64,000 bases of DNA from contig NZ_FWFK01000001.1 of NCBI RefSeq assembly GCF_900172265.1, positions 372,001 through 436,000 of the forward strand, given 5' to 3'. Positions 1 to 64,000 of the stretch are shown here, in pieces; the stretch's first letter is position 1, and every line of letters starts with the position of its first letter. The notes below the pieces were generated by a model. It was given only the letters and a program-made list of their open reading frames with translations, ran no database searches and was not told the origin of the DNA. This DNA comes from Roseivivax jejudonensis. GTDB taxonomy: Bacteria > Pseudomonadota > Alphaproteobacteria > Rhodobacterales > Rhodobacteraceae. A program made the translations under genes and the position numbers.

Positions 1-395
1 TCGGTGAAGAGCCACCAGACCAGAGCCGGGGCGAGGAGTGCGACGATGGCTAGCGGTACGACGTTCCGGATCGTTCGGTCGTGCATGAACAGCAGTCCGG
101 TGGCGAGCACGTAAGGCACCGAGCAAATCAGGAAGCCCCGGCCAGTGTTGGGCCAGATGTCCCCGACCGGAACCATCAACGAGAAGTAGAGCAACGTCAG
201 CGCCAGCGTGCCAAAGAAGCGCGCCTTGTCCATGCGGGACAGGGTCTCGCGCCAATAGCCGCCGGCACCGGCAATACGCTGCCTCTTGGTCAGCAGGATC
301 GCGGCCCCCATAAGCGCGAGGATCACTGAGATCAGCCGCGGAAAAACGAGGTGCGAAGTCTCGAAATCGATCGTTACCTGGGTAAGCGCGTCCAT
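1..395 (-). CDS. TctB-family small membrane subunit of a tripartite tricarboxylate transporter (partial, C-terminus beyond window edge)
   Basis: The reverse strand reads from an ATG at 393-395 (MDALTQVTIDFETSHLVFPR) and is still open at the window edge, so about 131 residues are visible. They contain hydrophobic stretches (LISVILALMGAAILL and others) typical of the roughly 150-residue, four-helix TctB proteins. In TTT transporters TctB is the small inner-membrane subunit that works with the large TctA permease and the periplasmic TctC protein. A gggaggag-like ribosome site precedes the ATG. It lies downstream of tctC on the same strand, separated by a terminator-like hairpin, and tctA is expected beyond position 1. 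The family call rests mostly on context plus the membrane pattern. Confidence 0.7.
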   Translation of the reverse strand, partial: MDALTQVTIDFETSHLVFPRLISVILALMGAAILLTKRQRIAGAGGYWRETLSRMDKARFFGTLALTLLYFSLMVPVGDIWPNTGRGFLICSVPYVLATGLLFMHDRTIRNVVPLAIVALLAPALVWWLFT

Positions 396-427
396 GCCCG
401 TCTCCTCCCTCAGAGATGTGCGGATAC

Positions 428-460
428 AAAAAGGGCCCGGACGCGCGCGCCCGGGCCCTT
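428..460 (-). terminator. Terminator-like hairpin between tctC and tctB
   Basis: A perfect 10-bp inverted repeat (aagggcccgg at 431-440 and ccgggccctt at 451-460) with a 10-nt loop is followed on the reverse strand by five T residues. It sits just after the tctC stop and before tctB. It could act as a partial terminator, so that the binding protein is made in excess over the membrane subunits. That role is inferred. Confidence 0.75.
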
Positions 461-468
461 CGATTGGA

Positions 469-1524
469 TCAGGATTCGCCCGAGATCTCGGAGATCACCT
501 GCTCGTAGGTGTCGCGCTTGTCCATGAGGTGTTGCTGCGCCTCGCCCGAGGGCAGGAAGTTCGGAATGAAGAACGACGCCTTCTGACGCTCCTGGATCTC
601 GCCGTTCTCGAAGATCTCGGCCAGCGCGGTGTCGATCTGCTCGATGATCGCCGGGTCCATCTCCGGGTTGAAGAGGAAGAAGAACTCCTTGTCGAACGTG
701 AAGTTCTCGCCCTCTTCGTTGAGCGGCACGGAGGTTTCCGGGGCGGCGTACTGCATCAGCGCGGCGCGGTCGGTCTCGCCCATGCCCTGCTCGGGCGCTT
801 GCTCGAGCGTCGCGGGACGCGCGGTGATCCAGACGAAACGCATCGCCTTCTGGTCATCCTCGGGCAGCTGCGTGAACTGCTCGTTGGCCTGAATGGAGCC
901 GTTGATGACGTCGGCGAGGTCGTCCCACATCGCCTGGTTCTTGTCCGACTGCGAGCCGGTGTTGACCGCGACGATGTTCTCCTCCGAACCCGGGCTGCGT
1001 ACGGCAGCTGCGTTCTTCATCGCCGAGAAGCCGATTTCGGACACGCCGCCCGGCTGGATCGCGACGCGCACGCGCTCCCCGTTCTCTGCAGCCGTGAGGA
1101 TGTCGTCCATCGACTGGTATTCGGAGGACTTGGGCACGAGGTAGGCGTTGCCCGGGTTGATCGCGACGGTCGGACCGACGGTGTAGTTCTCGAACGGATC
1201 GTCGTAGCCCGACACCCCGTAGAGATTCCCCAGATACGACTGGTCGTGGAAGATCATCAGCGTGGTGCCGCGGCTATCGCGCTCGAGCGCCTTGAACGCC
1301 TCGGTCGCGCCCACTGCATCCACTTTGATGTTGATGTCGAGATGCTCGGCCAGAGCATCGGCGACGATGGACGAGTTCTGGTAGGTATCCCCGCCCGTCG
1401 AGGTCGAGCCGATCACGAGGCGCACGTTGCGCGGCAACTCCTGCGCGGCGGCGGCGATCGGTTGGGCAAGCAGCGCCGTGGCGCTGACGGCGGCAAGGAT
1501 GGTTCTGCGGGTAAAGGTCATCAT
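469..1524 (-). CDS. TctC (Bug) family periplasmic substrate-binding protein
   Basis: 351 residues. A basic N-terminus and hydrophobic core (residues 1-28, ending AAAAQE) form an export signal. The mature start, VRLVIGSTSTGGDTYQNS, matches the beta-strand plus glycine-rich loop that opens TctC/Bug proteins, and total length is usual for the family. It should capture a carboxylate in the periplasm for the TctA/TctB permease. Given the adjacent operon, a sugar acid such as a pentonate or aldarate is a reasonable guess, but the ligand cannot be read from sequence. Two ATG codons (1522-1524 and 1519-1521) follow a GGAGG ribosome site. The gene is transcribed divergently from the dehydratase operon through a shared region with two palindromic operators. 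Confidence 0.85.
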   Translation of the reverse strand: MMTFTRRTILAAVSATALLAQPIAAAAQELPRNVRLVIGSTSTGGDTYQNSSIVADALAEHLDINIKVDAVGATEAFKALERDSRGTTLMIFHDQSYLGNLYGVSGYDDPFENYTVGPTVAINPGNAYLVPKSSEYQSMDDILTAAENGERVRVAIQPGGVSEIGFSAMKNAAAVRSPGSEENIVAVNTGSQSDKNQAMWDDLADVINGSIQANEQFTQLPEDDQKAMRFVWITARPATLEQAPEQGMGETDRAALMQYAAPETSVPLNEEGENFTFDKEFFFLFNPEMDPAIIEQIDTALAEIFENGEIQERQKASFFIPNFLPSGEAQQHLMDKRDTYEQVISEISGES

Positions 1525-1612
1525 GTCCTCCCGTGAGGCCGCGCGCGGCGACCCGTCGATTGCTGTCGAAGCGTCCCCCTCAGACGCCCGATGCGACTTC
1601 GGCCAACGGCCA

Positions 1613-1628
1613 ATGTAAGCGCATACAT
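1613..1628. promoter_or_regulatory. Operator-like palindrome 1 (ATGTAAGCGCATACAT)
   Basis: Near-perfect palindrome in the tctC/dehydratase divergent region. Its core TGTAAGCGCATACA differs at one base from a second copy at 1735-1748. Matching palindromes on the two sides of a divergent promoter region suggest one repressor acting on both units; the size and symmetry fit a GntR/FadR-type dimer. No regulator gene is visible in the window beside it. Confidence 0.6.
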
Positions 1629-1720
1629 GACCTTCAGCACGGCTGAGTATGCGCTGTCAACAGCTTTCATGGCTCGCATCGAGCGCGGCAGAATTACCTC
1701 AGAAACATTGCGCGACCGCG

Positions 1721-1749
1721 TTGACAGGCTCAAATGTATGCGCATACAC
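1721..1749 (+). promoter_or_regulatory. Probable promoter of the sugar-acid operon with overlapping operator 2
   Basis: TTGACA at 1721-1726 is a consensus -35 box. About 16-17 bases later a weak -10 (around 1743-1749) lies inside the perfect palindrome TGTATGCGCATACA at 1735-1748. An operator across the -10 box is a classic repression site. The ATG of the dehydratase is 31 bases beyond, with GGGAGGAG as ribosome site. Confidence 0.6.
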
Positions 1750-1779
1750 AAACGGAAACAGCTACGGGAGGAGCGTCTC

Positions 1780-3522
1780 ATGAAGGATTCGCGGGGCAAG
1801 ACCGCTGACGACCTGCGCTCGGCGCGCTGGTTCGCGCCCGACGACCTGCGCAGCTTCGGCCACCGTTCGCGCATGATGCAGCTTGGCTACTCCGAGGAGG
1901 AATTCCGCGGCCGGCCCATCATCGGCATTCTCGACACCTGGTCCGAGTTGAACTCGTGCCACAGCCACTTCCCCGAGCGCGTGAAGGACGTCAAACGCGG
2001 CGTGCAGATGGCGGGCGGCCTCCCCGTCCAGATGCCGGCTCTCAGCGTCGACGAAAGCTTCACGAAACCGACCTCGATGCTCTACCGCAATCTGCTCGCG
2101 ATGGAAGCCGAGGAGATCATCCGGTCGCACCCGCTCGACGGCGTCGTCCTCATGGGCGGCTGCGACAAGACCACGCCGGGTCTCGTCATGGGGGCGATCA
2201 CCGCCGGGATACCTTTCATTTACCTCCCAGCCGGCCCCATGCTGCGCGGGCACTATGCCGGCCGCATTCTCGGCTCGGGGTCGGATGCCTGGAAATTCTG
2301 GGACGAGCGTCGCGCCGGCAACATCTCGGACGAAGAATGGCTCGGCGTGCAGGGCGGCATCGCACGGTCAGCGGGCACATGCATGACCATGGGCACGGCA
2401 TCGACGATGACGGCGATCACGGACGCGCTTGGCCTCACCCTGCCCGGCGCTTCCTCGATCCCCGCCGCCGATGCGGGCCACCAGCGCATGGGGTCGGCCT
2501 GCGGGCGGCGTATCGTGGAGATGGTGTGGGAGGACCTCACCCCCGACCGGATCATCACCGACGCATCGGTGCAGAACGCCGCGATTGTCGCGATGGCCAC
2601 CGGTTGCTCCACCAATGCGGTCGTTCACCTCATTGCCATGGCACGAAGGGCAGGCGTGGACCTGACGCTCGAGGATCTCGACGCGCTGGGGCGCACCACG
2701 CCGCTCGTCGCCAATGTCCGGCCCTCCGGCAAGGAGTACCTCATGGAGGACTTCTTCTATGCTGGTGGGCTGCGCGCGCTGATGAAGCAGATGGAGGAAC
2801 GGATCGACACCTCCTGTGTGACAGTTACCGGCAAGACGCTTGGCGAGAACCTGGAGGGGGCCGAGGTCTACAATGATGACGTCATCCGGCCGCTGTCGAA
2901 CCCCGTGTACCACGAAGGCTCGCTCGCCGTGCTGCGCGGCAACCTCTGCCCTGACGGTGCGGTGATCAAGCCCGCCGCGTGCGATCCCAAATACTACAAC
3001 CACGAGGGCCCTGCGCTCGTCTTTGACAGCTATCCCGAAATGAAGGCGGCGGTCGACGATCCCGACCTCGACGTGACGCCCGACCACGTGATGGTTCTGC
3101 GCAATGCAGGTCCCCAGGGCGGGCCAGGATTCCCCGAATGGGGCATGCTGCCGATCCCGACCGCGCTGGTGAAGCAGGGCCATCGCGACATGCTGCGCAT
3201 ATCGGACGCGCGGATGTCGGGCACGTCCTACGGCGCATGCGTGCTGCACGTTGCGCCAGAAAGCTTTGTGGGCGGGCCGCTCGGGTTGCTCAAGACTGGC
3301 GATATCGTGCGGCTCGACCTCGCAAACCGCAGGCTCGACATGCTGGTCGACGAGGATGAGATCGAACGCCGCCGCGCGACCTGGACACCGCCGGAGCCGC
3401 GGTTCCAGCGGGGCTGGGGTTGGATGTTCTCGAAACATGTAGGCCAGGCCGATACCGGCTGCGACTTCGATTACCTGCAACGAGACTTCGGGGTTGCAGC
3501 AGGCGAACCCGACATCTTCTGA
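1780..3522 (+). CDS. IlvD/Edd-family sugar-acid dehydratase (L-arabinonate/D-xylonate dehydratase type)
   Basis: 580 residues from the ATG at 1780, chosen because GGGAGGAG lies 7 bases before it; the open frame runs further upstream but crosses the operator. Family marks are NSCHSH (Cys60), GGCDKTTPG (Cys128) and AGTCMTMGTASTM (Cys201), the three cysteines expected to hold the iron-sulfur cluster, with Lys130 near the metal site. Length and cysteine spacing match pentonate dehydratases better than dihydroxy-acid dehydratase of valine synthesis. Predicted reaction: removal of water from an aldonate to give 2-keto-3-deoxy-pentonate. It is the first gene of a four-gene operon whose later genes fit the next two steps of a Weimberg-type route. 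The exact sugar is not determinable. Confidence 0.88.
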   Translation: MKDSRGKTADDLRSARWFAPDDLRSFGHRSRMMQLGYSEEEFRGRPIIGILDTWSELNSCHSHFPERVKDVKRGVQMAGGLPVQMPALSVDESFTKPTSMLYRNLLAMEAEEIIRSHPLDGVVLMGGCDKTTPGLVMGAITAGIPFIYLPAGPMLRGHYAGRILGSGSDAWKFWDERRAGNISDEEWLGVQGGIARSAGTCMTMGTASTMTAITDALGLTLPGASSIPAADAGHQRMGSACGRRIVEMVWEDLTPDRIITDASVQNAAIVAMATGCSTNAVVHLIAMARRAGVDLTLEDLDALGRTTPLVANVRPSGKEYLMEDFFYAGGLRALMKQMEERIDTSCVTVTGKTLGENLEGAEVYNDDVIRPLSNPVYHEGSLAVLRGNLCPDGAVIKPAACDPKYYNHEGPALVFDSYPEMKAAVDDPDLDVTPDHVMVLRNAGPQGGPGFPEWGMLPIPTALVKQGHRDMLRISDARMSGTSYGACVLHVAPESFVGGPLGLLKTGDIVRLDLANRRLDMLVDEDEIERRRATWTPPEPRFQRGWGWMFSKHVGQADTGCDFDYLQRDFGVAAGEPDIF

Positions 3523-3543
3523 AGACTATGAAGCGGAGGCCGC

Positions 3544-4443
3544 ATGGCTCTCGATCTCGATACAGCGCTCCGGGGCATCTCGGGCATTCTGGTCACTCCT
3601 TTCGACGAAAAGGGTGGAGTCGCCCCGGAGAAGCTCGCTCCGATCGTTGACCGGGCGCTCAAGGCAGGAATGCACATGCCGGTGGTGAACGGAAACACCG
3701 GCGAGTTCTACGCCCTCACCACCGATGAAGCCATGACCATGGTGCGCGAGGTCGCTGGCCTCGTCGACGGTCGTGCGCCGCTCCTTGCGGGGGTCGGACG
3801 CGGCATACGCGATGCCTGCCGCCTCGCCGAAGCCTCGGCAGAAGCGGGCGCAACTGCGCTCATGATCCACCAGCCGCCCGATCCCTTCGTCTCGCCCCGC
3901 GGCACGGTCGACTACGTGAACGCCGTCTCGGACGCCGCGGGTGGCCTGCCGATCATGCTGTATCTCCGCAACGACGCCATCGGCACGGACGGCATCCGCG
4001 CGCTCTGCGAGGTGTCGGGCGTAAAGGGCGTGAAATGGGCAACGCCGAACCCGCTCAAGCTCGCCGCCGCGATCAATGCTTGCGATCCCTCGATCGTCTG
4101 GGTGGCCGGCCTCGCAGAAGTCTGGGCGCCACCGCTCTACGCGGTCGGCGCTCGCGGGTTCACCTCTGGCCTCATCAATATCTGGCCCGAGCGGTCGATG
4201 GCGATCCACGCTGCGCTCGATGCCGGCGATTACCCCGAGGCGAACCGGCTCATCGCCGGGATGCGCGCCTTCGAGGACATCCGAGCCGAAGAATTGAACG
4301 GCACCAATGTCACCGGTGTGAAGGCCGCCCTGCAGGCACTCGGCCAAGATTGCGGACCGACGCGCCCGCCGTCGGCCTGGCCACTGACCGACGCGCAGGA
4401 CGCGACGATGCGGGCCTTCCTCGCCGCCAACAAACTCACCTGA
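3544..4443 (+). CDS. DHDPS/NAL-family lyase, probable 2-keto-3-deoxy-pentonate dehydratase
   Basis: 299 residues, start preceded by GGAGG (3535-3539). The fold family is shown by GILVTPF near residue 16, NGNTGE at 49-54, a tyrosine at 140 (MLYLRND) and a lysine in VKGVKWATPN (Lys164, probable Schiff-base residue). Members of this class-I aldolase superfamily include dihydrodipicolinate synthase, KDG aldolase and L-2-keto-3-deoxyarabonate dehydratase. Sitting between a pentonate dehydratase and an oxoglutarate-semialdehyde-type dehydrogenase, the last activity fits best, producing 2-oxoglutarate semialdehyde. An aldolase role giving pyruvate and glycolaldehyde is the main alternative. Confidence 0.82.
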   Translation: MALDLDTALRGISGILVTPFDEKGGVAPEKLAPIVDRALKAGMHMPVVNGNTGEFYALTTDEAMTMVREVAGLVDGRAPLLAGVGRGIRDACRLAEASAEAGATALMIHQPPDPFVSPRGTVDYVNAVSDAAGGLPIMLYLRNDAIGTDGIRALCEVSGVKGVKWATPNPLKLAAAINACDPSIVWVAGLAEVWAPPLYAVGARGFTSGLINIWPERSMAIHAALDAGDYPEANRLIAGMRAFEDIRAEELNGTNVTGVKAALQALGQDCGPTRPPSAWPLTDAQDATMRAFLAANKLT

Positions 4444-4467
4444 TCCACACGGGAAAGGACCACGCAC

Positions 4468-5991
4468 ATGCTCGACGAGACCTTCACCCCGCACGGGAAG
4501 CACCTCATTGCCGGCGACTGGGTCGCCGGAGACCAGACGTTTACCTCGCAGCCGGCGCACGGGCCCGCGCATGCCTACTCGGTCGGAACGCCGGAGCTTG
4601 TTGACCGCGCCGCCGAGGCTGCGGAGGAGGCGTTCTGGACCTACGGCTACGCGAGCCGCGAGGCGCGTGCGGCCTTCCTCGAAGCCATCGCCGACGAGAT
4701 TGAGGCGCGCGGCCCACAGATCACGGCCATCGGCACCTCCGAGACTGGTCTTCCCGAGGCGCGACTCGAAGGCGAGCGCGGGCGCACGGTCGGTCAGCTG
4801 CGCCTCTTTGCCTCCCACATCCGCGCGGGCGACTACCTCGACCGCCGTCACGACGAGGCGTTGCTAGACCGCCAGCCGGCGCCGCGCCCCGACCTGCGCA
4901 TGATGCAGCGGCCGATCGGCCCGGTTGCCGTCTTCGGCGCGTCGAACTTTCCGCTCGCCTTCTCGACGGCAGGCGGCGATACGGCGGCCGCACTGGCTGC
5001 GGGCTGTCCGGTGATCGTGAAGGGCCACGGCGCCCACCCCGGCACCGGAGAAATCGTCGCTGAGGCGATCAAGGCCGCCGTCGAAGCGACCGGCATGCCG
5101 AAGGGCGTCTTCTCCCTTGTTCAGGGCGGCAAGCGCGACGTCGGACAGGCGCTGGTACAGCATCCGCTGATCAAGGCCGTGGGCTTCACCGGATCGCTCA
5201 CGGGCGGCCGCGCGCTCTTCGATCTCGCGATGTCGCGCCCCGAGCCGATCCCGTTCTACGGCGAGCTCGGCTCGGTGAACCCGATGTTCCTGCTGCCCGC
5301 GGCGGTCAAGGCCCGCGGCGCCGAAATCGGCACCGGCTGGGCCGGGTCGCTGACCATGGGCGCCGGACAATTCTGCACCAATCCCGGCATCGCGGTCGTC
5401 GAGAAGGGCGACGCGGGCGACGCTTTCGTCGCGGCGGCCAAGGCGGCGCTTGAAGCGAGCGCAGAGCAGACCATGCTCACCGACGGCATCGCTCAGGCCT
5501 ATCGTGACGGCAAGGCCCGCTTCGATGCGCGCAACGCCGTGACGCCGATCCTCAAGACCGAATGCGACGGGCGCGCCGCCACGCCGAACCTCTACGAGAC
5601 CGACGCGGAGGCCTACCTGCAGGACCATTCTTTGGGTGAAGAGGTCTTCGGCCCGCTCGGCCTCGTGCTGCGGGTCTCGGGTCCGGACGAGATGGAAACG
5701 CTCGCACGCGGGTTCGAGGGTCAGCTCACCGCAACCCTGCACATGGATGACGGCGACGCCGAGACCGCAAAACGCCTGCTGCCCGTGCTCGAGCGCAAAG
5801 CGGGCCGCCTGTTGGTGAACGGCTTCCCGACCGGCGTCGAGGTGGCCGACTCGATGGTGCATGGCGGCCCCTACCCCGCCTCCACGAACTTCGGCGCGAC
5901 AAGCGTCGGCACCTTGTCGATCCGGCGCTTCCTGCGCCCGGTCTGCTATCAGAACATGCCCGAAAGCCTGCTCCCCGAGGATCTGGCATGA
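4468..5991 (+). CDS. Aldehyde dehydrogenase, probable 2-oxoglutarate semialdehyde (2,5-dioxopentanoate) dehydrogenase
   Basis: 507 residues. ALDH marks are FGASNFPLAF (155-164), GFTGS cofactor loop (239-243), general base Glu266 in YGELGSVNP and nucleophile Cys303 in GAGQFCTNPG. The wording of these motifs, notably GELGSVNP and QFCTNPG, is that of the NADP-linked 2-oxoglutarate-semialdehyde dehydrogenase group found in pentose and aldarate operons. It would oxidise the product of the preceding lyase to 2-oxoglutarate and so feed the TCA cycle. The ATG follows GGAAAGGA. It is 24 bases after the preceding stop and ends just before a compact palindromic element. Confidence 0.87.
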   Translation: MLDETFTPHGKHLIAGDWVAGDQTFTSQPAHGPAHAYSVGTPELVDRAAEAAEEAFWTYGYASREARAAFLEAIADEIEARGPQITAIGTSETGLPEARLEGERGRTVGQLRLFASHIRAGDYLDRRHDEALLDRQPAPRPDLRMMQRPIGPVAVFGASNFPLAFSTAGGDTAAALAAGCPVIVKGHGAHPGTGEIVAEAIKAAVEATGMPKGVFSLVQGGKRDVGQALVQHPLIKAVGFTGSLTGGRALFDLAMSRPEPIPFYGELGSVNPMFLLPAAVKARGAEIGTGWAGSLTMGAGQFCTNPGIAVVEKGDAGDAFVAAAKAALEASAEQTMLTDGIAQAYRDGKARFDARNAVTPILKTECDGRAATPNLYETDAEAYLQDHSLGEEVFGPLGLVLRVSGPDEMETLARGFEGQLTATLHMDDGDAETAKRLLPVLERKAGRLLVNGFPTGVEVADSMVHGGPYPASTNFGATSVGTLSIRRFLRPVCYQNMPESLLPEDLA

Positions 5992-5995
5992 AGGA

Positions 5996-6060
5996 CAGGC
6001 AGGGTGCCGAGGGGCCCGGCCCCTCTGCGCCTTCCGGCGCATTTACCCGGCACCTGCCCG
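5996..6060. repeat. Cloverleaf-like palindromic element in the operon
   Basis: An outer stem (GGCAGGGTGCCG at 5998-6009 with CGGCACCTGCC at 6048-6058, one bulged G) encloses two perfect hairpins: GAGGGGC/GCCCCTC (6009-6015 with 6019-6025) and TGCGCC/GGCGCA (6026-6031 with 6036-6041, loop TTCC). It lies immediately after the dehydrogenase stop and 38 bases before the next ATG. It resembles a repetitive extragenic palindrome or an RNA-processing element. No second copy was noticed in this window. Confidence 0.6.
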
Positions 6061-6098
6061 GGCAGAGCAAGACCGGGGACGGTCGAGGAGGAGACGAA

Positions 6099-6809
6099 AT
6101 GAACGACAACACGCGCACGAAGCTCATGGGCGTCTCGGTGGCGACGCTCGCGACCGCGCTCTACAAGCGGGGCCTGCGCAGCCAGGTGATCCAGGGCGTG
6201 CACCCGGTCGGACGCAAGGGCGTGAACATGGTCGGCCCGGCCTTCACCCTGCGCTACATGCCCGCGCGCGAGGACCGCAACACGCTCGCCGAGTTCCGCA
6301 ACCCCGAGCACCCCCAGCGTGTCGCGATCGAAACCTGCCCCGAGGGCGCAGTTCTCGTCATGGACAGCCGCAAGAGCGCAACCGCGGCCTCGGCCGGCGA
6401 CATCCTGATCACCCGCCTGATGAAGCGTGGCGGTGCGGGCGTTGTGACCGACGGCGGCTTCCGCGACTCCGCGGTCATCGCCGATCTCGATATTCCCGCC
6501 TATCACACGCGACCCTCTTCGCCGACCAATCTCACGACAAACGAGGCGATCGCGATCAACGAGCCGATCGGATGCGGCGATGCCCCGGTCTTTCCGGGCG
6601 ACATCGTCGTCGGCGACGACGACTGCGTCATCGTGATCCCGGCGGAGATCGCCGACGAGGTCGCGGACGAGGCCGTCGAGATGACCGCCTACGAGGACTT
6701 CGTCGTCGAGCGGGTCAAGGACGGCGAGAGCATCATCGGTCTCTATCCCTGCACCAAGGATGAACACCGCGCCGCCTTCGAGGATTGGCGAAAGGCAAGC
6801 GGCCGGTAA
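6099..6809 (+). CDS. RraA-like family protein (possible HMG/CHA-type aldolase or sugar-acid enzyme)
   Basis: 236 residues from the ATG at 6099, chosen for the GAGGAGGAG ribosome site directly upstream; an in-frame ATG at 5988 would translate the palindromic element and is unlikely. RraA-fold marks are GPAFTLRY (48-55), a GDILITRL segment, GAGVVTDGGFRDS with the conserved Asp-Gly-Gly-x-Arg, and GDIVVGDDD. The superfamily holds RNase E inhibitor RraA and 4-hydroxy-4-methyl-2-oxoglutarate aldolases. Members with a C-terminal extension often sit in sugar-acid operons, and no RNase role is implied by this context. It may act on a ketodeoxy acid intermediate; substrate unknown. Confidence 0.8.
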   Translation: MNDNTRTKLMGVSVATLATALYKRGLRSQVIQGVHPVGRKGVNMVGPAFTLRYMPAREDRNTLAEFRNPEHPQRVAIETCPEGAVLVMDSRKSATAASAGDILITRLMKRGGAGVVTDGGFRDSAVIADLDIPAYHTRPSSPTNLTTNEAIAINEPIGCGDAPVFPGDIVVGDDDCVIVIPAEIADEVADEAVEMTAYEDFVVERVKDGESIIGLYPCTKDEHRAAFEDWRKASGR

Positions 6810-6856
6810 CCAGTTTGGTGGCGGCGCTGGCAGCGCCGCCCAACCTCTCGCATTCC

Positions 6857-6893
6857 AAAAAAGACCGCCCCGGCGTCGGCCGTTGGGGCGGTC
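6857..6893 (-). terminator. Rho-independent terminator (reverse strand)
   Basis: GACCGCCCC (6863-6871) pairs perfectly with GGGGCGGTC (6885-6893); read on the reverse strand the hairpin is followed by TTTTTT. It lies 73 bases beyond the broken ferredoxin-domain gene on that strand and probably served it. It also faces the end of the RraA-like gene. Confidence 0.75.
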
Positions 6894-6965
6894 AGTCAGA
6901 GCACTGCGCAGGGAGACGACACGGGGCCCGTTGAATGGCAGCGGCACGCTCACCGGACCGGCGGG

Positions 6966-7160
6966 TCATGCCTCGATCGTGACCTTGCCGATGGCGTTCG
7001 AGCAGCATGCGAGGATGTAGCCGTCCTCGATATCATCGTCGGTGATGCCGCCGTTGTGGACCATGTGCACCTGCCCTTCGAGCTTCCTGACCTTACAGGT
7101 TCCGCAGCCGCCGAAGGTGCAGCCCGACGGAATGACGAGGCCCGCCGCTCGAACGCGGCT
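6966..7160 (-). pseudogene. Remnant of a 2Fe-2S plant-type ferredoxin domain (C-terminal piece of a reductase)
   Basis: Reverse-strand translation gives AGLVIPSGCTFGGCGTCKV, continuing to a YILACCSNAIGKVTIEA C-terminus and TGA at 6966-6968. CxxxxCGxC plus a later cysteine (ACC) is the 2Fe-2S binding pattern of ferredoxin domains fused to the end of oxygenase or demethylase reductases. The domain should continue upstream, but the matching residues (VEKAAFER) lie in another frame just before it and no FAD/NAD reductase part follows. It is therefore a frameshifted, truncated gene at the edge of an accessory segment. A terminator still follows it. Confidence 0.7.
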
Positions 7161-8121
7161 TTCTCGACATCAACGCACCCATCCCGCCGGCTCTGTGACA
7201 GGTCTGCCGCGTGCCATGTAGCCGGTCAGAACAGCAGCGAGGATCGGGACCTCGGCAACCCGGCGACCTTGGTCGTGTGCCCCGGGCTCTGCTCCGGCCG
7301 TTTCGAGCAATGCATCCACGGACAGTCAGGGCATTCCCGTGGAAGATGGCCCGAGAGGTACCGTCTCGGCGCGGTTCCTGCGGTGAGATCCAATCTGTGG
7401 CCGCCAGATGGCCCGGCCGAGGTATCTGGACGCGTGAAGCGCCTCGGCCCGCGCGACCGCGCCCGCGGACGACGGCGCCCAAGGCCTCGCGTTCTCGAGG
7501 TGATCTGCCTCGAAATCCCTCCGAGAAGGTCTTAAAGGTGCGCTAGCTACCTGGCCTGCGATCAATGCGTACACTTCAGCGACTTTCGCCGGAGCCAACA
7601 TAATAGCCGCGCGACGGTCACCGGTGCCAAGACTCCCCCAAACCTCTCCCCTACCAGGGATCTCTTGCGGATCTCTTGGCACATGAACACGCACGTTCCA
7701 GCTGCCAGTCCCTGCCCTTTTCGTGATCAAATCGCGCTTGCGCGTCCGTTCACCTTTACAACCAGTCGTCTCGACTGTCCGCAACAGTTCACGGTCGTAA
7801 CCGCACGATCCTACTCAAGTATTTGATATGTATGAAGTGGCTGTGCGGCCAGTCCAAGGCTAGCCGGTCTCGGCTGATATCTGCGGAAAAACAGGGAATT
7901 TACAGCGAACTCGTGCGTCGCTCCGGGTCCGGCAGCACTTTTCGGCATGTTAAGTGCACGTAATTCAATGCTTTGGATGAAAATTCCCTACGGCTGAAAA
8001 CAAGGAATTCTCCGCGCCGGAACAGGGAAACTGCAGGGCGGCATCAGGGAACGGTGCGCACGGAACATTGGCTGTGGCGCATCGAAACCGCTTGGCGCGC
8101 ACAGAGTAGAGAGCCGACCGG
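7161..8121. other. Mostly non-coding junction around the integrase remnant
   Basis: Apart from the integrase fragment at 7560-7735 I see no convincing gene here. Open frames on both strands lack ribosome sites and family motifs. The stretch looks like degraded DNA between core operon and accessory genes. The part from about 7790 to 8110 is richer in A and T than its surroundings. Confidence 0.5.
7560..7735 (-). pseudogene. N-terminal fragment of a tyrosine recombinase (DUF6538-like)
   Basis: Reverse-strand residues LITKRAGTGSWNVRVHVP, then an RDPQEIPGRGEVWGSLGT segment and DRRAAIMLAPAKVAEVYAL, have the pattern of the N-terminal beta-hairpin domain (x-R-x-G-xW-xxRxxVP, then W-SLGT-x-DRxAA) of phage-type integrases. 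The similarity stops around 7560 and no catalytic Arg-His-Tyr region follows. It is read as a truncated integrase marking an old insertion. The assignment is by pattern only. Confidence 0.5.
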
Positions 8122-8946
8122 CTATAAGCAGTCGTCGTTCTTGCTCGGTAACTCGGCTTCGAGAAGCGTGACCGCGGTCGCGTTCTTGCCGACCCGCGTT
8201 TGCTCCCACATTGGCATGTCCTGCCTGTCAGTCCAGGCGCCCGAGTGGGTCTCGGTGCACGGGGTGAAGCCTGTCCGCGCGCCCTCGACCGCTCGACGCG
8301 CGACGGAGAGATCAGGCAGCACGTCCCTTGGATTGAGCCTGATATAGGGAAATCCGTTAGATCGGACCGCGTAGCGGATGCGACCGCCCTTCGAGAGCAC
8401 AGCCGCTAGTGGCTCGTCCCGCCCGACGATCATGCGGCGGACGGCCGCTTCAAGACTTATGTCAAACGCATCTCGGATGCGCTGTGCATCGCGCAGGTCA
8501 GGCTCGCGTGAGAGCAACGCGGGGACCATCCGGTTGGGTGCCAGCAGCTCGATCGCAAAGAGATTTGCCTGCGTCTCCTGCTGACGATCGCGCCGATCCT
8601 CCCGGCTCTCACGCATGTCCTCTGTGCGGCACTGGAAGCCCAGGTCGCCGGACAGGACGTGCCATTCCATCAGGAAGTGACCAAGCTCGTGCGCGATTGT
8701 GAAACGAGCGCGGCGCGCCCCATGCCGATTGTTGGCGGCGATGATTCCCCGACTGCGTCTGGGATCGGTTAGCAGCATCCCTTCGAATCCATCGAAGGCG
8801 GAGATGTTGATCTTTTGGACCCCGAGCGCACACGCCACCTTGCGAACTGGAATACGCGGCGTGTCGTCGTCAAGCTGGGCGCGAATGCCGCGCGCGATGG
8901 CCTCAGGCGTTCGCAGGTCGCAGAGTTCTATGCGTGAGAGCTCCAA
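8122..8946 (-). CDS. ImmA/IrrE-family metallo-endopeptidase
   Basis: 274 residues from a TTG at 8944-8946. The zinc motif HELGH is at residues 86-90, inside a typical ARFTIAHELGHFLMEW context, followed by a second acidic helix (QQETQANLFAIELLAP) that completes the gluzincin-like site. ImmA-type proteases cut the repressor encoded next to them, often after DNA damage, and so switch on mobile elements or stress genes. Here the partner is the XRE gene immediately upstream; the TTG follows the XRE stop by three bases, implying translational coupling. The C-terminal 70 residues have no recognisable domain. Confidence 0.85.
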   Translation of the reverse strand: MELSRIELCDLRTPEAIARGIRAQLDDDTPRIPVRKVACALGVQKINISAFDGFEGMLLTDPRRSRGIIAANNRHGARRARFTIAHELGHFLMEWHVLSGDLGFQCRTEDMRESREDRRDRQQETQANLFAIELLAPNRMVPALLSREPDLRDAQRIRDAFDISLEAAVRRMIVGRDEPLAAVLSKGGRIRYAVRSNGFPYIRLNPRDVLPDLSVARRAVEGARTGFTPCTETHSGAWTDRQDMPMWEQTRVGKNATAVTLLEAELPSKNDDCL

Positions 8947-8949
8947 GGA

Positions 8950-9273
8950 TCAGCCGCCGTCCGCCTGCTTGAGGGTTTCAATCATCTGCTCGACCACCCT
9001 TCGATCGCGTTCGGAGAGCGCGTCAAGCCCGCGGTTGATGCGCGCGACCTGCATGGCTTCGGCATCCGGCTCTTCGGTCGCGCCGGTCAGCACATCGAGG
9101 CTGACCCCGAAATGCGCCGCCAGCCGTTGGACCAGATCGAAGGAGGGGTTCTTGCTGTGGCCCTTCTCGAGTTCCCAAACATGCGCCTTCGAGACGCCGA
9201 CGTCGTCCGCGACCTGCTTCAGTGACTGTCCGGCTTTCGTCCGAAGGCTGAAGAGCCTGTCTCCGATCTCCAT
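8950..9273 (-). CDS. XRE-family helix-turn-helix repressor paired with ImmA
   Basis: 107 residues starting at MEIGDRLFSLRTKAG (ATG 9271-9273); an in-frame ATG seven codons earlier is also possible. Residues 4-60 form a classic lambda-cro-like HTH (LKQVADDVGVSKAHVWELEKG), followed by a helical tail with an ERDRRVVEQMIETL segment. As the first gene of a two-gene unit with an ImmA protease it is the expected cleavable repressor. It is divergent from the ParB-methyltransferase gene, so it may control that promoter. Which genes it represses is inferred from position only. Confidence 0.88.
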   Translation of the reverse strand: MEIGDRLFSLRTKAGQSLKQVADDVGVSKAHVWELEKGHSKNPSFDLVQRLAAHFGVSLDVLTGATEEPDAEAMQVARINRGLDALSERDRRVVEQMIETLKQADGG

Positions 9274-9405
9274 GGCACCCCTCGTCTGCTGCATCGAACG
9301 GCACCATACCGGCTTGTTTGACGCAAGGCTAGTCGTCTGATATGTCTTACGGAGCAGGCAGGCCGAGTGACTCGGCACAGAGCGGTAGCAACAGAGAGGT
9401 GCCCC

Positions 9406-10710
9406 ATGCCCCCGGAGAAGATCGAGCACATCGCCATCGGCGATCTCACACCCTGGGCGAAGAACGCCCGCACGCATTCGCGCAAGCAGGTTCGGCAGAT
9501 CGCCGAGAGCATCGAGACCTTCGGGTTTACGAACCCGGTGCTGATCGACCGCGAACGGCGCATCCTCGCGGGCCACGGCCGCGTGAAGGCGGCGAAGGAG
9601 CTCGGGCTGGAGACCGTCCCGTGCCTCCGGATCGAGCACATGAGCGAGACGGAGAAGCGCGCGTATGTCATCGCCGACAACAAGCTGGCGCTGAACGCGG
9701 GCTGGGACGAGGACCTTCTGGCTGCAGAGCTGGGCGCCATTCTCGAAAGCCCGGAACTCGACTTCGAAATTGGCATCACCGGTTTCTCAATTGCGGAAAT
9801 CGACGCTCTCCTCGAAGCGCCGGAGCCCGAGGAGCCTGGAAATCCGGAAGATGACGCGGTCCCGGACCAGGCGCAGCGGCGCGTCTCGCAAGGCGATGTC
9901 TGGCAGCTCGGGCGGCACCGCCTGGTCTGCGGTGACGCACTTGACCCAGATGTGGCGGCGCACGTCATGGACGGCAGCCGCGCCCGCATGGTGTTCAGCG
10001 ATCCGCCCTACAACGTGCCGATCGACGGCCATGTCGGCAATTCCGGCGCAATCCAGCACCGCGAGTTTGCCATGGCCGCCGGCGAGATGAGCGCCCCGGA
10101 GTTCACTGAGTTCCTGCGTAAGGCCTTCGCCAACATGGCCCAGGTCAGCCTAGACGGCGCCATTCATTATCTCTGCATGGACTGGCGGCACATGGGGGAG
10201 ATGCTGGCGGCTGGACAGGGGATCTATGCCGAGCTGAAGAACCTAATCGTCTGGGTGAAGGATAACGGCGGCATGGGCACGTTCTATCGCTCGCGCCACG
10301 AACTGATCTTCGTGTTCAAGTTCGGGACTGCCCCGCACATCAACAGCTTCGAGCTAGGCCAGCACGGCCGCTACCGCACGAATGTCTGGGAGTACCGCGG
10401 GGTGAACACACGGCGTGTCGGGCGCCTCGACGATCTGGCCCTGCATCCAACGGTCAAGCCGGTGGAGATGATTGCCGATGCGCTCCGCGACGCGAGCGGA
10501 CGCGGCGAGATCGTGCTGGACCTCTTCGGTGGCTCCGGATCGACCCTCATCGCGGCGGAGAAGACCGGGCGCTGCGCCCGGCTCGTGGAGCTGGACCCGA
10601 TTTACTGTGATCGCATTCTTGCGCGCTGGGAAGCCTTCGCCAAGGACAACGCGGAGCAGCTGGTCTGCGGTTGGTCACCGAAGCCGGCGGCATTGGAGGC
10701 CGCAGAATGA
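9406..10710 (+). CDS. ParB/sulfiredoxin-like domain fused to a beta-class DNA methyltransferase
   Basis: 434 residues from the ATG at 9406 (AGAGAGG upstream; a GTG at 9367 is less likely). Residues 5-115 are a ParB N-terminal domain with the loop RILAGHGRV (52-60). Residues 160-420 are an N6-adenine/N4-cytosine methyltransferase with catalytic DPPY at 199-202 preceding the SAM-binding FGGSGS at 374-379, the order of the beta class. HPTVKPVEM (347-355) is the usual motif before the SAM site. Such fusions are common in prophages and gene-transfer-agent-like regions, where they precede packaging genes. No cognate restriction enzyme is present. The next gene overlaps its stop by four bases. Confidence 0.92.
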   Translation: MPPEKIEHIAIGDLTPWAKNARTHSRKQVRQIAESIETFGFTNPVLIDRERRILAGHGRVKAAKELGLETVPCLRIEHMSETEKRAYVIADNKLALNAGWDEDLLAAELGAILESPELDFEIGITGFSIAEIDALLEAPEPEEPGNPEDDAVPDQAQRRVSQGDVWQLGRHRLVCGDALDPDVAAHVMDGSRARMVFSDPPYNVPIDGHVGNSGAIQHREFAMAAGEMSAPEFTEFLRKAFANMAQVSLDGAIHYLCMDWRHMGEMLAAGQGIYAELKNLIVWVKDNGGMGTFYRSRHELIFVFKFGTAPHINSFELGQHGRYRTNVWEYRGVNTRRVGRLDDLALHPTVKPVEMIADALRDASGRGEIVLDLFGGSGSTLIAAEKTGRCARLVELDPIYCDRILARWEAFAKDNAEQLVCGWSPKPAALEAAE

Positions 10711-11426
10711 GCGACGAGATCAAATCAGGCCGCAAAGTCCTCGCGACAAGGCCAGGATACGAAGTGGGCTACGGCAAGCCACCGGTGTCGACCCGCTTCA
10801 AGAAAGGCCAATCCGGCAATCCCAAGGGCCGTCCGAAGGGCGCGAAAAACAAGCGGCCCGGGCTGCACGAGGAGCGCATGAAAGACATAATCCTCGACGA
10901 GGCCTATCGCGGGATCACAGTGAAGGATGGCGATCGCACCGTGACGATCCCAATGGCCCAAGCGGTCATCCGCGCTATGGCGGTGAATGCCGCGAAGGGA
11001 CAGCACCGTGCGCAACGGCTCTTTGCCGAGCTGCTCGCCTCCGTAGAAGGCTCACGCAAGCGCCTGCACGACGAGTACTTCGAGAAAGCCGCCACCTACA
11101 AGATCGAGTGGGACAAGGAACTCAAGCGCCGGCACGAGCTAGGCATCACGAACCTAGAGGACCCAGTCCCGCACCCGGACCATATCAAGCTCGACATGAG
11201 CACCGGAACGGTCCGCATCACCGGTCCAATGACGCCGGACGACAAGGCCGAAATTGACAAGTGGCGCGATCAGCTGCCGCGGATCGAAGCGGCCGTCGCC
11301 GAGCTGCGCGAGCAGCTCGAAACCGAGGACGATCCCGAAGAGCGTGCGACAATCAGATATCACATCCGGCAGGGTGAAGACCTGTGGGCAAACATCTCCT
11401 CGGCGCTCGACAAGATCGGAAAGTAA
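10707..11426 (+). CDS. DUF5681-domain protein
   Basis: 239 residues; its ATG overlaps the stop of the methyltransferase gene (ATGA), so the two are co-translated. The N-terminus carries the DUF5681 signature GYGKPPVSTRFKKGQSGNP, then KGRPKGAKN, a short basic arm probably contacting nucleic acid. The centre is helical. The C-terminus (about 180-239) is rich in charged heptad-like residues (PRIEAAVAELREQLE) and may be a coiled coil. DUF5681 proteins often sit between ParB-methyltransferases and phage terminases, and a small-terminase-like or DNA-binding role is plausible. No terminase follows here, so the phage module appears cut off. Confidence 0.8.
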   Translation: MSDEIKSGRKVLATRPGYEVGYGKPPVSTRFKKGQSGNPKGRPKGAKNKRPGLHEERMKDIILDEAYRGITVKDGDRTVTIPMAQAVIRAMAVNAAKGQHRAQRLFAELLASVEGSRKRLHDEYFEKAATYKIEWDKELKRRHELGITNLEDPVPHPDHIKLDMSTGTVRITGPMTPDDKAEIDKWRDQLPRIEAAVAELREQLETEDDPEERATIRYHIRQGEDLWANISSALDKIGK

Positions 11427-11968
11427 TGCCAACGTACCTTAGAGAACTGTGACCCAATACCCCTAGCCTTCCGCTGCGATGTGCATGGACAGCGGCAAAG
11501 CGAGCTTCCCGCCGTCAGTCGCAGGTGCGAAATTTACGCTGCAACTGCGATGCTACGCGGCCGTAGGCGGGCTCCGAAGCTTTGCCGCGAAGGCAAGAAA
11601 TTTACGGCCAATCTGCTGAAGCGGACTGCATCGGCCTCTTGGTATGCAGCTAATCCACGCGGCTGCGCATGGTTGCTCCGTGCCCGATAAGCAAACACCA
11701 AACTCTTGCAGTGCGCGCTCGCAGCATCGACTTTGGACAACCATGATACCACAAGAGGATAGGAACGGATCACGGAAACCAGGCAGCTTTCGGACTGTCT
11801 GGCCGATGTTCGGCAGGGGCGTTGCGCGACAGGTCTTAGCTGCTCGCCTCGCGGTTCGTCCGCGCTGCACAGTAAAACCCACCCGGTCATAGTTTGAAGC
11901 GATTGAAACTTTGTACGGACGTCGTTCGTGCGTTAAAAAATACTTCGACGAAACAAGTTAGCAGGGAT
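11427..11968. other. Gene-free junction after the phage-like module
   Basis: About 540 bases with no frame that has a ribosome site or recognisable motif. Base composition falls towards its right end, where the promoter of the DUF4198 gene is expected. Probably the decayed border of the accessory segment. Confidence 0.5.
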
Positions 11969-12751
11969 ATGAATATGCCGATTAAGCTATCTCAAATGGC
12001 CTTGACCGCAATCTTTGCGGCAGCCGCAACGGCGGCATCGTCACATTATGGAATGGTCATTCCTTCGGACAACATGGTGGACCAAGAGGATGGCCGATCG
12101 GTTTCGCTAACCTTGTCGTTCTCGCATCCGTTCGAAGGCGATGGCATGGTGCTCGACGAACCGGTGTCTTTTGGTGTCACTCACGAAGGCGAAACCACAG
12201 ACCTTCTCGGCCTTCTCCAAGAGGCCGAGGTTATGGGTCAGCCCGGCTTCGTGCTCGACTATCCGTTGGAGGCGCCCGGGACACACGCCTTCGCAATGGA
12301 GCCCCAGCCATACTGGGAGCCAGGCGAGGACAGCTTTATTATCCACTACACCAAGACCTATGTCAGCGCATACGGCGAGGACGGCGGCTGGGATGCAGAA
12401 CTGGGCCTCCGGACCGAGATTGTACCTGTGTCGAAACCCTTCGCGCTTTGGACCGGGAATGCGTTCCAGGGCGTGGTGATGCTGGACGGAGAGCCGGTGC
12501 CTCACTCAGATGTCGAAATTGAGTACTACAACGAAGATGGCGCGGCCGTGGCGCCGTCGGAGCTTATGATTACACAGACCGTCAAGGCCGACGAAAACGG
12601 TGTCTTCACCTATGTCGCTCCGCGCGGCGGCTGGTGGGGCTTTGCCGCGCTCAACACAGCACCGGAGACGATGGAGCACGAGGGCGAGGACAAAGCCGTG
12701 GAGCTCGGCGCTGTGGTGTGGGTGCATTTTGAAGACTGGATGCAGCGATGA
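11969..12751 (+). CDS. Exported DUF4198-family protein (probable metal-uptake accessory)
   Basis: About 260 residues from ATG 11969; the ATG at 11975 is equally good because AGGGA lies a better distance upstream of it. Residues 1-24 are a signal peptide (MALTAIFAAAATAAS), after which the mature protein begins SHYGMVIPSD. DUF4198 proteins are periplasmic and are tied to nickel or cobalt uptake in many bacteria. The body shows beta-rich repeats and a proline and tryptophan-rich centre (EPQPYWEPGEDSFIIHYTKT). The next gene overlaps its stop by four bases. No ECF nickel permease is in the window, so a transporter partner would have to be elsewhere. Confidence 0.75.
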   Translation: MNMPIKLSQMALTAIFAAAATAASSHYGMVIPSDNMVDQEDGRSVSLTLSFSHPFEGDGMVLDEPVSFGVTHEGETTDLLGLLQEAEVMGQPGFVLDYPLEAPGTHAFAMEPQPYWEPGEDSFIIHYTKTYVSAYGEDGGWDAELGLRTEIVPVSKPFALWTGNAFQGVVMLDGEPVPHSDVEIEYYNEDGAAVAPSELMITQTVKADENGVFTYVAPRGGWWGFAALNTAPETMEHEGEDKAVELGAVVWVHFEDWMQR

Positions 12752-13089
12752 TCGGGTTCTGCGCTCGGGGGTGTCTAGTCGTCGCGCTCTGCGTCGCGCA
12801 ACCGGCCGACGCGCATCACTTCAACGTCTACGCTTGGACGGATTGCCGAGTGATCGAGGTGCGCGCTACGACCGAAAACGGTACGGCGGCCGCAGCGGGC
12901 GATATACAGCTGCGTGACGACGATGGGAACATCGTCGGTTCGTTCGATCTCGGGCCCGGCGAGACGACGAAAATTCCACTGGACGGGCTCGACTTGTCGG
13001 GCGGGCTGCGGGTGGAGGTGCAGTCCGGACCGCACGAGGACTACTGGCAGCTGACCCAAGAGGAAATCGCAAGAGCCTGCTCAACCTGA
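12748..13089 (+). CDS. Small exported NikL-like protein
   Basis: 113 residues overlapping the preceding stop (ATGA). A signal peptide (about 1-22, ending QPADA) is followed directly by HHFNVYAWTDC, then an all-beta segment (IQLRDDDGNIVGSF) and a C-terminal cysteine. Small proteins with a start like this accompany DUF4198 or NikK-type proteins in ECF nickel systems; the NikL label comes from family memory and is not verified. Adjacent histidines at the likely mature N-terminus suggest metal binding. Position between two DUF4198 genes supports a shared function. Confidence 0.6.
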   Translation: MIGFCARGCLVVALCVAQPADAHHFNVYAWTDCRVIEVRATTENGTAAAAGDIQLRDDDGNIVGSFDLGPGETTKIPLDGLDLSGGLRVEVQSGPHEDYWQLTQEEIARACST

Positions 13090-13127
13090 CGGCACGCCGA
13101 CACCCTGATTAGAGAGAGAGCAGCACC

Positions 13128-13961
13128 ATGTCAATTCGCCGCGGATCGCAAATTGCTGGCGCCGCCTTGCTCGCTCTTGTCGTTCCGACGCAGGCGCCCG
13201 CTCATGAGACTTGGCTCGACGTACATGATTGGCAACCCGCGAAAAGCGACCGGATCGAGGCAGACATCCGCAATGGCCACGGGTTCGACGGACGAATTCT
13301 GCCTTGGCTGGATCAGCTTATCGACAGCATGGAGCTTATGGACGGTCTAGGGCGCCTCGCCATCGAGGGCGAGAATGGGAACATGCCCGCTGTGGCGGTC
13401 CGCGCGCGTACAGACGGTTTGTCGATCCTCGTCTACGAGTCGCGGTACCGCACGCTTACCTACGACAGTTTCGAGGTTTTTCGGGAATTTCTCGCGGACA
13501 AGGACGAAAACTGGGTGCTTTCAGAACACACTTTGCGCGACCTGCCCACCAGCGCGGTCCGAGAGGCTTATCGCCGGTTCTCAAAGGCCCTCGTCGCCGT
13601 CGGTGGGAGGCGGGGTGCGGACCGGTTCACGGGGATGGAGCTCGAACTCATCGCCGAGGCGAACCCCTACACCGACCACGGTGCGCCTTTCGTAGTCCAG
13701 TTGCTCTACAATGGTGCGCCGAAGGCCGGAGAGCGCGTGACTCTTTTCAGCCGGGATGCAGGTGGCGTCGTCGACATCCGTTTGGCGAAAACCGGGGCCG
13801 ACGGGCGAGTGGCGTTCGCTTTGCGCCCGGGCCGGGATTATCTGGTCGATGCCGTGCTGGTGCGAAAGCCCGCGCGCAATATCGCCGCCGAGCACCTGGT
13901 CATGTGGGAGTCACTATGGGCGTCGCTCACCTTCGCCACGCCGGCGACTGACGGTCAGTAG
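13128..13961 (+). CDS. Exported DUF4198-family protein, second copy
   Basis: 277 residues. The signal peptide ends around residue 25 (PTQAPA) and the mature protein begins HETWLDVHDWQP, the usual DUF4198 opening (A-H-x-x-W-L). The central segment NPYTDHGAPFVVQLLYNG and the LVDAVLVRKP C-terminal strand also suit the family. It completes a three-gene unit of secreted proteins, 38 bases after the NikL-like gene and with AGAGAGAG as ribosome site. Its end overlaps the end of gspD by seven bases on the opposite strand. Role inferred: periplasmic metal binding or delivery. Confidence 0.75.
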   Translation: MSIRRGSQIAGAALLALVVPTQAPAHETWLDVHDWQPAKSDRIEADIRNGHGFDGRILPWLDQLIDSMELMDGLGRLAIEGENGNMPAVAVRARTDGLSILVYESRYRTLTYDSFEVFREFLADKDENWVLSEHTLRDLPTSAVREAYRRFSKALVAVGGRRGADRFTGMELELIAEANPYTDHGAPFVVQLLYNGAPKAGERVTLFSRDAGGVVDIRLAKTGADGRVAFALRPGRDYLVDAVLVRKPARNIAAEHLVMWESLWASLTFATPATDGQ

Positions 13962-15913
13962 AGACCGTTGATCTCGAGCGGGAGCTTTTTGACCTTGCGC
14001 TCCTTCAAAAGGCTACGGGGCGGTTCCGCTGCGTCCGCGCTGCGCAGTCGCTGATAGCGCCGGTCCGCGACGGCCCGCGCCTTGTGTTCGCTGTCGATAA
14101 CCGTCGGGCGCATAAAGACGAAGAGCGTCCGACGAGTTTGGTCGACGTTGCGCGAGCGGAAGATATTGCCGAGGACCGGGACGTCGCCGAGGCCCGGCAC
14201 TTTGGAGTTCGAGCTTTGCGCATCGTCGGTGATGAGGCCGCCGAGTACAATCGTGCCGCCGTCGCGCGACTGCACCGTCGTCTCGATCAGACGGCGATTG
14301 GTGATCAGGTCGGCCGCGCCCTGAACATTCGCGTTGACCAGCGATGACACTTCTTGGCTGATATCCAGCCGCACGACGCCGTTCGAGGTCACGCGGGGCA
14401 AGACTTCCATGGTGATGCCTACATCCTGACGCTCGATCGTGGTGAACGGGGTCAGTGTATTGCCGTCCGTGGCAAAACTTCCGGTCCGGAACGGCACGTT
14501 CTGGCCGACGATGATGGTGGCGGACTGGTTGTCCATCGTGGTGATCGAGGGGGTCGACAGCAGGTTGGCGCGGGTCGACTGACCGAGCGCCTGCACCAGC
14601 ACGCCGAACTCGTCGCTGCTGCCGGCGAGGGTCAGTCCCGGCGTGAGGCCGCTCGCGCCGGGCACACCGAGCGCCGAGAGCACCGCACTGAGCGACGCGC
14701 CGCCCTGTGAAAACGACGTCGAAGCGAAGCCGGTGTTCGGCAAGTTGTCGGCAAAACCGAGCTGCACGCCGAGACGTTCGCCGATTTCGCCCGAGACCTC
14801 GACGATGGCCGCCTCGATCATGACCTGCGCGCGTTCCTTGTCGAGCGAGCGCACGATGGCGATGACCTCCTCGATCTGGCGGGCCGTACCGCGGATCACC
14901 ACGGCGTTGGTCTGCGTCGAGGCCTGCACGGCAACGGCCGGCGCCGGTCCTTCCGGCAAGGCGACGCCGGGCTGGTCCTCGCCGTCGCCCACCGCCTGGG
15001 CGACCGGATTGGTCAGCTCGGTGGCGCCGCCCAGCGTGCCGTTCACGACCTCGGCCACCACCTCGGCGTCGGCGTATTGCAATTCGTAGACATAGGTGCG
15101 CAGCTGCGCCTGAGGAGCTGCGCGCGGAGCGACGTCCATATCGCGCACTAGGTCGCGCACCATGGCGATGTCCACCTCGGTACCGCGGACCAGAAGCGTG
15201 TTGGATGTCGGGTCGCTCGACAGCCGCGCGCCGGTTCCCGCGGACCCCAGCACATCGTTGATCGCCGTCAGCACTGCGTCGGCATCGGCATAATTGAAGC
15301 GCACGACCTCCGTGCGCAGGTTCTCCGGTCCGTCGAAGGTGCGCGCTATCTCGACGATACGCTCCACGTTTGCACGCGTGTCGGTGACGATGATGGCGTT
15401 GGGATCGCTCAGTGCCTCGATGTAGCCTGCCTCGGCCACCAACGGACGCAACACGCGAACTGCCTCTTCGGCGGGCAGCCGGTCGAGTTCGACGATGCGG
15501 GTTGTCGTGTCTTGACGGCCGGACAGCACGCCGCCTACCGGCATGCCCTTGGTCCTGGCGTCGGCCTCGGACACGATTTCCCACACGACACCGCTTTCGA
15601 CGGCGACGAAGCCGCGCACGCGCAGAATGGATTGAAACAGCTCCCATACGCCCGCTTGGCTGAGCGCTTCGGCCGAGATCACCGTGACCTCGCCGGCAAG
15701 TGCGGGATCCACCACCAGGGTGCGGGCGGTGATTTCCGACACCTGCTCGGCAAGGGCAGAGATATCGGCATTGCGAAGGTTGATGACGAAGTCGCCATCG
15801 TCCGACAGTCCTTGCGCCAATGCCCGGTCGGCCGTCCCGCAGACGAACGCGAGCAGCGACAGGCAGACGCAGAACAGGCGGCAGATCGGCATCGAACCTC
15901 GTCGAAACTTCAT
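13955..15913 (-). CDS. gspD: Type II secretion outer-membrane secretin GspD
   Basis: 652 residues. A signal peptide (about 1-34, ending ALAQG) precedes the N0 domain (FVINLRNADISALAEQVSEI), then N1-N3 repeats (VELDRLPAEEAVRVLRPLV; NAIIVTDTRANVERIVEIAR; NTLLVRGTEVDIAMVRDL) and the C-terminal secretin domain ending in the conserved PGLGDVPVLGNIFRS segment. It forms the multimeric outer-membrane channel. A VGQNVPFRTGSF stretch is the usual gate-region motif. Its ATG overlaps the gspC stop. The last 45 residues are short, and no pilotin gene is recognisable nearby, so how the secretin reaches the outer membrane is open. Confidence 0.95.
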   Translation of the reverse strand: MKFRRGSMPICRLFCVCLSLLAFVCGTADRALAQGLSDDGDFVINLRNADISALAEQVSEITARTLVVDPALAGEVTVISAEALSQAGVWELFQSILRVRGFVAVESGVVWEIVSEADARTKGMPVGGVLSGRQDTTTRIVELDRLPAEEAVRVLRPLVAEAGYIEALSDPNAIIVTDTRANVERIVEIARTFDGPENLRTEVVRFNYADADAVLTAINDVLGSAGTGARLSSDPTSNTLLVRGTEVDIAMVRDLVRDMDVAPRAAPQAQLRTYVYELQYADAEVVAEVVNGTLGGATELTNPVAQAVGDGEDQPGVALPEGPAPAVAVQASTQTNAVVIRGTARQIEEVIAIVRSLDKERAQVMIEAAIVEVSGEIGERLGVQLGFADNLPNTGFASTSFSQGGASLSAVLSALGVPGASGLTPGLTLAGSSDEFGVLVQALGQSTRANLLSTPSITTMDNQSATIIVGQNVPFRTGSFATDGNTLTPFTTIERQDVGITMEVLPRVTSNGVVRLDISQEVSSLVNANVQGAADLITNRRLIETTVQSRDGGTIVLGGLITDDAQSSNSKVPGLGDVPVLGNIFRSRNVDQTRRTLFVFMRPTVIDSEHKARAVADRRYQRLRSADAAEPPRSLLKERKVKKLPLEINGLY

Positions 15914-16803
15914 CTCAGTGGAAACGACATCAGCAGCGTTTCTCCGTCCCTGACCACTTCCAGACGGGCTTGGCCCGAGGCCGCAATCTCGTCGTAGAAC
16001 GCGCGGTCCCGGTCCGGATCGCCGACGTCCTGCCCATTCACCCGCGTCACCCGGTCGCCTGGCTTCAGCCCTGCCATCGTGACACCGATGTTGGGATCTT
16101 CAGCTATGGTATAGCCCTCGTCGCCCGGCACCAAACCAATCGTGTCGAGGACGGCTTGCGGATCGGCGATGATGCGTTCGCGCCACAAGTCGATGTAATC
16201 CTTCGTGGTCTCTGGCGGCGGCGCCTCGCGCAGATCGAGCGATCCGCGGCCGGGCACGATGGCGGCCCGCAGCCGGTCGAGCGGCGATTGCGGCGGCGCG
16301 GCGTCCGGTATCGGCGATGTCAACGTCGACCCGGAACCCGAGGCGCCATCGAGCGCACCGTCGAAGCCGAAGCGGCGCGAGTCCCCGTCGATATCGACCT
16401 CCACGAAATCAGCGGCGATCGCAGCCAGAATGGCATTTTCAGCCAGATCGTCACCGATCCGATAGCGGTCGACGCCGCCGCCGACGGCGATGAGCGCGCG
16501 CGACCGCGCGGGATCGGAGGCGACCAGCACGCCATGCAGCACCAGGTCGAGCGTGCGCGCAGTCGCCCCCGGACTTTTGGGTGCGGTGGGCGCGGCCTGA
16601 GCGCCGAACGGTGCGAAGGCAAGGATGTTCTCGGTGCCAACCGGCGGGGGGGCGCGGTCTTCGGTCAAGGGCGTGTCGAAGCGTTCAGGCACGACACTGG
16701 TGTGACCGGCCATATGCGCGGCCAGCCGCGCGCCCGGCGGCACGAGCGTCGCGCCCAGGGCGGCGACGGCGCAGATCGCGACGAGGCGGGGCAGATTGCT
16801 CAT
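15910..16803 (-). CDS. gspC: Type II secretion inner-membrane protein GspC
   Basis: 297 residues from the ATG at 16801-16803, which overlaps the gspI stop. One transmembrane helix (about 5-25) is followed by a proline-rich linker, the HR domain (TLDLVLHGVLVASDP...SRALIAVGGGVDRYRIGDDL), and a C-terminal PDZ-like region (NIGVTMAGLKPGDRVTRVNG). GspC links the inner-membrane platform to the N0 domain of GspD and may select cargo. The order I-C-D with 4-base overlaps indicates one transcript. Confidence 0.88.
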   Translation of the reverse strand: MSNLPRLVAICAVAALGATLVPPGARLAAHMAGHTSVVPERFDTPLTEDRAPPPVGTENILAFAPFGAQAAPTAPKSPGATARTLDLVLHGVLVASDPARSRALIAVGGGVDRYRIGDDLAENAILAAIAADFVEVDIDGDSRRFGFDGALDGASGSGSTLTSPIPDAAPPQSPLDRLRAAIVPGRGSLDLREAPPPETTKDYIDLWRERIIADPQAVLDTIGLVPGDEGYTIAEDPNIGVTMAGLKPGDRVTRVNGQDVGDPDRDRAFYDEIAASGQARLEVVRDGETLLMSFPLR

Positions 16804-17162
16804 GGCGCGGCTCCGTCCGGCATGTAGCCAATCAACGTGACCAGCGGGTCGCCCGGCGGGCCGGCGACCATGTGCACTTCCACGAGGCCGCTGCCGTCGA
16901 GCGCGCGGCGCTCTGTCTTGATGTCGATGTCCTGGCCTAGCGCGGTGCGCCATTCGGCGCGCATCTCGACACCGAGTTGCGTCGTCACTAGCGCGTTCTC
17001 GGCCACCCAGCGCGCAACGATCCGATCGGCAAGGCCGCGGGTCTCGGCGGCGTGGCGTTCGGCGGCGGTGAGCAGGGTCACCGCGCCGAAGCCCAGAACC
17101 GTCATGGCAACAAGCGCCTCGATGAGGGTGAACCCGGCGTCGGTCGCGCGGGCGGGCCTCAT
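16800..17162 (-). CDS. gspI: Minor pseudopilin GspI
   Basis: 120 residues. The prepilin peptidase site is RATDAG/FTLIEALVAM, with Glu at +5 and a 20-residue hydrophobic helix after it. A short leader of about 10 residues and total length are normal for GspI, one of the four tip pseudopilins (H, I, J, K). It overlaps gspH upstream and gspC downstream by four bases each. Confidence 0.85.
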   Translation of the reverse strand: MRPARATDAGFTLIEALVAMTVLGFGAVTLLTAAERHAAETRGLADRIVARWVAENALVTTQLGVEMRAEWRTALGQDIDIKTERRALDGSGLVEVHMVAGPPGDPLVTLIGYMPDGAAP

Positions 17163-17647
17163 TGGACCGGCCCCAGGTAGGCAGACAGCCCATCGAACGC
17201 CACATTCGCGCCGGCGCCGATGCGGAAGACCGCGATGCCGCTGGGGGGCGGCGCGGCGTCTGGCCCGATCGCAAGGCGCCCCTCGGTCGCGCCGGGGTCG
17301 CCCGCGAGGCTCAGCGCAAGCGAAACCGTCTGCCACTCTGCGAGGCGCGGGTTGCCGTGCGGTCGCCAGTCTTCCTCGCCCCGCTCCACGAAGCTGTAGC
17401 CGTCCCGCCGCCAGTCGAGCGCGGCGGCGCGGCCGGACAACAGGCTTTCCTCAGTGGCGATGCTCAGCCGCGCGGCCAGAAGCTCAGCGTCTTGCCGGGC
17501 AGTCCAGTCCGCGCGGTCGCCCGACCGCAGGCTCAGTGATACCAGACCCGCACCTGTCCCGATCAGCGCCAGCACTATCAGCACCTCGAGCAGGGTGACG
17601 CCCGCGTCACCGCCGCGTCCATGCCGCGATGGGCGCGCCCGCGGCAT
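17159..17647 (-). CDS. gspH: Minor pseudopilin GspH
   Basis: 162 residues from ATG 17645-17647, one base after the gspG stop. The leader ends GRGGDAG and the mature helix begins VTLLEVLIVLALIG with Glu at +5. The later GVAVFRIG-like strands (SGIAVFRIGAGANVAF) fit the GspH globular domain. Named H rather than another minor pseudopilin from gene order G-H-I and size. Confidence 0.8.
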   Translation of the reverse strand: MPRARPSRHGRGGDAGVTLLEVLIVLALIGTGAGLVSLSLRSGDRADWTARQDAELLAARLSIATEESLLSGRAAALDWRRDGYSFVERGEEDWRPHGNPRLAEWQTVSLALSLAGDPGATEGRLAIGPDAAPPPSGIAVFRIGAGANVAFDGLSAYLGPVQ

Positions 17648-17648
17648 G

Positions 17649-18161
17649 TCAGCTGCCCGCCTCTTGCCGTGCGCCGCGCCCGATATCGGCGTCGACGGCA
17701 TCACCGCCAGGGCGTCCGTCCGCGCCGAGGCTTATGAGGTCGAAGGCTCCGGACTGACCGGGCGAACGATAGACGTACGCGTTGCCCCATGGATCCTCGG
17801 GCATGGTGTCGAGATACCCGTCCGCCGGGAAGGCTTCGGGCACCGGCGGCGCGCTCGGGCGCTCGACCAGCGCGGCCAATCCCTGCGCGGTCGTGGGATA
17901 GACGCGATTGTCAAGGCGGTAGAGTTCCAGCGCACTTTCTATGCTGCGCAGATCGGTCTCGGCGACCGTGGCGCGCGCCTCGTCGGGGCGGCCGACGACG
18001 TTGGGCACGATCATGGCCGCTACGACGGCGATGATGACCAGAACCACCATCATCTCGATCAGCGTCACACCGGCTTCGGGGTGTCTGGCGCGCGCGGCAC
18101 TGCCGCGTCGCGCGCGGTTGGGGCGAGCCGCCGAGGCGCGCCGGATGCGGGCTGGTGTCAT
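17649..18161 (-). CDS. gspG: Major pseudopilin GspG
   Basis: 170 residues. The cleavage site is HPEAG/VTLIEMMVVLVIIAVVAA, with Glu at +5 and the MIVPNVVGR continuation typical of GspG; the C-terminal part carries DPWGNAYVYRSPGQ and LISLGADG, the calcium-binding GspG signature. The leader upstream of the cleavage site is unusually long and basic, 31 residues with ten arginines, where 5-10 is normal; no later start codon shortens it sensibly. It is the first gene of the G-H-I-C-D block, divergent from gspL across 145 bases that must hold both promoters. Confidence 0.92.
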   Translation of the reverse strand: MTPARIRRASAARPNRARRGSAARARHPEAGVTLIEMMVVLVIIAVVAAMIVPNVVGRPDEARATVAETDLRSIESALELYRLDNRVYPTTAQGLAALVERPSAPPVPEAFPADGYLDTMPEDPWGNAYVYRSPGQSGAFDLISLGADGRPGGDAVDADIGRGARQEAGS

Positions 18162-18306
18162 GAAACTCTCTTTCTCCTTGCAGCGTGCATCGGTTAGCAT
18201 ACCAAACACCCGCCACGAAGAGGTGGAGCCTGAATACACCGGAAACATCTTGCTGATAAGGGCAAATTTGGGAAGATTTTCGCCCCGCCGGCCAGACGCT
18301 GCGCCG

Positions 18307-19410
18307 ATGGACATCCTGGTCGCGCCGGGTCGCGAAGGTGCTCGCGTCGACGACATCGGCCCACTGGCCGCGCGTCTGCGACGCGCGTCCGGCCGGGATA
18401 TCCACGTTGTGCCAGCCGAGCATGTGACGCTCTTGAACGTGACGCTGCCGTTGCGGTCGAACCGCCAGCGCATCGCCGCCTTGCCTTTCGCGGTCGAGGA
18501 TCGTCTGGCCGCGCCGCTCGAAGATCTGCACGTGGCGCTGTGCGGCCATGGACCGGATGGCGGGATCGTCGCGGCGGCCCTCGCGCGGGATGTAATGGCG
18601 GACGCGGCGCGAGACCAGCCCGACTTAGCGATCCTGCCCGAACAGCTTGCCCTTCCGGTGCCGCCTCCCATCGGGGACGGCCCGCCGGCATGGTTGGTGT
18701 TCCGCCACGGCGCCCGCGTCGTCGTTCGTCTGGCCGACGGCACCGGATTTGCCGCTCGGGCAACCGCCTTGCCCGAGCTTTGGCTGCGCGCCGGGCGTCC
18801 GGTCGTCAAATCCTTGGGCGAAGCCTTACCGGACGGAATCGACTGGACACAGGGTAAGGATGTCCCGCCTAGCCAGGCCGATCTGTCCGTCGACATGCGT
18901 CAGGGCGCGTTTCGCCCGCCGAGCGGCTGGGTCCGCCCGCTGCGCGCCGTCGCCGCCGCTCTGCCTGTGGTCGCCCTTCTTCATCTCGCGCTGGCCTGGG
19001 CCGATCTGCAAGTGCTGCGCGGCCTGGCTCTCGACGCGCGGGTCGAAACCGAGGCGGCGCTGGCCGAAAAAGTTCCCTCGGCGACCGTGTTCGACGATCC
19101 AGGCATGCTTTGGTCGCGTCTGTCGGCCCGCGATGACGACGGACCCGGAGACGGCGGCCCGGTGCCGCTGCTGGACCGTGCCTCAGGCACGCTTATGAGC
19201 GCGGAACTCGCCGTAACCGTGGACCGTCTGGTCTGGTCGACAGCGCCCGATACCCTGGCGCTGTCGATCACCGCGCCGACGCTGGACGTTCTGCAACAGA
19301 CCGAAGAGGCGCTGCGCCTCGCAGGGCTGGCGGTAACCGCCGGTACCGCCACCGCCGGCGAGGCCGGCGCGCAGTCGGAACTGACGATCCGCGACGGCGA
19401 CGGCGGATGA
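18307..19410 (+). CDS. gspL: Type II secretion platform protein GspL
   Basis: 367 residues from the ATG at 18307. The cytoplasmic half has the actin-like GspL character (VVPAEHVTLLNVTLPLRS, then PFAVEDRLAAPLEDLHVA). A transmembrane helix near residues 208-228 (AVAAALPVVALLHLALAW) leads to a short periplasmic ferredoxin-like domain. GspL ties the ATPase GspE to the membrane and pairs with GspM. The open frame extends upstream past the intergenic region, but the start used here is the first giving a normal N-terminus. Its stop overlaps the gspM start. Confidence 0.85.
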   Translation: MDILVAPGREGARVDDIGPLAARLRRASGRDIHVVPAEHVTLLNVTLPLRSNRQRIAALPFAVEDRLAAPLEDLHVALCGHGPDGGIVAAALARDVMADAARDQPDLAILPEQLALPVPPPIGDGPPAWLVFRHGARVVVRLADGTGFAARATALPELWLRAGRPVVKSLGEALPDGIDWTQGKDVPPSQADLSVDMRQGAFRPPSGWVRPLRAVAAALPVVALLHLALAWADLQVLRGLALDARVETEAALAEKVPSATVFDDPGMLWSRLSARDDDGPGDGGPVPLLDRASGTLMSAELAVTVDRLVWSTAPDTLALSITAPTLDVLQQTEEALRLAGLAVTAGTATAGEAGAQSELTIRDGDGG

Positions 19411-19868
19411 GCGCGCTCGCCAGTCTTAGCCCGCGAGAGCGGATGCTGCTGCTGGTCGGCGCCGTGCTGATTTTGGCCCTGGTGCTGTGGCGCTTTGCCT
19501 GGCAGCCGATCCAGGCCGAACGCGCCGCGCTGAACGATGACATCGCCCGCTATCTCGCGCTCCGGCGCGTGGCCGAGCTGGCGGACGTCGCGCCGGGTGG
19601 AACAGCGCAAGGGGCGGCAGAGCCGGCTGCGCCGCTGTCCCAGCGCGCGACGCGCAGTGCCGAGTCGGCTGGCGTGCGGATCACTCGCATCGACCCGCAG
19701 GGCGCGCGCTTGACGTTGGTTGTGCAGGACGCGGCGTTCCGCGATATCCTGGCTTGGACCGTGGCGCTGGAACGAGAGGAATACGCGAGGGTCACCGCAC
19801 TCGAGGTCGACCGTCAGACCGCCCCAGGCACGGTCAGCGCTCGGCTCACACTAGAGGACGCGCGATGA
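19407..19868 (+). CDS. gspM: Type II secretion platform protein GspM
   Basis: 153 residues, ATG overlapping the gspL stop. A short cytoplasmic lead (SPRERMLLLVGAVL) and one transmembrane helix (about 13-32) are followed by a coiled-coil-like segment and a small alpha/beta domain, the standard GspM plan. It stabilises GspL in the inner membrane. Overlaps gspE downstream by four bases. Confidence 0.85.
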   Translation: MSALASLSPRERMLLLVGAVLILALVLWRFAWQPIQAERAALNDDIARYLALRRVAELADVAPGGTAQGAAEPAAPLSQRATRSAESAGVRITRIDPQGARLTLVVQDAAFRDILAWTVALEREEYARVTALEVDRQTAPGTVSARLTLEDAR

Positions 19869-21409
19869 CGGATAACGCCGAAACCGACGGCACGGAAACC
19901 GATCGGATCGGGGATCGGCCGATCGTGTCCTACGCCTTTGCCAAAGCGCATGGCGTGATCGTTGAGCCGGACGCGGATGGCGCGCCGGTCTGCCGGCACC
20001 TCGGAACCGCCGACCTGCCCGCGCTCATGGAGGCGCAGCGCGCGGCCGGGGAGCTCGCCGCCTTTGAGGAAGTCGGCGGGGAGACCTTCGAGGATGCGCT
20101 CGGGCGCGTCTTCCGCAATGACGCCACCGAGGCGGCACGGATGGCCGCGAAGGACGACGACGATCTTTCGGCGCTGGCCGAGACCGCCGCGTCGGTCGAC
20201 GATCTCTTGGACCAAAACGACGACGCACCGGTGGTACGGCTGATCAACGCGCTGCTGCTCCAGGCAGTCAAGGAAGGCGCCTCTGATATGCATGTGGAGG
20301 TCGAGGAGCGCCGCTTGGTTGTTCGATTCCGCGTTGATGGCCTCCTGCGCGATGTGATCGAGCCCAAGCGCGCGCTCGCGCCTCTTTTGGCGAGCCGCCT
20401 CAAGGTCATGGGTAAGCTCGACATCGCCGAAAAGCGGCTGCCTCAGGATGGACGCGTCTCGGTGCGGGTGGGCGGCTACGAACTCGACGTGCGGATCTCC
20501 ACCTTGCCGTCGCAATTCGGCGAACGGGTGGTGCTGCGCCTGCTCGACCGCGGCCAGACCCAGCGCGGCATCGCACATCTGGGCATGTCCGAGCGCGACC
20601 GCGCCGCCTTCGAGCATGTCATCGCCGCGCCCGAGGGGCTGGTGCTGGTCACCGGTCCGACCGGGTCCGGCAAGACCACGTCGCTCTACGCTGCGCTCGG
20701 CCATCTTAACGACCGCAAGCGCAACATCCTGACCGTCGAAGATCCCATCGAGTATTCGATGGACGGCATCGGGCAAATGCAGGTGAACCCAAAGACCGAA
20801 CTGACCTTCGCCCGTGGCCTGCGCGCGCTCCTGCGGCAGGACCCCGACGTCATAATGGTGGGCGAGATTCGCGATGCAGAGACCGCCAAGATCGCGGTCG
20901 AGAGCGCGATGACGGGGCACTTGGTGCTATCGACGCTGCACACCAATACAGCCATCGGCGCGGTGTCGCGGTTAATCGACATGGGGGTGGAGCGGTTCCT
21001 GCTGGCGCCGATGGTCCGCGGGCTTGTCGCACAGCGCCTCGTGCGACAGCTCTGCGCCGAATGCCGCGCGCCGCATCAGCTGAGCGCGGCCGAGGCGAAA
21101 CTGCTGTCGGGCGCGCTGCTCGAAGGCGCCGAGGTCTGGCGTGCGGACGGCTGCGAGACCTGCGGCCAGTCAGGCTATCGCGGGCGCCTACCGATTTACG
21201 AGATCGTCGTCGCCGACCGCGAGATCGAGGCCATGATCCATGCCGGCGCGTCCGAGGCGGACCTCACGGCAGCCGCGCGCGCCAAGGCGCCGGGCATCCT
21301 GCAGGACGGGGCGCGGAAGATGCGCGAAGGTTTGACCACCGCCGAAGAGGTCGTCCGCGCGGTGCGCGAGGACAGCGCGCCGGACCCGGCCGCACGGGCA
21401 GCGGAATAG
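19865..21409 (+). CDS. gspE: Type II secretion ATPase GspE
   Basis: 514 residues from ATG 19865. Walker A GPTGSGKT is at 264-271, the Asp box VEDPIE at 291-296, Walker B DPDVIMVGE at 326-334 and the His box near 350-360 (GHLVLSTLHTN). The four-cysteine zinc site is Cys397/Cys400 (CAEC) and Cys430/Cys433 (CETC). The N-terminal 120 residues form the domain that binds GspL. It is a hexameric motor on the cytoplasmic face driving pseudopilus assembly. It follows gspM with an overlap and is followed by gspF after four bases. Confidence 0.97.
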   Translation: MTDNAETDGTETDRIGDRPIVSYAFAKAHGVIVEPDADGAPVCRHLGTADLPALMEAQRAAGELAAFEEVGGETFEDALGRVFRNDATEAARMAAKDDDDLSALAETAASVDDLLDQNDDAPVVRLINALLLQAVKEGASDMHVEVEERRLVVRFRVDGLLRDVIEPKRALAPLLASRLKVMGKLDIAEKRLPQDGRVSVRVGGYELDVRISTLPSQFGERVVLRLLDRGQTQRGIAHLGMSERDRAAFEHVIAAPEGLVLVTGPTGSGKTTSLYAALGHLNDRKRNILTVEDPIEYSMDGIGQMQVNPKTELTFARGLRALLRQDPDVIMVGEIRDAETAKIAVESAMTGHLVLSTLHTNTAIGAVSRLIDMGVERFLLAPMVRGLVAQRLVRQLCAECRAPHQLSAAEAKLLSGALLEGAEVWRADGCETCGQSGYRGRLPIYEIVVADREIEAMIHAGASEADLTAAARAKAPGILQDGARKMREGLTTAEEVVRAVREDSAPDPAARAAE

Positions 21410-21413
21410 CCCG

Positions 21414-22634
21414 TTGGGCGCGTTTCTCTACAAGGCCGTCGATGCCGGCGGGCGCCACGCCCGCGGGTTGATCGAGGCCTCGAGCGAAAGCGCCGCGCGC
21501 GCCGAATTGCGCCAGCGCAAGCTGTTGCCGCTGTCGGTCGAACCCACGCGGCGGCGCCCGGGGCAGGCGTTTTCGCGCGACAGGGCACCGCGATCCTCTC
21601 GGCTCGGTCCGAAGCGGCTGGCGCTTCTCACACGGCAGCTCGCGACGTTGGTGGGTGCCAATGTGCGTATCGAGGACGCGCTACGGGTCGTCGCGGGTCA
21701 GACGCGGAGCGCGCGCGAGGGGTCGTTGCTTCTGAACCTGCGCGGCGCGGTGCTCGACGGGCGTAGCTTTGCCGCGGCACTCGATGACAATCCCGCGAGC
21801 TTCGACGAATATTACCGCGCCTCGGTGCGCGCGGGCGAGACCTCGGGGCGGCTGAGCCAGGTGATGGACCACCTCGCTCTACACATTGAGGAGCAGGCGA
21901 AGAACCGTCAGAGCCTGCAACTGGCGCTAATATATCCGGCGCTCCTGACTATCGTTTCCGTCGTCGTGATCTCCGCGCTTTTGGCCTTCGTAGTGCCGGA
22001 TATCGTACGCGTCTTCACCTCGCGCGGGGCCGACCTGCCGGGGCTGACCCGCGCGCTGATCGCCGCATCGGATTGGCTAACGACATGGGGGCCGGTCGCA
22101 GCGGCGGTGTGCGCGGGTGGTGTTGCCACGGGTCTTGCCGCGCTGCGCCGGCCACGCATCCGCGCGCGCTGGCACTGGCTGCTGGCTACCACGTGGCCGA
22201 TGCGCGGCCCTGTGCTCAAGATCGCCTCGGCGCGTTTTTCGGGCACCCTGGCCACGCTGGTGCAAAGCGGGGTGCCGCTGGCCGATGCGCTCCGGGCGGC
22301 GACCGATACGGTCCCGAATCTCTACCTGCGCACCCGGCTCGCTGCGCTCGCGCAGCGGGTGTCGGACGGGGCGGCGCTGTCCCGCGCGGCGGAAGAGTCG
22401 GGGATATTCCCGCCGATGCTGGTGGCGATGATCGCTAGCGGCGAGGCCGGCGGTACGCTTGGCCATAGCCTCGAGCGCAGCGCGGCGGAACAATCGGCCG
22501 ACCTTAAGGCAAAGGTCGCGACCATCGTCGCGTTGGTGGAACCGGGCGTGCTGCTTGTCATGGGGGGGATCGTCATGCTGCTTGTCCTAGCGATCCTGAT
22601 GCCCATCGTCAGCCTGAACGATCTAACCGGATGA
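21414..22634 (+). CDS. gspF: Type II secretion inner-membrane platform protein GspF
   Basis: 406 residues from a TTG at 21414-21416 that gives the standard opening MGAFLYKAVDAGGR. Two T2SSF domains are visible (about 70-190 and 275-395), with hallmark phrases LALLTRQLATLVGA, YPALLTIVSVVVISALL and the C-terminal VALVEPGVLLVMGGIVMLLVLAILMPI. GspF forms the membrane platform with GspL and GspM. The ribosome site is weak; with only four bases after gspE, translation is probably coupled. Confidence 0.93.
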   Translation: MGAFLYKAVDAGGRHARGLIEASSESAARAELRQRKLLPLSVEPTRRRPGQAFSRDRAPRSSRLGPKRLALLTRQLATLVGANVRIEDALRVVAGQTRSAREGSLLLNLRGAVLDGRSFAAALDDNPASFDEYYRASVRAGETSGRLSQVMDHLALHIEEQAKNRQSLQLALIYPALLTIVSVVVISALLAFVVPDIVRVFTSRGADLPGLTRALIAASDWLTTWGPVAAAVCAGGVATGLAALRRPRIRARWHWLLATTWPMRGPVLKIASARFSGTLATLVQSGVPLADALRAATDTVPNLYLRTRLAALAQRVSDGAALSRAAEESGIFPPMLVAMIASGEAGGTLGHSLERSAAEQSADLKAKVATIVALVEPGVLLVMGGIVMLLVLAILMPIVSLNDLTG

Positions 22635-22639
22635 TCGGT

Positions 22640-23380
22640 TCAGAAGGCGTATTCGAGAGTCAGTGGTCCATTCTTGGGCAGCGCCGGATAGATCTCCGCC
22701 GCCTCTTTGAGAATCGAGAGTGTGGCGCGGCCCGCGCCGTCGATCCGGAAATTTGCGAGAGGCCGGTTGCCGCCGGCGTCGAGAAGCGCGGCGGCCGTAT
22801 CGTCTTCGGTCGAGAAGATCAGATTTTGCTCAGGCAGCGCGATCTCTCGCGCCCCTTTAGCGCATGTGCCGGCGGGCAGCGTCACCCTCCCGTCGGCCCG
22901 GGCCGCGCCGCCGGCCTTGAGCAGCGTCACGTCGTCGACCCGAGCCGTAATGCCGCAGCGCCACGCACCGGGGACCAGCCGCGCCAACCCCGGCCCCGCG
23001 CGCCCGGATACCGCCGTGATACCGATCTCGCGCGGAAAAAACCGCAGATCACCTTCGAGCCGCGTATCGCCGCCCTCGAGCCGCAGCGTTCCGCCAAACC
23101 CGGGCCAGGGGCGGAGGCCCGGCCGTGTCAACCAGGTCAACGTGTATCCTTGGGCGAGGTCCGCGCCACCGTTTCGCAATGTGCCGTATACGGCATGCAC
23201 CTGTGGCGGAAGGTCGAGCGTGCGTGTTAATATCGTCAACGGAGCGAGATAGAGGAGCGCGCCGCCAAGCGTGCCGAGACCTACACATGCGAGACCCAAG
23301 AAAAACGCGATCCGCGACAGCCATGACGCGCCGCGCGACACCATCGCGGCGGGCGATCCTGAAGGGGCTGGCTGCGTCAT
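22640..23380 (-). CDS. gspN: Type II secretion protein GspN
   Basis: 246 residues. A transmembrane helix (about 22-48) is followed by a periplasmic beta-rich domain with GTLRNGGADLAQG, a VHAVYGT strand and the LEYAF end that suit GspN. GspN is an optional inner-membrane component. It is on the opposite strand to its neighbours, ending five bases from the gspF stop. Its 5' end overlaps the 5' end of the plus-strand lipoprotein gene: 58 bases from this ATG, or 22 from the in-frame ATG at 23344. Two functional genes sharing start regions head to head is unusual. Confidence 0.8.
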   Translation of the reverse strand: MTQPAPSGSPAAMVSRGASWLSRIAFFLGLACVGLGTLGGALLYLAPLTILTRTLDLPPQVHAVYGTLRNGGADLAQGYTLTWLTRPGLRPWPGFGGTLRLEGGDTRLEGDLRFFPREIGITAVSGRAGPGLARLVPGAWRCGITARVDDVTLLKAGGAARADGRVTLPAGTCAKGAREIALPEQNLIFSTEDDTAAALLDAGGNRPLANFRIDGAGRATLSILKEAAEIYPALPKNGPLTLEYAF

Positions 23381-24399
23381 CGGTGTCGGTCCTCGGGGGC
23401 TGCAGCGTCGGCGAGGCGATTGGCGGTGGCGTCACGTCCGGCGGACCGGGTCAGGCGGCGCTGCTGCTCCCGCTGTCCGGCGCGTCCCAGCAACTAGGCC
23501 AGATGCTCCAGACCGCCGCAAGCCTCGGCGGCGGTCCGGGCATCGGCATCGACATCTTCGACACGGGCTCGAGCCCCGAGGACGCGGCGGCGGCAGCGAG
23601 GAACGCCGTCGATGCCGGCGCCAACATGCTGATCGGGCCGGTCTTCGGGGCACAGGCTCGCGCGGTCGCCGCCGCCGTGCCTGACCAAGTGCCGGTCGTG
23701 ACGCTGTCGAACGACGCCTCGCTGGCAGGCAACGGCCTCTATGTCTTCGGCATCACCCCGGCCCATTCGGCGCAGGCGGTGCTGAGCCTCGCCGCGCAGC
23801 GTAACTTGCGCGATGTCGCGGTGATCGTGCCGCCCGGAGCTTTCGGCGCGCAATCGGTCTCGGCGGTGCAGGCGCTCGCTCCGCAACTCGGGATGCAGCT
23901 GCGCGCGCCCATCGTGCGCGGCGACGCCGCAGGAATCGGCGCGGCGCTCGCCAATGGCGGGGGCACGCCCGACGCGGTCTATCTGCCCGCCGCCGATGGT
24001 AATCTAGCGCCGATTGCCCGCGCGCTCTCGGGCCTCGACATCCAGCTTCTGGGATCGGCGCAATGGTCGGCGCTAGATCTCGAAAGCGACCCAGCATTCA
24101 ACGGCGCCTGGTTCGCGGCGCCCGACCCATTGCGCTTCGCGCCGTTCCGCGACGCCTTCGCGGAGGCGACGGGATCGAATGCGGGGATCATCGCGGGGCT
24201 GACATACGACGGCACCGAACTCGCCCGGACGCTCGGCCGCCAAGGCCGCCAGTCGCGCCGCGGATTGCAGGCCGAGGACGGATTTTCCGGGGTGCTGGGG
24301 CCGTACCGGTTTCTGCGCTCAGGACTCTGTCAACGCGGCCTTGCGGTGCTGCGCGTCGGGTCGGGCGATTTCGCCCTGATCGGTGCCACTTCCGTATGA
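23323..24399 (+). CDS. Lipoprotein with a type-1 periplasmic-binding fold (LpoA/penicillin-binding-protein-activator type) inside the T2SS locus
   Basis: 358 residues from ATG 23323. The N-terminus has twin arginines and a lipobox (SRRAILKGLAASSVSVLGGC; Cys about 27), so it should be an envelope lipoprotein. The body is a Peripla_BP_6-like fold: AALLLPLSGASQQLGQMLQT, then GANMLIGPVFGAQARAVA and VPVVTLSNDAS, the pattern of LpoA-type activators of peptidoglycan synthases and of amino-acid-binding proteins. It lies between gspN/gspF and gspJ and overlaps gspJ by four bases, so it is co-translated with the pseudopilins. It may help open peptidoglycan for the secretin or act as a pilotin. Those roles are inference; the family has no fixed T2SS role that I know of. 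Confidence 0.8.
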   Translation: MTRRATPSRRAILKGLAASSVSVLGGCSVGEAIGGGVTSGGPGQAALLLPLSGASQQLGQMLQTAASLGGGPGIGIDIFDTGSSPEDAAAAARNAVDAGANMLIGPVFGAQARAVAAAVPDQVPVVTLSNDASLAGNGLYVFGITPAHSAQAVLSLAAQRNLRDVAVIVPPGAFGAQSVSAVQALAPQLGMQLRAPIVRGDAAGIGAALANGGGTPDAVYLPAADGNLAPIARALSGLDIQLLGSAQWSALDLESDPAFNGAWFAAPDPLRFAPFRDAFAEATGSNAGIIAGLTYDGTELARTLGRQGRQSRRGLQAEDGFSGVLGPYRFLRSGLCQRGLAVLRVGSGDFALIGATSV

Positions 24400-24953
24400 C
24401 GCCGCCGCGGGCACGGCCTGGGGACGCCGGCCTGACGCTTGTCGAGGTGCTGGTGGCACTGGCGCTCTTCGCGCTCGTCAGTGTAGCGGGGCTGACCATG
24501 CTCGACACCGTGCTGCGAGTGAACGACGGCACCGGTACACGGCTCGAGCGGCTGGCCGAGATCGACCGCGCGTTTCTGGTCCTGCGCCGTGACCTCGCGC
24601 AGATGGCGCCGGGACCGGTCACGCTCGACGCGCAGGGTCTGGCTTTCCCGCGCGCCTTTGGCGCGGGGCCAGCTGAAATGCGTGTGCGGCACACAGACGG
24701 CACGCTGGTGCGTGAAGTGCCGGCGGCGGCTGGGGCGCAGTCGTCGCAGCGGTTGCTGGCGGGGGTCGCAGGCGCGAGGTGGCGGTTGCTCGGGCCGGCG
24801 CAAGTCTGGCACGAAAGCTGGCCGGTGGACGCCGTTCCCGAAGGCGCTCCGCCGCGGGCAGCCGAGGTGACGCTCGATCTGGAGCGGGGCGAATCGGGGA
24901 CCGGCGGAACGCTGACGCGTCTCTTCGCGCTGCCGGAAACGGCGCGCCGATGA
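24396..24953 (+). CDS. gspJ: Minor pseudopilin GspJ
   Basis: 185 residues, ATG overlapping the stop of the lipoprotein gene. The cleavage site is RPGDAG/LTLVEVLVALALFALVSV with Glu at +5. Residues IDRAFLVLRRDLAQM and QRLLAGVAGARWR fit the GspJ globular domain, and size is usual. GspJ forms the pseudopilus tip with I and K. Overlaps gspK by four bases. Confidence 0.85.
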   Translation: MTPPRARPGDAGLTLVEVLVALALFALVSVAGLTMLDTVLRVNDGTGTRLERLAEIDRAFLVLRRDLAQMAPGPVTLDAQGLAFPRAFGAGPAEMRVRHTDGTLVREVPAAAGAQSSQRLLAGVAGARWRLLGPAQVWHESWPVDAVPEGAPPRAAEVTLDLERGESGTGGTLTRLFALPETARR

Positions 24954-25804
24954 CACGCGACCGCGAGGCCGGTATCGTCCTTGTCAACGTGCTGGTGATC
25001 CTAGCGTTGACCGCCAGCATCGTTGCGCTAATGTTCGGCAGCCGCGACACGGCGCGCGAGCGGGTCTCAGCCATGTCCGATGGCGCGCTCGCCGAAGCGC
25101 TGGCGCTGGGGGCCGAGGCCTCAGTGATCGCAGCGTTGCGCCGCGACCTCATTACCGCGCCCGAGGCGGATCACTTCGGCGAACCCTGGGCGCGGATCGC
25201 GCAGGAGGAGACCCGGCTCGCCACCGGGCGCTTCTCGGTCGTCATCCGCGATCAACAGCGCAAATACGACATCAACTGGCTGGCCGGCGGCCGACTTGGG
25301 CCGGTCACCACTCTGGCGCGGCTCTTGGAAGAGCTTGACCAGCCCCCTGAACTCGCCGCGCAAATCGCAGCGATCCTCACGCGCGTCGGGCGGGTTCCGG
25401 CGCTGGAGAACCTGACAGCGTTCGGGATACCTGCAACCGCGCTCGAGGAGATTGCACCTTACGTAACGGCTTTGCCGGTAGAGGGGGAAGTCAACCTGAA
25501 CACCGCCGAGGCGCCGCTCATGCGGGCGATGTTCGGCAACCGCGCGATCGCCGCGCGCCTAATCGCGGTCAGAGCGCGCGAAGGCCACATCACCCGCGAA
25601 ACGCTGACCGGCGCCGGCGCGGTCCGCCCGGATCACTCGGGCTTCACCTCAAATCTTTACGCGGTCGAGGTGTTCGCCGAGGCCGGCGTCGCTGCGGTGC
25701 GGCTCGAAAGTACGATCCTGCGCGTCGCCGAGCTCTCAGGGCAGTCCGTCGGGGTTTTGTCGCGACGGTTCATGGATGTCTATCCGGCTGCCGCCCCGGA
25801 ATGA
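24950..25804 (+). CDS. gspK: Minor pseudopilin GspK
   Basis: 284 residues. A very short leader (MTRDREAG) is followed by IVLVNVLVILALTASIVALM; lack of a Glu at +5 is normal for GspK, which caps the tip. Later phrases RKYDINWLAGG, VEGEVNLNTAEAPLMRAMFG and a helix-hairpin-like region fit the two-domain GspK structure with its alpha-helical insertion. It closes the J-K block, and a hairpin follows its stop. Confidence 0.9.
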   Translation: MTRDREAGIVLVNVLVILALTASIVALMFGSRDTARERVSAMSDGALAEALALGAEASVIAALRRDLITAPEADHFGEPWARIAQEETRLATGRFSVVIRDQQRKYDINWLAGGRLGPVTTLARLLEELDQPPELAAQIAAILTRVGRVPALENLTAFGIPATALEEIAPYVTALPVEGEVNLNTAEAPLMRAMFGNRAIAARLIAVRAREGHITRETLTGAGAVRPDHSGFTSNLYAVEVFAEAGVAAVRLESTILRVAELSGQSVGVLSRRFMDVYPAAAPE

Positions 25805-25816
25805 CCGAATGAAATC

Positions 25817-25842
25817 GGCCCCCGGCGCGGACGACGGGGGCC
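25817..25842. terminator. Convergent hairpin between gspK and the acidic lipoprotein gene
   Basis: GGCCCCCG (25817-25824) pairs with CGGGGGCC (25835-25842). It lies between two converging genes, gspK and the small lipoprotein. Only weak T runs flank it, so termination efficiency is uncertain. Confidence 0.6.
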
Positions 25843-25869
25843 TAATATGGCTGGCACGGGCTCGGCCGA

Positions 25870-26100
25870 TCAGGGATTGAACGGCTGCGCCCCGGGGGTC
25901 AGCGTCAGGCTGACATCCTGCGCGTCGACGGGATCGTCGTTGGGGTCGGCGTTGAACGCCGCGACGAAGCCGTCGCCGAGCGTGTCGATACCTTGCGCGG
26001 TGTCGTCGTCATCGTCGTTCCCGCCGCCGCTTTCGTCGCAGGCCGCCATGACCAGCGCACCGGCGATGAGCAGCGCGAACTTGGTGGTTCTGAACATCAT
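25870..26100 (-). CDS. Tiny acidic lipoprotein next to DUF4331 gene
   Basis: 76 residues from ATG 26098-26100 (GGAG five bases upstream). The signal sequence FALLIAGALVMAAC has a lipobox with Cys about 21. The mature part is very acidic (DESGGGNDDDDDTAQG) and ends DAQDVSLTLTPGAQPFNP. No family is recognised. It lies 12 bases after the DUF4331 gene on the same strand, so the two are probably one unit. The Asp cluster might bind calcium; that is a guess. Confidence 0.6.
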   Translation of the reverse strand: MMFRTTKFALLIAGALVMAACDESGGGNDDDDDTAQGIDTLGDGFVAAFNADPNDDPVDAQDVSLTLTPGAQPFNP

Positions 26101-26112
26101 CACTACTCCAGA

Positions 26113-27672
26113 TCAGCCGCCGGCACCGGGAAGCGGCGCGCGCAAATACGGGAACTGCCCACCTACGTCGAGAGCACTGACCGGAGCGCCGTCGATGAAC
26201 GGCTGGTCGCCGACCGGCGCGTCGCCCGGGGCACAGAGCCCGAGATTGACCAGATCGCTCTCGGTGTCTTCCTCGGCGCCTTCGACGCCAAGCTCGGCGC
26301 CGAGCGGCACCGGGTGGCACAGTGCCCCCATAACCACGCGCAGCGCGATGTCGACGACATCGTCGCCGGGACGGCGGCCGTTCGGGAAGCCGGCGAGATC
26401 TTCACCCACAACACCGAAATTGCTTTGCTGCTGGCGCGGCGTCGGCGGCACGGCGGTGTTGAGCCGCATCATCTCGGACGGCGTGACGGTGGCCTGCTGG
26501 TTCAATCCCGGAAACCCGGTCAGGAACGCGGTCACGAGATCCTGACGCGGCAGGTTCGACGGCGCGATGTTGCCTGGGGCACCAAGCGCGTCGCGGAATA
26601 GGATGTCGATGAGCGCCGGCAAGGTCGGGTTGGTCACGTAGGTGGCCAGCGCACTATCCTGAGTTGGCTCGGCTGCGTTAAAGAGGTCCTTGTCGGGCAG
26701 TCCGATGACCACCTCGTTCACGAGCGGAGCGGACAGGCGCGACTGTTGCACCCAGGCCCCGCCATGGACGGACGTGCCTTCGTACGTCGGCGAGGGATCC
26801 TCGATCTCGGCTTGCGGAAGGCTCGACGTCGTCCAGCCGCCGATGACGCCGTTTCCGTCGCCGATGACACACGAGATCGGCAGCTCGAGCGCCAGCGAGG
26901 TGACGTTGAAACGGTCGATCAGATCGTCGTTCTCGCGACTGTTCTCGATAGCCCCCTCAAGCGGCACGAGGTTCACGAGATCGAAGATTTCGCCTAGGTT
27001 CACAGCGAAGGCTTCGGCCCGCTGACCGGCAAAGACCCGCCCCTGCATCTCGCAGCCGGGTATGTCGACCTTGTAGATGTACTGGTCGGCATAGGCCTCG
27101 TAGTCGGGGATTGTCTTGGTGCCGATGTTGTCGAGCGGCTTGACGAAAGTGCGCCGACCGTCGAGGCCGACGATGGGCTCCGCGTCGCCGCTGCGGCGGT
27201 CGCCCCGGATGACATCAAGGCTATACGTCTCGATCTCGTTCAGCGGGTCACCGTCGTCGCCGGTAATCGAACCAGCCGTTTTCAGCGGGATCGCGACGGT
27301 TTCGTCGCCGATAGTAAGAGCGATGCCATTGCCATCGGCGCCAAGGGCGTTGTCGAAATCGAATTGGAAAGTCAGATCCTCGATCGCGTCGCCATCGTTG
27401 TCGATGTGGATCTCGTAGATAGCATCCGAATCCATGGTGAAGTAATTCGGACCACCGTAGGGAGCCTGTAGCGGCTGGTAGTTAGCGATAATAGTCACGA
27501 AGTCCTCACGTGCCGCCTGATAGCTGCGGAACATGTAGAAGTCTGTCGCATCGACCTTGGGGCTCTCCGTGATGCCGGGAGCTTCGCGGTGCGACGAGGC
27601 CTGCGCCCCGCACGCCGCTGCGACCAAAGTGGCGACCAACGCGCCTTGGCCGAGTTTCAGATTTGTTCTCAT
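26113..27672 (-). CDS. Exported DUF4331-family protein, candidate T2SS substrate
   Basis: 519 residues with a signal peptide (about 1-25, ending GAQA). The mature start SSHREAPGITESPKVDATDF, followed by YMFRSY, is the DUF4331 hallmark (SSHREAP...D.TDFY.F). Further family-like stretches are DNDGDAIEDLTFQFDFDN and the NRENDDL-like ENSRENDDLIDRFNVTSLAL region. Function of the family is unknown; many members are secreted. Placement between gspK and gspO makes it a likely cargo or surface factor of this secretion system. It has two mature-region cysteine clusters (GCEMQG, SCVIGDG). Confidence 0.85.
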   Translation of the reverse strand: MRTNLKLGQGALVATLVAAACGAQASSHREAPGITESPKVDATDFYMFRSYQAAREDFVTIIANYQPLQAPYGGPNYFTMDSDAIYEIHIDNDGDAIEDLTFQFDFDNALGADGNGIALTIGDETVAIPLKTAGSITGDDGDPLNEIETYSLDVIRGDRRSGDAEPIVGLDGRRTFVKPLDNIGTKTIPDYEAYADQYIYKVDIPGCEMQGRVFAGQRAEAFAVNLGEIFDLVNLVPLEGAIENSRENDDLIDRFNVTSLALELPISCVIGDGNGVIGGWTTSSLPQAEIEDPSPTYEGTSVHGGAWVQQSRLSAPLVNEVVIGLPDKDLFNAAEPTQDSALATYVTNPTLPALIDILFRDALGAPGNIAPSNLPRQDLVTAFLTGFPGLNQQATVTPSEMMRLNTAVPPTPRQQQSNFGVVGEDLAGFPNGRRPGDDVVDIALRVVMGALCHPVPLGAELGVEGAEEDTESDLVNLGLCAPGDAPVGDQPFIDGAPVSALDVGGQFPYLRAPLPGAGG

Positions 27673-27819
27673 TCCGTTCGACTCCCCGTAGTATTTTTGC
27701 GTGATACAACAGCACTCATACTTTACCTGTCATGCGCAACTGTACGTGCGACGTACCATGCACGGAGCTCTTGGTGGGAAAGTTTCACAGGCACGAAGAA
27801 ACATTCTGATGGTCGATGT

Positions 27820-28266
27820 ATGAGTGTCGAAGTTTTCGCGACCGTCCCGCTGCTGGTGATCTTGGCAGCACTCGCCCTGACGGATGTCCTCACGCATAGG
27901 CTTCCGGATGCCGGGACGATACCGATCGGCGTTTTCGGTCTCATTGTGGCGATTGCGTCACCGGCAGGTGATCTTTTCGAATCGCTGCTGGCGGCAGCGG
28001 CTGGGTACGGTCTGTTCTGGGGTGTGGGCGCGGCGTTCTATCGGCTGCGAGGATACGAGGGGCTCGGTCTTGGCGACGCGAAGCTTTTCGGCGCGGCGGG
28101 CGCCTGGGTCGGGCTGGCGGGATTGGCGTGGGTGTTGCTCGTGGCAACGCTAATGGCGCTGATATATGTACAAGCGATGGGCGCAAGGCGCGACACACGA
28201 GTGGCGTTCGGTCCTTGGTTGTGTATCGGCTTTTGCGCAGTCTGGGTCGGCAAACTGATAGGATGA
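27820..28266 (+). CDS. gspO: Short prepilin peptidase GspO (A24 family, peptidase domain only)
   Basis: 148 residues from ATG 27820. The two catalytic aspartates are Asp22 (LTDVLTHRLPD) and Asp86 in the GLGLGDAKLF motif (GxGD type). Four to five membrane helices follow. Classical GspO/PilD is about 280 residues with an N-terminal zinc and methyltransferase domain; that domain is missing, so this copy would cleave but not methylate prepilins, as in TadV/CpaA-type peptidases. It is divergent from the DUF4331 gene and closes the T2SS locus. Confidence 0.87.
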   Translation: MSVEVFATVPLLVILAALALTDVLTHRLPDAGTIPIGVFGLIVAIASPAGDLFESLLAAAAGYGLFWGVGAAFYRLRGYEGLGLGDAKLFGAAGAWVGLAGLAWVLLVATLMALIYVQAMGARRDTRVAFGPWLCIGFCAVWVGKLIG

Positions 28267-28280
28267 AGAATTAATTCATC

Positions 28281-28305
28281 GGACGGTTTGAGTTTGAGAC
28301 CGTCC
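28281..28305 (+). terminator. Hairpin downstream of gspO
   Basis: GGACGGT (28281-28287) pairs with ACCGTCC (28299-28305), 14 bases after the gspO stop. There is no clear T run after it. It is a possible transcript end. Confidence 0.45.
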
Positions 28306-28919
28306 AGTTGGTGTTGTGCGAGTGCGGCCAATATTGTTACGCTTTAAGATATCAAATTATAAGGGCGTGTACGGCAGCTAACCGTCCTGATTGTTGCGAC
28401 TGCGAGCGTCTGCATTTCCATGCGGCTGCCGCATCGAGCAGTAGTTACCGGTATTTTGGCGTCCAACTTAAGGATGCACTGAATATCGCAGAGTCGGTAG
28501 ATATCTGATACTAACAGCGGTTGCGTCTGCAGTTCTCCAGCCGAGGCCGATGGTGTCACGACTGAAGGGCCCACGCGGGCGCCGAGCCGGCTTAGCCTGA
28601 CCCTGTGCCAAGCACAATGGCAGCTCTTGTAAGCTGCATGAACTGCAAGTCCCGCTTTTGCCATAATTCCAAACGAGGCCGCGCAGATGAATGCACAGCT
28701 GTACGCGTCCGATGTCGATGTGACCAGGTAAACGCGTAGCTAAATCGCGATATACTAAACTTCATAACCACTGGTGAAGCTCGCAGGGAGTAGAGAAAGC
28801 TTGGTCGCTTCCTTGCTTCTAGGCAACAGCGAGCGTCTAAACGCCTGCCCGAAAATCCAAGGACCGAGCAGGCGCTTATCGTGTCTGATGTGCCGGTCAG
28901 ACAGCACATGTTCTGATCG
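28306..28919. other. Gene-free, lower-GC stretch
   Basis: About 610 bases with only short frames lacking ribosome sites or motifs. It includes AT-rich patches around 28340-28370 and 28735-28765. It separates the T2SS locus from the next gene group and may mark the left edge of the accessory region. Confidence 0.5.
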
Positions 28920-29474
28920 TCAGGCCGCCCTGGACCACTCGAATTTCTGGAATGGCTTGTCGATCGGCGTCTCGGCGATGTGGTTAACGTAGTTTGACAT
29001 CACCTTCTGCGACACGCCGAGAACCACCTCGAGAACCTGGCGTTTGGTAAAGCCGATCTTCAGGAACGTCTCGACGGCCGCTTGGTCGACGTTCCCGCGC
29101 TCGCGCACAACGCTGAGCGTGAACGTGCGCAGCACTTCGAGCCGATCGTTCGGCAGCGGCGTCTCGTTGCGCAACGCGTCGGTGATCTCGTCGCTGACGC
29201 CCATCGACTTGGCGATGCCGGTGTGGGCCGGGACGCAATAGTGGCAAGCGTGCTCGACGTTGATGGATTGCCAGACCACGGTGATCTCGTCTTTGTCGAA
29301 ACTCGTGTTCTGGAAGAGCTCGTGCAGGACCTGGTACCCTTCCAGCAGTCCCGGCGCCTCGGCCATGACGGCGTGCAGGCTCGGGATCATGCCGAAGCTC
29401 TCCTGTGATTTTTGCAGGAGCGGCTTGCTCTGCTCCGGCGCGCTTTCGGTGTCGTGTAGCGGAAAATCGGTCAT
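28920..29474 (-). CDS. Carboxymuconolactone decarboxylase (AhpD-like) family protein
   Basis: 184 residues from ATG 29472-29474 (AGAAAGGAC ribosome site). The AhpD-type redox motif is EHACHYCVPAH, giving Glu74, Cys77, Cys80 and His84. Residues SYNYNHIAETP-like near the end (VNHIAETPIDKPF) match proteins of about 180 residues in this family. Members act as alkylhydroperoxidases or thiol peroxidases. It is divergent from a TetR gene across a large double palindrome, so it is the likely target of that regulator, perhaps induced by an electrophile or peroxide. Confidence 0.87.
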   Translation of the reverse strand: MTDFPLHDTESAPEQSKPLLQKSQESFGMIPSLHAVMAEAPGLLEGYQVLHELFQNTSFDKDEITVVWQSINVEHACHYCVPAHTGIAKSMGVSDEITDALRNETPLPNDRLEVLRTFTLSVVRERGNVDQAAVETFLKIGFTKRQVLEVVLGVSQKVMSNYVNHIAETPIDKPFQKFEWSRAA

Positions 29475-29533
29475 GGCGTCTGTCCTTTCTCTTCGGGGCG
29501 AACCCATCTGGTCCTGCGCCGAACATCGGACGT

Positions 29534-29574
29534 TTGAGTGATTGCTCAAGGACTCAATTTGAGCAATCACTCAA
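29534..29574. promoter_or_regulatory. 41-bp double palindromic operator between CMD and TetR genes
   Basis: TTGAGTGATTGCTCAA (29534-29549) and its exact reverse complement TTGAGCAATCACTCAA (29559-29574) face each other across nine bases. Each arm is itself a TTGAG-N6-CTCAA dyad, the shape of a TetR dimer site, so two dimers could bind side by side. It lies 59 bases before the CMD start and 64 bases before the TetR start. Confidence 0.8.
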
Positions 29575-29638
29575 TGGTGACCTGACCTGAACTTTCGATG
29601 CTCGCACACCGTTGCTTCCGCGCCTTATGTTGCTGTCC

Positions 29639-30268
29639 ATGACGCGTGCCCGCCCATATGACCGTGACGTCGCTCTAAATGCCGCCTTGGATCTCTTCTG
29701 GCGCAAGGGATTCCACGCAACCTCCCTCAAGGATCTGGAGACTGCGCTCTCGATGAAACCAGGGAGCATCTACGCAGCCTTCACCAGCAAGGAGGCTTTG
29801 TTCCAGGAAACGCTTCATCGGTATTTCGAGGCTGAACAGCGCCGGGTCCGGGCTCTTGCCGAGCAAGCGTCGTCACCACTTGAGGGGCTTGTGGCGCATG
29901 TACGGCACGCCGGACGGTGCTCCGACACCGGCCGGGCCTGCATGCTGGTAAAGACCGTCCTTGAGCTCTCCGCCGAGCAAAGCACAGCGGGCGCAGAGGC
30001 CCGTCGTTACCTCGACGCGCTCCGGGACGAATTCCGAGACCTCTTTGTAGCCGCCGTCGCCGCCGGTGAGATTGCAGGGCACGATCCCGATCGTATGGCG
30101 CGCCTCTACCAGACCAAGCTCATCGCGTTGAAGATCGAAGTCCAGCGAGGGCTTGGAGCCGTCGAGCTCCAGGTGCTGGCTGACGACATGGCTGAGGAGA
30201 TTGCCGGTCTCCGCGAGGCCGCGGCAAGCACCACTCGTGACGCGGCCTCAGCGATCCCCTCTCGATAG
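29639..30268 (+). CDS. TetR-family transcriptional regulator
   Basis: 209 residues from ATG 29639. The N-terminal HTH is VALNAALDLFWRKGFHATSL followed by KDLETALSMKPGSIYAAFTSKEALF, a clear TetR_N domain of the YvdT/AefR-like group. The ligand domain contains CSDTGRACMLVKTVLEL with two cysteines (roughly residues 88 and 95), which could sense oxidants or electrophiles. It is divergent from the CMD gene and most probably represses it and itself through the 41-bp operator. The haloacid dehalogenase gene follows after 35 bases and may be in the same unit. Confidence 0.9.
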   Translation: MTRARPYDRDVALNAALDLFWRKGFHATSLKDLETALSMKPGSIYAAFTSKEALFQETLHRYFEAEQRRVRALAEQASSPLEGLVAHVRHAGRCSDTGRACMLVKTVLELSAEQSTAGAEARRYLDALRDEFRDLFVAAVAAGEIAGHDPDRMARLYQTKLIALKIEVQRGLGAVELQVLADDMAEEIAGLREAAASTTRDAASAIPSR

Positions 30269-30303
30269 TCGACATTAGTCCACCGGTTCCGGGAGCAGAC
30301 ATC

Positions 30304-31011
30304 GTGCCAGACCGACGTCACCCTTCGATCCTTGTCTTCGACGTCAACGAGACGTTGCTCGATCTCACGACCCTTGAGCCGCTCTTCGATCGCGTCTTTG
30401 GTGATGCCGCGGTCATGCGGGAATGGTTCGCCCAGCTTATCCTCTATTCCGAAGCGCTGACGCTGTCGGAGATTTATACGCACTTCAGCGATCTCGCGGC
30501 CGGTACGCTGCGGATGGTTGGTGAAACGTCAGGCCATGTCGTGACAGAGGACGATGTCGATGAGCTGAAGGAGCGGATTGGAACGATGCCCGCGCATCCT
30601 GACGTGGCGCCAGCCCTTGAGCGGTTGCAGGCGGAGGGATTTCGGCTGGTGACGCTGACCAACTCACCACCGGGTCCTTCTCCGACTGCGCTCGAACGAA
30701 CAAACCTTGCTAGGTATTTTGAACGGTCATTCAGCGTGAACGACGTTGGATATTTCAAACCTGCGCCTAAAACCTACCGGCTCGTGGCCGAGCAGCTCGG
30801 GGTGGAGATGTCGGATATGTGTTTGGTGGCCTGCCACTTCTGGGACACGCTTGGCGCACAAGCGGCCGGGTGCACAAGCGCATTCGTCAAGCGTCCGGGA
30901 AATGCCGAACTTCTTGCCTCCGGCGTGCCGGTGCCAGACATCATCGCAGACGACATGCACGAGCTTGTCCAGAAGATCATCGAAAAATGGGCGCGCCGCC
31001 CCAGCATCTGA
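30304..31011 (+). CDS. HAD-superfamily (S)-2-haloacid dehalogenase type II
   Basis: 235 residues from a GTG (GGGAG upstream). The nucleophile is Asp13 in VFDVNETLLD; motif II TLTNSPPG is near residue 119-126 and motif III covers FKPAPKTY (Lys about 151) and the ACHFWDTLGA helix near residue 176-185. This set is that of L-2-haloacid dehalogenases, which hydrolyse halogenated carboxylates. Some close relatives act on other substrates, for example fluoroacetate-like or phosphate compounds. It follows the TetR gene and may be co-regulated with the CMD gene as a small detoxification group. Confidence 0.88.
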   Translation: MPDRRHPSILVFDVNETLLDLTTLEPLFDRVFGDAAVMREWFAQLILYSEALTLSEIYTHFSDLAAGTLRMVGETSGHVVTEDDVDELKERIGTMPAHPDVAPALERLQAEGFRLVTLTNSPPGPSPTALERTNLARYFERSFSVNDVGYFKPAPKTYRLVAEQLGVEMSDMCLVACHFWDTLGAQAAGCTSAFVKRPGNAELLASGVPVPDIIADDMHELVQKIIEKWARRPSI

Positions 31012-31410
31012 TTTGTGTGCATGGCGCTCGGATTTATCGCTCAGGATTGCGTTTCGATTGTACCCACTTCCTGAACCTGCTCTGCAGCAGCGCTGAGCGA
31101 AAGACGAAAGTTACAAATAAGGACGCTCATCCCAGCCGCAGCGGACGCCCACTCAATCCCGCGGCGCATCACTTGTAGCGCTCTGCAGCAGCGCTGCGTC
31201 GCGATCGCTCAGCACCGCGCGATAAATCCGTCTGGACATTGCCCCGACCCCTCGGCAGTTCGACTTTCACGTGTCCTTGCCAGCTGCCGGTGACCTGCTC
31301 CCCTGAAACCTCCCCACTCTGAGGTTAGTCTGTTCCTCGACAGAGGAGACGGACGATGAAGCGCAGCAGAGACCGAAGGGCAACGCAGTGCACAGCGGAA
31401 AGGTTTGGAG
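31012..31410. other. Gene-free stretch with a short direct repeat
   Basis: No gene is seen. The sequence CTCTGCAGCAGCGCTG occurs at 31079-31094 and again near 31181-31196, both followed by short CGATCG-like or GAGCGA ends. The repeat may come from a small duplication. Confidence 0.45.
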
Positions 31411-31671
31411 ATGGGTAATGATCCCGAGGTGGTCGACTCGAGCGTGTCGCAGGCGATCTACATCAATGGTTTCGTCTTCGACGTCTTCATTTACCAGCTG
31501 AAGGGTGATGCCACCTGGGCGCTGGAAGTCGTGGACGAGCTCGGCGGATCTCACGTCTGGATGGAGGAGTTCGCATCCGATCTCGACGCCCTCGCAGCGG
31601 CGCAGCGAACGATCCGCGCGATCGGACCCGTGACCTTCATGTCCGACGAGAGTGGACCGACAACGCCGTGA
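31411..31671 (+). CDS. Small hypothetical acidic protein
   Basis: 86 residues from ATG 31411; AAAGG precedes it at a usable distance. The sequence MGNDPEVVDSSVSQ, then INGFVFDVFIYQLKGDATWA is smooth and coding-like, with alternating beta-strands and a helix (DALAAAQRTIRAIG). No cysteines and no signal. I do not recognise the family. It lies in the accessory region next to an integrase on the other strand and could be its cargo. Confidence 0.55.
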   Translation: MGNDPEVVDSSVSQAIYINGFVFDVFIYQLKGDATWALEVVDELGGSHVWMEEFASDLDALAAAQRTIRAIGPVTFMSDESGPTTP

Positions 31672-31699
31672 CCACGAGCCGCCGCCCTCTTTCAGAATG

Positions 31700-31930
31700 C
31701 TACTGGTAGCCGCGCTTCGCTTTCGCCATGTGCAGCGCGAACCGTGCGTCCTCGGCGGCGGCTTCGGTCGCGTGCCAGTCGATCCGGACCCGTCCGGCCT
31801 GGCCAATCCGGCCCCATTCCCGAACGAGATCCCAGTCACCGAAAAGACCGCGAACGATCTCGATACGGTAGAACCGATGACGGTTGGCGTCGCGTTCGAT
31901 CCGTCTCAGATACGTGGCCCCTACCCCCAC
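31700..31930 (-). CDS. Stand-alone WGR-domain protein
   Basis: 76 residues from GTG 31928-31930, overlapping the integrase stop by ten bases. Residues 6-70 form a WGR domain: YLRRIERDANRHRFYRIEIV, then FGDWDLVREWGRIGQAGRV, with the Trp-Gly-Arg core. WGR domains bind nucleic acid ends in PARPs, and free-standing copies are common near mobile elements and plasmid genes. Its function here is unknown; overlap with the recombinase implies joint expression. Confidence 0.75.
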   Translation of the reverse strand: MGVGATYLRRIERDANRHRFYRIEIVRGLFGDWDLVREWGRIGQAGRVRIDWHATEAAAEDARFALHMAKAKRGYQ

Positions 31931-32526
31931 ATCCTGGCCACGATGTCCTGCTCCCCCTTGCCAACGGCGTCGGCGTAGATCGCGGTGGTGCTGAGCTGGG
32001 CGTGGCCCATCCATTTCTGGAGCATGTGGAGGGGCACGCCAGTGACGATGGCGTGTACGCCGAACCCATGCCGGAACCCCTTGGGACTGCGCTGCGGCGC
32101 ATCGGGCACGCCGGCCTCGATCAAGATCCGCTTAACGATCTGCCACAGCCGGCCGCGGCCGATGGGCCAGATCGGCGAGCTCGCTCGCCGTACCGATCGC
32201 TGTGCGGCGCGGAGATCGTGCGCGGTGTTGAGCGTGTCGAGGTAGTCCGGTGGCACCGGAACGCTGCGAAAGACATGCCCCAAGCGCCCGCTGGCATCGG
32301 CGCGCTTCTTCAGGCTGCGCAGCGTGACGGTATGGCCCTCGAGATCGACCTGAGCCGGCGTGATCTCGACGAGCTCCGAGGCGCGACAGCCGGTGAAGAG
32401 CAACGTCTCGATCAACGTCCGGTCACGCGCGCAGGCGCGCCGCGCGACGGCCAGGATCGCGGCACGTTCGCCGGCGTCGAGAAAGAGCCGGTAGCCGGCC
32501 CGGTTGTAGAGGCGCATTTCCCCCAT
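31921..32526 (-). CDS. Short tyrosine recombinase (XerC/D-like integrase)
   Basis: 201 residues, ATG 32524-32526. Catalytic residues are readable: Arg48 in LLFTGCRASEL, Lys in SLKKRA (73/74), Lys149/Arg152 in SPKGFRHGFG (Lys where His is usual), His175 in WMGHAQLSTT and Tyr184 in TAIYADAVG. At 201 residues it keeps only the catalytic domain and lacks the N-terminal core-binding (SAM-like) domain. Such minimal integrases occur in integron- or cassette-like islands of alphaproteobacteria. It probably drove acquisition of neighbouring genes, but no attachment site could be defined. Confidence 0.88.
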   Translation of the reverse strand: MGEMRLYNRAGYRLFLDAGERAAILAVARRACARDRTLIETLLFTGCRASELVEITPAQVDLEGHTVTLRSLKKRADASGRLGHVFRSVPVPPDYLDTLNTAHDLRAAQRSVRRASSPIWPIGRGRLWQIVKRILIEAGVPDAPQRSPKGFRHGFGVHAIVTGVPLHMLQKWMGHAQLSTTAIYADAVGKGEQDIVARMWG

Positions 32527-33038
32527 AGCGAACGGGATACCCGAAAAGCGTTCACACGCGAAGCCCGAACGCGCCCCCTGCGCCGCGCAAAGCGCCTGGT
32601 CTGATTGGACGTCGCGGTCTCGGCTGCGCCAATACCGTGGTCAGAATTCGGTTGTAGTTTGAAGCCGGCTTCAATACTCGATTTCGAGGTTCATGCAGCG
32701 AAGGTCTCGGGCGAGCCCATCTCACCCGCTCACGGGACACCGGCAAAGGGCAACCGCTTGGTGCCGTCAATCTTTCCAGCTAGGCCCTCCTGTGCGCTGC
32801 TGAAGAAATTCAGCACGGCGCAGCATCATCTTCAGCATCTTGGTAGAGCCGGTGCCCATGCACTTCGCAGCTTGAGGCTCGCTGCAACCGCGCGCATCTT
32901 CGGCGAGAATGGCGCTCACACAGAACGCTCCTGAACGGGGAAAATTGAAACGTGCGCCGCAATTACGTCATTTTCCCTGATTAATCGACTGGTCGTGTCA
33001 GCAGAACATCTTGTGCTGCACGTAGCGATCAGGAGCAA
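32527..33038. other. Gene-free stretch with a 16-bp perfect palindrome
   Basis: No convincing gene. TTGAAGCCGGCTTCAA at 32659-32674 is a perfect palindrome that could be an operator. The region lies upstream of both the integrase (reverse) and the cache-HAMP sensor (forward), so it must hold their promoters. Confidence 0.5.
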
Positions 33039-34175
33039 ATGATGAACTTGAGCACGCACCGCCCGCGTTTGTCCGTGGTTCTCACGTTTTGGAATGCTTT
33101 GTGTCTCGGCATCGCCGTCCTGATGGTCCTGCACTTCACGCAGCAGCATGCGCACGAAGTAAGCCGCCAAGCCCAAGAAGATAACGCGCTGAGAGCAGCA
33201 CGCGCCGTTTCGTTGACCTTCTCCAAGGCCCTTGATCGGGAGTGGGAGAGCATCCGCGCAGTCTCCGAGAAGATTGAAACAAGCGACTACGAGTCCATGC
33301 GCAGCTTCGTTGACGCCGTTCCTGACGCGAGCGTGAGCGTTGCATGGGCCGGCGTTGCCGATCCGTCTGGCCTTATCGTCGCGGGCTCGAACGCGGTGCG
33401 CGAGGGTGAGGACGTCAGCGAGCGCCGATGGTTCCGGGAGGGCTTGCGCGGGGAGAGCGCCGGATCGGTATTCCAACCGTCCGGGCATGAGGGCGACGGC
33501 TTCATCAACTTGTCCCGCCCTGTTCTCGATGCTGACGGAGCACCGGTCGGCGTAGCTGTCTACCGCATCGACATGGCTTGGGTTGATGGCTTCATTCAGG
33601 AGACAGCAGTTGCACTCGACGCGGACGCGCTGGTCGTAAGCAGAGACGGTAGCGTGCTTGCCAGCGCGGCGAAGCAGTTTGACTTCATGCCGTCCGAAGC
33701 CGAGCTGATGGCTCTCGGCCTGGGACAGGATCGGGGCATCAACGCTGATCGGGAGGATGGACCCAGCTTCGCCTCTGCGACCATTTCGAGGATTACCAGC
33801 ACTGCGGTTCCGGACATGGGCTGGAGCTTGATTGTGCGGGTGCCGCTACAAGGTCAGTCGGCCACGAGCGAGCACCCTTGGAACTGGGATGTCCTTGGGT
33901 TCGTCACTGCGGCGGCCTGCATACTCGCGATGCTCGGCAAGGTGAACAGCGTGATTTCACGACCGATTGAGCGCTTGGCCGGGTGCTCCAGTGCGCTCGC
34001 GCGTGGAGAACTCGACTACCCCGTTGAGCGCGCCGGATCATTTGAGGCGGAGGAACTCTCGCAGTCTCTCGCCGTGATCCAGACAAGTCTGCAGAGGCAC
34101 GGTCACTTCCGGAGGAACGGCACCATGATCAGTGAAGGCACCGACGCTCGCTTCCGGTTGATCGCCGCGGAGTAG
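33039..34175 (+). CDS. Cache-HAMP membrane sensor lacking an output domain
   Basis: 378 residues; two in-frame ATGs (33039, 33042) follow AGGAG. A first membrane helix (about 12-33, LTFWNALCLGIAVLMVLHF) and a second (about 289-308, WDVLGFVTAAACILAMLG) flank a 250-residue periplasmic dCache domain with the usual SERRWFREGLRGE and VLDADGAPVGVAVYRID strands. After helix two comes a HAMP segment (SRPIERLAGCSSALARGELD, then YPVERAGSFEAEELSQS). A chemoreceptor or cyclase would continue with a signalling domain, but the protein stops after a short tail. It is therefore either truncated or a partner for another protein. Confidence 0.85.
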   Translation: MMNLSTHRPRLSVVLTFWNALCLGIAVLMVLHFTQQHAHEVSRQAQEDNALRAARAVSLTFSKALDREWESIRAVSEKIETSDYESMRSFVDAVPDASVSVAWAGVADPSGLIVAGSNAVREGEDVSERRWFREGLRGESAGSVFQPSGHEGDGFINLSRPVLDADGAPVGVAVYRIDMAWVDGFIQETAVALDADALVVSRDGSVLASAAKQFDFMPSEAELMALGLGQDRGINADREDGPSFASATISRITSTAVPDMGWSLIVRVPLQGQSATSEHPWNWDVLGFVTAAACILAMLGKVNSVISRPIERLAGCSSALARGELDYPVERAGSFEAEELSQSLAVIQTSLQRHGHFRRNGTMISEGTDARFRLIAAE

Positions 34176-34294
34176 TAAGCGAGCCTTTCCTTCAAGCCGA
34201 CAAGAGTTGCAACAGTCGGGCCGACCCTGGCATCCGTGCGCTCTGATTTCTGCGAGAAATTAAGTCTGCAGGCGCGGGTACATATCTGCGCCTG

Positions 34295-34561
34295 TCATCC
34301 GTGGGGGACATCACGTCTTGCGTCTCTGATATCGTCCAAGGGCTCCAGCAACACTCGGGCATCTACCCCGAAGTATTGGCAGATCCGATCCAGAGCATCC
34401 GGTCGAGGCCACGCCGCAGAGGCGAGATAGCGGTTCAGCTGGGTTCGGTTCATGGGCATCTCGCGAGAGACGTGGGATACGTTTCCGCTGTGTTACTCGT
34501 CGATGAGTTGCCGGAGGTTGGTCCCGAAAATCCTGTTGATGTCGTTTGAGGTCTTCTCCAC
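34295..34561 (-). pseudogene. XRE-type HTH regulator interrupted by a TAA codon
   Basis: From GTG 34559-34561 (AAGGAG upstream) the reverse strand reads MEKTSNDINRIFGTNLRQLI plus DE, then TAA at 34493-34495, then in the same frame HSGNVSHVSREMPMNRTQLN and RYLASAAWPRPDALDRICQY, ending at TGA 34295-34297. The part after the stop is an unmistakable HTH of the type found in alphaproteobacterial XRE proteins with a C-terminal ligand domain. A single base change would restore 88 residues. It could also be translated from the internal ATG as a partial HTH protein, but a pseudogene is more likely. Confidence 0.7.
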
Positions 34562-34750
34562 GACACAGCTCCTTCCGACGCGGTTCGAAGCTACTTGCGA
34601 GATGCAAAATTAGGCAACCGTGAGTAGGTCACAATGTCTCGCGTGCGCTCGCTTGACGCGACCTGCTGACCTGTCACTGTATCGCTGTGCTCGTTGCAGA
34701 TTTCTTGTTTGAACACCGACACCTCAAGCCAGCGGATGTGCCTGTCTGCT

Positions 34751-34885
34751 ATGTACGACGACAAACATCACGAACCCGATGAAGATGAAGATGAGCGCTG
34801 GGGCGCGCCTGGCGCGGCGGTGATGGTTTTGCTTGTTCTGACGGTGGTCGGTTCGTGCACGGGTCTCGTCGCGATGATTGTCTGA
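34751..34885 (+). CDS. Small single-pass membrane protein (hypothetical)
   Basis: 44 residues from ATG 34751: an acidic, histidine-bearing head (MYDDKHHEPDEDEDERWG) and one hydrophobic helix (AAVMVLLVLTVVGSCTGLVAMIV). An earlier in-frame start at 34694 would add 19 residues without a signal. The clean charge-then-helix arrangement suggests a real small protein, but the ribosome site is weak and no family is known to me. Confidence 0.4.
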   Translation: MYDDKHHEPDEDEDERWGAPGAAVMVLLVLTVVGSCTGLVAMIV

Positions 34886-35391
34886 GAGCCACACGAACAG
34901 ACTGTTGACGCTCAACAGATACATCGGCCGTTGAGCGCGCGTGGATCTTGGATAGCGTTGTCAGCAGGGAGATCCGGTTCGCATGTCAAGGGGTCAACGG
35001 TGCCTCAGCTCCTCTGGGTGGCGTTGGTGTGTTTCAGGATCTCCCGACCTTTCTACCGTCTAGCGACACCAGTCCGCGTTCTTTGACGCCTGAGCGAGAC
35101 CCGCACGCATTAATGGCTCGCGCACATCTTCGCCGTCACGACCGAACAGGATGCCCAGGTCTCGGCCGTACCCGCCGCCGCCGCGTTCGATGATGCAGAG
35201 GTTTCCGAGCATCAGAGGCTGCACCAACTTGGTCGCCGCAACTCCAAACTCAGCTTCGTGGCCGCACTCGGCCTCGTACGTCTCCGGGGTATCGAGGGGC
35301 GAGTTTCTGAACCCAGTGAGCCGGGAGTTCCTCGCAACGCCGTTCGTGTGTAAGCTCTAGTCAGAAGCCACTATCGAAGAGACGCCGGTCA
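34886..35391. other. Gene-free stretch
   Basis: About 500 bases in which I see no supportable gene, RNA or repeat. Short frames present have no ribosome site or motif. The right end should contain the promoter of the lipoprotein-like gene. Confidence 0.5.
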
Positions 35392-35817
35392 ATGCCTTAT
35401 AGAACGAGCACATCGCTGATCGTTGGGCTTCTTTCGGTCACCGCCGGTTGCACTGACATTCCTGGAGCTGACGCTGCCTTCTTGGAAAGAGATATCCCGG
35501 TTGGCCTCGATGCAACTGTGGCGCGTTCCCTTGTTGAGCGGCGAGGCTTCGAGCCAGCGGAGCTCCTGAGATTCCTGCAAAGTCGCTACGATGAGGCAAC
35601 TCGCAGCTTCGAGCAGCTGCCGTTGACCGAGAGACAATTCGCCAATCAGAATATTGGCGTCGTACAGCTAGACGGAGATCCGCAAGGGCGGCTGGTATGC
35701 TTCGAGCGGAGCTACGCCTTACTGATTGCCTCGGGAAATCGACTGATCTGCTGGACCGAGGATGAAGACAATAGGATCACATGGAAGCAGGCGGGCTTTC
35801 GCGGCGGCATGCTATAG
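35392..35817 (+). CDS. Putative small lipoprotein, hypothetical
   Basis: 141 residues. The N-terminus SLIVGLLSVTAGC is a lipoprotein signal with Cys20 at the lipobox. The mature part is soluble and mixed alpha/beta (GFEPAELLRFLQSRYDEATR; VVQLDGDPQGRLVCFERSYALL), with two more cysteines that could pair (VCFERS and ICWTED). No family recognised. It stands alone, convergent with the thermonuclease gene 73 bases away. Confidence 0.6.
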   Translation: MPYRTSTSLIVGLLSVTAGCTDIPGADAAFLERDIPVGLDATVARSLVERRGFEPAELLRFLQSRYDEATRSFEQLPLTERQFANQNIGVVQLDGDPQGRLVCFERSYALLIASGNRLICWTEDEDNRITWKQAGFRGGML

Positions 35818-35890
35818 CTGGCGCAGCCGCCAAACGGGTGTTCCTCTTCGGAACGGCGTCGTGATTTCGGCCAGCAAGCTTTGGGTACCT

Positions 35891-36502
35891 TCAGTACCTT
35901 GCGCAAACGCCCTCCTGCAGCATCACATCACCGACATCTCGCCCGTCCTGCAGGCTACATTCGCCGATCCACCGGTCGTAGCTGCGCCTGCCGGTCAGGG
36001 TGCATGATCCGCTCTGACGAGCTGCCAGCTGAAGCATGCGCCGCTTGGCCACCGCGCCCTGCGAAGTCCCCATTTCCGCGCAATCCAGCTTGGCCAACCG
36101 AACCGGAATGCCGTTGATCTCGATGGTGTCGCCGTCCCGGATGTGTGTGAACCGCCCTTCGACGAGGCGGCCGGGGAACACGTCATTGTCGTCAGGGCCC
36201 ATAACTCGCTGACCACGCCAGGCGCTTCCACCGCGTGAGCTTGAGCTGCTTTGAAACGCATCGCCCCCGCGGAGTACCGTGACACGCGGTGATCCGTCCG
36301 CCTCATTGCTCGGGAAAGGTGCCGCGGCTTCAGACGCGATCCAGCGACCAGGATCGTCTGTAATCACTGACGCTAGCACGACCGCGACAGAAAGAACCAT
36401 CAGACGTTGCCAGAGTGGACGCTTGCGGTGCCCCCCATGTCGTAGCTCTCTGCGTTGGAGCCGAGGCCGAATGTGCTCGACCTGCCGATGCTGAATTCGC
36501 AT
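35891..36502 (-). CDS. Membrane-anchored thermonuclease-like (SNase) protein
   Basis: 203 residues from ATG 36500-36502. One hydrophobic helix (about 35-50, LMVLSVAVVLASVI) after a basic head suggests an N-in anchor or signal. A low-complexity serine stretch (FQSSSSSRGG) leads to an SNase-like domain: RFTHIRDGDTIEINGIPVRL, then AKLDCAEMG, with the Asp-Gly-Asp-Thr calcium site and the Arg-Leu-x-x-Leu-Asp-x-x-Glu motif, and GRRSYDRWIGEC later. It would degrade nucleic acid outside the cytoplasm. The catalytic second Arg appears to be in the GRRSYDRW segment, so activity is plausible. Confidence 0.82.
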   Translation of the reverse strand: MRIQHRQVEHIRPRLQRRELRHGGHRKRPLWQRLMVLSVAVVLASVITDDPGRWIASEAAAPFPSNEADGSPRVTVLRGGDAFQSSSSSRGGSAWRGQRVMGPDDNDVFPGRLVEGRFTHIRDGDTIEINGIPVRLAKLDCAEMGTSQGAVAKRRMLQLAARQSGSCTLTGRRSYDRWIGECSLQDGRDVGDVMLQEGVCARY

Positions 36503-36673
36503 AGTCTGGAGACCTCCGGAGCGCCAATGGGTGCACCCTTCCGGCAATTTCAGACACGACGATGGCAAAGGCGTGGTCGGGGTGGGAAGTTCTTGAATTG
36601 ATCGTTCAAGCCACGTCGTGAGTACGCGTGGAAGGGCGGCGACCAGAATTTCGTCCCGCCGCCCTTGGTTCAA

Positions 36674-37370
36674 TCAGAAGAACGAGAAACTGTCCGCCGT
36701 CAGCTCGTCACGGTTCACACCCTCGATCAGGATCGTCCGCTTGACATGCTGCACAAGCGTTCCGTCAGCCGTATTGGTGCACTCTAGGTCGTCGAACGCC
36801 CCCCCGTTCAGGCGCCGGCGCTCGAGAACATCACCACGTCCAGGCCAATCCGGAACTCCGATACCTGATCGGTCTCTGAACCGGTTGCCGGGCTAAAGAG
36901 AGCCTGTCGTGCTCAAGGCCTCGGGACATGAGATCGTCTCCCGAGCCACCAGCCTGGACATCGTCGACCGTTCCACCGGAGATCGTATCGTCTCCATCGC
37001 CGCCTCCGACGGTATCGTCGCTGGAGAGAACGTCGTTGCGACCGCCTCCGACGAGGCTGTCGTCTCCCAGTCCGCCCACTATGCTCTCGTTGTGGAGTCT
37101 GCCGGCCGCCGTGTCGTTGCCCGCTTCTGCGAGGATGAAGTCCAACCCAGCCCCGCCTCTGATCGTGTTATCGCCTGCACCTTCGTCGATGGTACCGGCG
37201 CCGGTTTCGCTTGAGATCACATCTGCCTTTTCGCCGCCGAGGAGAAGATCGGCGCCAAATCCGCCGCCTAGAATATCTTCCACACGGCCTTCGATGCTCT
37301 TGTTGCCAACCTGGCCGCTTAGGGAGTCGTTACCCGCACCTCAAATTTTGTCGGCTTTTGACTTGCTGAG
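36674..37370 (-). pseudogene. Degraded RTX (GGxGxD) calcium-binding protein gene
   Basis: The reverse strand carries RTX-type runs (GGGFGADLLLGGEKADVI, IRGGAGLDFILAEAGND, VGGGDGDDTISGG) and, in other frames, the end of an RTX protein (GGAFDDLEC, then TILIEGVNRDELTADSFSFF and TGA at 36674-36676). In-frame stop TGA near 37340 and at least two frame changes, one beside a seven-base C run at about 36797-36804, break it. An intact RTX gene lies 1.2 kb away. It is a dead paralogue. Confidence 0.8.
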
Positions 37371-37632
37371 CGAGCGTTACCGGTGGCGGTCGAGAGTGTC
37401 TGCAGGCAGCCCGAAGCGGACATGATCCGGTCGTCCGTCACGGCGCAGCGGCTCCGACAAGAAGGGCGGAAAGCAGACGTTCTCTGCGCCTGCGAGCTGC
37501 GCGGGACATCGAACAAAGAGCCGACATTCGGGGGGGCCAAAACCGTGTTGGTCACCCATACAGACAGCCCTGCTGTTCGTGAGTGCCTCTGATTGCTCTG
37601 GCAAGTCAGGCAGCCGAGTGTAACGTTCTGTT

Positions 37633-38391
37633 ATGGCTAATCGACCCTTCGTTCTCGTTACAGGCGCCAGCAAGGGTATCGGCGCTGCAACTGCGTTGGC
37701 ATTTGCCAAGGCTGGTTACGATGTATGCGCGAATTATCATCGTGATGATGCCGGTGCCGCTGAAACCGTGGCTCGATGTAGAGGCGTTGGTGCCGGAGCT
37801 TTCGCGGTCAGCGCGAACGTAGCCGTCCGTGCTGAGGTGCTCGCGATGTTCGACGCCTGTGATCGCACATTCGGTCCGCTTACATGCCTTGTGAACAATG
37901 CTGGTATCATTGGCGGAAGTGCCGCTGTAACCGAGGTCTCCGAAGAGGCCCTGACCGCGGCATTTGCTACGAACGTTCTCGGCACTGTGTTTTGCCTCCA
38001 GGAGGCAGCGAGACGCATGCGGACCGACCAAGGCGGCGTTGGCGGAGTGATTGTCAACATGTCCTCTGTTGCCGCAATCCTTGGGTCGCCAGGAGAATAC
38101 GTGCACTACGCCGCGTCGAAAGGTGCAGTTGAAACGTTGACAATCGGGGCAGGCAAAGAACTGAGGCCTTTGGGCATTCGCGTTTCGGCAATTCGTGTTG
38201 GCACCACGAATACCGATCTGCACGCGCGCGAGGGCAATCCCGAGCGGCCCGCTACGGTCGCTGCAATGACACCTCTTGGCCGTATCGCCGAGCCGGTAGA
38301 TGTCGCCGAGGCTGTCGTGTGGCTCGCCTCCCCCGAGGCCGCCTTCATATCAGGAACAGTTCTGACTGTTGCTGGTGGCCTGTTGTCATGA
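37633..38391 (+). CDS. Short-chain dehydrogenase/reductase (SDR)
   Basis: 252 residues. The cofactor motif TGASKGIG is at 10-17, NNAG at 88-91, Asn114, Ser144/145 in VNMSSVA, and the catalytic pair Tyr159 and Lys163 in HYAASKG. A basic or small residue after the second strand (NYHRDD) hints at NADP preference. The C-terminal ISGTVLTVAGGLLS is standard for classical SDRs. Substrate unknown. It stands alone between a dead and a live RTX gene. Confidence 0.9.
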   Translation: MANRPFVLVTGASKGIGAATALAFAKAGYDVCANYHRDDAGAAETVARCRGVGAGAFAVSANVAVRAEVLAMFDACDRTFGPLTCLVNNAGIIGGSAAVTEVSEEALTAAFATNVLGTVFCLQEAARRMRTDQGGVGGVIVNMSSVAAILGSPGEYVHYAASKGAVETLTIGAGKELRPLGIRVSAIRVGTTNTDLHAREGNPERPATVAAMTPLGRIAEPVDVAEAVVWLASPEAAFISGTVLTVAGGLLS

Positions 38392-38597
38392 CTCGACCTC
38401 CTGCGCGGCAGTCGTGCCACATTGCGGACATCCTCATTCGAGCATCGATATTGTGAACGCAAAACGAACAAATCGCAAATTTTTCGTGATTTTAGCCCTA
38501 ACTCTGCAACAATTGGCGGCCGCATCTCGACCTGATGTTACTCTGCGTCAGGCTGCTCAGCCGATTGCCTGCAAATAACTGATTTTCGGAGTTTTTC

Positions 38598-40517
38598 ATG
38601 GCCGACGTGTTTGGAACGACCGACGATGACGACCTGATCGGAACTGGCGATGCAGATCTGCTACGCGGATTTGAGGGGGACGATACGCTTGAAGGGCTTT
38701 CGGGTGACGACACGCTCGAAGCCGGCCCGGGTCGCGATCGACTGGTTGGCGGGGACGGGAACGACATACTCGATTCCTCGGACGGCGCCGCCTCGGAAGA
38801 AAGCTTTGGTGACATCATTAGGCCAGGTGCGGGCAACGACACGATAATCGGCAACGCCGATCTCTGGGCCGCTGGCGGAGGCATCGATTTCGGATACGCC
38901 GAGGTCGAAGGTGTCGACGGTCTTACGATCATTGCTGACGCACTTGGATCGGGAACCGTCGTCAGCGGCGACGGATCGAAGAGCGATACGTTCACGTTCG
39001 CAAACTACATATGGGGTAGCCGGGACGACGACTTCATCTCGACGGCTGTGACCGACCGCTTCTTCGGCTTCGAGGGAAGCCCCGGAAATGATACGTTGGT
39101 GGGTGGCGATGGTAACGCCGATGAGTTGGTTTACCTCTTCTCCGGCGGAGGCTCCGGTGTCAGCGTTGACCTGGCGGCGGGGACGGCAACAGATACCTTT
39201 GGTGACACCGACACGTTTACCGGCATTGAGCGTGTTTCCGGGACGGATCAAAACGATCTGATCGCTGGGGACGAAAACGGAAACGTCCTCTACGGCGAAA
39301 GCGGCGGCGACACGCTCTCCGGTCGCGGCGGCGACGACACGCTTCTGGGCGACGCCGGCGACGACGTCATCTTCGATGGAGATGGCGATGACCTTGTCGA
39401 GGCCGGAGACGGCAACGACGTGATCCGCCCTGGTGACGGGCAGGATACATTCGATGGTGGAGACGGTTTCGATGTCCTCGAACTCGACCTCAGGGGGTTT
39501 GACGGCGATGCGTTCGTCCTCGAGGTCGATTTGGCGGCCGGCGAGACAGGTGCGCTCGGATCGGAAGCGACGCGCGATGAGCTGATTTCGATCGAGGCCG
39601 TTGAGCTCTCGGGCGCCATCAGCGGGTTGTTTCGGGGCTCTGAGACCGACGACCGACTGGTCTCGAGCGACGGCGATGACACGATCGACGGGCAGGACGG
39701 CAACGACAGCATCTTCGGCCGCGATGGTGACGACAGTCTCCTGGGCGGCGCCGGCAACGACATCATCGGTGCATCTGACGGAGACGACGTCGTGCGCGGG
39801 GACGAGGGCGACGACTCCATCGGTGGCGGCTTAGGCGACGACGATATCTCCGGCGGGATCGGCAATGACACGATTGGCGCGGGCGAAGGCGACGACACCG
39901 CCGAGGGTGGCATCGGGAACGACGTTCTGGCCGGGGGCGCCGGAGTCGATCTGCTCAACGGCGGCATCGGCGACGACACCATGGGCGGATCCTTCGGCTT
40001 CGACGAACTTACCGGAGGCGAGGGCGACGACAGTCTTGGCGGCGGGTTCGGCCGCGACCTGCTCGAAGGCGGTGACGGCGACGACTCCATTGGTGGTGGT
40101 GAGGGCAACGATACGGTCTTCGGTGGAGACGGGTCGGACTTCCTCGCCGGGGGCGGCCGGGATGACTTGCTTGAAGGCGGCGCGGGTGACGACACGCTTA
40201 ACGGCGGCGAAGGCAACGATACACTGGTCGGGGGCAGCGGCGCGGACCTCTTCGCGTGGAACGACGCCCAGACGGGTGCGACGGACTTCGTGGACGGCTT
40301 CGAAGACGGCGTGGATCTCTTCCGGCTCGCGGGCCTCGAGGGTGAGCCCGGAACCGGGCTTCAGGGTCGTTTCGAGGAGCTGGACATCCTTGATGCGGTC
40401 ATCACGGGACCGGATGGAGAGTTCTCAGGTGTTTCGATCACATATCTCGATCAGACCATCCTGCTAACCGGGGTGGAGGCGGACGATCTCACCGTGGACG
40501 ACTTCCTGTTCACGTAG
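38598..40517 (+). CDS. RTX-family calcium-binding protein, probable type I secreted
   Basis: 639 residues with no N-terminal signal. Many GGxGxDxLx nonapeptides are seen, in blocks near residues 8-75, 165-190, 215-285 and a long run from about 350 to 555 (GGEGDDSLGGGFGRDLLEGG). Two non-repeat insertions follow ADLWAAGGGIDFGYAEVEGV and LDLRGFDGDAFVLEVDL. The C-terminus (LFAWNDAQTGATDFVDGFED to LTGVEADDLTVDDFLFT) is the secretion-signal type read by type I exporters. No ABC exporter or TolC gene is in the window. The ATG follows GGAG. Confidence 0.92.
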   Translation: MADVFGTTDDDDLIGTGDADLLRGFEGDDTLEGLSGDDTLEAGPGRDRLVGGDGNDILDSSDGAASEESFGDIIRPGAGNDTIIGNADLWAAGGGIDFGYAEVEGVDGLTIIADALGSGTVVSGDGSKSDTFTFANYIWGSRDDDFISTAVTDRFFGFEGSPGNDTLVGGDGNADELVYLFSGGGSGVSVDLAAGTATDTFGDTDTFTGIERVSGTDQNDLIAGDENGNVLYGESGGDTLSGRGGDDTLLGDAGDDVIFDGDGDDLVEAGDGNDVIRPGDGQDTFDGGDGFDVLELDLRGFDGDAFVLEVDLAAGETGALGSEATRDELISIEAVELSGAISGLFRGSETDDRLVSSDGDDTIDGQDGNDSIFGRDGDDSLLGGAGNDIIGASDGDDVVRGDEGDDSIGGGLGDDDISGGIGNDTIGAGEGDDTAEGGIGNDVLAGGAGVDLLNGGIGDDTMGGSFGFDELTGGEGDDSLGGGFGRDLLEGGDGDDSIGGGEGNDTVFGGDGSDFLAGGGRDDLLEGGAGDDTLNGGEGNDTLVGGSGADLFAWNDAQTGATDFVDGFEDGVDLFRLAGLEGEPGTGLQGRFEELDILDAVITGPDGEFSGVSITYLDQTILLTGVEADDLTVDDFLFT

Positions 40518-40537
40518 TCTTCCGCCAAGAAGCGACT

Positions 40538-40563
40538 CTGACCTCCCCTAATCGGGAGGTCAG
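40538..40563. terminator. Hairpin terminator between RTX and LuxR genes
   Basis: CTGACCTCCC (40538-40547) pairs perfectly over ten bases with GGGAGGTCAG (40554-40563), between two converging genes. No long T run is present, but stem strength and position support a transcript end for both. Confidence 0.65.
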
Positions 40564-40623
40564 GCAATGTTGACCATCCATTGCGTTCGAGGTGGGCAAA
40601 AAAGCTGCGTTGAGTAGACTTGA

Positions 40624-41376
40624 TTAAGGTTCCACGAGGCCGCGTGAGATCGCCCGCGCGAGTGCCTCTTCCTTCGTTTTGGCGCCCATCTTCAGAGATG
40701 CGCTTCGAATGAGACGCCAGACCTCGAACTCGGTGATCTTCATGACGTCGGCAATGAGGTATTCCGGCAAGCCATTGGCGATATAGGCCAAAACGTTGCG
40801 TTCCGCCGGACGGAGACGCCGGACCTCTGCGCCATAGGCCCATCCCTCGTGAATATCGTCTACCGGTTCGATAAGGCTCGCAGCCATCAAGGCGGAGACG
40901 GCGGAAAAGGCGCGTAGGGTTCCTGGGCCGAACAGGCACGTGGGATCGTCCCGGCAACTCAACGCGACCCCTGTGCCGTTGTTGCCCTCGTAGAGCGCGT
41001 GGGAGACCAGATAGTTGTAGTTGTAGCTCATGCTCGTTGCGCGCCAGTCGCGCAGCTTTCCCGACGCGGGTGACCTTTTCTCATCAGCCTCGATGTCTAT
41101 AAGTAACGGCGCGTTCCCGGTTACGGCCCCGCGGACCAACGGGTCGACGGTCGCGAAGCCGGCGTGGTCGTATTCCTCGAGCCACATCGGATCCTTCGAA
41201 CTGCGCACCCACAGGACCTCTCGGGTCGCGGTGTTGAAGGCACCGGAGTTTACTGCCTCCGCACCGAGCTGCCGCGCGATGCGCGTGATCGCCCACCATC
41301 GATCGTCGCCACTCTTGGCGCTCGCAAGAGTGTCGGCGGTGTCGATGATCAACCGCCCGATACGGGATGTTCTCAC
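40624..41376 (-). CDS. LuxR-family regulator with autoinducer-binding-like domain (LuxR solo)
   Basis: About 250 residues from GTG 41374-41376 (GGAACAAG upstream); an ATG at 41472 would add an unlikely 32 residues. Residues 15-170 resemble an Autoind_bind domain (DDRWWAITRIARQLGAEAV; FATVDPLVRGAVTG; DWRATSMSYNYNYLVSHALY). The C-terminal HTH is RLRPAERNVLAYIANGLPEY, then LIADVMKITEFEVWRLIRSA, with Glu in the first helix but few of the usual GerE residues, so it is a diverged output. No luxI synthase is in the window. Position suggests a link with the convergent RTX gene. Confidence 0.78.
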   Translation of the reverse strand: MRTSRIGRLIIDTADTLASAKSGDDRWWAITRIARQLGAEAVNSGAFNTATREVLWVRSSKDPMWLEEYDHAGFATVDPLVRGAVTGNAPLLIDIEADEKRSPASGKLRDWRATSMSYNYNYLVSHALYEGNNGTGVALSCRDDPTCLFGPGTLRAFSAVSALMAASLIEPVDDIHEGWAYGAEVRRLRPAERNVLAYIANGLPEYLIADVMKITEFEVWRLIRSASLKMGAKTKEEALARAISRGLVEP

Positions 41377-41811
41377 GAGACTTGTTCCCTGCCCCTGCTC
41401 GGATAGTGGAAGGGAACCTGGCCCCTGTCCAGTCGTCTCGTAGCAGCGGCGTATTCCCGCCCTGCAGGGCAATTCGCCATACCCTCGCGGCTCGCTTAGT
41501 CGATGGTCGTGATGTTTGCCATTCGCTACCGACAGGCTTCGGGAGCGTGGTTCAATGCATCGCCGTATCTCGCGATGCCGAGCATAAAGCCCTTCACGTC
41601 AGCGACATACATGATTATCGCAGCCGTAGTGCAGCGAAGGCCCAGACCCTCGGGGCGCACTGCGGCCATGCAGACCAAGGATCAATGGCGGCTCTGGGCC
41701 GTTTGAGCCACCGCGACGATATGTGTGGCCGAAGCGACAGTCACCCCTGTTATTGGCTCCGCGCGCCTTTGCCGCCTTCGCAGCTCATGCATTGCGGGAC
41801 AAGATTGGCCA

Positions 41812-43095
41812 ATGCGTGTCGCCCTTGCCCTTTTCCTGTCGCTCTCCGCGGCTTTCTTCATCTGGTCGATTGGACGAGACCTCGTTCCGCCACGATCCGT
41901 GACCTTCGCTGCAGGTATGTCCGGAGGAGGCTATCATGCGATCGCCACACGGTATGCCGAGATCCTTGCTCGTGATGGCATAGAGACCCGTATCCTAGAG
42001 ACGGCCGGATCAGTCGAGAACGTGGACAGGCTGTCATCCGGCGAGGCCGATGTCGCGCTCCTTCAAGGCGGCGTCCATGCCGAAGGTGGAGCCGAGGCGC
42101 TCGGCGCCATGTTCTACGAACCGCTCTTCGTGTTTGCGCAGGCCGATGCCGATCTTTCTTCGAACCCTGGTGACTGGGCCGGGCTGGGTCTGGCCGTCGG
42201 ACCGGAGGGATCGGGCACACGCGCCGCGTCGCGTGTTCTTTTGGCGGCAAGCGGGATAGCACCCGCCGACGTCACCCTTCTACCAGTCGGTGGGGCAGAC
42301 GCAGTGTTGGAGCTACGCGCCGGTGAAGCCGATCTGGCGCTCTTCGTGGCGCCGCTTGCGGCGCCATATCTTCAACCGCTCTTCAATGATCCGGACGTGC
42401 GTCTGCTGCGGCTTCTGCATCTCGATGCGATAGCCCGTCGCATGGACCATGCAGAGATTGTCACGCTCCATGCCGGCGCGATTTCGTTACGTCCGGTGCT
42501 GCCTCAGCAATCCACAGACCTCGTGGCAATGGTCGCGCGGCTTGTCGGCCAGCGTGATCTTCACCCCGCCTTGGTCGACAGACTTGTGATGGCGGCACGC
42601 GAGATCCACGGCGAGCGCGACCAGATTACGCCGGAGGGTGCATTCCCCGCGACATCTGGGATCAGCATGCCAATCGACGTGAACGCATACGACATCATTA
42701 CCGACGGGCCAAGCGCGCTGTCCGCATACCTGCCATATTGGGCGGTGGCGCAGGTCAACCGGATTGCTCTGCTGGCCCTTCCCATAGTCTTCCTGCTCTT
42801 CCCGCTGCTGCGGTCGCTGCCGGGCCTGTATCAATGGCGGATGCGGTCGCAGGTTTTCCGCCACTACCGCGAAATTCGCGAAATCGACGAAGAGCTTCGA
42901 GAGGCCGCCAGCCCCACGCGGCTCTCCACCCTGCGAGACCGGCTCGACGCAATAGACGCCGAGCTCGCAGAGCTTCGTTTGCCAGTCGCCTACCGCCATC
43001 TCGCGTATACCGCACGGCTGCATGTCGATCTCGTAAGATCACGCATAAACGAGAAGCAACACGGTCTCGACTCAGGTGCCGGCGTGACCTCGTAG
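41812..43095 (+). CDS. TAXI-family TRAP-type solute-binding protein with C-terminal membrane anchor
   Basis: 427 residues from ATG 41812. An N-terminal helix (RVALALFLSLSAAFFIWSIG) is followed by the TAXI binding fold (VTFAAGMSGGGYHAIATRYA; ILETAGSVENVDRLSSGEAD; GPEGSGTRAASRVLL). A second helix (about 317-338, NRIALLALPIVFLLFPLLR) and a charged helical tail (FRHYREIREIDEELREAASP) complete it. This membrane-tethered layout without adjacent TRAP permease genes suggests a sensory or signalling role, or a partner encoded elsewhere. The family call is strong; the role is open. Confidence 0.85.
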   Translation: MRVALALFLSLSAAFFIWSIGRDLVPPRSVTFAAGMSGGGYHAIATRYAEILARDGIETRILETAGSVENVDRLSSGEADVALLQGGVHAEGGAEALGAMFYEPLFVFAQADADLSSNPGDWAGLGLAVGPEGSGTRAASRVLLAASGIAPADVTLLPVGGADAVLELRAGEADLALFVAPLAAPYLQPLFNDPDVRLLRLLHLDAIARRMDHAEIVTLHAGAISLRPVLPQQSTDLVAMVARLVGQRDLHPALVDRLVMAAREIHGERDQITPEGAFPATSGISMPIDVNAYDIITDGPSALSAYLPYWAVAQVNRIALLALPIVFLLFPLLRSLPGLYQWRMRSQVFRHYREIREIDEELREAASPTRLSTLRDRLDAIDAELAELRLPVAYRHLAYTARLHVDLVRSRINEKQHGLDSGAGVTS

Positions 43096-43338
43096 ACCCA
43101 AAGTCAAGACAGGGACGTTATAAGGCGACTGTTGGCTTACGAACGGCAGCCTCCTGGAACCCGGCGGCTCGTAGGCGGACTGAGGCACCCGGTGTGACAA
43201 TCACGTCCGGTGCAAAAGCCGCGGGTCTGGACTCCGATTACTGCGCCTCGAAGGAGTTAACTTTCGAGAAGGCGCAAGGCGGCGACGAACCGGGGCAACT
43301 CGATTGACGAAGCGCAAGTCGGCGTAAGGAGAAGGCAG

Positions 43339-43440
43339 ATGCCATTCGAATTTCAGATTTTAGCGATCGTTTTGCCGGCTGCTGCAGCAAGTGCAGTTTT
43401 CATTCACGTCGAAAGCTGGCGAATGGATCGCGCTAAGTAA
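43339..43440 (+). CDS. 33-residue putative small membrane protein
   Basis: ATG 43339 follows AAGGAG at an ideal distance (43326-43331). It reads MPFEFQILAIVLPAAAASAV and FIHVESWRMDRAK, then TAA at 43438-43440: one hydrophobic helix and a basic tail. The strong ribosome site and the topology support translation. No family is known to me. Confidence 0.45.
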   Translation: MPFEFQILAIVLPAAAASAVFIHVESWRMDRAK

Positions 43441-43876
43441 GGTGAGCTTCCGGCTTGTCTCGTAGAGCGCGAACGAGCGATTAACGGCGGTTTCGATCCG
43501 GACCGGTAGGAGGCCGCGCCGATAAATGACTGGTTCGGTGAAGCTGCTCCGCAGCAAGGCTACGGACTTGAATGTCGGGTCCGGGCCGGTCGCGCCCCTT
43601 GCGCCAAGCGACGAGCCGAAACTTTGGAAAGGGTGCTTCCTGCGCTGAGCCGTCGACTGTTCTAGGCGCAGCGAACGGCGGCTCGCCCCTCCATTCCAAT
43701 CATCGGCGCGGCCGCATTTCGTAGCTAGGAAGGAGGGGCTGGACTTCGGCCGCCGTCAGAGCGGTACTGCAAGGAGACAACGGGCTTGTCGCCCATTCGT
43801 CGCATCCGCCCGGACCGGTCCGGGCTCGGCTCGGTAGCAAGGACTCTTTCCCTGCAGCAAGCCAGAGGAGGCGAAC
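43441..43876. other. Gene-free region with a 16-bp palindrome upstream of the recombinase cassette
   Basis: CCCGGACCGGTCCGGG at 43809-43824 is a perfect palindrome 53 bases before the DUF3489 start and may be an operator. GGACCGG also occurs around 43499-43505. No gene is seen. Confidence 0.5.
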
Positions 43877-44146
43877 ATGGCGACCACGACGTTGAAACCC
43901 CGCACCACCAAGAGGGCCCAGCTGATCCGAATGCTCGAAACTAAGAACGGTGCGGATGTGGCGACGATCAGCAAGAAGCTGGGATGGCAGTCACATACGA
44001 CTCGCGCCGCGCTCACGGGGTTACGCAAGGCGGGCCACGAGATCTCTTCCGAGAAGCCAGCCAAGGGCGTCGGCACCCGTTATCGGATCGTCCAAACCAC
44101 AACCGCTACGGCAGAAGCCAAGCCGGAGCTGGGCCATGCCGACTGA
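43877..44146 (+). CDS. DUF3489-family small DNA-binding-like protein
   Basis: 89 residues after AGAGGAGG. The sequence RAQLIRMLETKNGADVATIS, then KKLGWQSHTTRAALTGLRKAG is a winged-helix-like unit characteristic of DUF3489, ending in a basic segment (KPAKGVGTRYRIV). It overlaps the DUF2924 gene by 11 bases. The DUF3489-DUF2924-recombinase order recurs in alphaproteobacterial mobile cassettes, so a recombination-directionality or repressor role is plausible. Confidence 0.85.
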   Translation: MATTTLKPRTTKRAQLIRMLETKNGADVATISKKLGWQSHTTRAALTGLRKAGHEISSEKPAKGVGTRYRIVQTTTATAEAKPELGHAD

Positions 44147-44546
44147 AGGTCATGCGGAGCGCAGCGATGTGCAGCGCGCATGGGAGGAAGCCTTCGGGGC
44201 TCCTCCGCCGCGGTTCCTATCCCATTCTTTTATGCAGCGGGCATTGATCCACGATGCGCAGTGCCGTCGCCATGGCAGCCTTCCTGCGAAAACCCTCCGG
44301 ACGCTTCGGCGGCTTGCGGAGGACGCGCCGACCTCGCGCATCGCGGCTCCGGATCTGCGGCCCGGCGCGCACCTCGTGCGAGAGTGGAACGGGCGCTCCT
44401 ATCAGGTCGAGGTCATCGAGGGCGGCTACCGGATGGACGGGCGGACCTGGACGTCATTGTCCGCGCTCGCGCGACATATCACCGGCACGACCTGGTCGGG
44501 GCCGCGCTTCTTCGGTCTGTCGGGCCGCAGAAAAATTCCGGCATGA
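44136..44546 (+). CDS. DUF2924-family protein
   Basis: 136 residues from ATG 44136. Marks are WEEAFGAPPPRFLSHSFMQR (N-terminal), LRPGAHLVREWNGRSYQVEV and RTWTSLSALARHITGTTWSG, then FFGL, the conserved DUF2924 C-terminal pattern. Function unknown; it always seems to travel with a large serine recombinase. Its stop overlaps the recombinase ATG (ATGA). Confidence 0.87.
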   Translation: MPTEGHAERSDVQRAWEEAFGAPPPRFLSHSFMQRALIHDAQCRRHGSLPAKTLRTLRRLAEDAPTSRIAAPDLRPGAHLVREWNGRSYQVEVIEGGYRMDGRTWTSLSALARHITGTTWSGPRFFGLSGRRKIPA

Positions 44547-46183
44547 CAAAGGTTCGCTGCGCAATCTACACCCGCAAGAGTTCTGAAGATGGGCTCGAGC
44601 AGGAGTTCAATTCGCTCGATGCGCAGCGCGAGGCCTGTGCCGCCTTTATTTCGAGCCAGAAGCACGAAGGCTGGGCGCTGCTGCCGGACCGGTACGACGA
44701 TGGTGGGCTCTCCGGCGGCAGCCTGGAGAGGCCAGCGCTGCAGCGCTTGCTGGAGGATGTAAAAACAGGACGAGTGGACCAGATCGTGGTCTACAAGATC
44801 GATCGGCTGACCCGATCGCTCGCGGACTTTGCAAAGATCGTCGATGTGCTTGATGCCTCCCAGGCGTCGTTCGTGTCAGTGACCCAGTCGTTCAACACCG
44901 CGACGTCGATGGGGCGGCTTACGCTCAACATGCTCTTGTCCTTCGCACAGTTCGAGCGTGAGGTGACCGCGGAGCGCATCCGCGACAAGATCGCGGCTTC
45001 GAAGCGTAGGGGGCTCTGGATGGGCGGCACGGTGCCGATCGGCTACGATCCCGACGGGCGGACGCTGACGATCAACGAGGCCGGGGCCGCAACGGTTCGG
45101 ATGCTCTACGATCTTTACGAGCGGCTCGGATCGGTACGCTCGGTGACCGAGGAGGCCGAGCGGCAGGGTCTGCGCAGTCGGAAAAGAGAGGGCGATGATC
45201 GCACGCGGGCCGGCGGCGGCGTTCTCGGTCGCGGGCATATCCATCATATCCTGACCAACCCGCTTTACGCCGGTCGTATCAGGCATCGTAGCCAAGTGTA
45301 CGATGGCCAGCATCCGGCGATCATCGATCCGGACCGGTGGGATCGAGTCCAGGCGCAGTTGCAAGCGGAGGCTGCGAAGCCTCGGGGCAAGGCCGCCTCA
45401 AAACGCCAGTCGTTGCTGTGTGGCAAACTCACCGACGAGACGGGCGATCGGCTAACCCCGTCGCATTCCAAGTCGAGAACCGGCCAGCGCCTGCGCTACT
45501 ACGTCTCGCACCGACTGGTGACGGGGCGCGCCGAGCGTCATCCAGATGCCTGGCGGCTTCCGGCGGACCAATTGGAGACGCGGATCGCAAGCCTCGTATG
45601 CGGAGCGCTTTCCGCGCCAGGCCTCGTACCGACGCTTGTTCCGAATGCCCCGGCAGACGCCATCGTGAACCTCACGACGAAGCTTTCAACCGTTCTGACC
45701 GAGGCGGGGTCCGATGACATCCTGGCGCTGGTCGAGCGGGTCGACATCGCACCCGGATCGCTGACGCTAGCGCTTGATGCCTCCACGATTGCAGAGCGGC
45801 TCAACTTGGACGCAAACGTGATCGAGGTCGCCCCTCTTGTCACGTCACACCCCTTCCAGCTGCGCAAGCGCGGTGTCGAGACCCGGCTCGTCCTCGGCAC
45901 GCCTGCGGTCCATCTGGATCGGACACTGATCCGAAACATCGCGAAGGCGCATGCCTGGTTCGAACGCATCAAAGCCGGCGAGACCTTTGCCGAGATTGCC
46001 GCGACCGAGGGGACATCGAAGCGGCGCATCCAGCAACTGATCGACCTCGCCTTTCTCGCGCCGGACATCGTTCGCGACGTTCTTGCCGGCACCCAGCCGG
46101 TCGGCTTCACCTCGGATTGGTGCAAACGGCGCACCTTGCCGACTGATTGGACGGAACAGCGCGCGCTCCTCGCTACGCTCTGA
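44543..46183 (+). CDS. Large serine recombinase
   Basis: 546 residues from ATG 44543. The resolvase domain opens with CAIYTRKSSEDGLEQEFNSL (nucleophile Ser13 by motif position), with QIVVYKIDRLTRSLADF and the FAQFEREVTAERIRDKI helix. A recombinase domain follows (GGTVPIGYDPDGRTLTINEA; HHILTNPLYAGRIRHR). The C-terminal 250 residues hold further DNA-binding helices (FAEIAATEGTSKRRIQQLID). The zinc-ribbon cysteines usual in this class are mostly absent, with SLLCGKL only. It is the integration enzyme of a small cassette that ends 184 bases before tRNA-Gln. Confidence 0.93.
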   Translation: MTKVRCAIYTRKSSEDGLEQEFNSLDAQREACAAFISSQKHEGWALLPDRYDDGGLSGGSLERPALQRLLEDVKTGRVDQIVVYKIDRLTRSLADFAKIVDVLDASQASFVSVTQSFNTATSMGRLTLNMLLSFAQFEREVTAERIRDKIAASKRRGLWMGGTVPIGYDPDGRTLTINEAGAATVRMLYDLYERLGSVRSVTEEAERQGLRSRKREGDDRTRAGGGVLGRGHIHHILTNPLYAGRIRHRSQVYDGQHPAIIDPDRWDRVQAQLQAEAAKPRGKAASKRQSLLCGKLTDETGDRLTPSHSKSRTGQRLRYYVSHRLVTGRAERHPDAWRLPADQLETRIASLVCGALSAPGLVPTLVPNAPADAIVNLTTKLSTVLTEAGSDDILALVERVDIAPGSLTLALDASTIAERLNLDANVIEVAPLVTSHPFQLRKRGVETRLVLGTPAVHLDRTLIRNIAKAHAWFERIKAGETFAEIAATEGTSKRRIQQLIDLAFLAPDIVRDVLAGTQPVGFTSDWCKRRTLPTDWTEQRALLATL

Positions 46184-46366
46184 TCAATGCGTGATCGTCC
46201 AAACCCCAAACTGCTACCGTGAAAATGCCAAACGCAGACTCTAGGCCTCTGCGGGCCGGAATACGTACGCCTGTCCAGTCTCCGATTCAGGCAGCCTCCC
46301 GTAACCGACTGAAAATACGAAGCTATTTCGCGTCGGGTACGCAACATCTCGATTTTTGAGCCTGGA

Positions 46367-46441
46367 TGGCTGGGGTGGTAGGATTCGAACCTACGGTACA
46401 CGGTACCAAAAACCGCTGCCTTACCGCTTGGCTACACCCCA
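46367..46441 (-). tRNA. tRNA-Gln (anticodon TTG), CCA encoded
   Basis: The reverse strand folds as a full tRNA: acceptor TGGGGTG/CACCCCA, D arm GCCAAGCGGTAAGGC, anticodon arm GCGGT-TT-TTG-GT-ACCGT, T arm with TAGGTTCGAATCCTA, discriminator G and encoded CCA. The anticodon stem has one G-T pair at its base. The TTG anticodon reads CAA and by wobble CAG. Integrases often use tRNA genes as targets, and the serine recombinase cassette lies beside this one, though no duplicated tRNA end was found. Confidence 0.95.
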
Positions 46442-46548
46442 ACTGGCGGGCTACTTACGTCGGCGCTCGCGCGGGATCAAGCCCGGACCACCAGAAATTT
46501 GAGGCGCTCCTGCGCCGATCGCAGGCGGCGCGGCCGCGGCGGGATTGC

Positions 46549-47538
46549 TCACCCCGACCTTCGGTCCGACCGGTGCGGAGCGGACACGATGGCACGGCCC
46601 CGGCCGGCTGCCTTCGCCTTGTAGAGCGCCGCGTCGGCGCAGTCCAAGACACGCTCGGGACCCTCGATCGCGCCGCCCGGATGACAGGCGATGCCGATGC
46701 TGGCCGAAATCCGCAGCGGACCGTCATCGGATGCGACCGGCGCTTCGATCTCGGCGATGAGCCGCTCGGCCAGACCGCGAAGCGCATCCTGGCTTGGCGG
46801 CTCGGGCAGCAGGAGCACGAACTCGTCGCCCCCCGGACGCGCGGCGACGTCACCGCGCCGGATATTGCCGCGCAGAACATCCGATACCATGCGCAGCATG
46901 CGGTCTCCGGCGGCGTGACCATGGCCGTCATTGACCGCCTTGAAGCAGTCGAGATCGATCAGCATGACTGCGAAGGGCGCGCCTCGCCCGGCTAGCCGGT
47001 CGAGCTCCCGCTCGAGGGCGCGCCGATTGCACAGCCCGGTCAGCATGTCGGTTTGCGCCTGTTCCTCGGCCGCGAGCCGCGCGACATGCAGCCGCCGGTT
47101 CAATCGAAGCGCAGAGCTCATCGCCGCGGATCGCGACTCGATCAGGAACAGCATCTCCACCGACAGGTCGGTGGGCGGAAAGTCCGCGCTGGACACCGGA
47201 TGGGCGCCGAGCGCCGCCGCGACACCGACCCCGAAGGACAGATCGAGCACCCCACCACCGGTTCCGTCCGCCACGAAATGACCGACCAACGGCGTGTGCG
47301 GCGAATGCCGCAGGCGCAGGCGCAGCCGTCGCGCCGTACTGTCCACAAGCGCCGCGATTCCGTCGATGCCACTGGGTCGTGTCACCTCGAACATGTCAAA
47401 CACCGATCCGGTCCCCGCGCCGGGGGCGGCAACCACCTTCGCGATCGTCGGGCCGAGACGCGTCACCTGCCCGGCGGCATCGATGCAGACGTGCATCGGG
47501 CACAGACGGTCGAGCAGGCGCACCGGAAACGTCAGCAT
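46549..47538 (-). CDS. HNOBA-domain diguanylate cyclase, partner of the H-NOX protein
   Basis: 329 residues. Residues 1-145 match the heme-NO-binding-associated (HNOBA) domain: FPVRLLDRLCPMHVCIDAAG, then VFDMFEVTRP and a short helical linker. Residues 160-320 are a GGDEF domain with LTGLCNRRALERELDRL, IDLDCFKAVND, an intact RPGGDEF active site and an RRGD inhibitory site five residues before it. It should make cyclic-di-GMP. Its ATG overlaps the stop of the H-NOX gene by seven bases, so the two are made together and the H-NOX protein should control it. Confidence 0.92.
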   Translation of the reverse strand: MLTFPVRLLDRLCPMHVCIDAAGQVTRLGPTIAKVVAAPGAGTGSVFDMFEVTRPSGIDGIAALVDSTARRLRLRLRHSPHTPLVGHFVADGTGGGVLDLSFGVGVAAALGAHPVSSADFPPTDLSVEMLFLIESRSAAMSSALRLNRRLHVARLAAEEQAQTDMLTGLCNRRALERELDRLAGRGAPFAVMLIDLDCFKAVNDGHGHAAGDRMLRMVSDVLRGNIRRGDVAARPGGDEFVLLLPEPPSQDALRGLAERLIAEIEAPVASDDGPLRISASIGIACHPGGAIEGPERVLDCADAALYKAKAAGRGRAIVSAPHRSDRRSG

Positions 47539-48134
47539 GACGGGGCACCCGTCGCGTCGTCAACGAGCGGGAACGCCCGCCCCTCGGTGAAGTCGCGTTC
47601 GATGATCGTGACGCGAATGCACTCTCCTTCGGAGGCCCGGGTCACGTGGTCGATGACGGCGAGGGAGCCGAAATCGTCCGCCATCGCCCGCACGAGGCCG
47701 GCGACAAGCTCGGCGAAACCCGGAACGGCATCGCGGCACAGGATATCGAAGATGCGGTCGTCACGGTCGATCACCTCGATCGTCGGCACGGAGAGTTCGG
47801 GCACCGCCAGAGTGATGCGGCCCGGCAGATCCTCGAGCGAGAACAGGAAATCAGCGAAGTCGACGCCGCAGAAGCGCAGCAGGCGCCGGACGGACGCCGC
47901 GTTCGGATGAGAGACAAGGTAGGTGCCGACATCCTCCAGCACGGCGCCGATCGGCCGTGACAGCTGCGCCTCGACCGCCGCCGCGAGCTGATCAGTGAGT
48001 GCGGGGTCGTGCCGCAGCATCGCCTCGACCTCGATACGGCCGAGGCCGGCCTGTCGAAGCACGTCATCCCAACGCGAGCGGCCGTAGGTGTCCTCGACGA
48101 ACACCTGCAGCATTCGATTGATCAACCCGTGCAT
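47532..48134 (-). CDS. H-NOX-like protein lacking the heme ligand histidine
   Basis: 200 residues from ATG 48132-48134. The N-terminal MHGLINRMLQVFVEDTYG and the helical layout are H-NOX (HNOB). In heme-binding members a proximal His lies in the segment L-x-x-L-H; here the matching SLEDLPGRITLAVPELSVP has Pro104 at that place. The YxSxR motif that contacts heme propionates also reads CRDAVPGF (about 133-140). It therefore probably does not bind heme in the usual way. The overlapping cyclase gene argues that the pair still works, with a changed signal. The alignment of these positions is by eye. Confidence 0.85.
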   Translation of the reverse strand: MHGLINRMLQVFVEDTYGRSRWDDVLRQAGLGRIEVEAMLRHDPALTDQLAAAVEAQLSRPIGAVLEDVGTYLVSHPNAASVRRLLRFCGVDFADFLFSLEDLPGRITLAVPELSVPTIEVIDRDDRIFDILCRDAVPGFAELVAGLVRAMADDFGSLAVIDHVTRASEGECIRVTIIERDFTEGRAFPLVDDATGAPSC

Positions 48135-48252
48135 ACCCTGACCCCGTCTCACCCGTCTTCAAGGATCGACACAGGCGGTTAAGATCGGCGCAACAAATGC
48201 AATTCAGGGGAATTTCCACACTTCTGCCGCAGACCAGGACCCGGGCGGCGGC

Positions 48253-48537
48253 TCAGGTCCAGTGGACGTTCTGTCCGCCCGGGAGCGCGGCGCGCGCCTG
48301 CATCGGCACGTCGTAGTCGAGACCCGAGGCATCGCAGAATTTCCGGATCCATGCATCGTCCATCAGCACGAAATCCAGCACCGAGGCCTGGAAGGACGGG
48401 TCCGACAAATGGGCACGAAACGCCTCCTCGTCGGCGCCCGTGGCCCCCATGAAGACAGGCAGAAGATCCTCGTCGGCGGCGAGCCAAGCGATGGCCTGCA
48501 GGCCGACGGTCTCGGCCGCGCTGCGTGAAAGTGACAA
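48253..48537 (-). CDS. DUF3572-family protein
   Basis: 94 residues from TTG 48535-48537, chosen because GGAG lies six bases upstream and no ATG is near. The sequence LSRSAAETVGLQAIAWLAAD, EDLLPVFMGATGADEEAFR and VLDFVLMDDAWIRKFCDASG is the whole DUF3572 domain, a small helical protein of alphaproteobacteria. It is divergent from the PleD-like gene, an arrangement common in this group. Function unknown. Confidence 0.85.
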   Translation of the reverse strand: MSLSRSAAETVGLQAIAWLAADEDLLPVFMGATGADEEAFRAHLSDPSFQASVLDFVLMDDAWIRKFCDASGLDYDVPMQARAALPGGQNVHWT

Positions 48538-48631
48538 GTGAATCTCCAACCACAATCCTTTCTTAACCAATCTCAAGAAAGACTGAGCACGACAAGACGG
48601 CCGTGGGGGCCATTCCGGGGAAGGACCACAT

Positions 48632-50044
48632 ATGAGCGGACGGATCCTGGTTGTGGACGGCACCGCAACCCAGCGGATCATTCTTCAGGTGAAGCTCGCC
48701 TCGGCATTCTACGATGTCGTGCAGGCCGAAACCGGCAAGCAAGCGTTGAAGGAGGCGCTGCGCACGCGGCCCGATCTCGTCATCGCGGCACAGGATCTGC
48801 CCGACATGACGGGCGCCGAGCTCTGCCGCCGGATCCGGCCGGTGGCGCCTTCGGGCGACCTGCCCGTGATCCTCATGCAGTCACGAGACGATCCCGCAGG
48901 GCGCCTCGCCGCGCTCGAGGCCGGCGCGCAGGACACGCTGCCGCAGCCGATCGACGAGGTGCTTCTCTTCGCGCGATTGCGCGGCCTCATCCGCGCGCGG
49001 GAGGCCGAACGCGAGTTGCGTCTGCGCGACGATACGGGGCGCGCGCTCGGCCTCGCCGAAGACGCGTCCGGCTTTGCGACGCCCGCGCGGGTCGCGGTGG
49101 TCGAGGCGCCGGGCGCGGCAACCCGTTCGGTCGCCGCCGCCCTGGCCGGAGCATCGAGCGCGGACATCGTCCGGACCGCGCGCGAGGATGTGCTGCGCGG
49201 CCGCGCCGCACGCGTGGACGTGTTCGTTCTGGTCGAAGGAGAGAGCGGAAGCGCGCTCGACCTTCTGAGCGACCTGCGCGCGCGGCCCGAAACGCGCCGC
49301 GCGGCGATCCTCTACATCGCCGAGGGCACGCAGCGCCAGTTGGCTGCGACGGCGCTCGATCTCGGCGCCGACGACATCGTCATCGGCAACGCGCTTCCGG
49401 CGGAACTCACGCTGAGGCTCGCAAAGCTTCTGCAGCGCAAGCGCATATCCGACCGGCTGCGCGCGAATGTCGAGGAGGGATTGCGGGCGGCCCTGACGGA
49501 TCCGCTCACCGGGCTCTACAATCGCCGATACGCGGGGCCGCACCTCGACCGTATCGACAGCGCGGCGCGCCAGAGCGGAAGGCCCTACGGCGTCCTCATG
49601 CTCGACATCGACCACTTCAAGAGCATCAACGACCGATACGGGCACGCGGTCGGAGACCTGGTTCTCGCCGGCGTGGCCAAGTGCCTCGCGGGCAACCTGC
49701 GCGCTGCCGACCTCGTCGCCCGGTACGGTGGCGAAGAGTTCCTGGTGATCCTGCCCGAAACCGACCTGCGCGAGGCGCTCGGCATCGCGCGACGGCTCTG
49801 CGCACGGGTGCGCGACCTCGCGATCCCGCGCGGCTCGGATCGACCGGCGCTCAAGGTCACGGTCAGCGCCGGTGCCACATCGGGGCCGGTAAAGACCTCC
49901 GGCGATACAGGCGATGTCGTGGCCGCCGCCGACCGCGCGCTCTATTCCGCCAAGGAACGCGGCCGCAACCGCGCGCTCGCCACGCCGGCCGAGGGTTACT
50001 TGTCCTCGAAGCGGCGGATCTCGGTGACCAGGCGATCCGCGTAG
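48632..50044 (+). CDS. PleD-like diguanylate cyclase with decayed receiver domains
   Basis: 470 residues: receiver-like 1 (1-120), receiver-like 2 (about 150-270), GGDEF (about 300-455). The cyclase site RYGGEEF and an RAAD inhibitory site five residues earlier are intact (AADLVARYGGEEFLVILPE). Receiver 1 has lost the phospho-acceptor: DLVIAAQDLPDMTG has Ala53 where Asp is expected, the acidic pair reads VVDGT (Asp9, Gly10), and the conserved Lys is replaced in DTLPQPID. The enzyme is thus unlikely to be switched by phosphorylation like Caulobacter PleD. The 3' end overlaps the Spy-like gene on the other strand by 49 bases. Confidence 0.9.
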   Translation: MSGRILVVDGTATQRIILQVKLASAFYDVVQAETGKQALKEALRTRPDLVIAAQDLPDMTGAELCRRIRPVAPSGDLPVILMQSRDDPAGRLAALEAGAQDTLPQPIDEVLLFARLRGLIRAREAERELRLRDDTGRALGLAEDASGFATPARVAVVEAPGAATRSVAAALAGASSADIVRTAREDVLRGRAARVDVFVLVEGESGSALDLLSDLRARPETRRAAILYIAEGTQRQLAATALDLGADDIVIGNALPAELTLRLAKLLQRKRISDRLRANVEEGLRAALTDPLTGLYNRRYAGPHLDRIDSAARQSGRPYGVLMLDIDHFKSINDRYGHAVGDLVLAGVAKCLAGNLRAADLVARYGGEEFLVILPETDLREALGIARRLCARVRDLAIPRGSDRPALKVTVSAGATSGPVKTSGDTGDVVAAADRALYSAKERGRNRALATPAEGYLSSKRRISVTRRSA

Positions 50045-50490
50045 GCCGCGCGCTCTTCGGCCGACATGTTCGCCAGCACATCGAGCAGGATCGCCTGCCC
50101 CCGGTCGCGGCGCATCTCGGCCGCGCGTGCCTGCGCATCGAGGATTTGGGTCAGCGCCGCCCGGTCGAGCGGCGACGCGCGCAACACCTCCGCCGCTTGT
50201 CGGTAGCCCTCGACAAAGCGCACGCGGCGGTCTTCGCCGCTGGCGGTGTCATCGTCGCGCGCATCACGCAGTGCGGCGCGAAACTCGCGCCGCATCATCG
50301 CGCGCTGATCCTCGTCCAGCGCACGGTAATACGGGAATGACGAGCCAGCCCCGGCCCGCCCATCGCGTTGCGGTTGGCCGTCACGCAGCACCGCGCCAAG
50401 GACGATGCCCGCGATCAGCAGGTTCGCGGCGAGCGACACGAACAGAACGGGCCAGAGCCAGCGGCGGCCGCTTTCAGACGTCCGGGCCAC
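49996..50490 (-). CDS. Periplasmic Spy/CpxP-like (heavy-metal sensor) protein
   Basis: 164 residues. A single N-terminal helix (about 11-35, WLWPVLFVSLAANLLIAGIV) anchors or exports a helical, Arg/Glu-rich periplasmic domain (DEDQRAMMRREFRAALRDAR; LDRAALTQILDAQARAAEMR; MSAEERAAYADRLV), the pattern of the metal-resistance/Spy family. It is the last gene of the sigma-factor operon, four bases after the anti-sigma-like gene, and could sense envelope stress or metal for it. Antisense overlap with the pleD end is noted. Confidence 0.8.
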   Translation of the reverse strand: MARTSESGRRWLWPVLFVSLAANLLIAGIVLGAVLRDGQPQRDGRAGAGSSFPYYRALDEDQRAMMRREFRAALRDARDDDTASGEDRRVRFVEGYRQAAEVLRASPLDRAALTQILDAQARAAEMRRDRGQAILLDVLANMSAEERAAYADRLVTEIRRFEDK

Positions 50491-50494
50491 GCGA

Positions 50495-50875
50495 TCACTC
50501 CCCCATCCATGCGAGATCGTAGGCCGTCATCGGATCGACCGAGCCGGCGATCTGAGCATCGCCCGCCGACCAGATCCCGTCGACCGTGGCCGACAGCGGC
50601 GCGGGTGGCGCGGCGCCGATCCAGATCCCCGCAACCAGCGTCGCCGCAAGCGCGGCCCCGCGCAGCGCGGGCAAGCCCACCCACCCCGCGAACAGCGATC
50701 GGAGGCGCGACACGGGGCGCATGGGCCGGCGGCGCGCGGCCTGCTCGGTTTCGGCATCCATGGCGATCCGGGCGAGCAGATCGTCCGCCGGCTCCGGCGG
50801 GGCAGCCCGTGCCGCGGCAAAGAAATCGTCGAGGTCGTCGCGGTCACGCCGCGGTTCAGGTGTCGTCGTCGACAT
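50495..50875 (-). CDS. Small single-pass anti-sigma-factor-like protein
   Basis: 126 residues from ATG 50873-50875, overlapping the sigma gene by 20 bases. An acidic cytoplasmic part (RRDRDDLDDFFAAARAAPPE) is followed by one membrane helix (about 72-92, LRGAALAATLVAGIWIGAA) and a short periplasmic tail. It lacks the zinc HxxxCxxC motif. Position directly after an ECF sigma gene and the topology argue for an anti-sigma factor; no sequence family is certain. Confidence 0.7.
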   Translation of the reverse strand: MSTTTPEPRRDRDDLDDFFAAARAAPPEPADDLLARIAMDAETEQAARRRPMRPVSRLRSLFAGWVGLPALRGAALAATLVAGIWIGAAPPAPLSATVDGIWSAGDAQIAGSVDPMTAYDLAWMGE

Positions 50876-51440
50876 ATCCCAGCTCCTCGCGCCGGCCCGA
50901 AAGAATGGCCTCGAGCGCACGCTTGCCCCGCGCCGTGAGACTTTCCACGGCACGCGGTCCGATGTCCATGATCCGGGCGATCTCGGGATTGCCCAGACCC
51001 TCGATATGGCGCAGCACCACCGCCTGGCGCTGCCGTTCCGGCAATTGCGCCAGCGCCTGTTGCAGCGCCTCGGCCCGCGCCGCCTCGGTCAGCCGCGCCT
51101 CGGCCGAAGGCGCGCCGTCCTCGGGCTCGGGCACCGCGTCGAGCGGCGTGCTGCGGCGGCGGCGCATCCTGTCGATGCACAGGTTCGCGGTTACCCGGAA
51201 CAGCCAGGTGGTCACCTTCGCTTCGCCTGCCCGCCAGTCCGGCGCGATCCGCCAGAGCTTCAGCATGACCTCCTGCGAGATGTCCTCGGCCTCGGCGCGG
51301 TCACCGAGAAGCCGGGCGGCATGCGCGAAAACGCGCGGCGCGAGGCGCACCGTCAGCGCGTGCGCCGCGTCGCGGTCGCCCGCGGCATAGCGCGCCAGCA
51401 GTTCCTCGTCGCCCAATTCGCTCATCGCATCCAGCGGCAC
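50856..51440 (-). CDS. ECF-type RNA polymerase sigma factor
   Basis: 194 residues from GTG 51438-51440, selected because GAGGGAG lies five bases upstream; an ATG at 51425 has no ribosome site. Region 2 reads RVFAHAARLLGDRAEAEDIS, QEVMLKLWRIAPDW and TWLFRVTANLCIDRMRRRR; region 4 reads LPERQRQAVVLRHIEGLGNP and EIARIMDIGPRAVESL. It belongs to the group preceding membrane anti-sigma proteins. The operon with anti-sigma-like and Spy-like proteins, and an EF-hand gene just upstream, suggests an envelope or metal/calcium stress response. Confidence 0.92.
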   Translation of the reverse strand: MPLDAMSELGDEELLARYAAGDRDAAHALTVRLAPRVFAHAARLLGDRAEAEDISQEVMLKLWRIAPDWRAGEAKVTTWLFRVTANLCIDRMRRRRSTPLDAVPEPEDGAPSAEARLTEAARAEALQQALAQLPERQRQAVVLRHIEGLGNPEIARIMDIGPRAVESLTARGKRALEAILSGRREELGYVDDDT

Positions 51441-51534
51441 ACCCGAACTCCCTCGCGCTTAGCGGGCGAAACGCAGGCCCGCAATCACCGGGTGGGCCGA
51501 CCCCCCGGCCCACCCGGTCGTCACGCCGCGTCGG

Positions 51535-52041
51535 TCAGTCGTCGCCGCCGCGTGCGCGCTCGCGGAGCAGCTCGCGGGCCGCGCGCATCTCCTCGCGCGT
51601 GAGCCCGCCGCTATCGTCGCTGTCCAACCGCTCGAACAGCGCACCCCGGTTCGGACGGTTTTCCATCTCGTCGAGGCTGATCGACCCGCTGTCGTCGGCG
51701 TCGAGTCGCGCGAGCATGCGCTGGGCGCGTGCCTCCCGGCGGCGCGTCTCCTGCGCCTCCGCGTAGGCCACCATTTCCTCCGCGGTCACCGCGCCATCGC
51801 CATCGGCGTCCATCGCCGCGAACCGGGCCGCCGCAGGATTCTCGAACTCCTCGAGGCTGACTTCTCCGTCGCCGTCTACGTCGAGCCGGCCGAAGCCGCC
51901 ACGCGCGGACCCGGCGCCATGCGCGCCATGATGCCAGCCAGCGCGGTCGCCGCCCCGATCACGGGCATCCGCTGCGCCTGCCACCAGCGCGGTCGCCGCC
52001 ACCAGCGCCGCCGCACCGATCAGTCTCGTCATGGTTCTCAT
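51535..52041 (-). CDS. Exported EF-hand calcium-binding protein
   Basis: 168 residues with a signal peptide (about 1-26, VAATALVAGAADA) and a His-rich linker (AGWHHGAHGAGSARGG). Four EF-hand loops are readable: DVDGDGEVSLEEF, DADGDGAVTAEEM, DADDSGSISLDEM, DSDDSGGLTREEM, each with Asp at 1, 3, 5 and Glu at 12. It should bind calcium in the periplasm or outside. It lies 94 bases upstream of the sigma factor on the same strand and may be its sensor input or regulon member. Two starts, ATG 52041 and ATG 52032, are possible. Confidence 0.88.
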   Translation of the reverse strand: MRTMTRLIGAAALVAATALVAGAADARDRGGDRAGWHHGAHGAGSARGGFGRLDVDGDGEVSLEEFENPAAARFAAMDADGDGAVTAEEMVAYAEAQETRRREARAQRMLARLDADDSGSISLDEMENRPNRGALFERLDSDDSGGLTREEMRAARELLRERARGGDD

Positions 52042-52271
52042 CCGTCCTGTCCTTTGCCTGTGGATCGATAGTCACGGGCCGCGAGCCTTGCGCCGACGGT
52101 CCTGATCGATCACACGTGATGCGGCGGCTTTTCCGTCGCCGCCCGCGCGCCTAGATGTCATCACGGGCGTGTGAGACTGTGCGCGACACGCCGCCGCAAG
52201 GACATCGCGCCACCTTCCGCAGCGTCGCGCGGGAGATCACTTAGACGGTCGTGGACAACCAGAGGTGAGCC

Positions 52272-52682
52272 ATGAGCCCCGAGACCGGCACGACATCCGA
52301 CAGCCGCGCGCCGCGCGAGACATGGCCCGCGCTGATGCGCGGCTGGCGCCGGCGCTGCCCTTCCTGCGGCACGGGCCCCATGCTGCGCGGGTATCTCAAG
52401 GTGCGCGACACCTGCCCGGTCTGCCGCGAACCCCTGCATCACCATCGCGCGGATGATGGACCGGCCTATCTCACGATCCTGATCGTCGGGCACCTGATGG
52501 CGCCGCTCCTGCTCTTGGTGTTCGAGACGTGGCGTCCCGAGCCACTGACCCTGTTCACGATATTCGCGGTCGGCTGCCTTGCCCTGACGCTTTACCTCCT
52601 GCCGCGCTTCAAGGGCGCGATCGTCGCGTTCCAGTGGGCGCGCTACATGCATGGCTTCGGCGAGACACGCGCGAGCAGCTGA
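52272..52682 (+). CDS. DUF983-family membrane protein
   Basis: 136 residues. A zinc-ribbon-like head (RCPSCGTGPMLRGYLKVRDT and CPVCREPLHHH, two CxxC pairs) is followed by DDGPAYLTILIVGHLMAP and two membrane helices, the full DUF983 pattern. Function unknown, perhaps linked to cytochrome oxidase or membrane protein assembly. It is followed by a NUDIX gene after 24 bases. Confidence 0.88.
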   Translation: MSPETGTTSDSRAPRETWPALMRGWRRRCPSCGTGPMLRGYLKVRDTCPVCREPLHHHRADDGPAYLTILIVGHLMAPLLLLVFETWRPEPLTLFTIFAVGCLALTLYLLPRFKGAIVAFQWARYMHGFGETRASS

Positions 52683-52706
52683 CCGACAGGAGGCGGACGA
52701 CCGACG

Positions 52707-53411
52707 ATGACAACGCCCGGCGAGTCCGCCATCCGCGATGCCGCGACGGTGATCGTCCTGCGGGACCGCGCGACACGTCCGCGCGTGCTGATGGGCCAGC
52801 GCGGCGCCAAGGCGGTTTTCATGCCGAACAAGGTCGTCTTTCCCGGCGGCGCGGTCGATCCCACCGATGCGGACGTGCCGCTTGCGCGCGCGGTTTCCCC
52901 TCTCTGTGCCGGACGGCTGGCCGAGGATGCGGCGCCCGGCCACGCCCACGTGCTGGCCGTCGCGGCGATCCGCGAACTCTTCGAAGAGACCGGGCAGATC
53001 CTGGGACAGCGCGGCGACTGGGCCGGACCGCCCCCCGCCGACTGGCGCGACTTTGCTGCGACGGGACACGTTCCCGACGCCAGCGCGCTTCAGTTCGTGT
53101 TTCGCGCGATCACGCCGCCGGGCCGCCCGCGCCGGTTCGATGCCCGGTTCTTTCTCGTCGATGCCGAGGCGCTCGCGAGCGATCCCGACGATTTCTCGGC
53201 GGCGTCCGACGAGCTGTCGCACCTGCAGTGGATCGCGCTCGACGAGGTGCGCGCCCACGACATGCCGTTCATCACCGAGGTCGTGCTGGCCGAGGTCGCG
53301 GCCCGCGCCAAAGCGGCGGATCCGCCCGACAGCGTGCCCTTCTTCCGCAACGACGACGAAGAGAGCCTGTTTCTTCGGCTGGGGCGCCGCGGGCCGCTGT
53401 CGGGCCGCTGA
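52707..53411 (+). CDS. NUDIX hydrolase
   Basis: 234 residues. The Nudix box is split over a longer insert: FPGGAVDPTDADVPLARA, then AAIRELFEETGQILG, where RELFEETG supplies the metal-binding Glu residues. The insert of about 30 residues and overall length fit NUDT7/NUDT19-like or coenzyme-A pyrophosphatase-type members. C-terminal HLQWIALDEVRAHDMPFITE is typical of the family. It should cut a nucleoside diphosphate-linked compound; substrate not predictable. Confidence 0.85.
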   Translation: MTTPGESAIRDAATVIVLRDRATRPRVLMGQRGAKAVFMPNKVVFPGGAVDPTDADVPLARAVSPLCAGRLAEDAAPGHAHVLAVAAIRELFEETGQILGQRGDWAGPPPADWRDFAATGHVPDASALQFVFRAITPPGRPRRFDARFFLVDAEALASDPDDFSAASDELSHLQWIALDEVRAHDMPFITEVVLAEVAARAKAADPPDSVPFFRNDDEESLFLRLGRRGPLSGR

Positions 53412-53437
53412 GCGCGGCCCGGCACCGTCGAACGGGA

Positions 53438-54619
53438 TCAGACTTCTTTCTTGAGCGCCTCGGCGAGGTCTGTTCGCTCCCACGAGAACCCGCCGTCGGC
53501 ATCGGGCTCGCGGCCGAAATGTCCGTAGGCGGCGGTGCGCTCGTAGATCGGCCTGTTGAGATCGAGATGCGTGCGGATACCGCGCGGCGTCAGGTCGATC
53601 ACTTTCGGGATCGCCGCTTCGATCGCCGCGGGGTCGACCGCCCCGGTGCCGTGCGTGTCGGCATAGATCGACAGCGGCCGCGCGACGCCGATGGCGTAGG
53701 ACAGCTGGATCGTGCACCGCTCCGCAAGGCCGGCCGCCACGACGTTCTTGGCGAGATAGCGCGCGACATAGGCGGCCGAGCGGTCCACCTTGGACGGATC
53801 CTTGCCCGAGAACGCGCCGCCGCCATGCGGAGCCGCGCCGCCGTAGGTGTCGACGATGATCTTCCGGCCGGTCAGGCCCGCATCGCCGTCCGGTCCGCCG
53901 ATCACGAAGGTGCCCGTCGGGTTAACCCACCACTCGCAGTCCGGGGTGATCCAGTCGGCCGGGAGCACCTCGCGGATGTAGGGCTCCACGATGCCGCGGA
54001 TGTCCTCTGATGTCTGCGCCTCGTCGAGGTGCTGGGTCGACAGCACGATCTGCGTGACACCGACCGGCTTGCCGTTCTCGTAGCGCACGGTCAGCTGCGA
54101 TTTCGCGTCCGGGCCGAGAAGCGGCTCGGCCCCCGACTTGCGGGCCTCCGCCAGCCGAAGCAGGATCTTGTGCGCGAACAGGATCGGCGCCGGCATCAGC
54201 GCGTCGGTCTCGTTCGTCGCGTAGCCGAACATGATCCCCTGGTCGCCGGCGCCCTCGTCGCCGCGCTCGCCCGTGACGCCCTGCGCGATATGCGCCGACT
54301 GCTCGTGCAGCAGGTTCGTGATCTCGCAGGTGGCGTGGTGAAACTTGTCCTGGCTGTAGCCGATGTCCTTGATGCAGGCGCGCGCGATGTCCGGGATCCG
54401 ATCCATGTACGCGCGCAGCTTGTCCTGGTCGGTCAGTCCGATCTCCCCGCCGATCACGACACGGTTCGTGGTCGCGAAGGTCTCACACGCGACACGGGCG
54501 AGCGGATCCTCGGCCAGAAGCGCGTCGAGCACCGCGTCGGAGATGCGGTCGCACACCTTGTCCGGGTGGCCCTCCGAGACGGATTCCGACGTGAAGTAAT
54601 AGGACTGCCGAGTGGTCAT
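53438..54619 (-). CDS. metK: S-adenosylmethionine synthetase
   Basis: 393 residues from ATG 54617-54619. The start is fixed by the riboswitch, whose GGAGC ribosome site lies six bases upstream; an in-frame start at 54649 would lie inside the RNA element. Signatures are [15 protein letters not shown] (N-terminal), [12 protein letters not shown] (about 117-128, methionine/ATP site), [20 protein letters not shown] and [13 protein letters not shown]. It makes SAM from methionine and ATP. Expression is likely controlled at translation by the adjoining SAM/SAH riboswitch. Confidence 0.97.
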
Positions 54620-54625
54620 GAAGAT

Positions 54626-54670
54626 TGCTCCGTTGGGTACGTCCGCCACGCCAGGAAGCCGTTGTGACGG
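54626..54670 (-). promoter_or_regulatory. SAM/SAH riboswitch in the metK leader
   Basis: The reverse strand reads CCGTCAC-AACGGCTTCCTGGC-GTGGCGG, a 7-bp P1 stem (54670-54664 with its partner) closing the conserved AACGGCTTCCTGGC loop, then after a linker GGAGCA (54631-54626), which is the ribosome site and forms the pseudoknot. This matches the SAM/SAH riboswitch consensus as I remember it, found upstream of metK in Rhodobacterales. Ligand binding hides the ribosome site and lowers metK translation. Confidence 0.88.
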
Positions 54671-54687
54671 GAATTGGCGGATCAGCG

Positions 54688-56211
54688 CTATCCCCTGCCC
54701 GGACCGGCGTCAATGCGGCTTGACAGCGGCGCGCGGAGGGCGAGTCCGGCCAGCAACGCGAGCAGCGCGACAAGTGCCGGCCAGTCGCCGGTCCGGCTGT
54801 AGAGTGTCGCCGGCCCCGCCGGCGGCAACGGGTGATCGACATGGCCCGCCTGCCCCAGCGGCAGCGCTGCGAGAACCCGCCCGCCACTGTCGATGACCGC
54901 CGAAACCCCCGTGTTGGCCGCCCGAAGCAGCGGCAGTCCGGTCTCGATCGCGCGCATCCGCGCCTGAGCAAGGTGCTGGTACGGGCCCGAAAAGGTGCCG
55001 AACCACGCGTCGTTCGTGAGTTGCAGAAGCATCTCCGGCCGCGCCGGTGCGCCCGTCACATCCTGCGGAAACACCGCCTCGTAGCAGATCAGCGGAAGCG
55101 CGGCGCCGAGCGCCCCGAGATCGAGCAGCCGCGGCCCCGGGCCCGGCGAGTAGCCGCCCTCGGCCCGCGCGGCGAGGCCGGAGACCTCGATATGCTCGAA
55201 GAGCCAGCGCGCCGGCATGTATTCCCCGAACGGCACGAGGTGATGCTTGTCGTAGACGTCGACGATGCCGCCTTGCGGTCCGATCGTGACCGCCGAGTTG
55301 AACCAGCGGCCGTCCTCTTCGCGCTGGATTCCGACGACGACCGGTGCCCCCCGGGCCGCCTCCTCGACGATCGCGAGCGCCTCACCGGCATTGTCGAGCA
55401 GCATCGGCAGCGCCGTTTCCGGCCACACGATCAGGTCGGGGCGCGGCGCCGCCGCCGTCGCCGCCACTTGCCGTTCGAAATAGACCGGCACCATGTCCCG
55501 GCGCCACTTGAGGTGCTGGGGCGCGTTGGGCTGCACCAGCCGGACGACCGGGCGCCCGTCGAGATCGTCGGGTGGCGGTGCCAGGAGCGCGCCCCCGCCC
55601 AGCATCAGAACCACGCCAGCGATCGCGCCTCCGCCGATGCGCCAGTCGCGTCGTGCAAGAGCGTGCCCGCCGAGCGCCGCGACCGTGAGCGCGGCAAGGG
55701 TCAGGCCGTGCGATCCGACGAACGCGGCCCAGTGCGCGGCCGGACTCGGGCTCCAGACGTAGCCGACGAGGCCCCAGGGAAATCCGGTGAGCACGTAGGC
55801 GCGCGCCATCTCCGACAGCGCCCAGAGCGGAACCACCAGCGCCGGGCGACCAATTCGCCACGCCAGCCATGCCGGCACCGCCCAGAAGAGCGCGAGCCCC
55901 CCCGCAAGACCGGCCAGGCCGAACGGCGCCATCCAGCCGGTCAGCGCGGCATCGACAAGAAACGGCTCGACGATCCAATGCAGCGACAAACCGAAATACC
56001 CGGCGCCGAAGACCCACGCCGTCCAGCCGGCCTCGGCCGGTCGCTGGGCGAAACGGATCAGCACGAAGAACAGGACGAGCGCGGCAAGCGCGAGCGGCCA
56101 GAGATCCGCCGGTGCCTGTCCCAGGGCAAACAACGCGCCGAGCGCGAGCGCGGCGCCAAGCCGCTGGCGACGGGACAGGTGCGGCGCTCCGGCCGCCGCG
56201 ACGTCAGTCAT
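54688..56211 (-). CDS. lnt: Apolipoprotein N-acyltransferase
   Basis: 507 residues from ATG 56209-56211. Six or more membrane helices in the first 210 residues lead to a nitrilase-like domain with the Glu-Lys-Cys triad: [15 protein letters not shown] (Glu), [16 protein letters not shown] (Lys), LICYEAVFP (Cys). It adds the third acyl chain to lipoproteins at the periplasmic face. The start overlaps the corC stop by eight bases, so corC and lnt are co-transcribed. Confidence 0.95.
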
Positions 56212-57151
56212 TCTCCGGGCGGGATCCCACCTGCACGTGCGTGCGCGTCGCGGCGGCCGCGGTTCCGGGCGCGCCGGGCAGGCGCACGCGCATCCGCTTG
56301 ATGCGGCGGGGGTCGGCGTCGACGACTTCGAACTCGACACCGCCGGGATGCGGCACGACCTCGCCGCGGGCCGGCACGTGGCCCGCGAGCATGAACACGA
56401 GCCCGCCCAGCGTATCGATCTCCTCGCCGTCCACGTCCTCGTGGTCGGTCAGGTCGAAGCCGATTTCGGCCTCGAACTCCTCCAGCGGGGTCTTCGACAG
56501 CGCAAGGTAGCATCCCGTCCGCTCGAGCGTGAAATTGCGCTCCTCGTCGGTATCGTGCTCGTCCTCGATCTGGCCGATGACCTGCTCGATCAGGTCCTCG
56601 ATTGTGACGAGTCCGTCGACGCCGCCGTATTCGTCGATCACGAGGGCCATGTGCCGCCGCTCGGTCTGCATCTTCGTCAGGAGCACCCCGATCGGCATCG
56701 AGGGCGGCACGAAGAGAAGCGGGCGCAGCAGACGTTTCAGGTTGAAACGGGTGTCGCGGCCGTTGAAGCCGTGCTTCAGCGCGAAGTCCTTGAGGTGCGC
56801 CATGCCGATCGGCGTGTCGAGCGTGCCGGCGTAAACCGGCAGCCGCGTCAGGCCGCTTTCGCGAAAGACCTGAACGAGATCGTCACGGGTAATCGTGTCG
56901 GGCACGGCGATGATGTCGGCCTTGGGGATGGACACGTCCTCCACCCGCATGCGGCGAAGGTTTCCAAGGCCCAGGAGCCCCTCGCGAGAGGTCTCGCCCC
57001 CGGAGCCTGCCTCGTCCTCGTCCTCTTCGCCTGCGGCCCCGAACCCGAAGAAGCGGCGGAAGAAGCCGCCGTCGCCGTGGTCGCCGTTTAACTCGGCGTC
57101 CGTCTCCTGCGCGCCCTGCGCCGCGCGAGACGAGTCGTCGCTGTCACCCAT
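56204..57151 (-). CDS. CorC/HlyC-type CBS-domain protein
   Basis: 315 residues from ATG 57149-57151. An acidic head (GEEDEDEAGSGGETSREG) is followed by two CBS domains (MRVEDVSIPKADIIAVPDTI; VPPSMPIGVLLTKMQTERRH and DEYGGVDGLVTIEDLIEQVI) and a CorC_HlyC transporter-associated domain at the end (VDGEEIDTLGGLVFMLAGHV). No membrane domain is present, so it is the short type found beside ybeY and lnt. The role, perhaps ion or magnesium homeostasis, is unsettled. It overlaps ybeY by eight bases. Confidence 0.9.
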   Translation of the reverse strand: MGDSDDSSRAAQGAQETDAELNGDHGDGGFFRRFFGFGAAGEEDEDEAGSGGETSREGLLGLGNLRRMRVEDVSIPKADIIAVPDTITRDDLVQVFRESGLTRLPVYAGTLDTPIGMAHLKDFALKHGFNGRDTRFNLKRLLRPLLFVPPSMPIGVLLTKMQTERRHMALVIDEYGGVDGLVTIEDLIEQVIGQIEDEHDTDEERNFTLERTGCYLALSKTPLEEFEAEIGFDLTDHEDVDGEEIDTLGGLVFMLAGHVPARGEVVPHPGGVEFEVVDADPRRIKRMRVRLPGAPGTAAAATRTHVQVGSRPEND

Positions 57152-57677
57152 CTGTCCTAATCTGTCCTGTCTGACCAAGGGCGCCCTGCCCTCCTTCGGC
57201 ATATGGGTCGGGCACACCCAGTTTGCAAAGTATGTCAGTCTCGAGCCGTTCCATCAATGCGGCGTCGCCATCGCGCTCGTGATCGTAGCCTAGAAGATGC
57301 AACACCCCGTGAACGATCAGGTGGATCACGTGATCGATCACCGGGCGCCCCGCCGCCTCGGCCTCCCGGGCGCAGGTGCCCCACGCGATGGCGATATCGC
57401 CAAGCTCGCCCGGCTCCGGCGCGTCGGGCGTATCGCCCTCCGACTCGGCCCCGCGTTCTTCTGTCGGCCAGCTCAGCACGTTGGTCGGGGCCGGCCGACC
57501 CCGGAACGCGCCGTTCAGCGAGGCGATGCGGGCGTCGTCGCAGCCCAGGACCACGATCTCGTACGCACCGGTGTCGAGCCCGAGATGCCCCAGCGTGGCC
57601 TCGGCCGACCGCTCCGCGATGACGGGCAGGTCCGCGTCCTCCCAGTCGACCGCCTCGATGACCGTATCGGTCAGCAT
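57144..57677 (-). CDS. ybeY: Endoribonuclease YbeY (rRNA maturation)
   Basis: 177 residues from ATG 57675-57677. The zinc motif HGVLHLLGYDHE (H-x3-H-x5-H) defines the family; TNVLSWPTEERG and LGDIAIAWGTC are the preceding conserved segments. An insert of about 20 acidic residues (AESEGDTPDAPEPGEL) is usual in alphaproteobacteria. It processes 16S rRNA and aids ribosome quality control. It overlaps corC and follows phoH after 76 bases. Confidence 0.95.
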   Translation of the reverse strand: MLTDTVIEAVDWEDADLPVIAERSAEATLGHLGLDTGAYEIVVLGCDDARIASLNGAFRGRPAPTNVLSWPTEERGAESEGDTPDAPEPGELGDIAIAWGTCAREAEAAGRPVIDHVIHLIVHGVLHLLGYDHERDGDAALMERLETDILCKLGVPDPYAEGGQGALGQTGQIRTDG

Positions 57678-57753
57678 GGCGCGGCCAGGCCCCCGCACCT
57701 CGGAATCGTTAGGCCGGCCGGCACGCGCCGGTCCGGCGCAGCGGCGACTCTGG

Positions 57754-58734
57754 TCATCCCGCCTCCGCGTCCTTGTCGTAGGCGTCGATGATCTTGGCCA
57801 CCAACGGATGCCGGACGACATCGCGCGCGGTGAAATAGTTGAACGAGATCTTCTCGATGTTCGACAGCAGCCTCTCGGCGTCGCGCAGGCCGGACTGCAC
57901 GCCGCGCGGCAGGTCGACCTGGCTGCGGTCGCCGGTGATGACCATGCGCGACCCTTCGCCCAGACGGGTGAGGAACATCTTCATCTGCATCGAGGTCGCG
58001 TTCTGTGCCTCGTCGAGGACCACGAAAGCATGGCTCAGCGTGCGGCCACGCATGAAGGCGAGGGGCGCGATCTCGACCGTCTTCTCCTCCATCATCCGGG
58101 CCAATTGCTTGCCCGGCAGGAAGTCGTTGAGCGCGTCGTAGAGCGGCTGCATGTAGGGATCGACCTTGTCCTTCATGTCGCCGGGCAGGAAACCGAGCCG
58201 TTCGCCCGCCTCCACCGCCGGGCGCGACAGGATGATCTTGTCGACGTGACCCTGGATGAACATGTTCACGCCCACCGCGACTGCGAGGTAGGTCTTGCCG
58301 GTGCCCGCCGGGCCGATGCCGAAGGCGAGCTCGTTCTCGTAGAGCGACCGCACGTAGGCCTTCTGCGCCTCGGTCCGCGGCTCGATCAGCTTCTTGCGGG
58401 TCTTGATCTCGATTCGGTCGCCGGGCCCGAACATGTCGAGCTGGCTGCCGGTCGTCTCGGCGCCGTCTGCCATGCGGAACTCGCGGTCGATGTCGCCGCG
58501 GTTCACGCTCTTGCCCTGCTCCAGCCGCTGATACAGCGCCTGAAGCACCTCGGAGGCTTCCGCCTGCGCCGCGGCCTCGCCGTGGATCGCGAGGAGATTG
58601 CCTCGCCGCAGGATCTGCACGCCGAGGCGGGCCTCGATATCGGTGAGGTTGCGATCGAACTCACCGCAAAGCTCGATCAGAAGACGATTGTCGGGAAATT
58701 CCAGGACGGCTTCGGTCAGGGTGCCGGTGCTCAC
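57754..58734 (-). CDS. phoH: PhoH-family ATPase
   Basis: 326 residues from GTG 58732-58734. Walker A is FGIGPAGTGKTYLAV (about 138-152), with DKIILSRPAVEAGERLGFLP, the FVVLDEAQNATSMQMKMFLT Walker B and SRMVITGDRSQVDLP, all PhoH hallmarks. An N-terminal KH-like domain precedes it. It probably acts in RNA metabolism together with the neighbouring YbeY. Confidence 0.95.
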   Translation of the reverse strand: MSTGTLTEAVLEFPDNRLLIELCGEFDRNLTDIEARLGVQILRRGNLLAIHGEAAAQAEASEVLQALYQRLEQGKSVNRGDIDREFRMADGAETTGSQLDMFGPGDRIEIKTRKKLIEPRTEAQKAYVRSLYENELAFGIGPAGTGKTYLAVAVGVNMFIQGHVDKIILSRPAVEAGERLGFLPGDMKDKVDPYMQPLYDALNDFLPGKQLARMMEEKTVEIAPLAFMRGRTLSHAFVVLDEAQNATSMQMKMFLTRLGEGSRMVITGDRSQVDLPRGVQSGLRDAERLLSNIEKISFNYFTARDVVRHPLVAKIIDAYDKDAEAG

Positions 58735-58882
58735 GCAGGTCTCCGGGTTGGACAGGTGCCCGTATCGTCACAAGCCCGGAGGCCGGTGGCAAGGGCGAAG
58801 CGTGTTTCGGCGGTTCGCTGCGACACGAAAACGCCGCGCGAACAGGCTCGCGCGGCGCAGATCGCAGGATGTCGCGGGCCCG

Positions 58883-59197
58883 TCAGTTCGGATCCGGGAT
58901 GTCGGAGCCGCCCTTGAAGTCGCCGGCCGTGTAGGTCGGCGGCGCGACGCCCGAGCAGACCGGCTTGCCGTACTTGTCGAGGCGGTTGACCTGGTAGCCT
59001 TCGACCCCGTCGTCGGCCATCCAGTGATCGCAACCGTCGGGGTCGACCCAGATGCCCCATTGCAGCTCTTTCAGCGAATGGGCGTTGATGCCGCGGTCGA
59101 TCGACTTGTCGGGCGGGTAGCCGCGCAAGCCCTCGTCGACACACGCCGACACGAGCATCGCGGCGCCGAGGACGGCGGAGAGGGTGAGGCGGTTCAT
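58883..59197 (-). CDS. Small lipoprotein with a cysteine-framed motif shared with the OmpA neighbour
   Basis: 104 residues from ATG 59195-59197. A signal with lipobox LVSAC (Cys about 19) leads to a short mature chain whose centre GCDHWMADDGVEGYQVNRLD, then KYGKPVC, has the spacing Cys-x3-Trp-x3-Asp-Gly-x-Glu-Gly-Tyr-x3-Arg-Leu-x6-Cys. The same pattern occurs in the OmpA-like protein encoded 14 bases upstream. The two genes probably form one unit and may act together at the cell envelope. The family name is unknown to me. Confidence 0.75.
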   Translation of the reverse strand: MNRLTLSAVLGAAMLVSACVDEGLRGYPPDKSIDRGINAHSLKELQWGIWVDPDGCDHWMADDGVEGYQVNRLDKYGKPVCSGVAPPTYTAGDFKGGSDIPDPN

Positions 59198-59211
59198 CTG
59201 ACGTCCCCCGG

Positions 59212-59844
59212 TCACTGGTAGCACAGGATTTCGACGCGGCGGTTCTTGGCCATGCCCGCCGCCGAATTGTTCGACGCGACCGGGAGCCGCTCACCGTAGC
59301 CGCGGACATCGACGATGCGCGCGCCCACCTCTCGGCCGATCGCCGCGACCGCGTTGGCGCGATTGTAGCTCAGCCGCATGTTGTACTCGTCCGACGCGCG
59401 GCTGTCGGTGTGCCCGACGATCGCAAAGGCGGTGGCGTCCGAGGCGCGGAAGAACTCCACCAGCCGGGCACGCCCGGCTTTCGACACGCGGTAGCGATCG
59501 GTGGCGAAATACTGGTCGGTGTTCATGACGCCGCAGACGTTCTGCCGGCGGCAGACCGGCACGCCCTGCCGCGTCAGCCGGTTGGAGGCGTAGCCCTCGG
59601 CACCGTCGTCGAGCACCCAGACCTCGCAGCCGTCGGGCGTGAGCGCGACGTTCGGAATGTACTGGCCCTGGTCACGGCCCTGCTGCGACGGCGTGTCCCG
59701 GGTGAAGGCCTGTGCCTGCGCCTCGGACGACGGCAGGACAACAGCGGCCATCCCCAGCGCCGCCACCCCCGACAGCCCCGGGGCGATCGACGCCACGAGG
59801 CTCAGGCCGGCCAGTCCGGCCGCCACTAGGTTGCGAATCCCCAC
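59212..59844 (-). CDS. OmpA-family envelope protein
   Basis: 210 residues from GTG 59842-59844 (GAGGGA seven bases upstream). A signal or anchor helix (about 5-40) ends at SSEAQAQA. The middle carries GCEVWVLDDGAEGYASNRLT, then RQGVPVC, the motif shared with the next lipoprotein. The C-terminus is an OmpA-like peptidoglycan-binding domain (FAIVGHTDSRASDEYNMRLS, YNRANAV, RGYGERLPVASNNSAAGMAK, NRRVEI). It should bind peptidoglycan and link it to the outer membrane. An ATG further upstream would add a region with no signal-like character. Confidence 0.88.
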   Translation of the reverse strand: MGIRNLVAAGLAGLSLVASIAPGLSGVAALGMAAVVLPSSEAQAQAFTRDTPSQQGRDQGQYIPNVALTPDGCEVWVLDDGAEGYASNRLTRQGVPVCRRQNVCGVMNTDQYFATDRYRVSKAGRARLVEFFRASDATAFAIVGHTDSRASDEYNMRLSYNRANAVAAIGREVGARIVDVRGYGERLPVASNNSAAGMAKNRRVEILCYQ

Positions 59845-60122
59845 GTTGAAGTCCCTCGATCTTTGACCTGTCGTTCGGGACCGACGCTCCGGATGCGGCA
59901 GCGGATAGCGGCAGTCCCCATCCCGCGAACAGTGCACGGAATGCCGGGACGGGGAAGGGAAATGTTGCCGGCGTTCCCGGCGGCGCGCCGATGGCAGCAC
60001 GGGGCCGGCATTGGCGCACATGCCCGAACAACGCCGTTTCCCGTGCGGCGCCAATGTACCCCGACAACTGCCGTTGTTCGACCCGCGCTCCGGAGCCGAC
60101 CGGAACGCGCCGCAATTCCGGC

Positions 60123-61445
60123 TCAGGCCAGCGTGCCGCCAAGCGAGTTCGGGCCACTCTCGGTGATCCGCACCCGGCGCAGATCGCCCGGCGCGATCGC
60201 CGTATCGGTCACGTGTACCGCGTGCAGGTAGTCCGACTTGCCCACCATCTGCCCCGGCATGCGCCCGGGCTTTTCGAACAGCACGTCGACCTCGCGTCCC
60301 ACCATCGCGTCCTGAAGCGCGCGCTGCTGCCGCGTCAGAAGCGCCTGCAGCCGCTGAAGACGCTCGGTCTTCACGTCCTCCGGCACCTGCGCGCGCTCGG
60401 CCGCGGGCGTGCCCGGGCGCGTGGAGTACTTGAACGAGAAGGCCGAGCCGTAGCCGACTGCCTCCACCAGATCGAGCGTGGCCTGGAAATCCGCCTCGGT
60501 CTCTTCGGGGAAGCCGACGATGAAGTCACCCGACAGGTGCAGGTCGGGGCGCGCCGCGCGCAGCCGCTCGATCAGCCGCAGGTAGCTCTCGGCGGTATGC
60601 TTGCGGTTCATCCGCTTCAGGATCCGGTCCGATCCCGCCTGCACCGGCAGGTGCAGGTACGGCATCAGCTTGTCGCAATCGCCGTGCGCCGCGATCAGGT
60701 CGTCGTCCATGTCGTTCGGGTGCGATGTGGTGAAGCGGATCCGGGCCAGCCCGTCGATCGTGGCCAGCTCGCGGATCAGCTGCGCGAGCGTCCATTCGCC
60801 ACCGGGCCCCGCCCCGTGATAGGCGTTCACGTTCTGCCCCAGGAGCGTGATCTCGCGCACGCCCCGCGCGACCAGCTCCTGCGCCTCGTCTAGGACCTGC
60901 GCCACCGGGCGCGACACTTCGGCGCCTCGGGTATAGGGCACGACGCAGAACGCGCAGAACTTGTCGCAGCCCTCCTGCACCGTCAGGAAGGCGGTCGGAC
61001 CACGCCGCGCCTTCGGCCCCCGCCCCTTCAGCGCGGCGAACTTGTCGTCCTCGGGAAAGTCGGTGTCGAGCGCCTTGGACCCGCTGCGCGCCCGCGCCTC
61101 GAGCTCGGGAAGCCGGTGATAGCTCTGCGGCCCCACCACGAGGTCCACCATCGGCTGGCGGCGCATGATCTCCTCGCCCTCGGCCTGCGCGACGCAGCCG
61201 GCCACGCCGATGCGCAGGTCCGGCTTTTCCGCCTTCAGGTCCTTGTAGCGGCCGAGTTCCGAATAGACCTTCTCGGCCGCCTTCTCGCGGATGTGGCAGG
61301 TGTTGAGCAGGATCATGTCGGCGTCGTCGGCGCTGTCCGTCGCGACATAGCCCTGACCGGCGAGCGCCTCGGTCATGCGCTCGCTGTCGTAGACGTTCAT
61401 CTGACAGCCGTAGGTCTTGACGTAGAGCTTCTTGGGCGCGGTCAT
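60123..61445 (-). CDS. miaB: tRNA-2-methylthio-N6-dimethylallyladenosine synthase
   Basis: 440 residues from ATG 61443-61445. The N-terminal MTTase domain reads [18 protein letters not shown] and [18 protein letters not shown]; the radical-SAM cluster site is [18 protein letters not shown] (CxxxCxxC). A C-terminal TRAM domain ([20 protein letters not shown]) completes the family plan. It methylthiolates A37 of tRNAs. The start codon at 61457 upstream has no better ribosome site. Confidence 0.96.
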
Positions 61446-61567
61446 GCGGGCCTCCACGAGCCGGGAACGCGGGGATCAGGCAAGCGCTCTAGCGCAGATG
61501 CGCCCGGCCTTGCAATGCGGCGCCGCATCGCCGATTCTCCACCGAAAACGGGCAGACGCGGCGGAAC

Positions 61568-62437
61568 ATGCGATACACGGGGCTCGAGGCGTTTCTGGCG
61601 GAGGGCAAGTCGGCGCTGGCGAAGGGGCCGGTGGCGCTCGTCTTTGCCGAGGACGCGGTCGAGATCGACACCACCATCCGACACCACCAGCAAAGCGGAT
61701 TCGCCGCCGTCGTCGTCTTCGTCGCTCCGGTCTTCGACATCGCGCCCGACGTGGCCGACACGGTGCACCGCGTCGACTACGACCCGACGGCCGAGGACGC
61801 GGTGCCGGCGGCGGTCAACGCGGTGATCGCCGCGGCCCCCGGCGTCTGGTTGTTCTACTGCTACAACGCCGAGTACCTGTTCTACCCGTTCTGCGAGACC
61901 CGCTCGGTGGCCGAGATGCTGGCCTTCCACGCCGAGGAGCGCCGCGACGCGATGCTCACCTACGTGGTCGATCTCTACGCCGACGACCTCGACCGGTTTC
62001 CCGACGCGGTCTCGCTCGACCACGCGCATCTCGACCGATCAGGCTACTACGCGCTCGCCCGGACCGATCCGGCCAACCATGACCACCCGAAAGAACGCCA
62101 GCTCGACTTCTTCGGCGGGCTGCGCTGGCGGTTCGAGGAACATGTCCCGGCGACACGGCGCAAGATCGACCGCATCGCGCTGTTCCGGGCCCGGCCCGGC
62201 CTCGCGCTCCGGCCGGATCACACCTTTTCGGACGAGGAATACAACACCTACGCCTGTCCCTGGCACAACAACCTCACCGCGGCGCTGGTGTCGTTCCGCA
62301 CCGCCAAGGCACTGAAACGCAACCCGGGCTCCACCTTCGACATCCAGACCTTCGCGTGGCACAACTCGACCCCCTTCGAGTGGCACTCGCGGCAACTCCT
62401 CGATCTCGGCCTGATGGAGCCCGGGCAATGGTTTTGA
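61568..62437 (+). CDS. Conserved protein, possibly glycosyltransferase-like
   Basis: 289 residues. The N-terminal 150 residues alternate strands and helices (GPVALVFAEDAVEIDTTIRH, FAAVVVFVAPVFD, WLFYCYNAEYLFYPFCETRS) in the manner of a GT-A-like fold, but no DxD motif is clear. The C-terminal half is rich in Trp, His and Phe (FDIQTFAWHNSTPFEWHSRQ). A conserved family of Rhodobacterales carries this sequence; it is sometimes annotated as glycosyltransferase family 2. I regard the function as unknown. It is divergent from miaB. Confidence 0.6.
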   Translation: MRYTGLEAFLAEGKSALAKGPVALVFAEDAVEIDTTIRHHQQSGFAAVVVFVAPVFDIAPDVADTVHRVDYDPTAEDAVPAAVNAVIAAAPGVWLFYCYNAEYLFYPFCETRSVAEMLAFHAEERRDAMLTYVVDLYADDLDRFPDAVSLDHAHLDRSGYYALARTDPANHDHPKERQLDFFGGLRWRFEEHVPATRRKIDRIALFRARPGLALRPDHTFSDEEYNTYACPWHNNLTAALVSFRTAKALKRNPGSTFDIQTFAWHNSTPFEWHSRQLLDLGLMEPGQWF

Positions 62438-62449
62438 GCCGAAGCAAGC

Positions 62450-63124
62450 TCAGTCGAACTCCTCGGTAACGATGTCGTCCTCGGCGACGCCGATCTCGTT
62501 CAGCGCACCGGCGATATCGTCGAGCATCGCGTCCGGGCCGCAGACATAGCACTTGCCCTCGCCCGGCGTGACGTGCTCGGAAAGGAGGGCGCGCCCGATC
62601 TGGCTGGCGTAGAGCGGGCTCGACTCGTCGTCGGTCACGACGAAGACGCAACTCAGCCCCTCCATCCCCTCGAACGCATCCCGCAGGATGATGTCGCGCT
62701 CGGTCTTGTTGGAAAAGATCAGCGTCGAGCCCTCGAGCGTTCCGGCCTCCTTCAGCCGCTTGCGCAGGATCGCGATGAACGGGGTGACCCCGGCGCCGCC
62801 GGCGATGAACCAGCCCGGCCCCCGGTCTTCGATCGCCCCCCAGGGATCGTCGATCAGGACCGTGTCGCCCGGCTTCAGGTCGGCGATCTGCTCGGTGACG
62901 CCGTCATGCTCGGGATAGGACTTGATGACGAACTCGAGCGTCTCCTCTTCCGGCAGGCTGGTGAAGGTGAAGGGCCGCTTCTCCTCGCGCCAGCCATCGC
63001 GGTCGAGCGCGAGATCCGTGGCCTGGCCCGGGGAGAACGAGAACCCCTCGGGCCGGTCGAACACGAGGTGGTTGGTGTCGTGCGTCACCGGTGCGATGGA
63101 TCTGAGCGTCAGCGTATGCGGCAT
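62450..63124 (-). CDS. FAD/NAD(P)-binding ferredoxin-reductase-like oxidoreductase
   Basis: 224 residues. The FAD motif is KRPFTFTSLP (Arg-x-Phe-Thr-x-Ser), the NAD(P) region starts GWFIAGGAGVTPFIAILR and ends CYVCGPDAMLDDIAGALNEI. No iron-sulfur domain is attached, so it resembles flavodoxin/ferredoxin reductases or stand-alone reductase modules. Partner unknown. It converges on the preceding gene 12 bases away. Confidence 0.85.
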   Translation of the reverse strand: MPHTLTLRSIAPVTHDTNHLVFDRPEGFSFSPGQATDLALDRDGWREEKRPFTFTSLPEEETLEFVIKSYPEHDGVTEQIADLKPGDTVLIDDPWGAIEDRGPGWFIAGGAGVTPFIAILRKRLKEAGTLEGSTLIFSNKTERDIILRDAFEGMEGLSCVFVVTDDESSPLYASQIGRALLSEHVTPGEGKCYVCGPDAMLDDIAGALNEIGVAEDDIVTEEFD

Positions 63125-63290
63125 CGGAATCTCCCGTCGAAAGGTTCACGATCAACCGCGCGACGCCGCCAAGGTTCCGAGCTGCCCGCCCCACACGTCA
63201 GGGCGCCGGGGCCGGTTTTTCCACGGGTCCCGCGCCGACCGGCGGTGCGGCGCGCCCCGCCGATCCTTCATCTTGCCGAAAACCCCGGGG

Positions 63291-63375
63291 GTGCGGGGGC
63301 AGAGCCCCCGCGAATTGTGGGTACGGGGGGCAGAACCCCCGCGACGGTCAGGTGCGGCGGGCGGAGCTCCCGCGA
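63291..63375. repeat. Three tandem palindromic units, period 30-31 bases
   Basis: Near-identical hairpin-forming units at 63291-63313 (GTGCGGGGGCAGAGCCCCCG), 63321-63344 (GTACGGGGGGCAGAACCCCC) and 63352-63375 (GTGCGGCGGGCGGAGCTCCC), each ending GCGA, are separated by seven-base spacers. Each can fold as GGGGGC-AGA-GCCCCC-like hairpins. They lie in the 340-base gap between the reductase and ubiK, which has no gene. Confidence 0.75.
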
Positions 63376-63466
63376 GGTGCGCGTACCAGGGCGCGGCACC
63401 TGCGCATTCCGGATACGGGCGCGTCGCGTCCGGGCGTCACCGAGCGCGCGTCGCGCCGCGCGCGGC

Positions 63467-63715
63467 TCAGCCCCGGCCGCCCTGCTCGAGAGCGTCGATC
63501 CGGGCCTTCAGCGCCTCGTTCTCCTCGCGTGCCTTCTGCGCCATGGCGCGGACGGCGTCGAACTCCTCGCGGGTGACGAAGTCGCGGTCTGCGAGCCAGC
63601 GATCCATCATGCCTTTCATCGCCGTCTCGGCCTCGGCGCGGGCGCCCTGCGCCACACCCATGGCGTTCGTCATGAGCTGGCTGAAGTCGTCGAACACCTT
63701 GTTCCGGGTCTGCAT
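63467..63715 (-). CDS. ubiK: UbiK-family accessory protein (BMFP)
   Basis: 82 residues. The N-terminal MQTRNKVFDDFSQLMTNAMG and the C-terminal coiled coil DFVTREEFDAVRAMAQKARE, ENEALKARIDALE are the BMFP/UbiK pattern. UbiK assists coenzyme-Q synthesis in proteobacteria; in alphaproteobacteria the gene is often found beside lgt, as here. Confidence 0.85.
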   Translation of the reverse strand: MQTRNKVFDDFSQLMTNAMGVAQGARAEAETAMKGMMDRWLADRDFVTREEFDAVRAMAQKAREENEALKARIDALEQGGRG

Positions 63716-63827
63716 TCGGGGATCCTTTCCGCTGTCTCTGGCGTGTCGCCTTCGCTGTGTATATGGCCCGCGCGGCCGCCCGTCTCAAGGTTGACAGGGG
63801 GTGCGCCGAACCGCAAAGGAGTCGCCG

Positions 63828-64000
63828 ATGATCACTGCCGCGATCCCCTTTCCGCCGCTGTCGCCCGAACTCGTCTCGATCACGATCGGCGGGGTCGAGC
63901 TCGCGTTGCGCTGGTACGCGCTGGCCTACATCGCCGGGATCCTGATCGGCTGGTGGCTTGCCGTGCGTGCGCTCAAACGTCCGGCGCTGTGGCCCGCGAA
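63828..64000 (+). CDS. lgt: Prolipoprotein diacylglyceryl transferase (partial, 3' end beyond window)
   Basis: 57 residues are visible from ATG 63828 (AAAGGAG upstream). They read [20 protein letters not shown], then [20 protein letters not shown], the standard opening of Lgt with the conserved Arg-Trp-Tyr. Lgt adds diacylglycerol to lipoprotein cysteines, the first step of the pathway that Lnt (encoded at 54.7-56.2 kb) finishes. It is divergent from ubiK. Confidence 0.93.

Follow-up and report, generated by a model that had tools for sequence, protein, structure and literature searches.

A binding-protein-fold lipoprotein gene tied to one subtype of alphaproteobacterial type II secretion systems

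The type II secretion system (T2SS) locus of Roseivivax jejudonensis encodes a lipoprotein with the fold of type-I periplasmic binding proteins that, judging from its sequence and distribution, very probably serves one T2SS subtype, here denoted class A, as an accessory component not described before; that the gene product belongs to the class-A machine in some capacity, we consider highly likely. Comparisons across alphaproteobacterial genomes, from marine and soil bacteria, show that the gene is strictly associated with this subtype, arose once, and is consistently placed with gspN, gspJ and gspK. In the literature searched (subscription papers lay outside it), we found no paper on the class-A subtype or on such a component, and no report of a T2SS component with this fold, in agreement with the original prediction.

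In T2SS biology, an explanation is still sought for how secretins arrive at and traverse the outer membrane in systems with no known pilotin or GspAB. With a T2SS subtype now defined by a putative accessory protein and a secretin tail motif of its own, this question becomes testable in harmless marine bacteria.

The lipoprotein gene and its locus

The window, that is, the whole 64,000-nucleotide stretch of R. jejudonensis DNA that was analyzed, contains a complete gsp set, with D, C, I, H and G on the minus strand and L, M, E, F, J and K on the plus strand, along with a prepilin peptidase gene (Table 1); the full complement of core genes that had been read from the DNA was thereby recovered, peptidase included. 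The lipoprotein gene, which starts with ATG and encodes 358 amino acids, is located between gspF/gspN and gspJ-gspK. Its stop codon shares the tetranucleotide ATGA with the gspJ start (24396-24399), and gspJ and gspK overlap in the same manner, as expected under the translational coupling proposed originally. The gspN gene is antisense to the lipoprotein gene and covers its first 58 bp; the GspN protein of the window yielded no Pfam match and was assigned through an orthologue from another locus. Both in the window and in its relatives, the genes adjoining the lipoprotein gene are gsp genes, and no ABC permease or ATPase genes were found next to it.

Table 1. Coordinates of the T2SS genes and of the sequence features discussed in the text (positions in the window)
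Feature	Coordinates	Strand	Basis
gspD, secretin	13955..15913	-	TIGR02517, 463.8 bits
class-A GspD C-terminal motif codons, LPLEINGLY-COOH	13958..13984	-	secretin C-terminus comparison
gspC, with C-terminal PDZ-like segment (class-A type)	15910..16803	-	
gspI (approximate start)	16800..17165	-	
gspH (approximate start)	17159..17668	-	
gspG (approximate start)	17649..18140	-	
gspL (frame open from 17941; start position approximate)	18241..19410	+	
gspM	19407..19868	+	
gspE	19865..21409	+	
gspF (TTG start)	21414..22634	+	
gspN	22640..23380	-	orthologue L105 matches PF01203
T2SS-linked, LpoA/YraM-related Tat lipoprotein gene, type-I periplasmic-binding-protein fold	23323..24399	+	sequence, Pfam, model
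twin-arginine codons, residues 9-10 of the signal peptide	23347..23352	+	31/31 class-A copies
lipobox LGGC, acylated Cys27 (predicted)	23392..23403	+	Cys in 22/22 Rhodobacteraceae copies
gspJ	24396..24953	+	ATGA overlap with lipoprotein stop
gspK	24950..25804	+	ATGA overlap with gspJ stop
gspO, prepilin peptidase (start within the ORF uncertain)	27589..28266	+	PF01478

A Pfam search detected zero matches to the PulS/OutS (PF09691) and AspS (PF16549) pilotin families in the lipoprotein or elsewhere in the genome, so that the earlier impression of a locus with no recognisable pilotin holds. The missing pilotin is not an anomaly in itself because pilotin-independent T2SSs are known (PMC6532946).

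Association with a single T2SS subtype

The first survey drew on 54 T2SS loci of the family and another 50 of the class, which were selected through GspD rather than through the lipoprotein gene; the surveyed loci were annotated with iterated profiles. Class A is recognized by its gene order: DCIHG in one orientation, LMEF in the opposite one, gspN in the orientation of DCIHG, and then the lipoprotein gene, gspJ and gspK in that of LMEF. This architecture was observed in the window and in nine further loci of the survey. The lipoprotein gene is present in all 10 of these class-A loci, compared to 0 of the 95 other alphaproteobacterial T2SS loci (several of which are truncated). In three genomes that contain a class-A system along with another T2SS (G001, G251 and G329), the gene is found only at the class-A locus.

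An independent second scan, in which class-A GspC served as the bait and which had some genomes in common with the first survey, identified 22 class-A loci in named Rhodobacteraceae, including Oceanicola, Thalassococcus, Roseobacter, Sulfitobacter, Palleronia, Limimaricola, Loktanella, Profundibacterium, Tateyamaria, Fertoeibacter and Cypionkella, among others. The lipoprotein gene is visible in 19 of these; of the other three loci, L155 and L166 are truncated and L161 is split, and their genomes carry the gene on different contigs. In the split locus of Oceaniglobus trochenteri, gspN, the lipoprotein gene, gspJ and gspK have been relocated as one block. Complete class-A loci with the lipoprotein gene are also carried by plasmids of Marinovum algicola, Jannaschia, Paracoccus liaowanqingii and Sulfitobacter pontiacus. 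The original prediction named absence of the gene from most orthologous T2SS loci as the outcome that would count against it; the opposite was found, namely, presence in essentially every locus of the subtype and in no other subtype, and the assignment of an LpoA/PBP1-fold lipoprotein to this T2SS accordingly stands.

Class-A loci with an orthologue of the lipoprotein gene also occur in a second family, which is probably Sphingomonadaceae, given that its housekeeping paralogues (see below) cluster with the ones from named Sphingomonas and Sphingopyxis. The sphingomonad genome G859 yielded only fragments of the gene, on other contigs. In some sphingomonad loci (L255), gspJ-gspK have shifted to the other operon and the lipoprotein gene is still next to gspN. 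Conversely, gspN is missing from at least two separate class-A branches that retain the lipoprotein gene (L051, L052, L148, L149, L162, L164 and L165).

Domain architecture, fold and origin of the lipoprotein

The lipoprotein, with the N-terminus MTRRATPSRRAILKGLAASSVSVLGGC, consists of a signal peptide followed by a single binding-protein domain (residues ~43-358), as delineated by Pfam and by the AlphaFold model (pLDDT 89, pTM 0.83). Pfam recognizes it as Peripla_BP_6 (51.8 bits, cut-off 31.7) and, slightly above the cut-off of 28.8, as LppC/LpoA (31.4 bits); for the sphingomonad orthologue, the LppC score of 18.2 bits is under that cut-off, and an NCBIfam search assigned no family to the lipoprotein. 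Among solved structures, the best sequence matches are LpoA/YraM (3ckm and 5kcn, Haemophilus; E ~1e-5). Structural comparison of the model places type-I solute-binding proteins on top (best Z 30.9), with the LpoA C-domain at Z ~26 (2.9 A over 300 residues), and does not discriminate between LpoA and solute-binding proteins, given that 1000 of 1000 chains have Z >= 8. The likeness to LpoA, a PBP1A activator of the LppC family, lies in the C-domain fold, which is common to all type-I binding proteins, and in remote sequence similarity. The N-terminal TPR domain characteristic of LpoA is not present according to Pfam and the predicted structure. Judged by these features, the lipoprotein falls outside LpoA (no TPR domain, wrong genomic position) as well as outside the known pilotin families.

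Homologues of the lipoprotein are encoded in 193 of the 198 genomes of the family, mostly as one copy of a housekeeping type. The window genome contains such a housekeeping paralogue ~72 kb away from the lipoprotein gene (L007). The housekeeping copy is located beside rsmI in all 32 examined loci and beside yraN in 27 of these, a position that is not occupied by any of five T2SS-linked copies. This order, yraL-yraM-yraN, is the one around E. coli yraM/lpoA, and the paralogue, rather than the T2SS-linked lipoprotein, is the positional counterpart of yraM. As a side observation, such a YraM/LpoA-like lipoprotein beside rsmI/yraN in alphaproteobacteria contrasts with the published statement that no LpoA homologue is known in this class (PMC10470522).

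A maximum likelihood tree built from 80 sequences unites the T2SS-linked copies in a single clade apart from all housekeeping copies (UFBoot 100); this clade divides into a Rhodobacteraceae branch (bootstrap 98) and a sphingomonad branch (bootstrap 100). Given this monophyly and the two family clades, the recruitment of the gene to the T2SS looks like a single, ancient event, and the lipoprotein itself probably derives from a YraM/LpoA-like protein.

The distribution and the tree bear directly on the possibility that the protein has no T2SS function, being either a common solute-binding protein of an ABC transporter or a passenger of the LpoA paralogue. Such a reading would agree with the current database records, which name the protein "ABC substrate-binding protein" or "penicillin-binding protein activator", and Tat export is frequent among alphaproteobacterial binding proteins. 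However, the locus lacks transporter genes, and an exclusive, universal and monophyletic link to one T2SS subtype contradicts this explanation, which we regard as highly improbable. Proteins under either of these annotations can, then, belong to a secretion machine.

Among the residues that are conserved in class A and differ from the paralogue are SND (SNN in the paralogue) and GSxQW (GLTRW). Together with the cleft of the type-I binding-protein fold and with the coupling to gspJ-gspK, including joint relocation in the split locus, this conservation could be accommodated by a periplasmic receptor that captures folded cargo or a small ligand and passes it on to GspJ-GspK at the tip of the pseudopilus, or that acts as a gate of the machine. 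This is quite unlikely in our estimation: the sphingomonad loci in which the gene stayed with gspN while gspJ-gspK moved to the other operon argue against it, and the alignment shows no conservation of the acidic residue with which leucine-binding proteins hold the amino group of the ligand.

Export signal and lipid anchor

A twin-arginine motif (SRRAILK in the window) is present in 31 of the 31 T2SS-linked copies, and most housekeeping copies differ in this respect; in two plasmid copies, the annotated starts conceal the twin arginines, which are found upstream in frame. The conservation of the lipid anchor is narrower. A lipobox-type cysteine is present in 22 of 22 Rhodobacteraceae copies and is gone in 8 of the 9 sphingomonad copies (L105, L248-L251 and L253-L255, all of which keep their place in the locus and a Tat signal), the ninth being ambiguous. 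Therefore, the conserved core function is unlikely to depend on the lipid anchor, and because non-lipidated orthologues exist, we set aside the reading of the protein as a classical pilotin; the same eight copies speak against lipid-based piloting as the ancestral or general role. Of the original suggestion that the protein guides GspD as a lipoprotein, the part that concerns the lipid is weakened, and the part that concerns GspD gains from the tracking of the gene by a GspD motif described below.

Tat export would also suit a folded substrate, and the lipoprotein might be a cargo of the T2SS, displayed on the surface in Rhodobacteraceae and secreted in sphingomonads. The product of the adjacent gene, GspN, is an accessory T2SS subunit of some systems, on which lipoprotein transport by the T2SS depends in Acinetobacter (PMC12802150), and lipoprotein genes beside T2SS loci are known, for example, ElpS in Caulobacter (PMC2996285). 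Nevertheless, neither GGG nor ND(N/D), the sequences reported for GspN-dependent cargo, follows the acylated cysteine in any copy, a weak criterion given that the rule comes from Acinetobacter; the two branches without gspN retain both the lipoprotein gene and the cysteine; the gene lies within the operon, at one copy per system; and the product of the DUF4331 gene beyond gspK makes a stronger candidate for cargo. We consider a cargo role very unlikely. GspN itself differs from the lipoprotein in being an inner-membrane, AsmA-like protein and in its absence from the two branches.

Another alternative develops the suggestion in the original prediction that the protein could open the wall for the GspD ring: the lipoprotein would engage PBP1A at its OB/docking domain and thereby link local cell wall synthesis to the insertion of the GspD ring or the pseudopilus, a job that falls to GspA/GspB in other systems. 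The closeness to LpoA in sequence and in the superposed C-domain, the position of the parent paralogue beside rsmI and yraN, as for E. coli lpoA, and the PCB_OB domain of the PBP1A encoded in the genome (73.8 bits) are all compatible with this mechanism. On the other side, the fold is shared by every type-I binding protein, and LpoA acts from the outer membrane, but the sphingomonad copies are not lipidated. Furthermore, published work knows of no LpoA homologue in alphaproteobacteria (PMC10470522), and the paralogue is itself a putative activator. Docking on PBP1A appears unlikely but retains a measure of support. Apart from the missing TPR domain, the lipoprotein differs from LpoA/YraM in its Tat signal, its location in a T2SS operon and its non-universal lipidation.

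The C-terminal tail of class-A GspD and the proposed role of the lipoprotein

All 35 non-redundant class-A secretins terminate with the motif Lx[LV]E[IL]xG[LIV]Y-COOH, in which E, G and the terminal Y are invariant (35/35) and before which the residues are variable. The 42 motif-bearing loci all belong to genomes with the lipoprotein gene (only fragments in G859): 37 of these secretins are encoded in loci that contain the gene, and the other five in truncated, split or rearranged loci, with the gene elsewhere in the genome. Conversely, the motif is absent from 131 of 131 secretins in loci without the gene. Because class-A systems are one lineage, this association amounts to one evolutionary event rather than to independent covariation.

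The solved T2SS secretins align with class-A GspD only up to ~20 residues before its end, and the tail that follows the S-domain helix is predicted to be disordered, in a monomer model of modest quality (pLDDT 68.5, pTM 0.41). The unbound S-domain of PulD is described as disordered, pilotins bind such secretin tails, and in E. coli, the type of secretin tail correlates perfectly with the type of pilotin (PMC3542185). The parallel with the class-A tail is suggestive. In Rhodobacteraceae, the lipoprotein resembles PulS/OutS and AspS/GspS-beta in being tied to a secretin class with a diagnostic C-terminal extension; unlike these pilotins, which have folds of ~110 residues, it adopts a binding-protein fold of ~330 residues, carries a Tat signal, and has no lipid anchor in sphingomonads. 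The Ala-Phe alpha-12 signature seen in pilotin-dependent secretins (PMC6532946) is also missing from the class-A tail, and the TadD pilotin is unlike the lipoprotein in both fold and size. A further analogy, and only that, is with GspA/GspB (ExeA/ExeB), which have been proposed to help secretins assemble through the peptidoglycan where a T2SS has no pilotin (PMC6532946); GspA, an ATPase-type protein of the inner membrane, contains a peptidoglycan-binding domain and has no homology to the lipoprotein.

Given these observations, we tentatively propose, with a confidence that approaches but falls short of an even chance, that the lipoprotein is a dedicated T2SS component which binds the GspD tail as a chaperone or assembly factor and, in Rhodobacteraceae, contributes outer-membrane delivery by means of its lipid. 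Under this scheme, the protein would be exported by Tat to the periplasm, where it would be lipid-anchored in Rhodobacteraceae; it would bind the subtype-specific tail of GspD and aid the folding or insertion of the secretin. The lipid anchor in Rhodobacteraceae might, in addition, bring GspD to the outer membrane in a pilotin-like fashion, and the sphingomonad orthologue would act as a soluble chaperone. In its most specific form, that is, a new secretin-assembly partner that was recruited from the LpoA/YraM family as a Tat-exported receptor with a binding-protein fold for the invariant C-terminal peptide of GspD, and operates as a pilotin or as a soluble chaperone depending on the family, the proposal is possible but doubtful.

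Other features of class-A loci

Rhodobacteraceae (L043-L096) possess at least three T2SS architectures, namely, class A, a GHIJKLM-CDEF arrangement, and types without a recognisable gspL; at times, two architectures coexist in the same genome. The 32.5 kb plasmid unnamed5 of Jannaschia sp. W003 (L299) is small but holds a whole class-A T2SS in rearranged order, including the lipoprotein gene, a DUF4331 gene and a prepilin peptidase gene. On the gspD side of the window locus, there are two genes for DUF4198-domain proteins (11894-12751 and 13128-13961, plus strand), and DUF4198 genes adjoin gspD in two plasmid loci as well (L300, L301). The DUF4331 gene lies directly past gspK in the window (26113-27672, minus strand) and is retained in 21 of the 23 Rhodobacteraceae class-A loci that reach at least 400 bp past gspK, with 57-84% identity. 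It is found beside gspK on plasmids too and in none of seven sphingomonad loci; its product is a candidate cognate cargo of the class-A T2SS.
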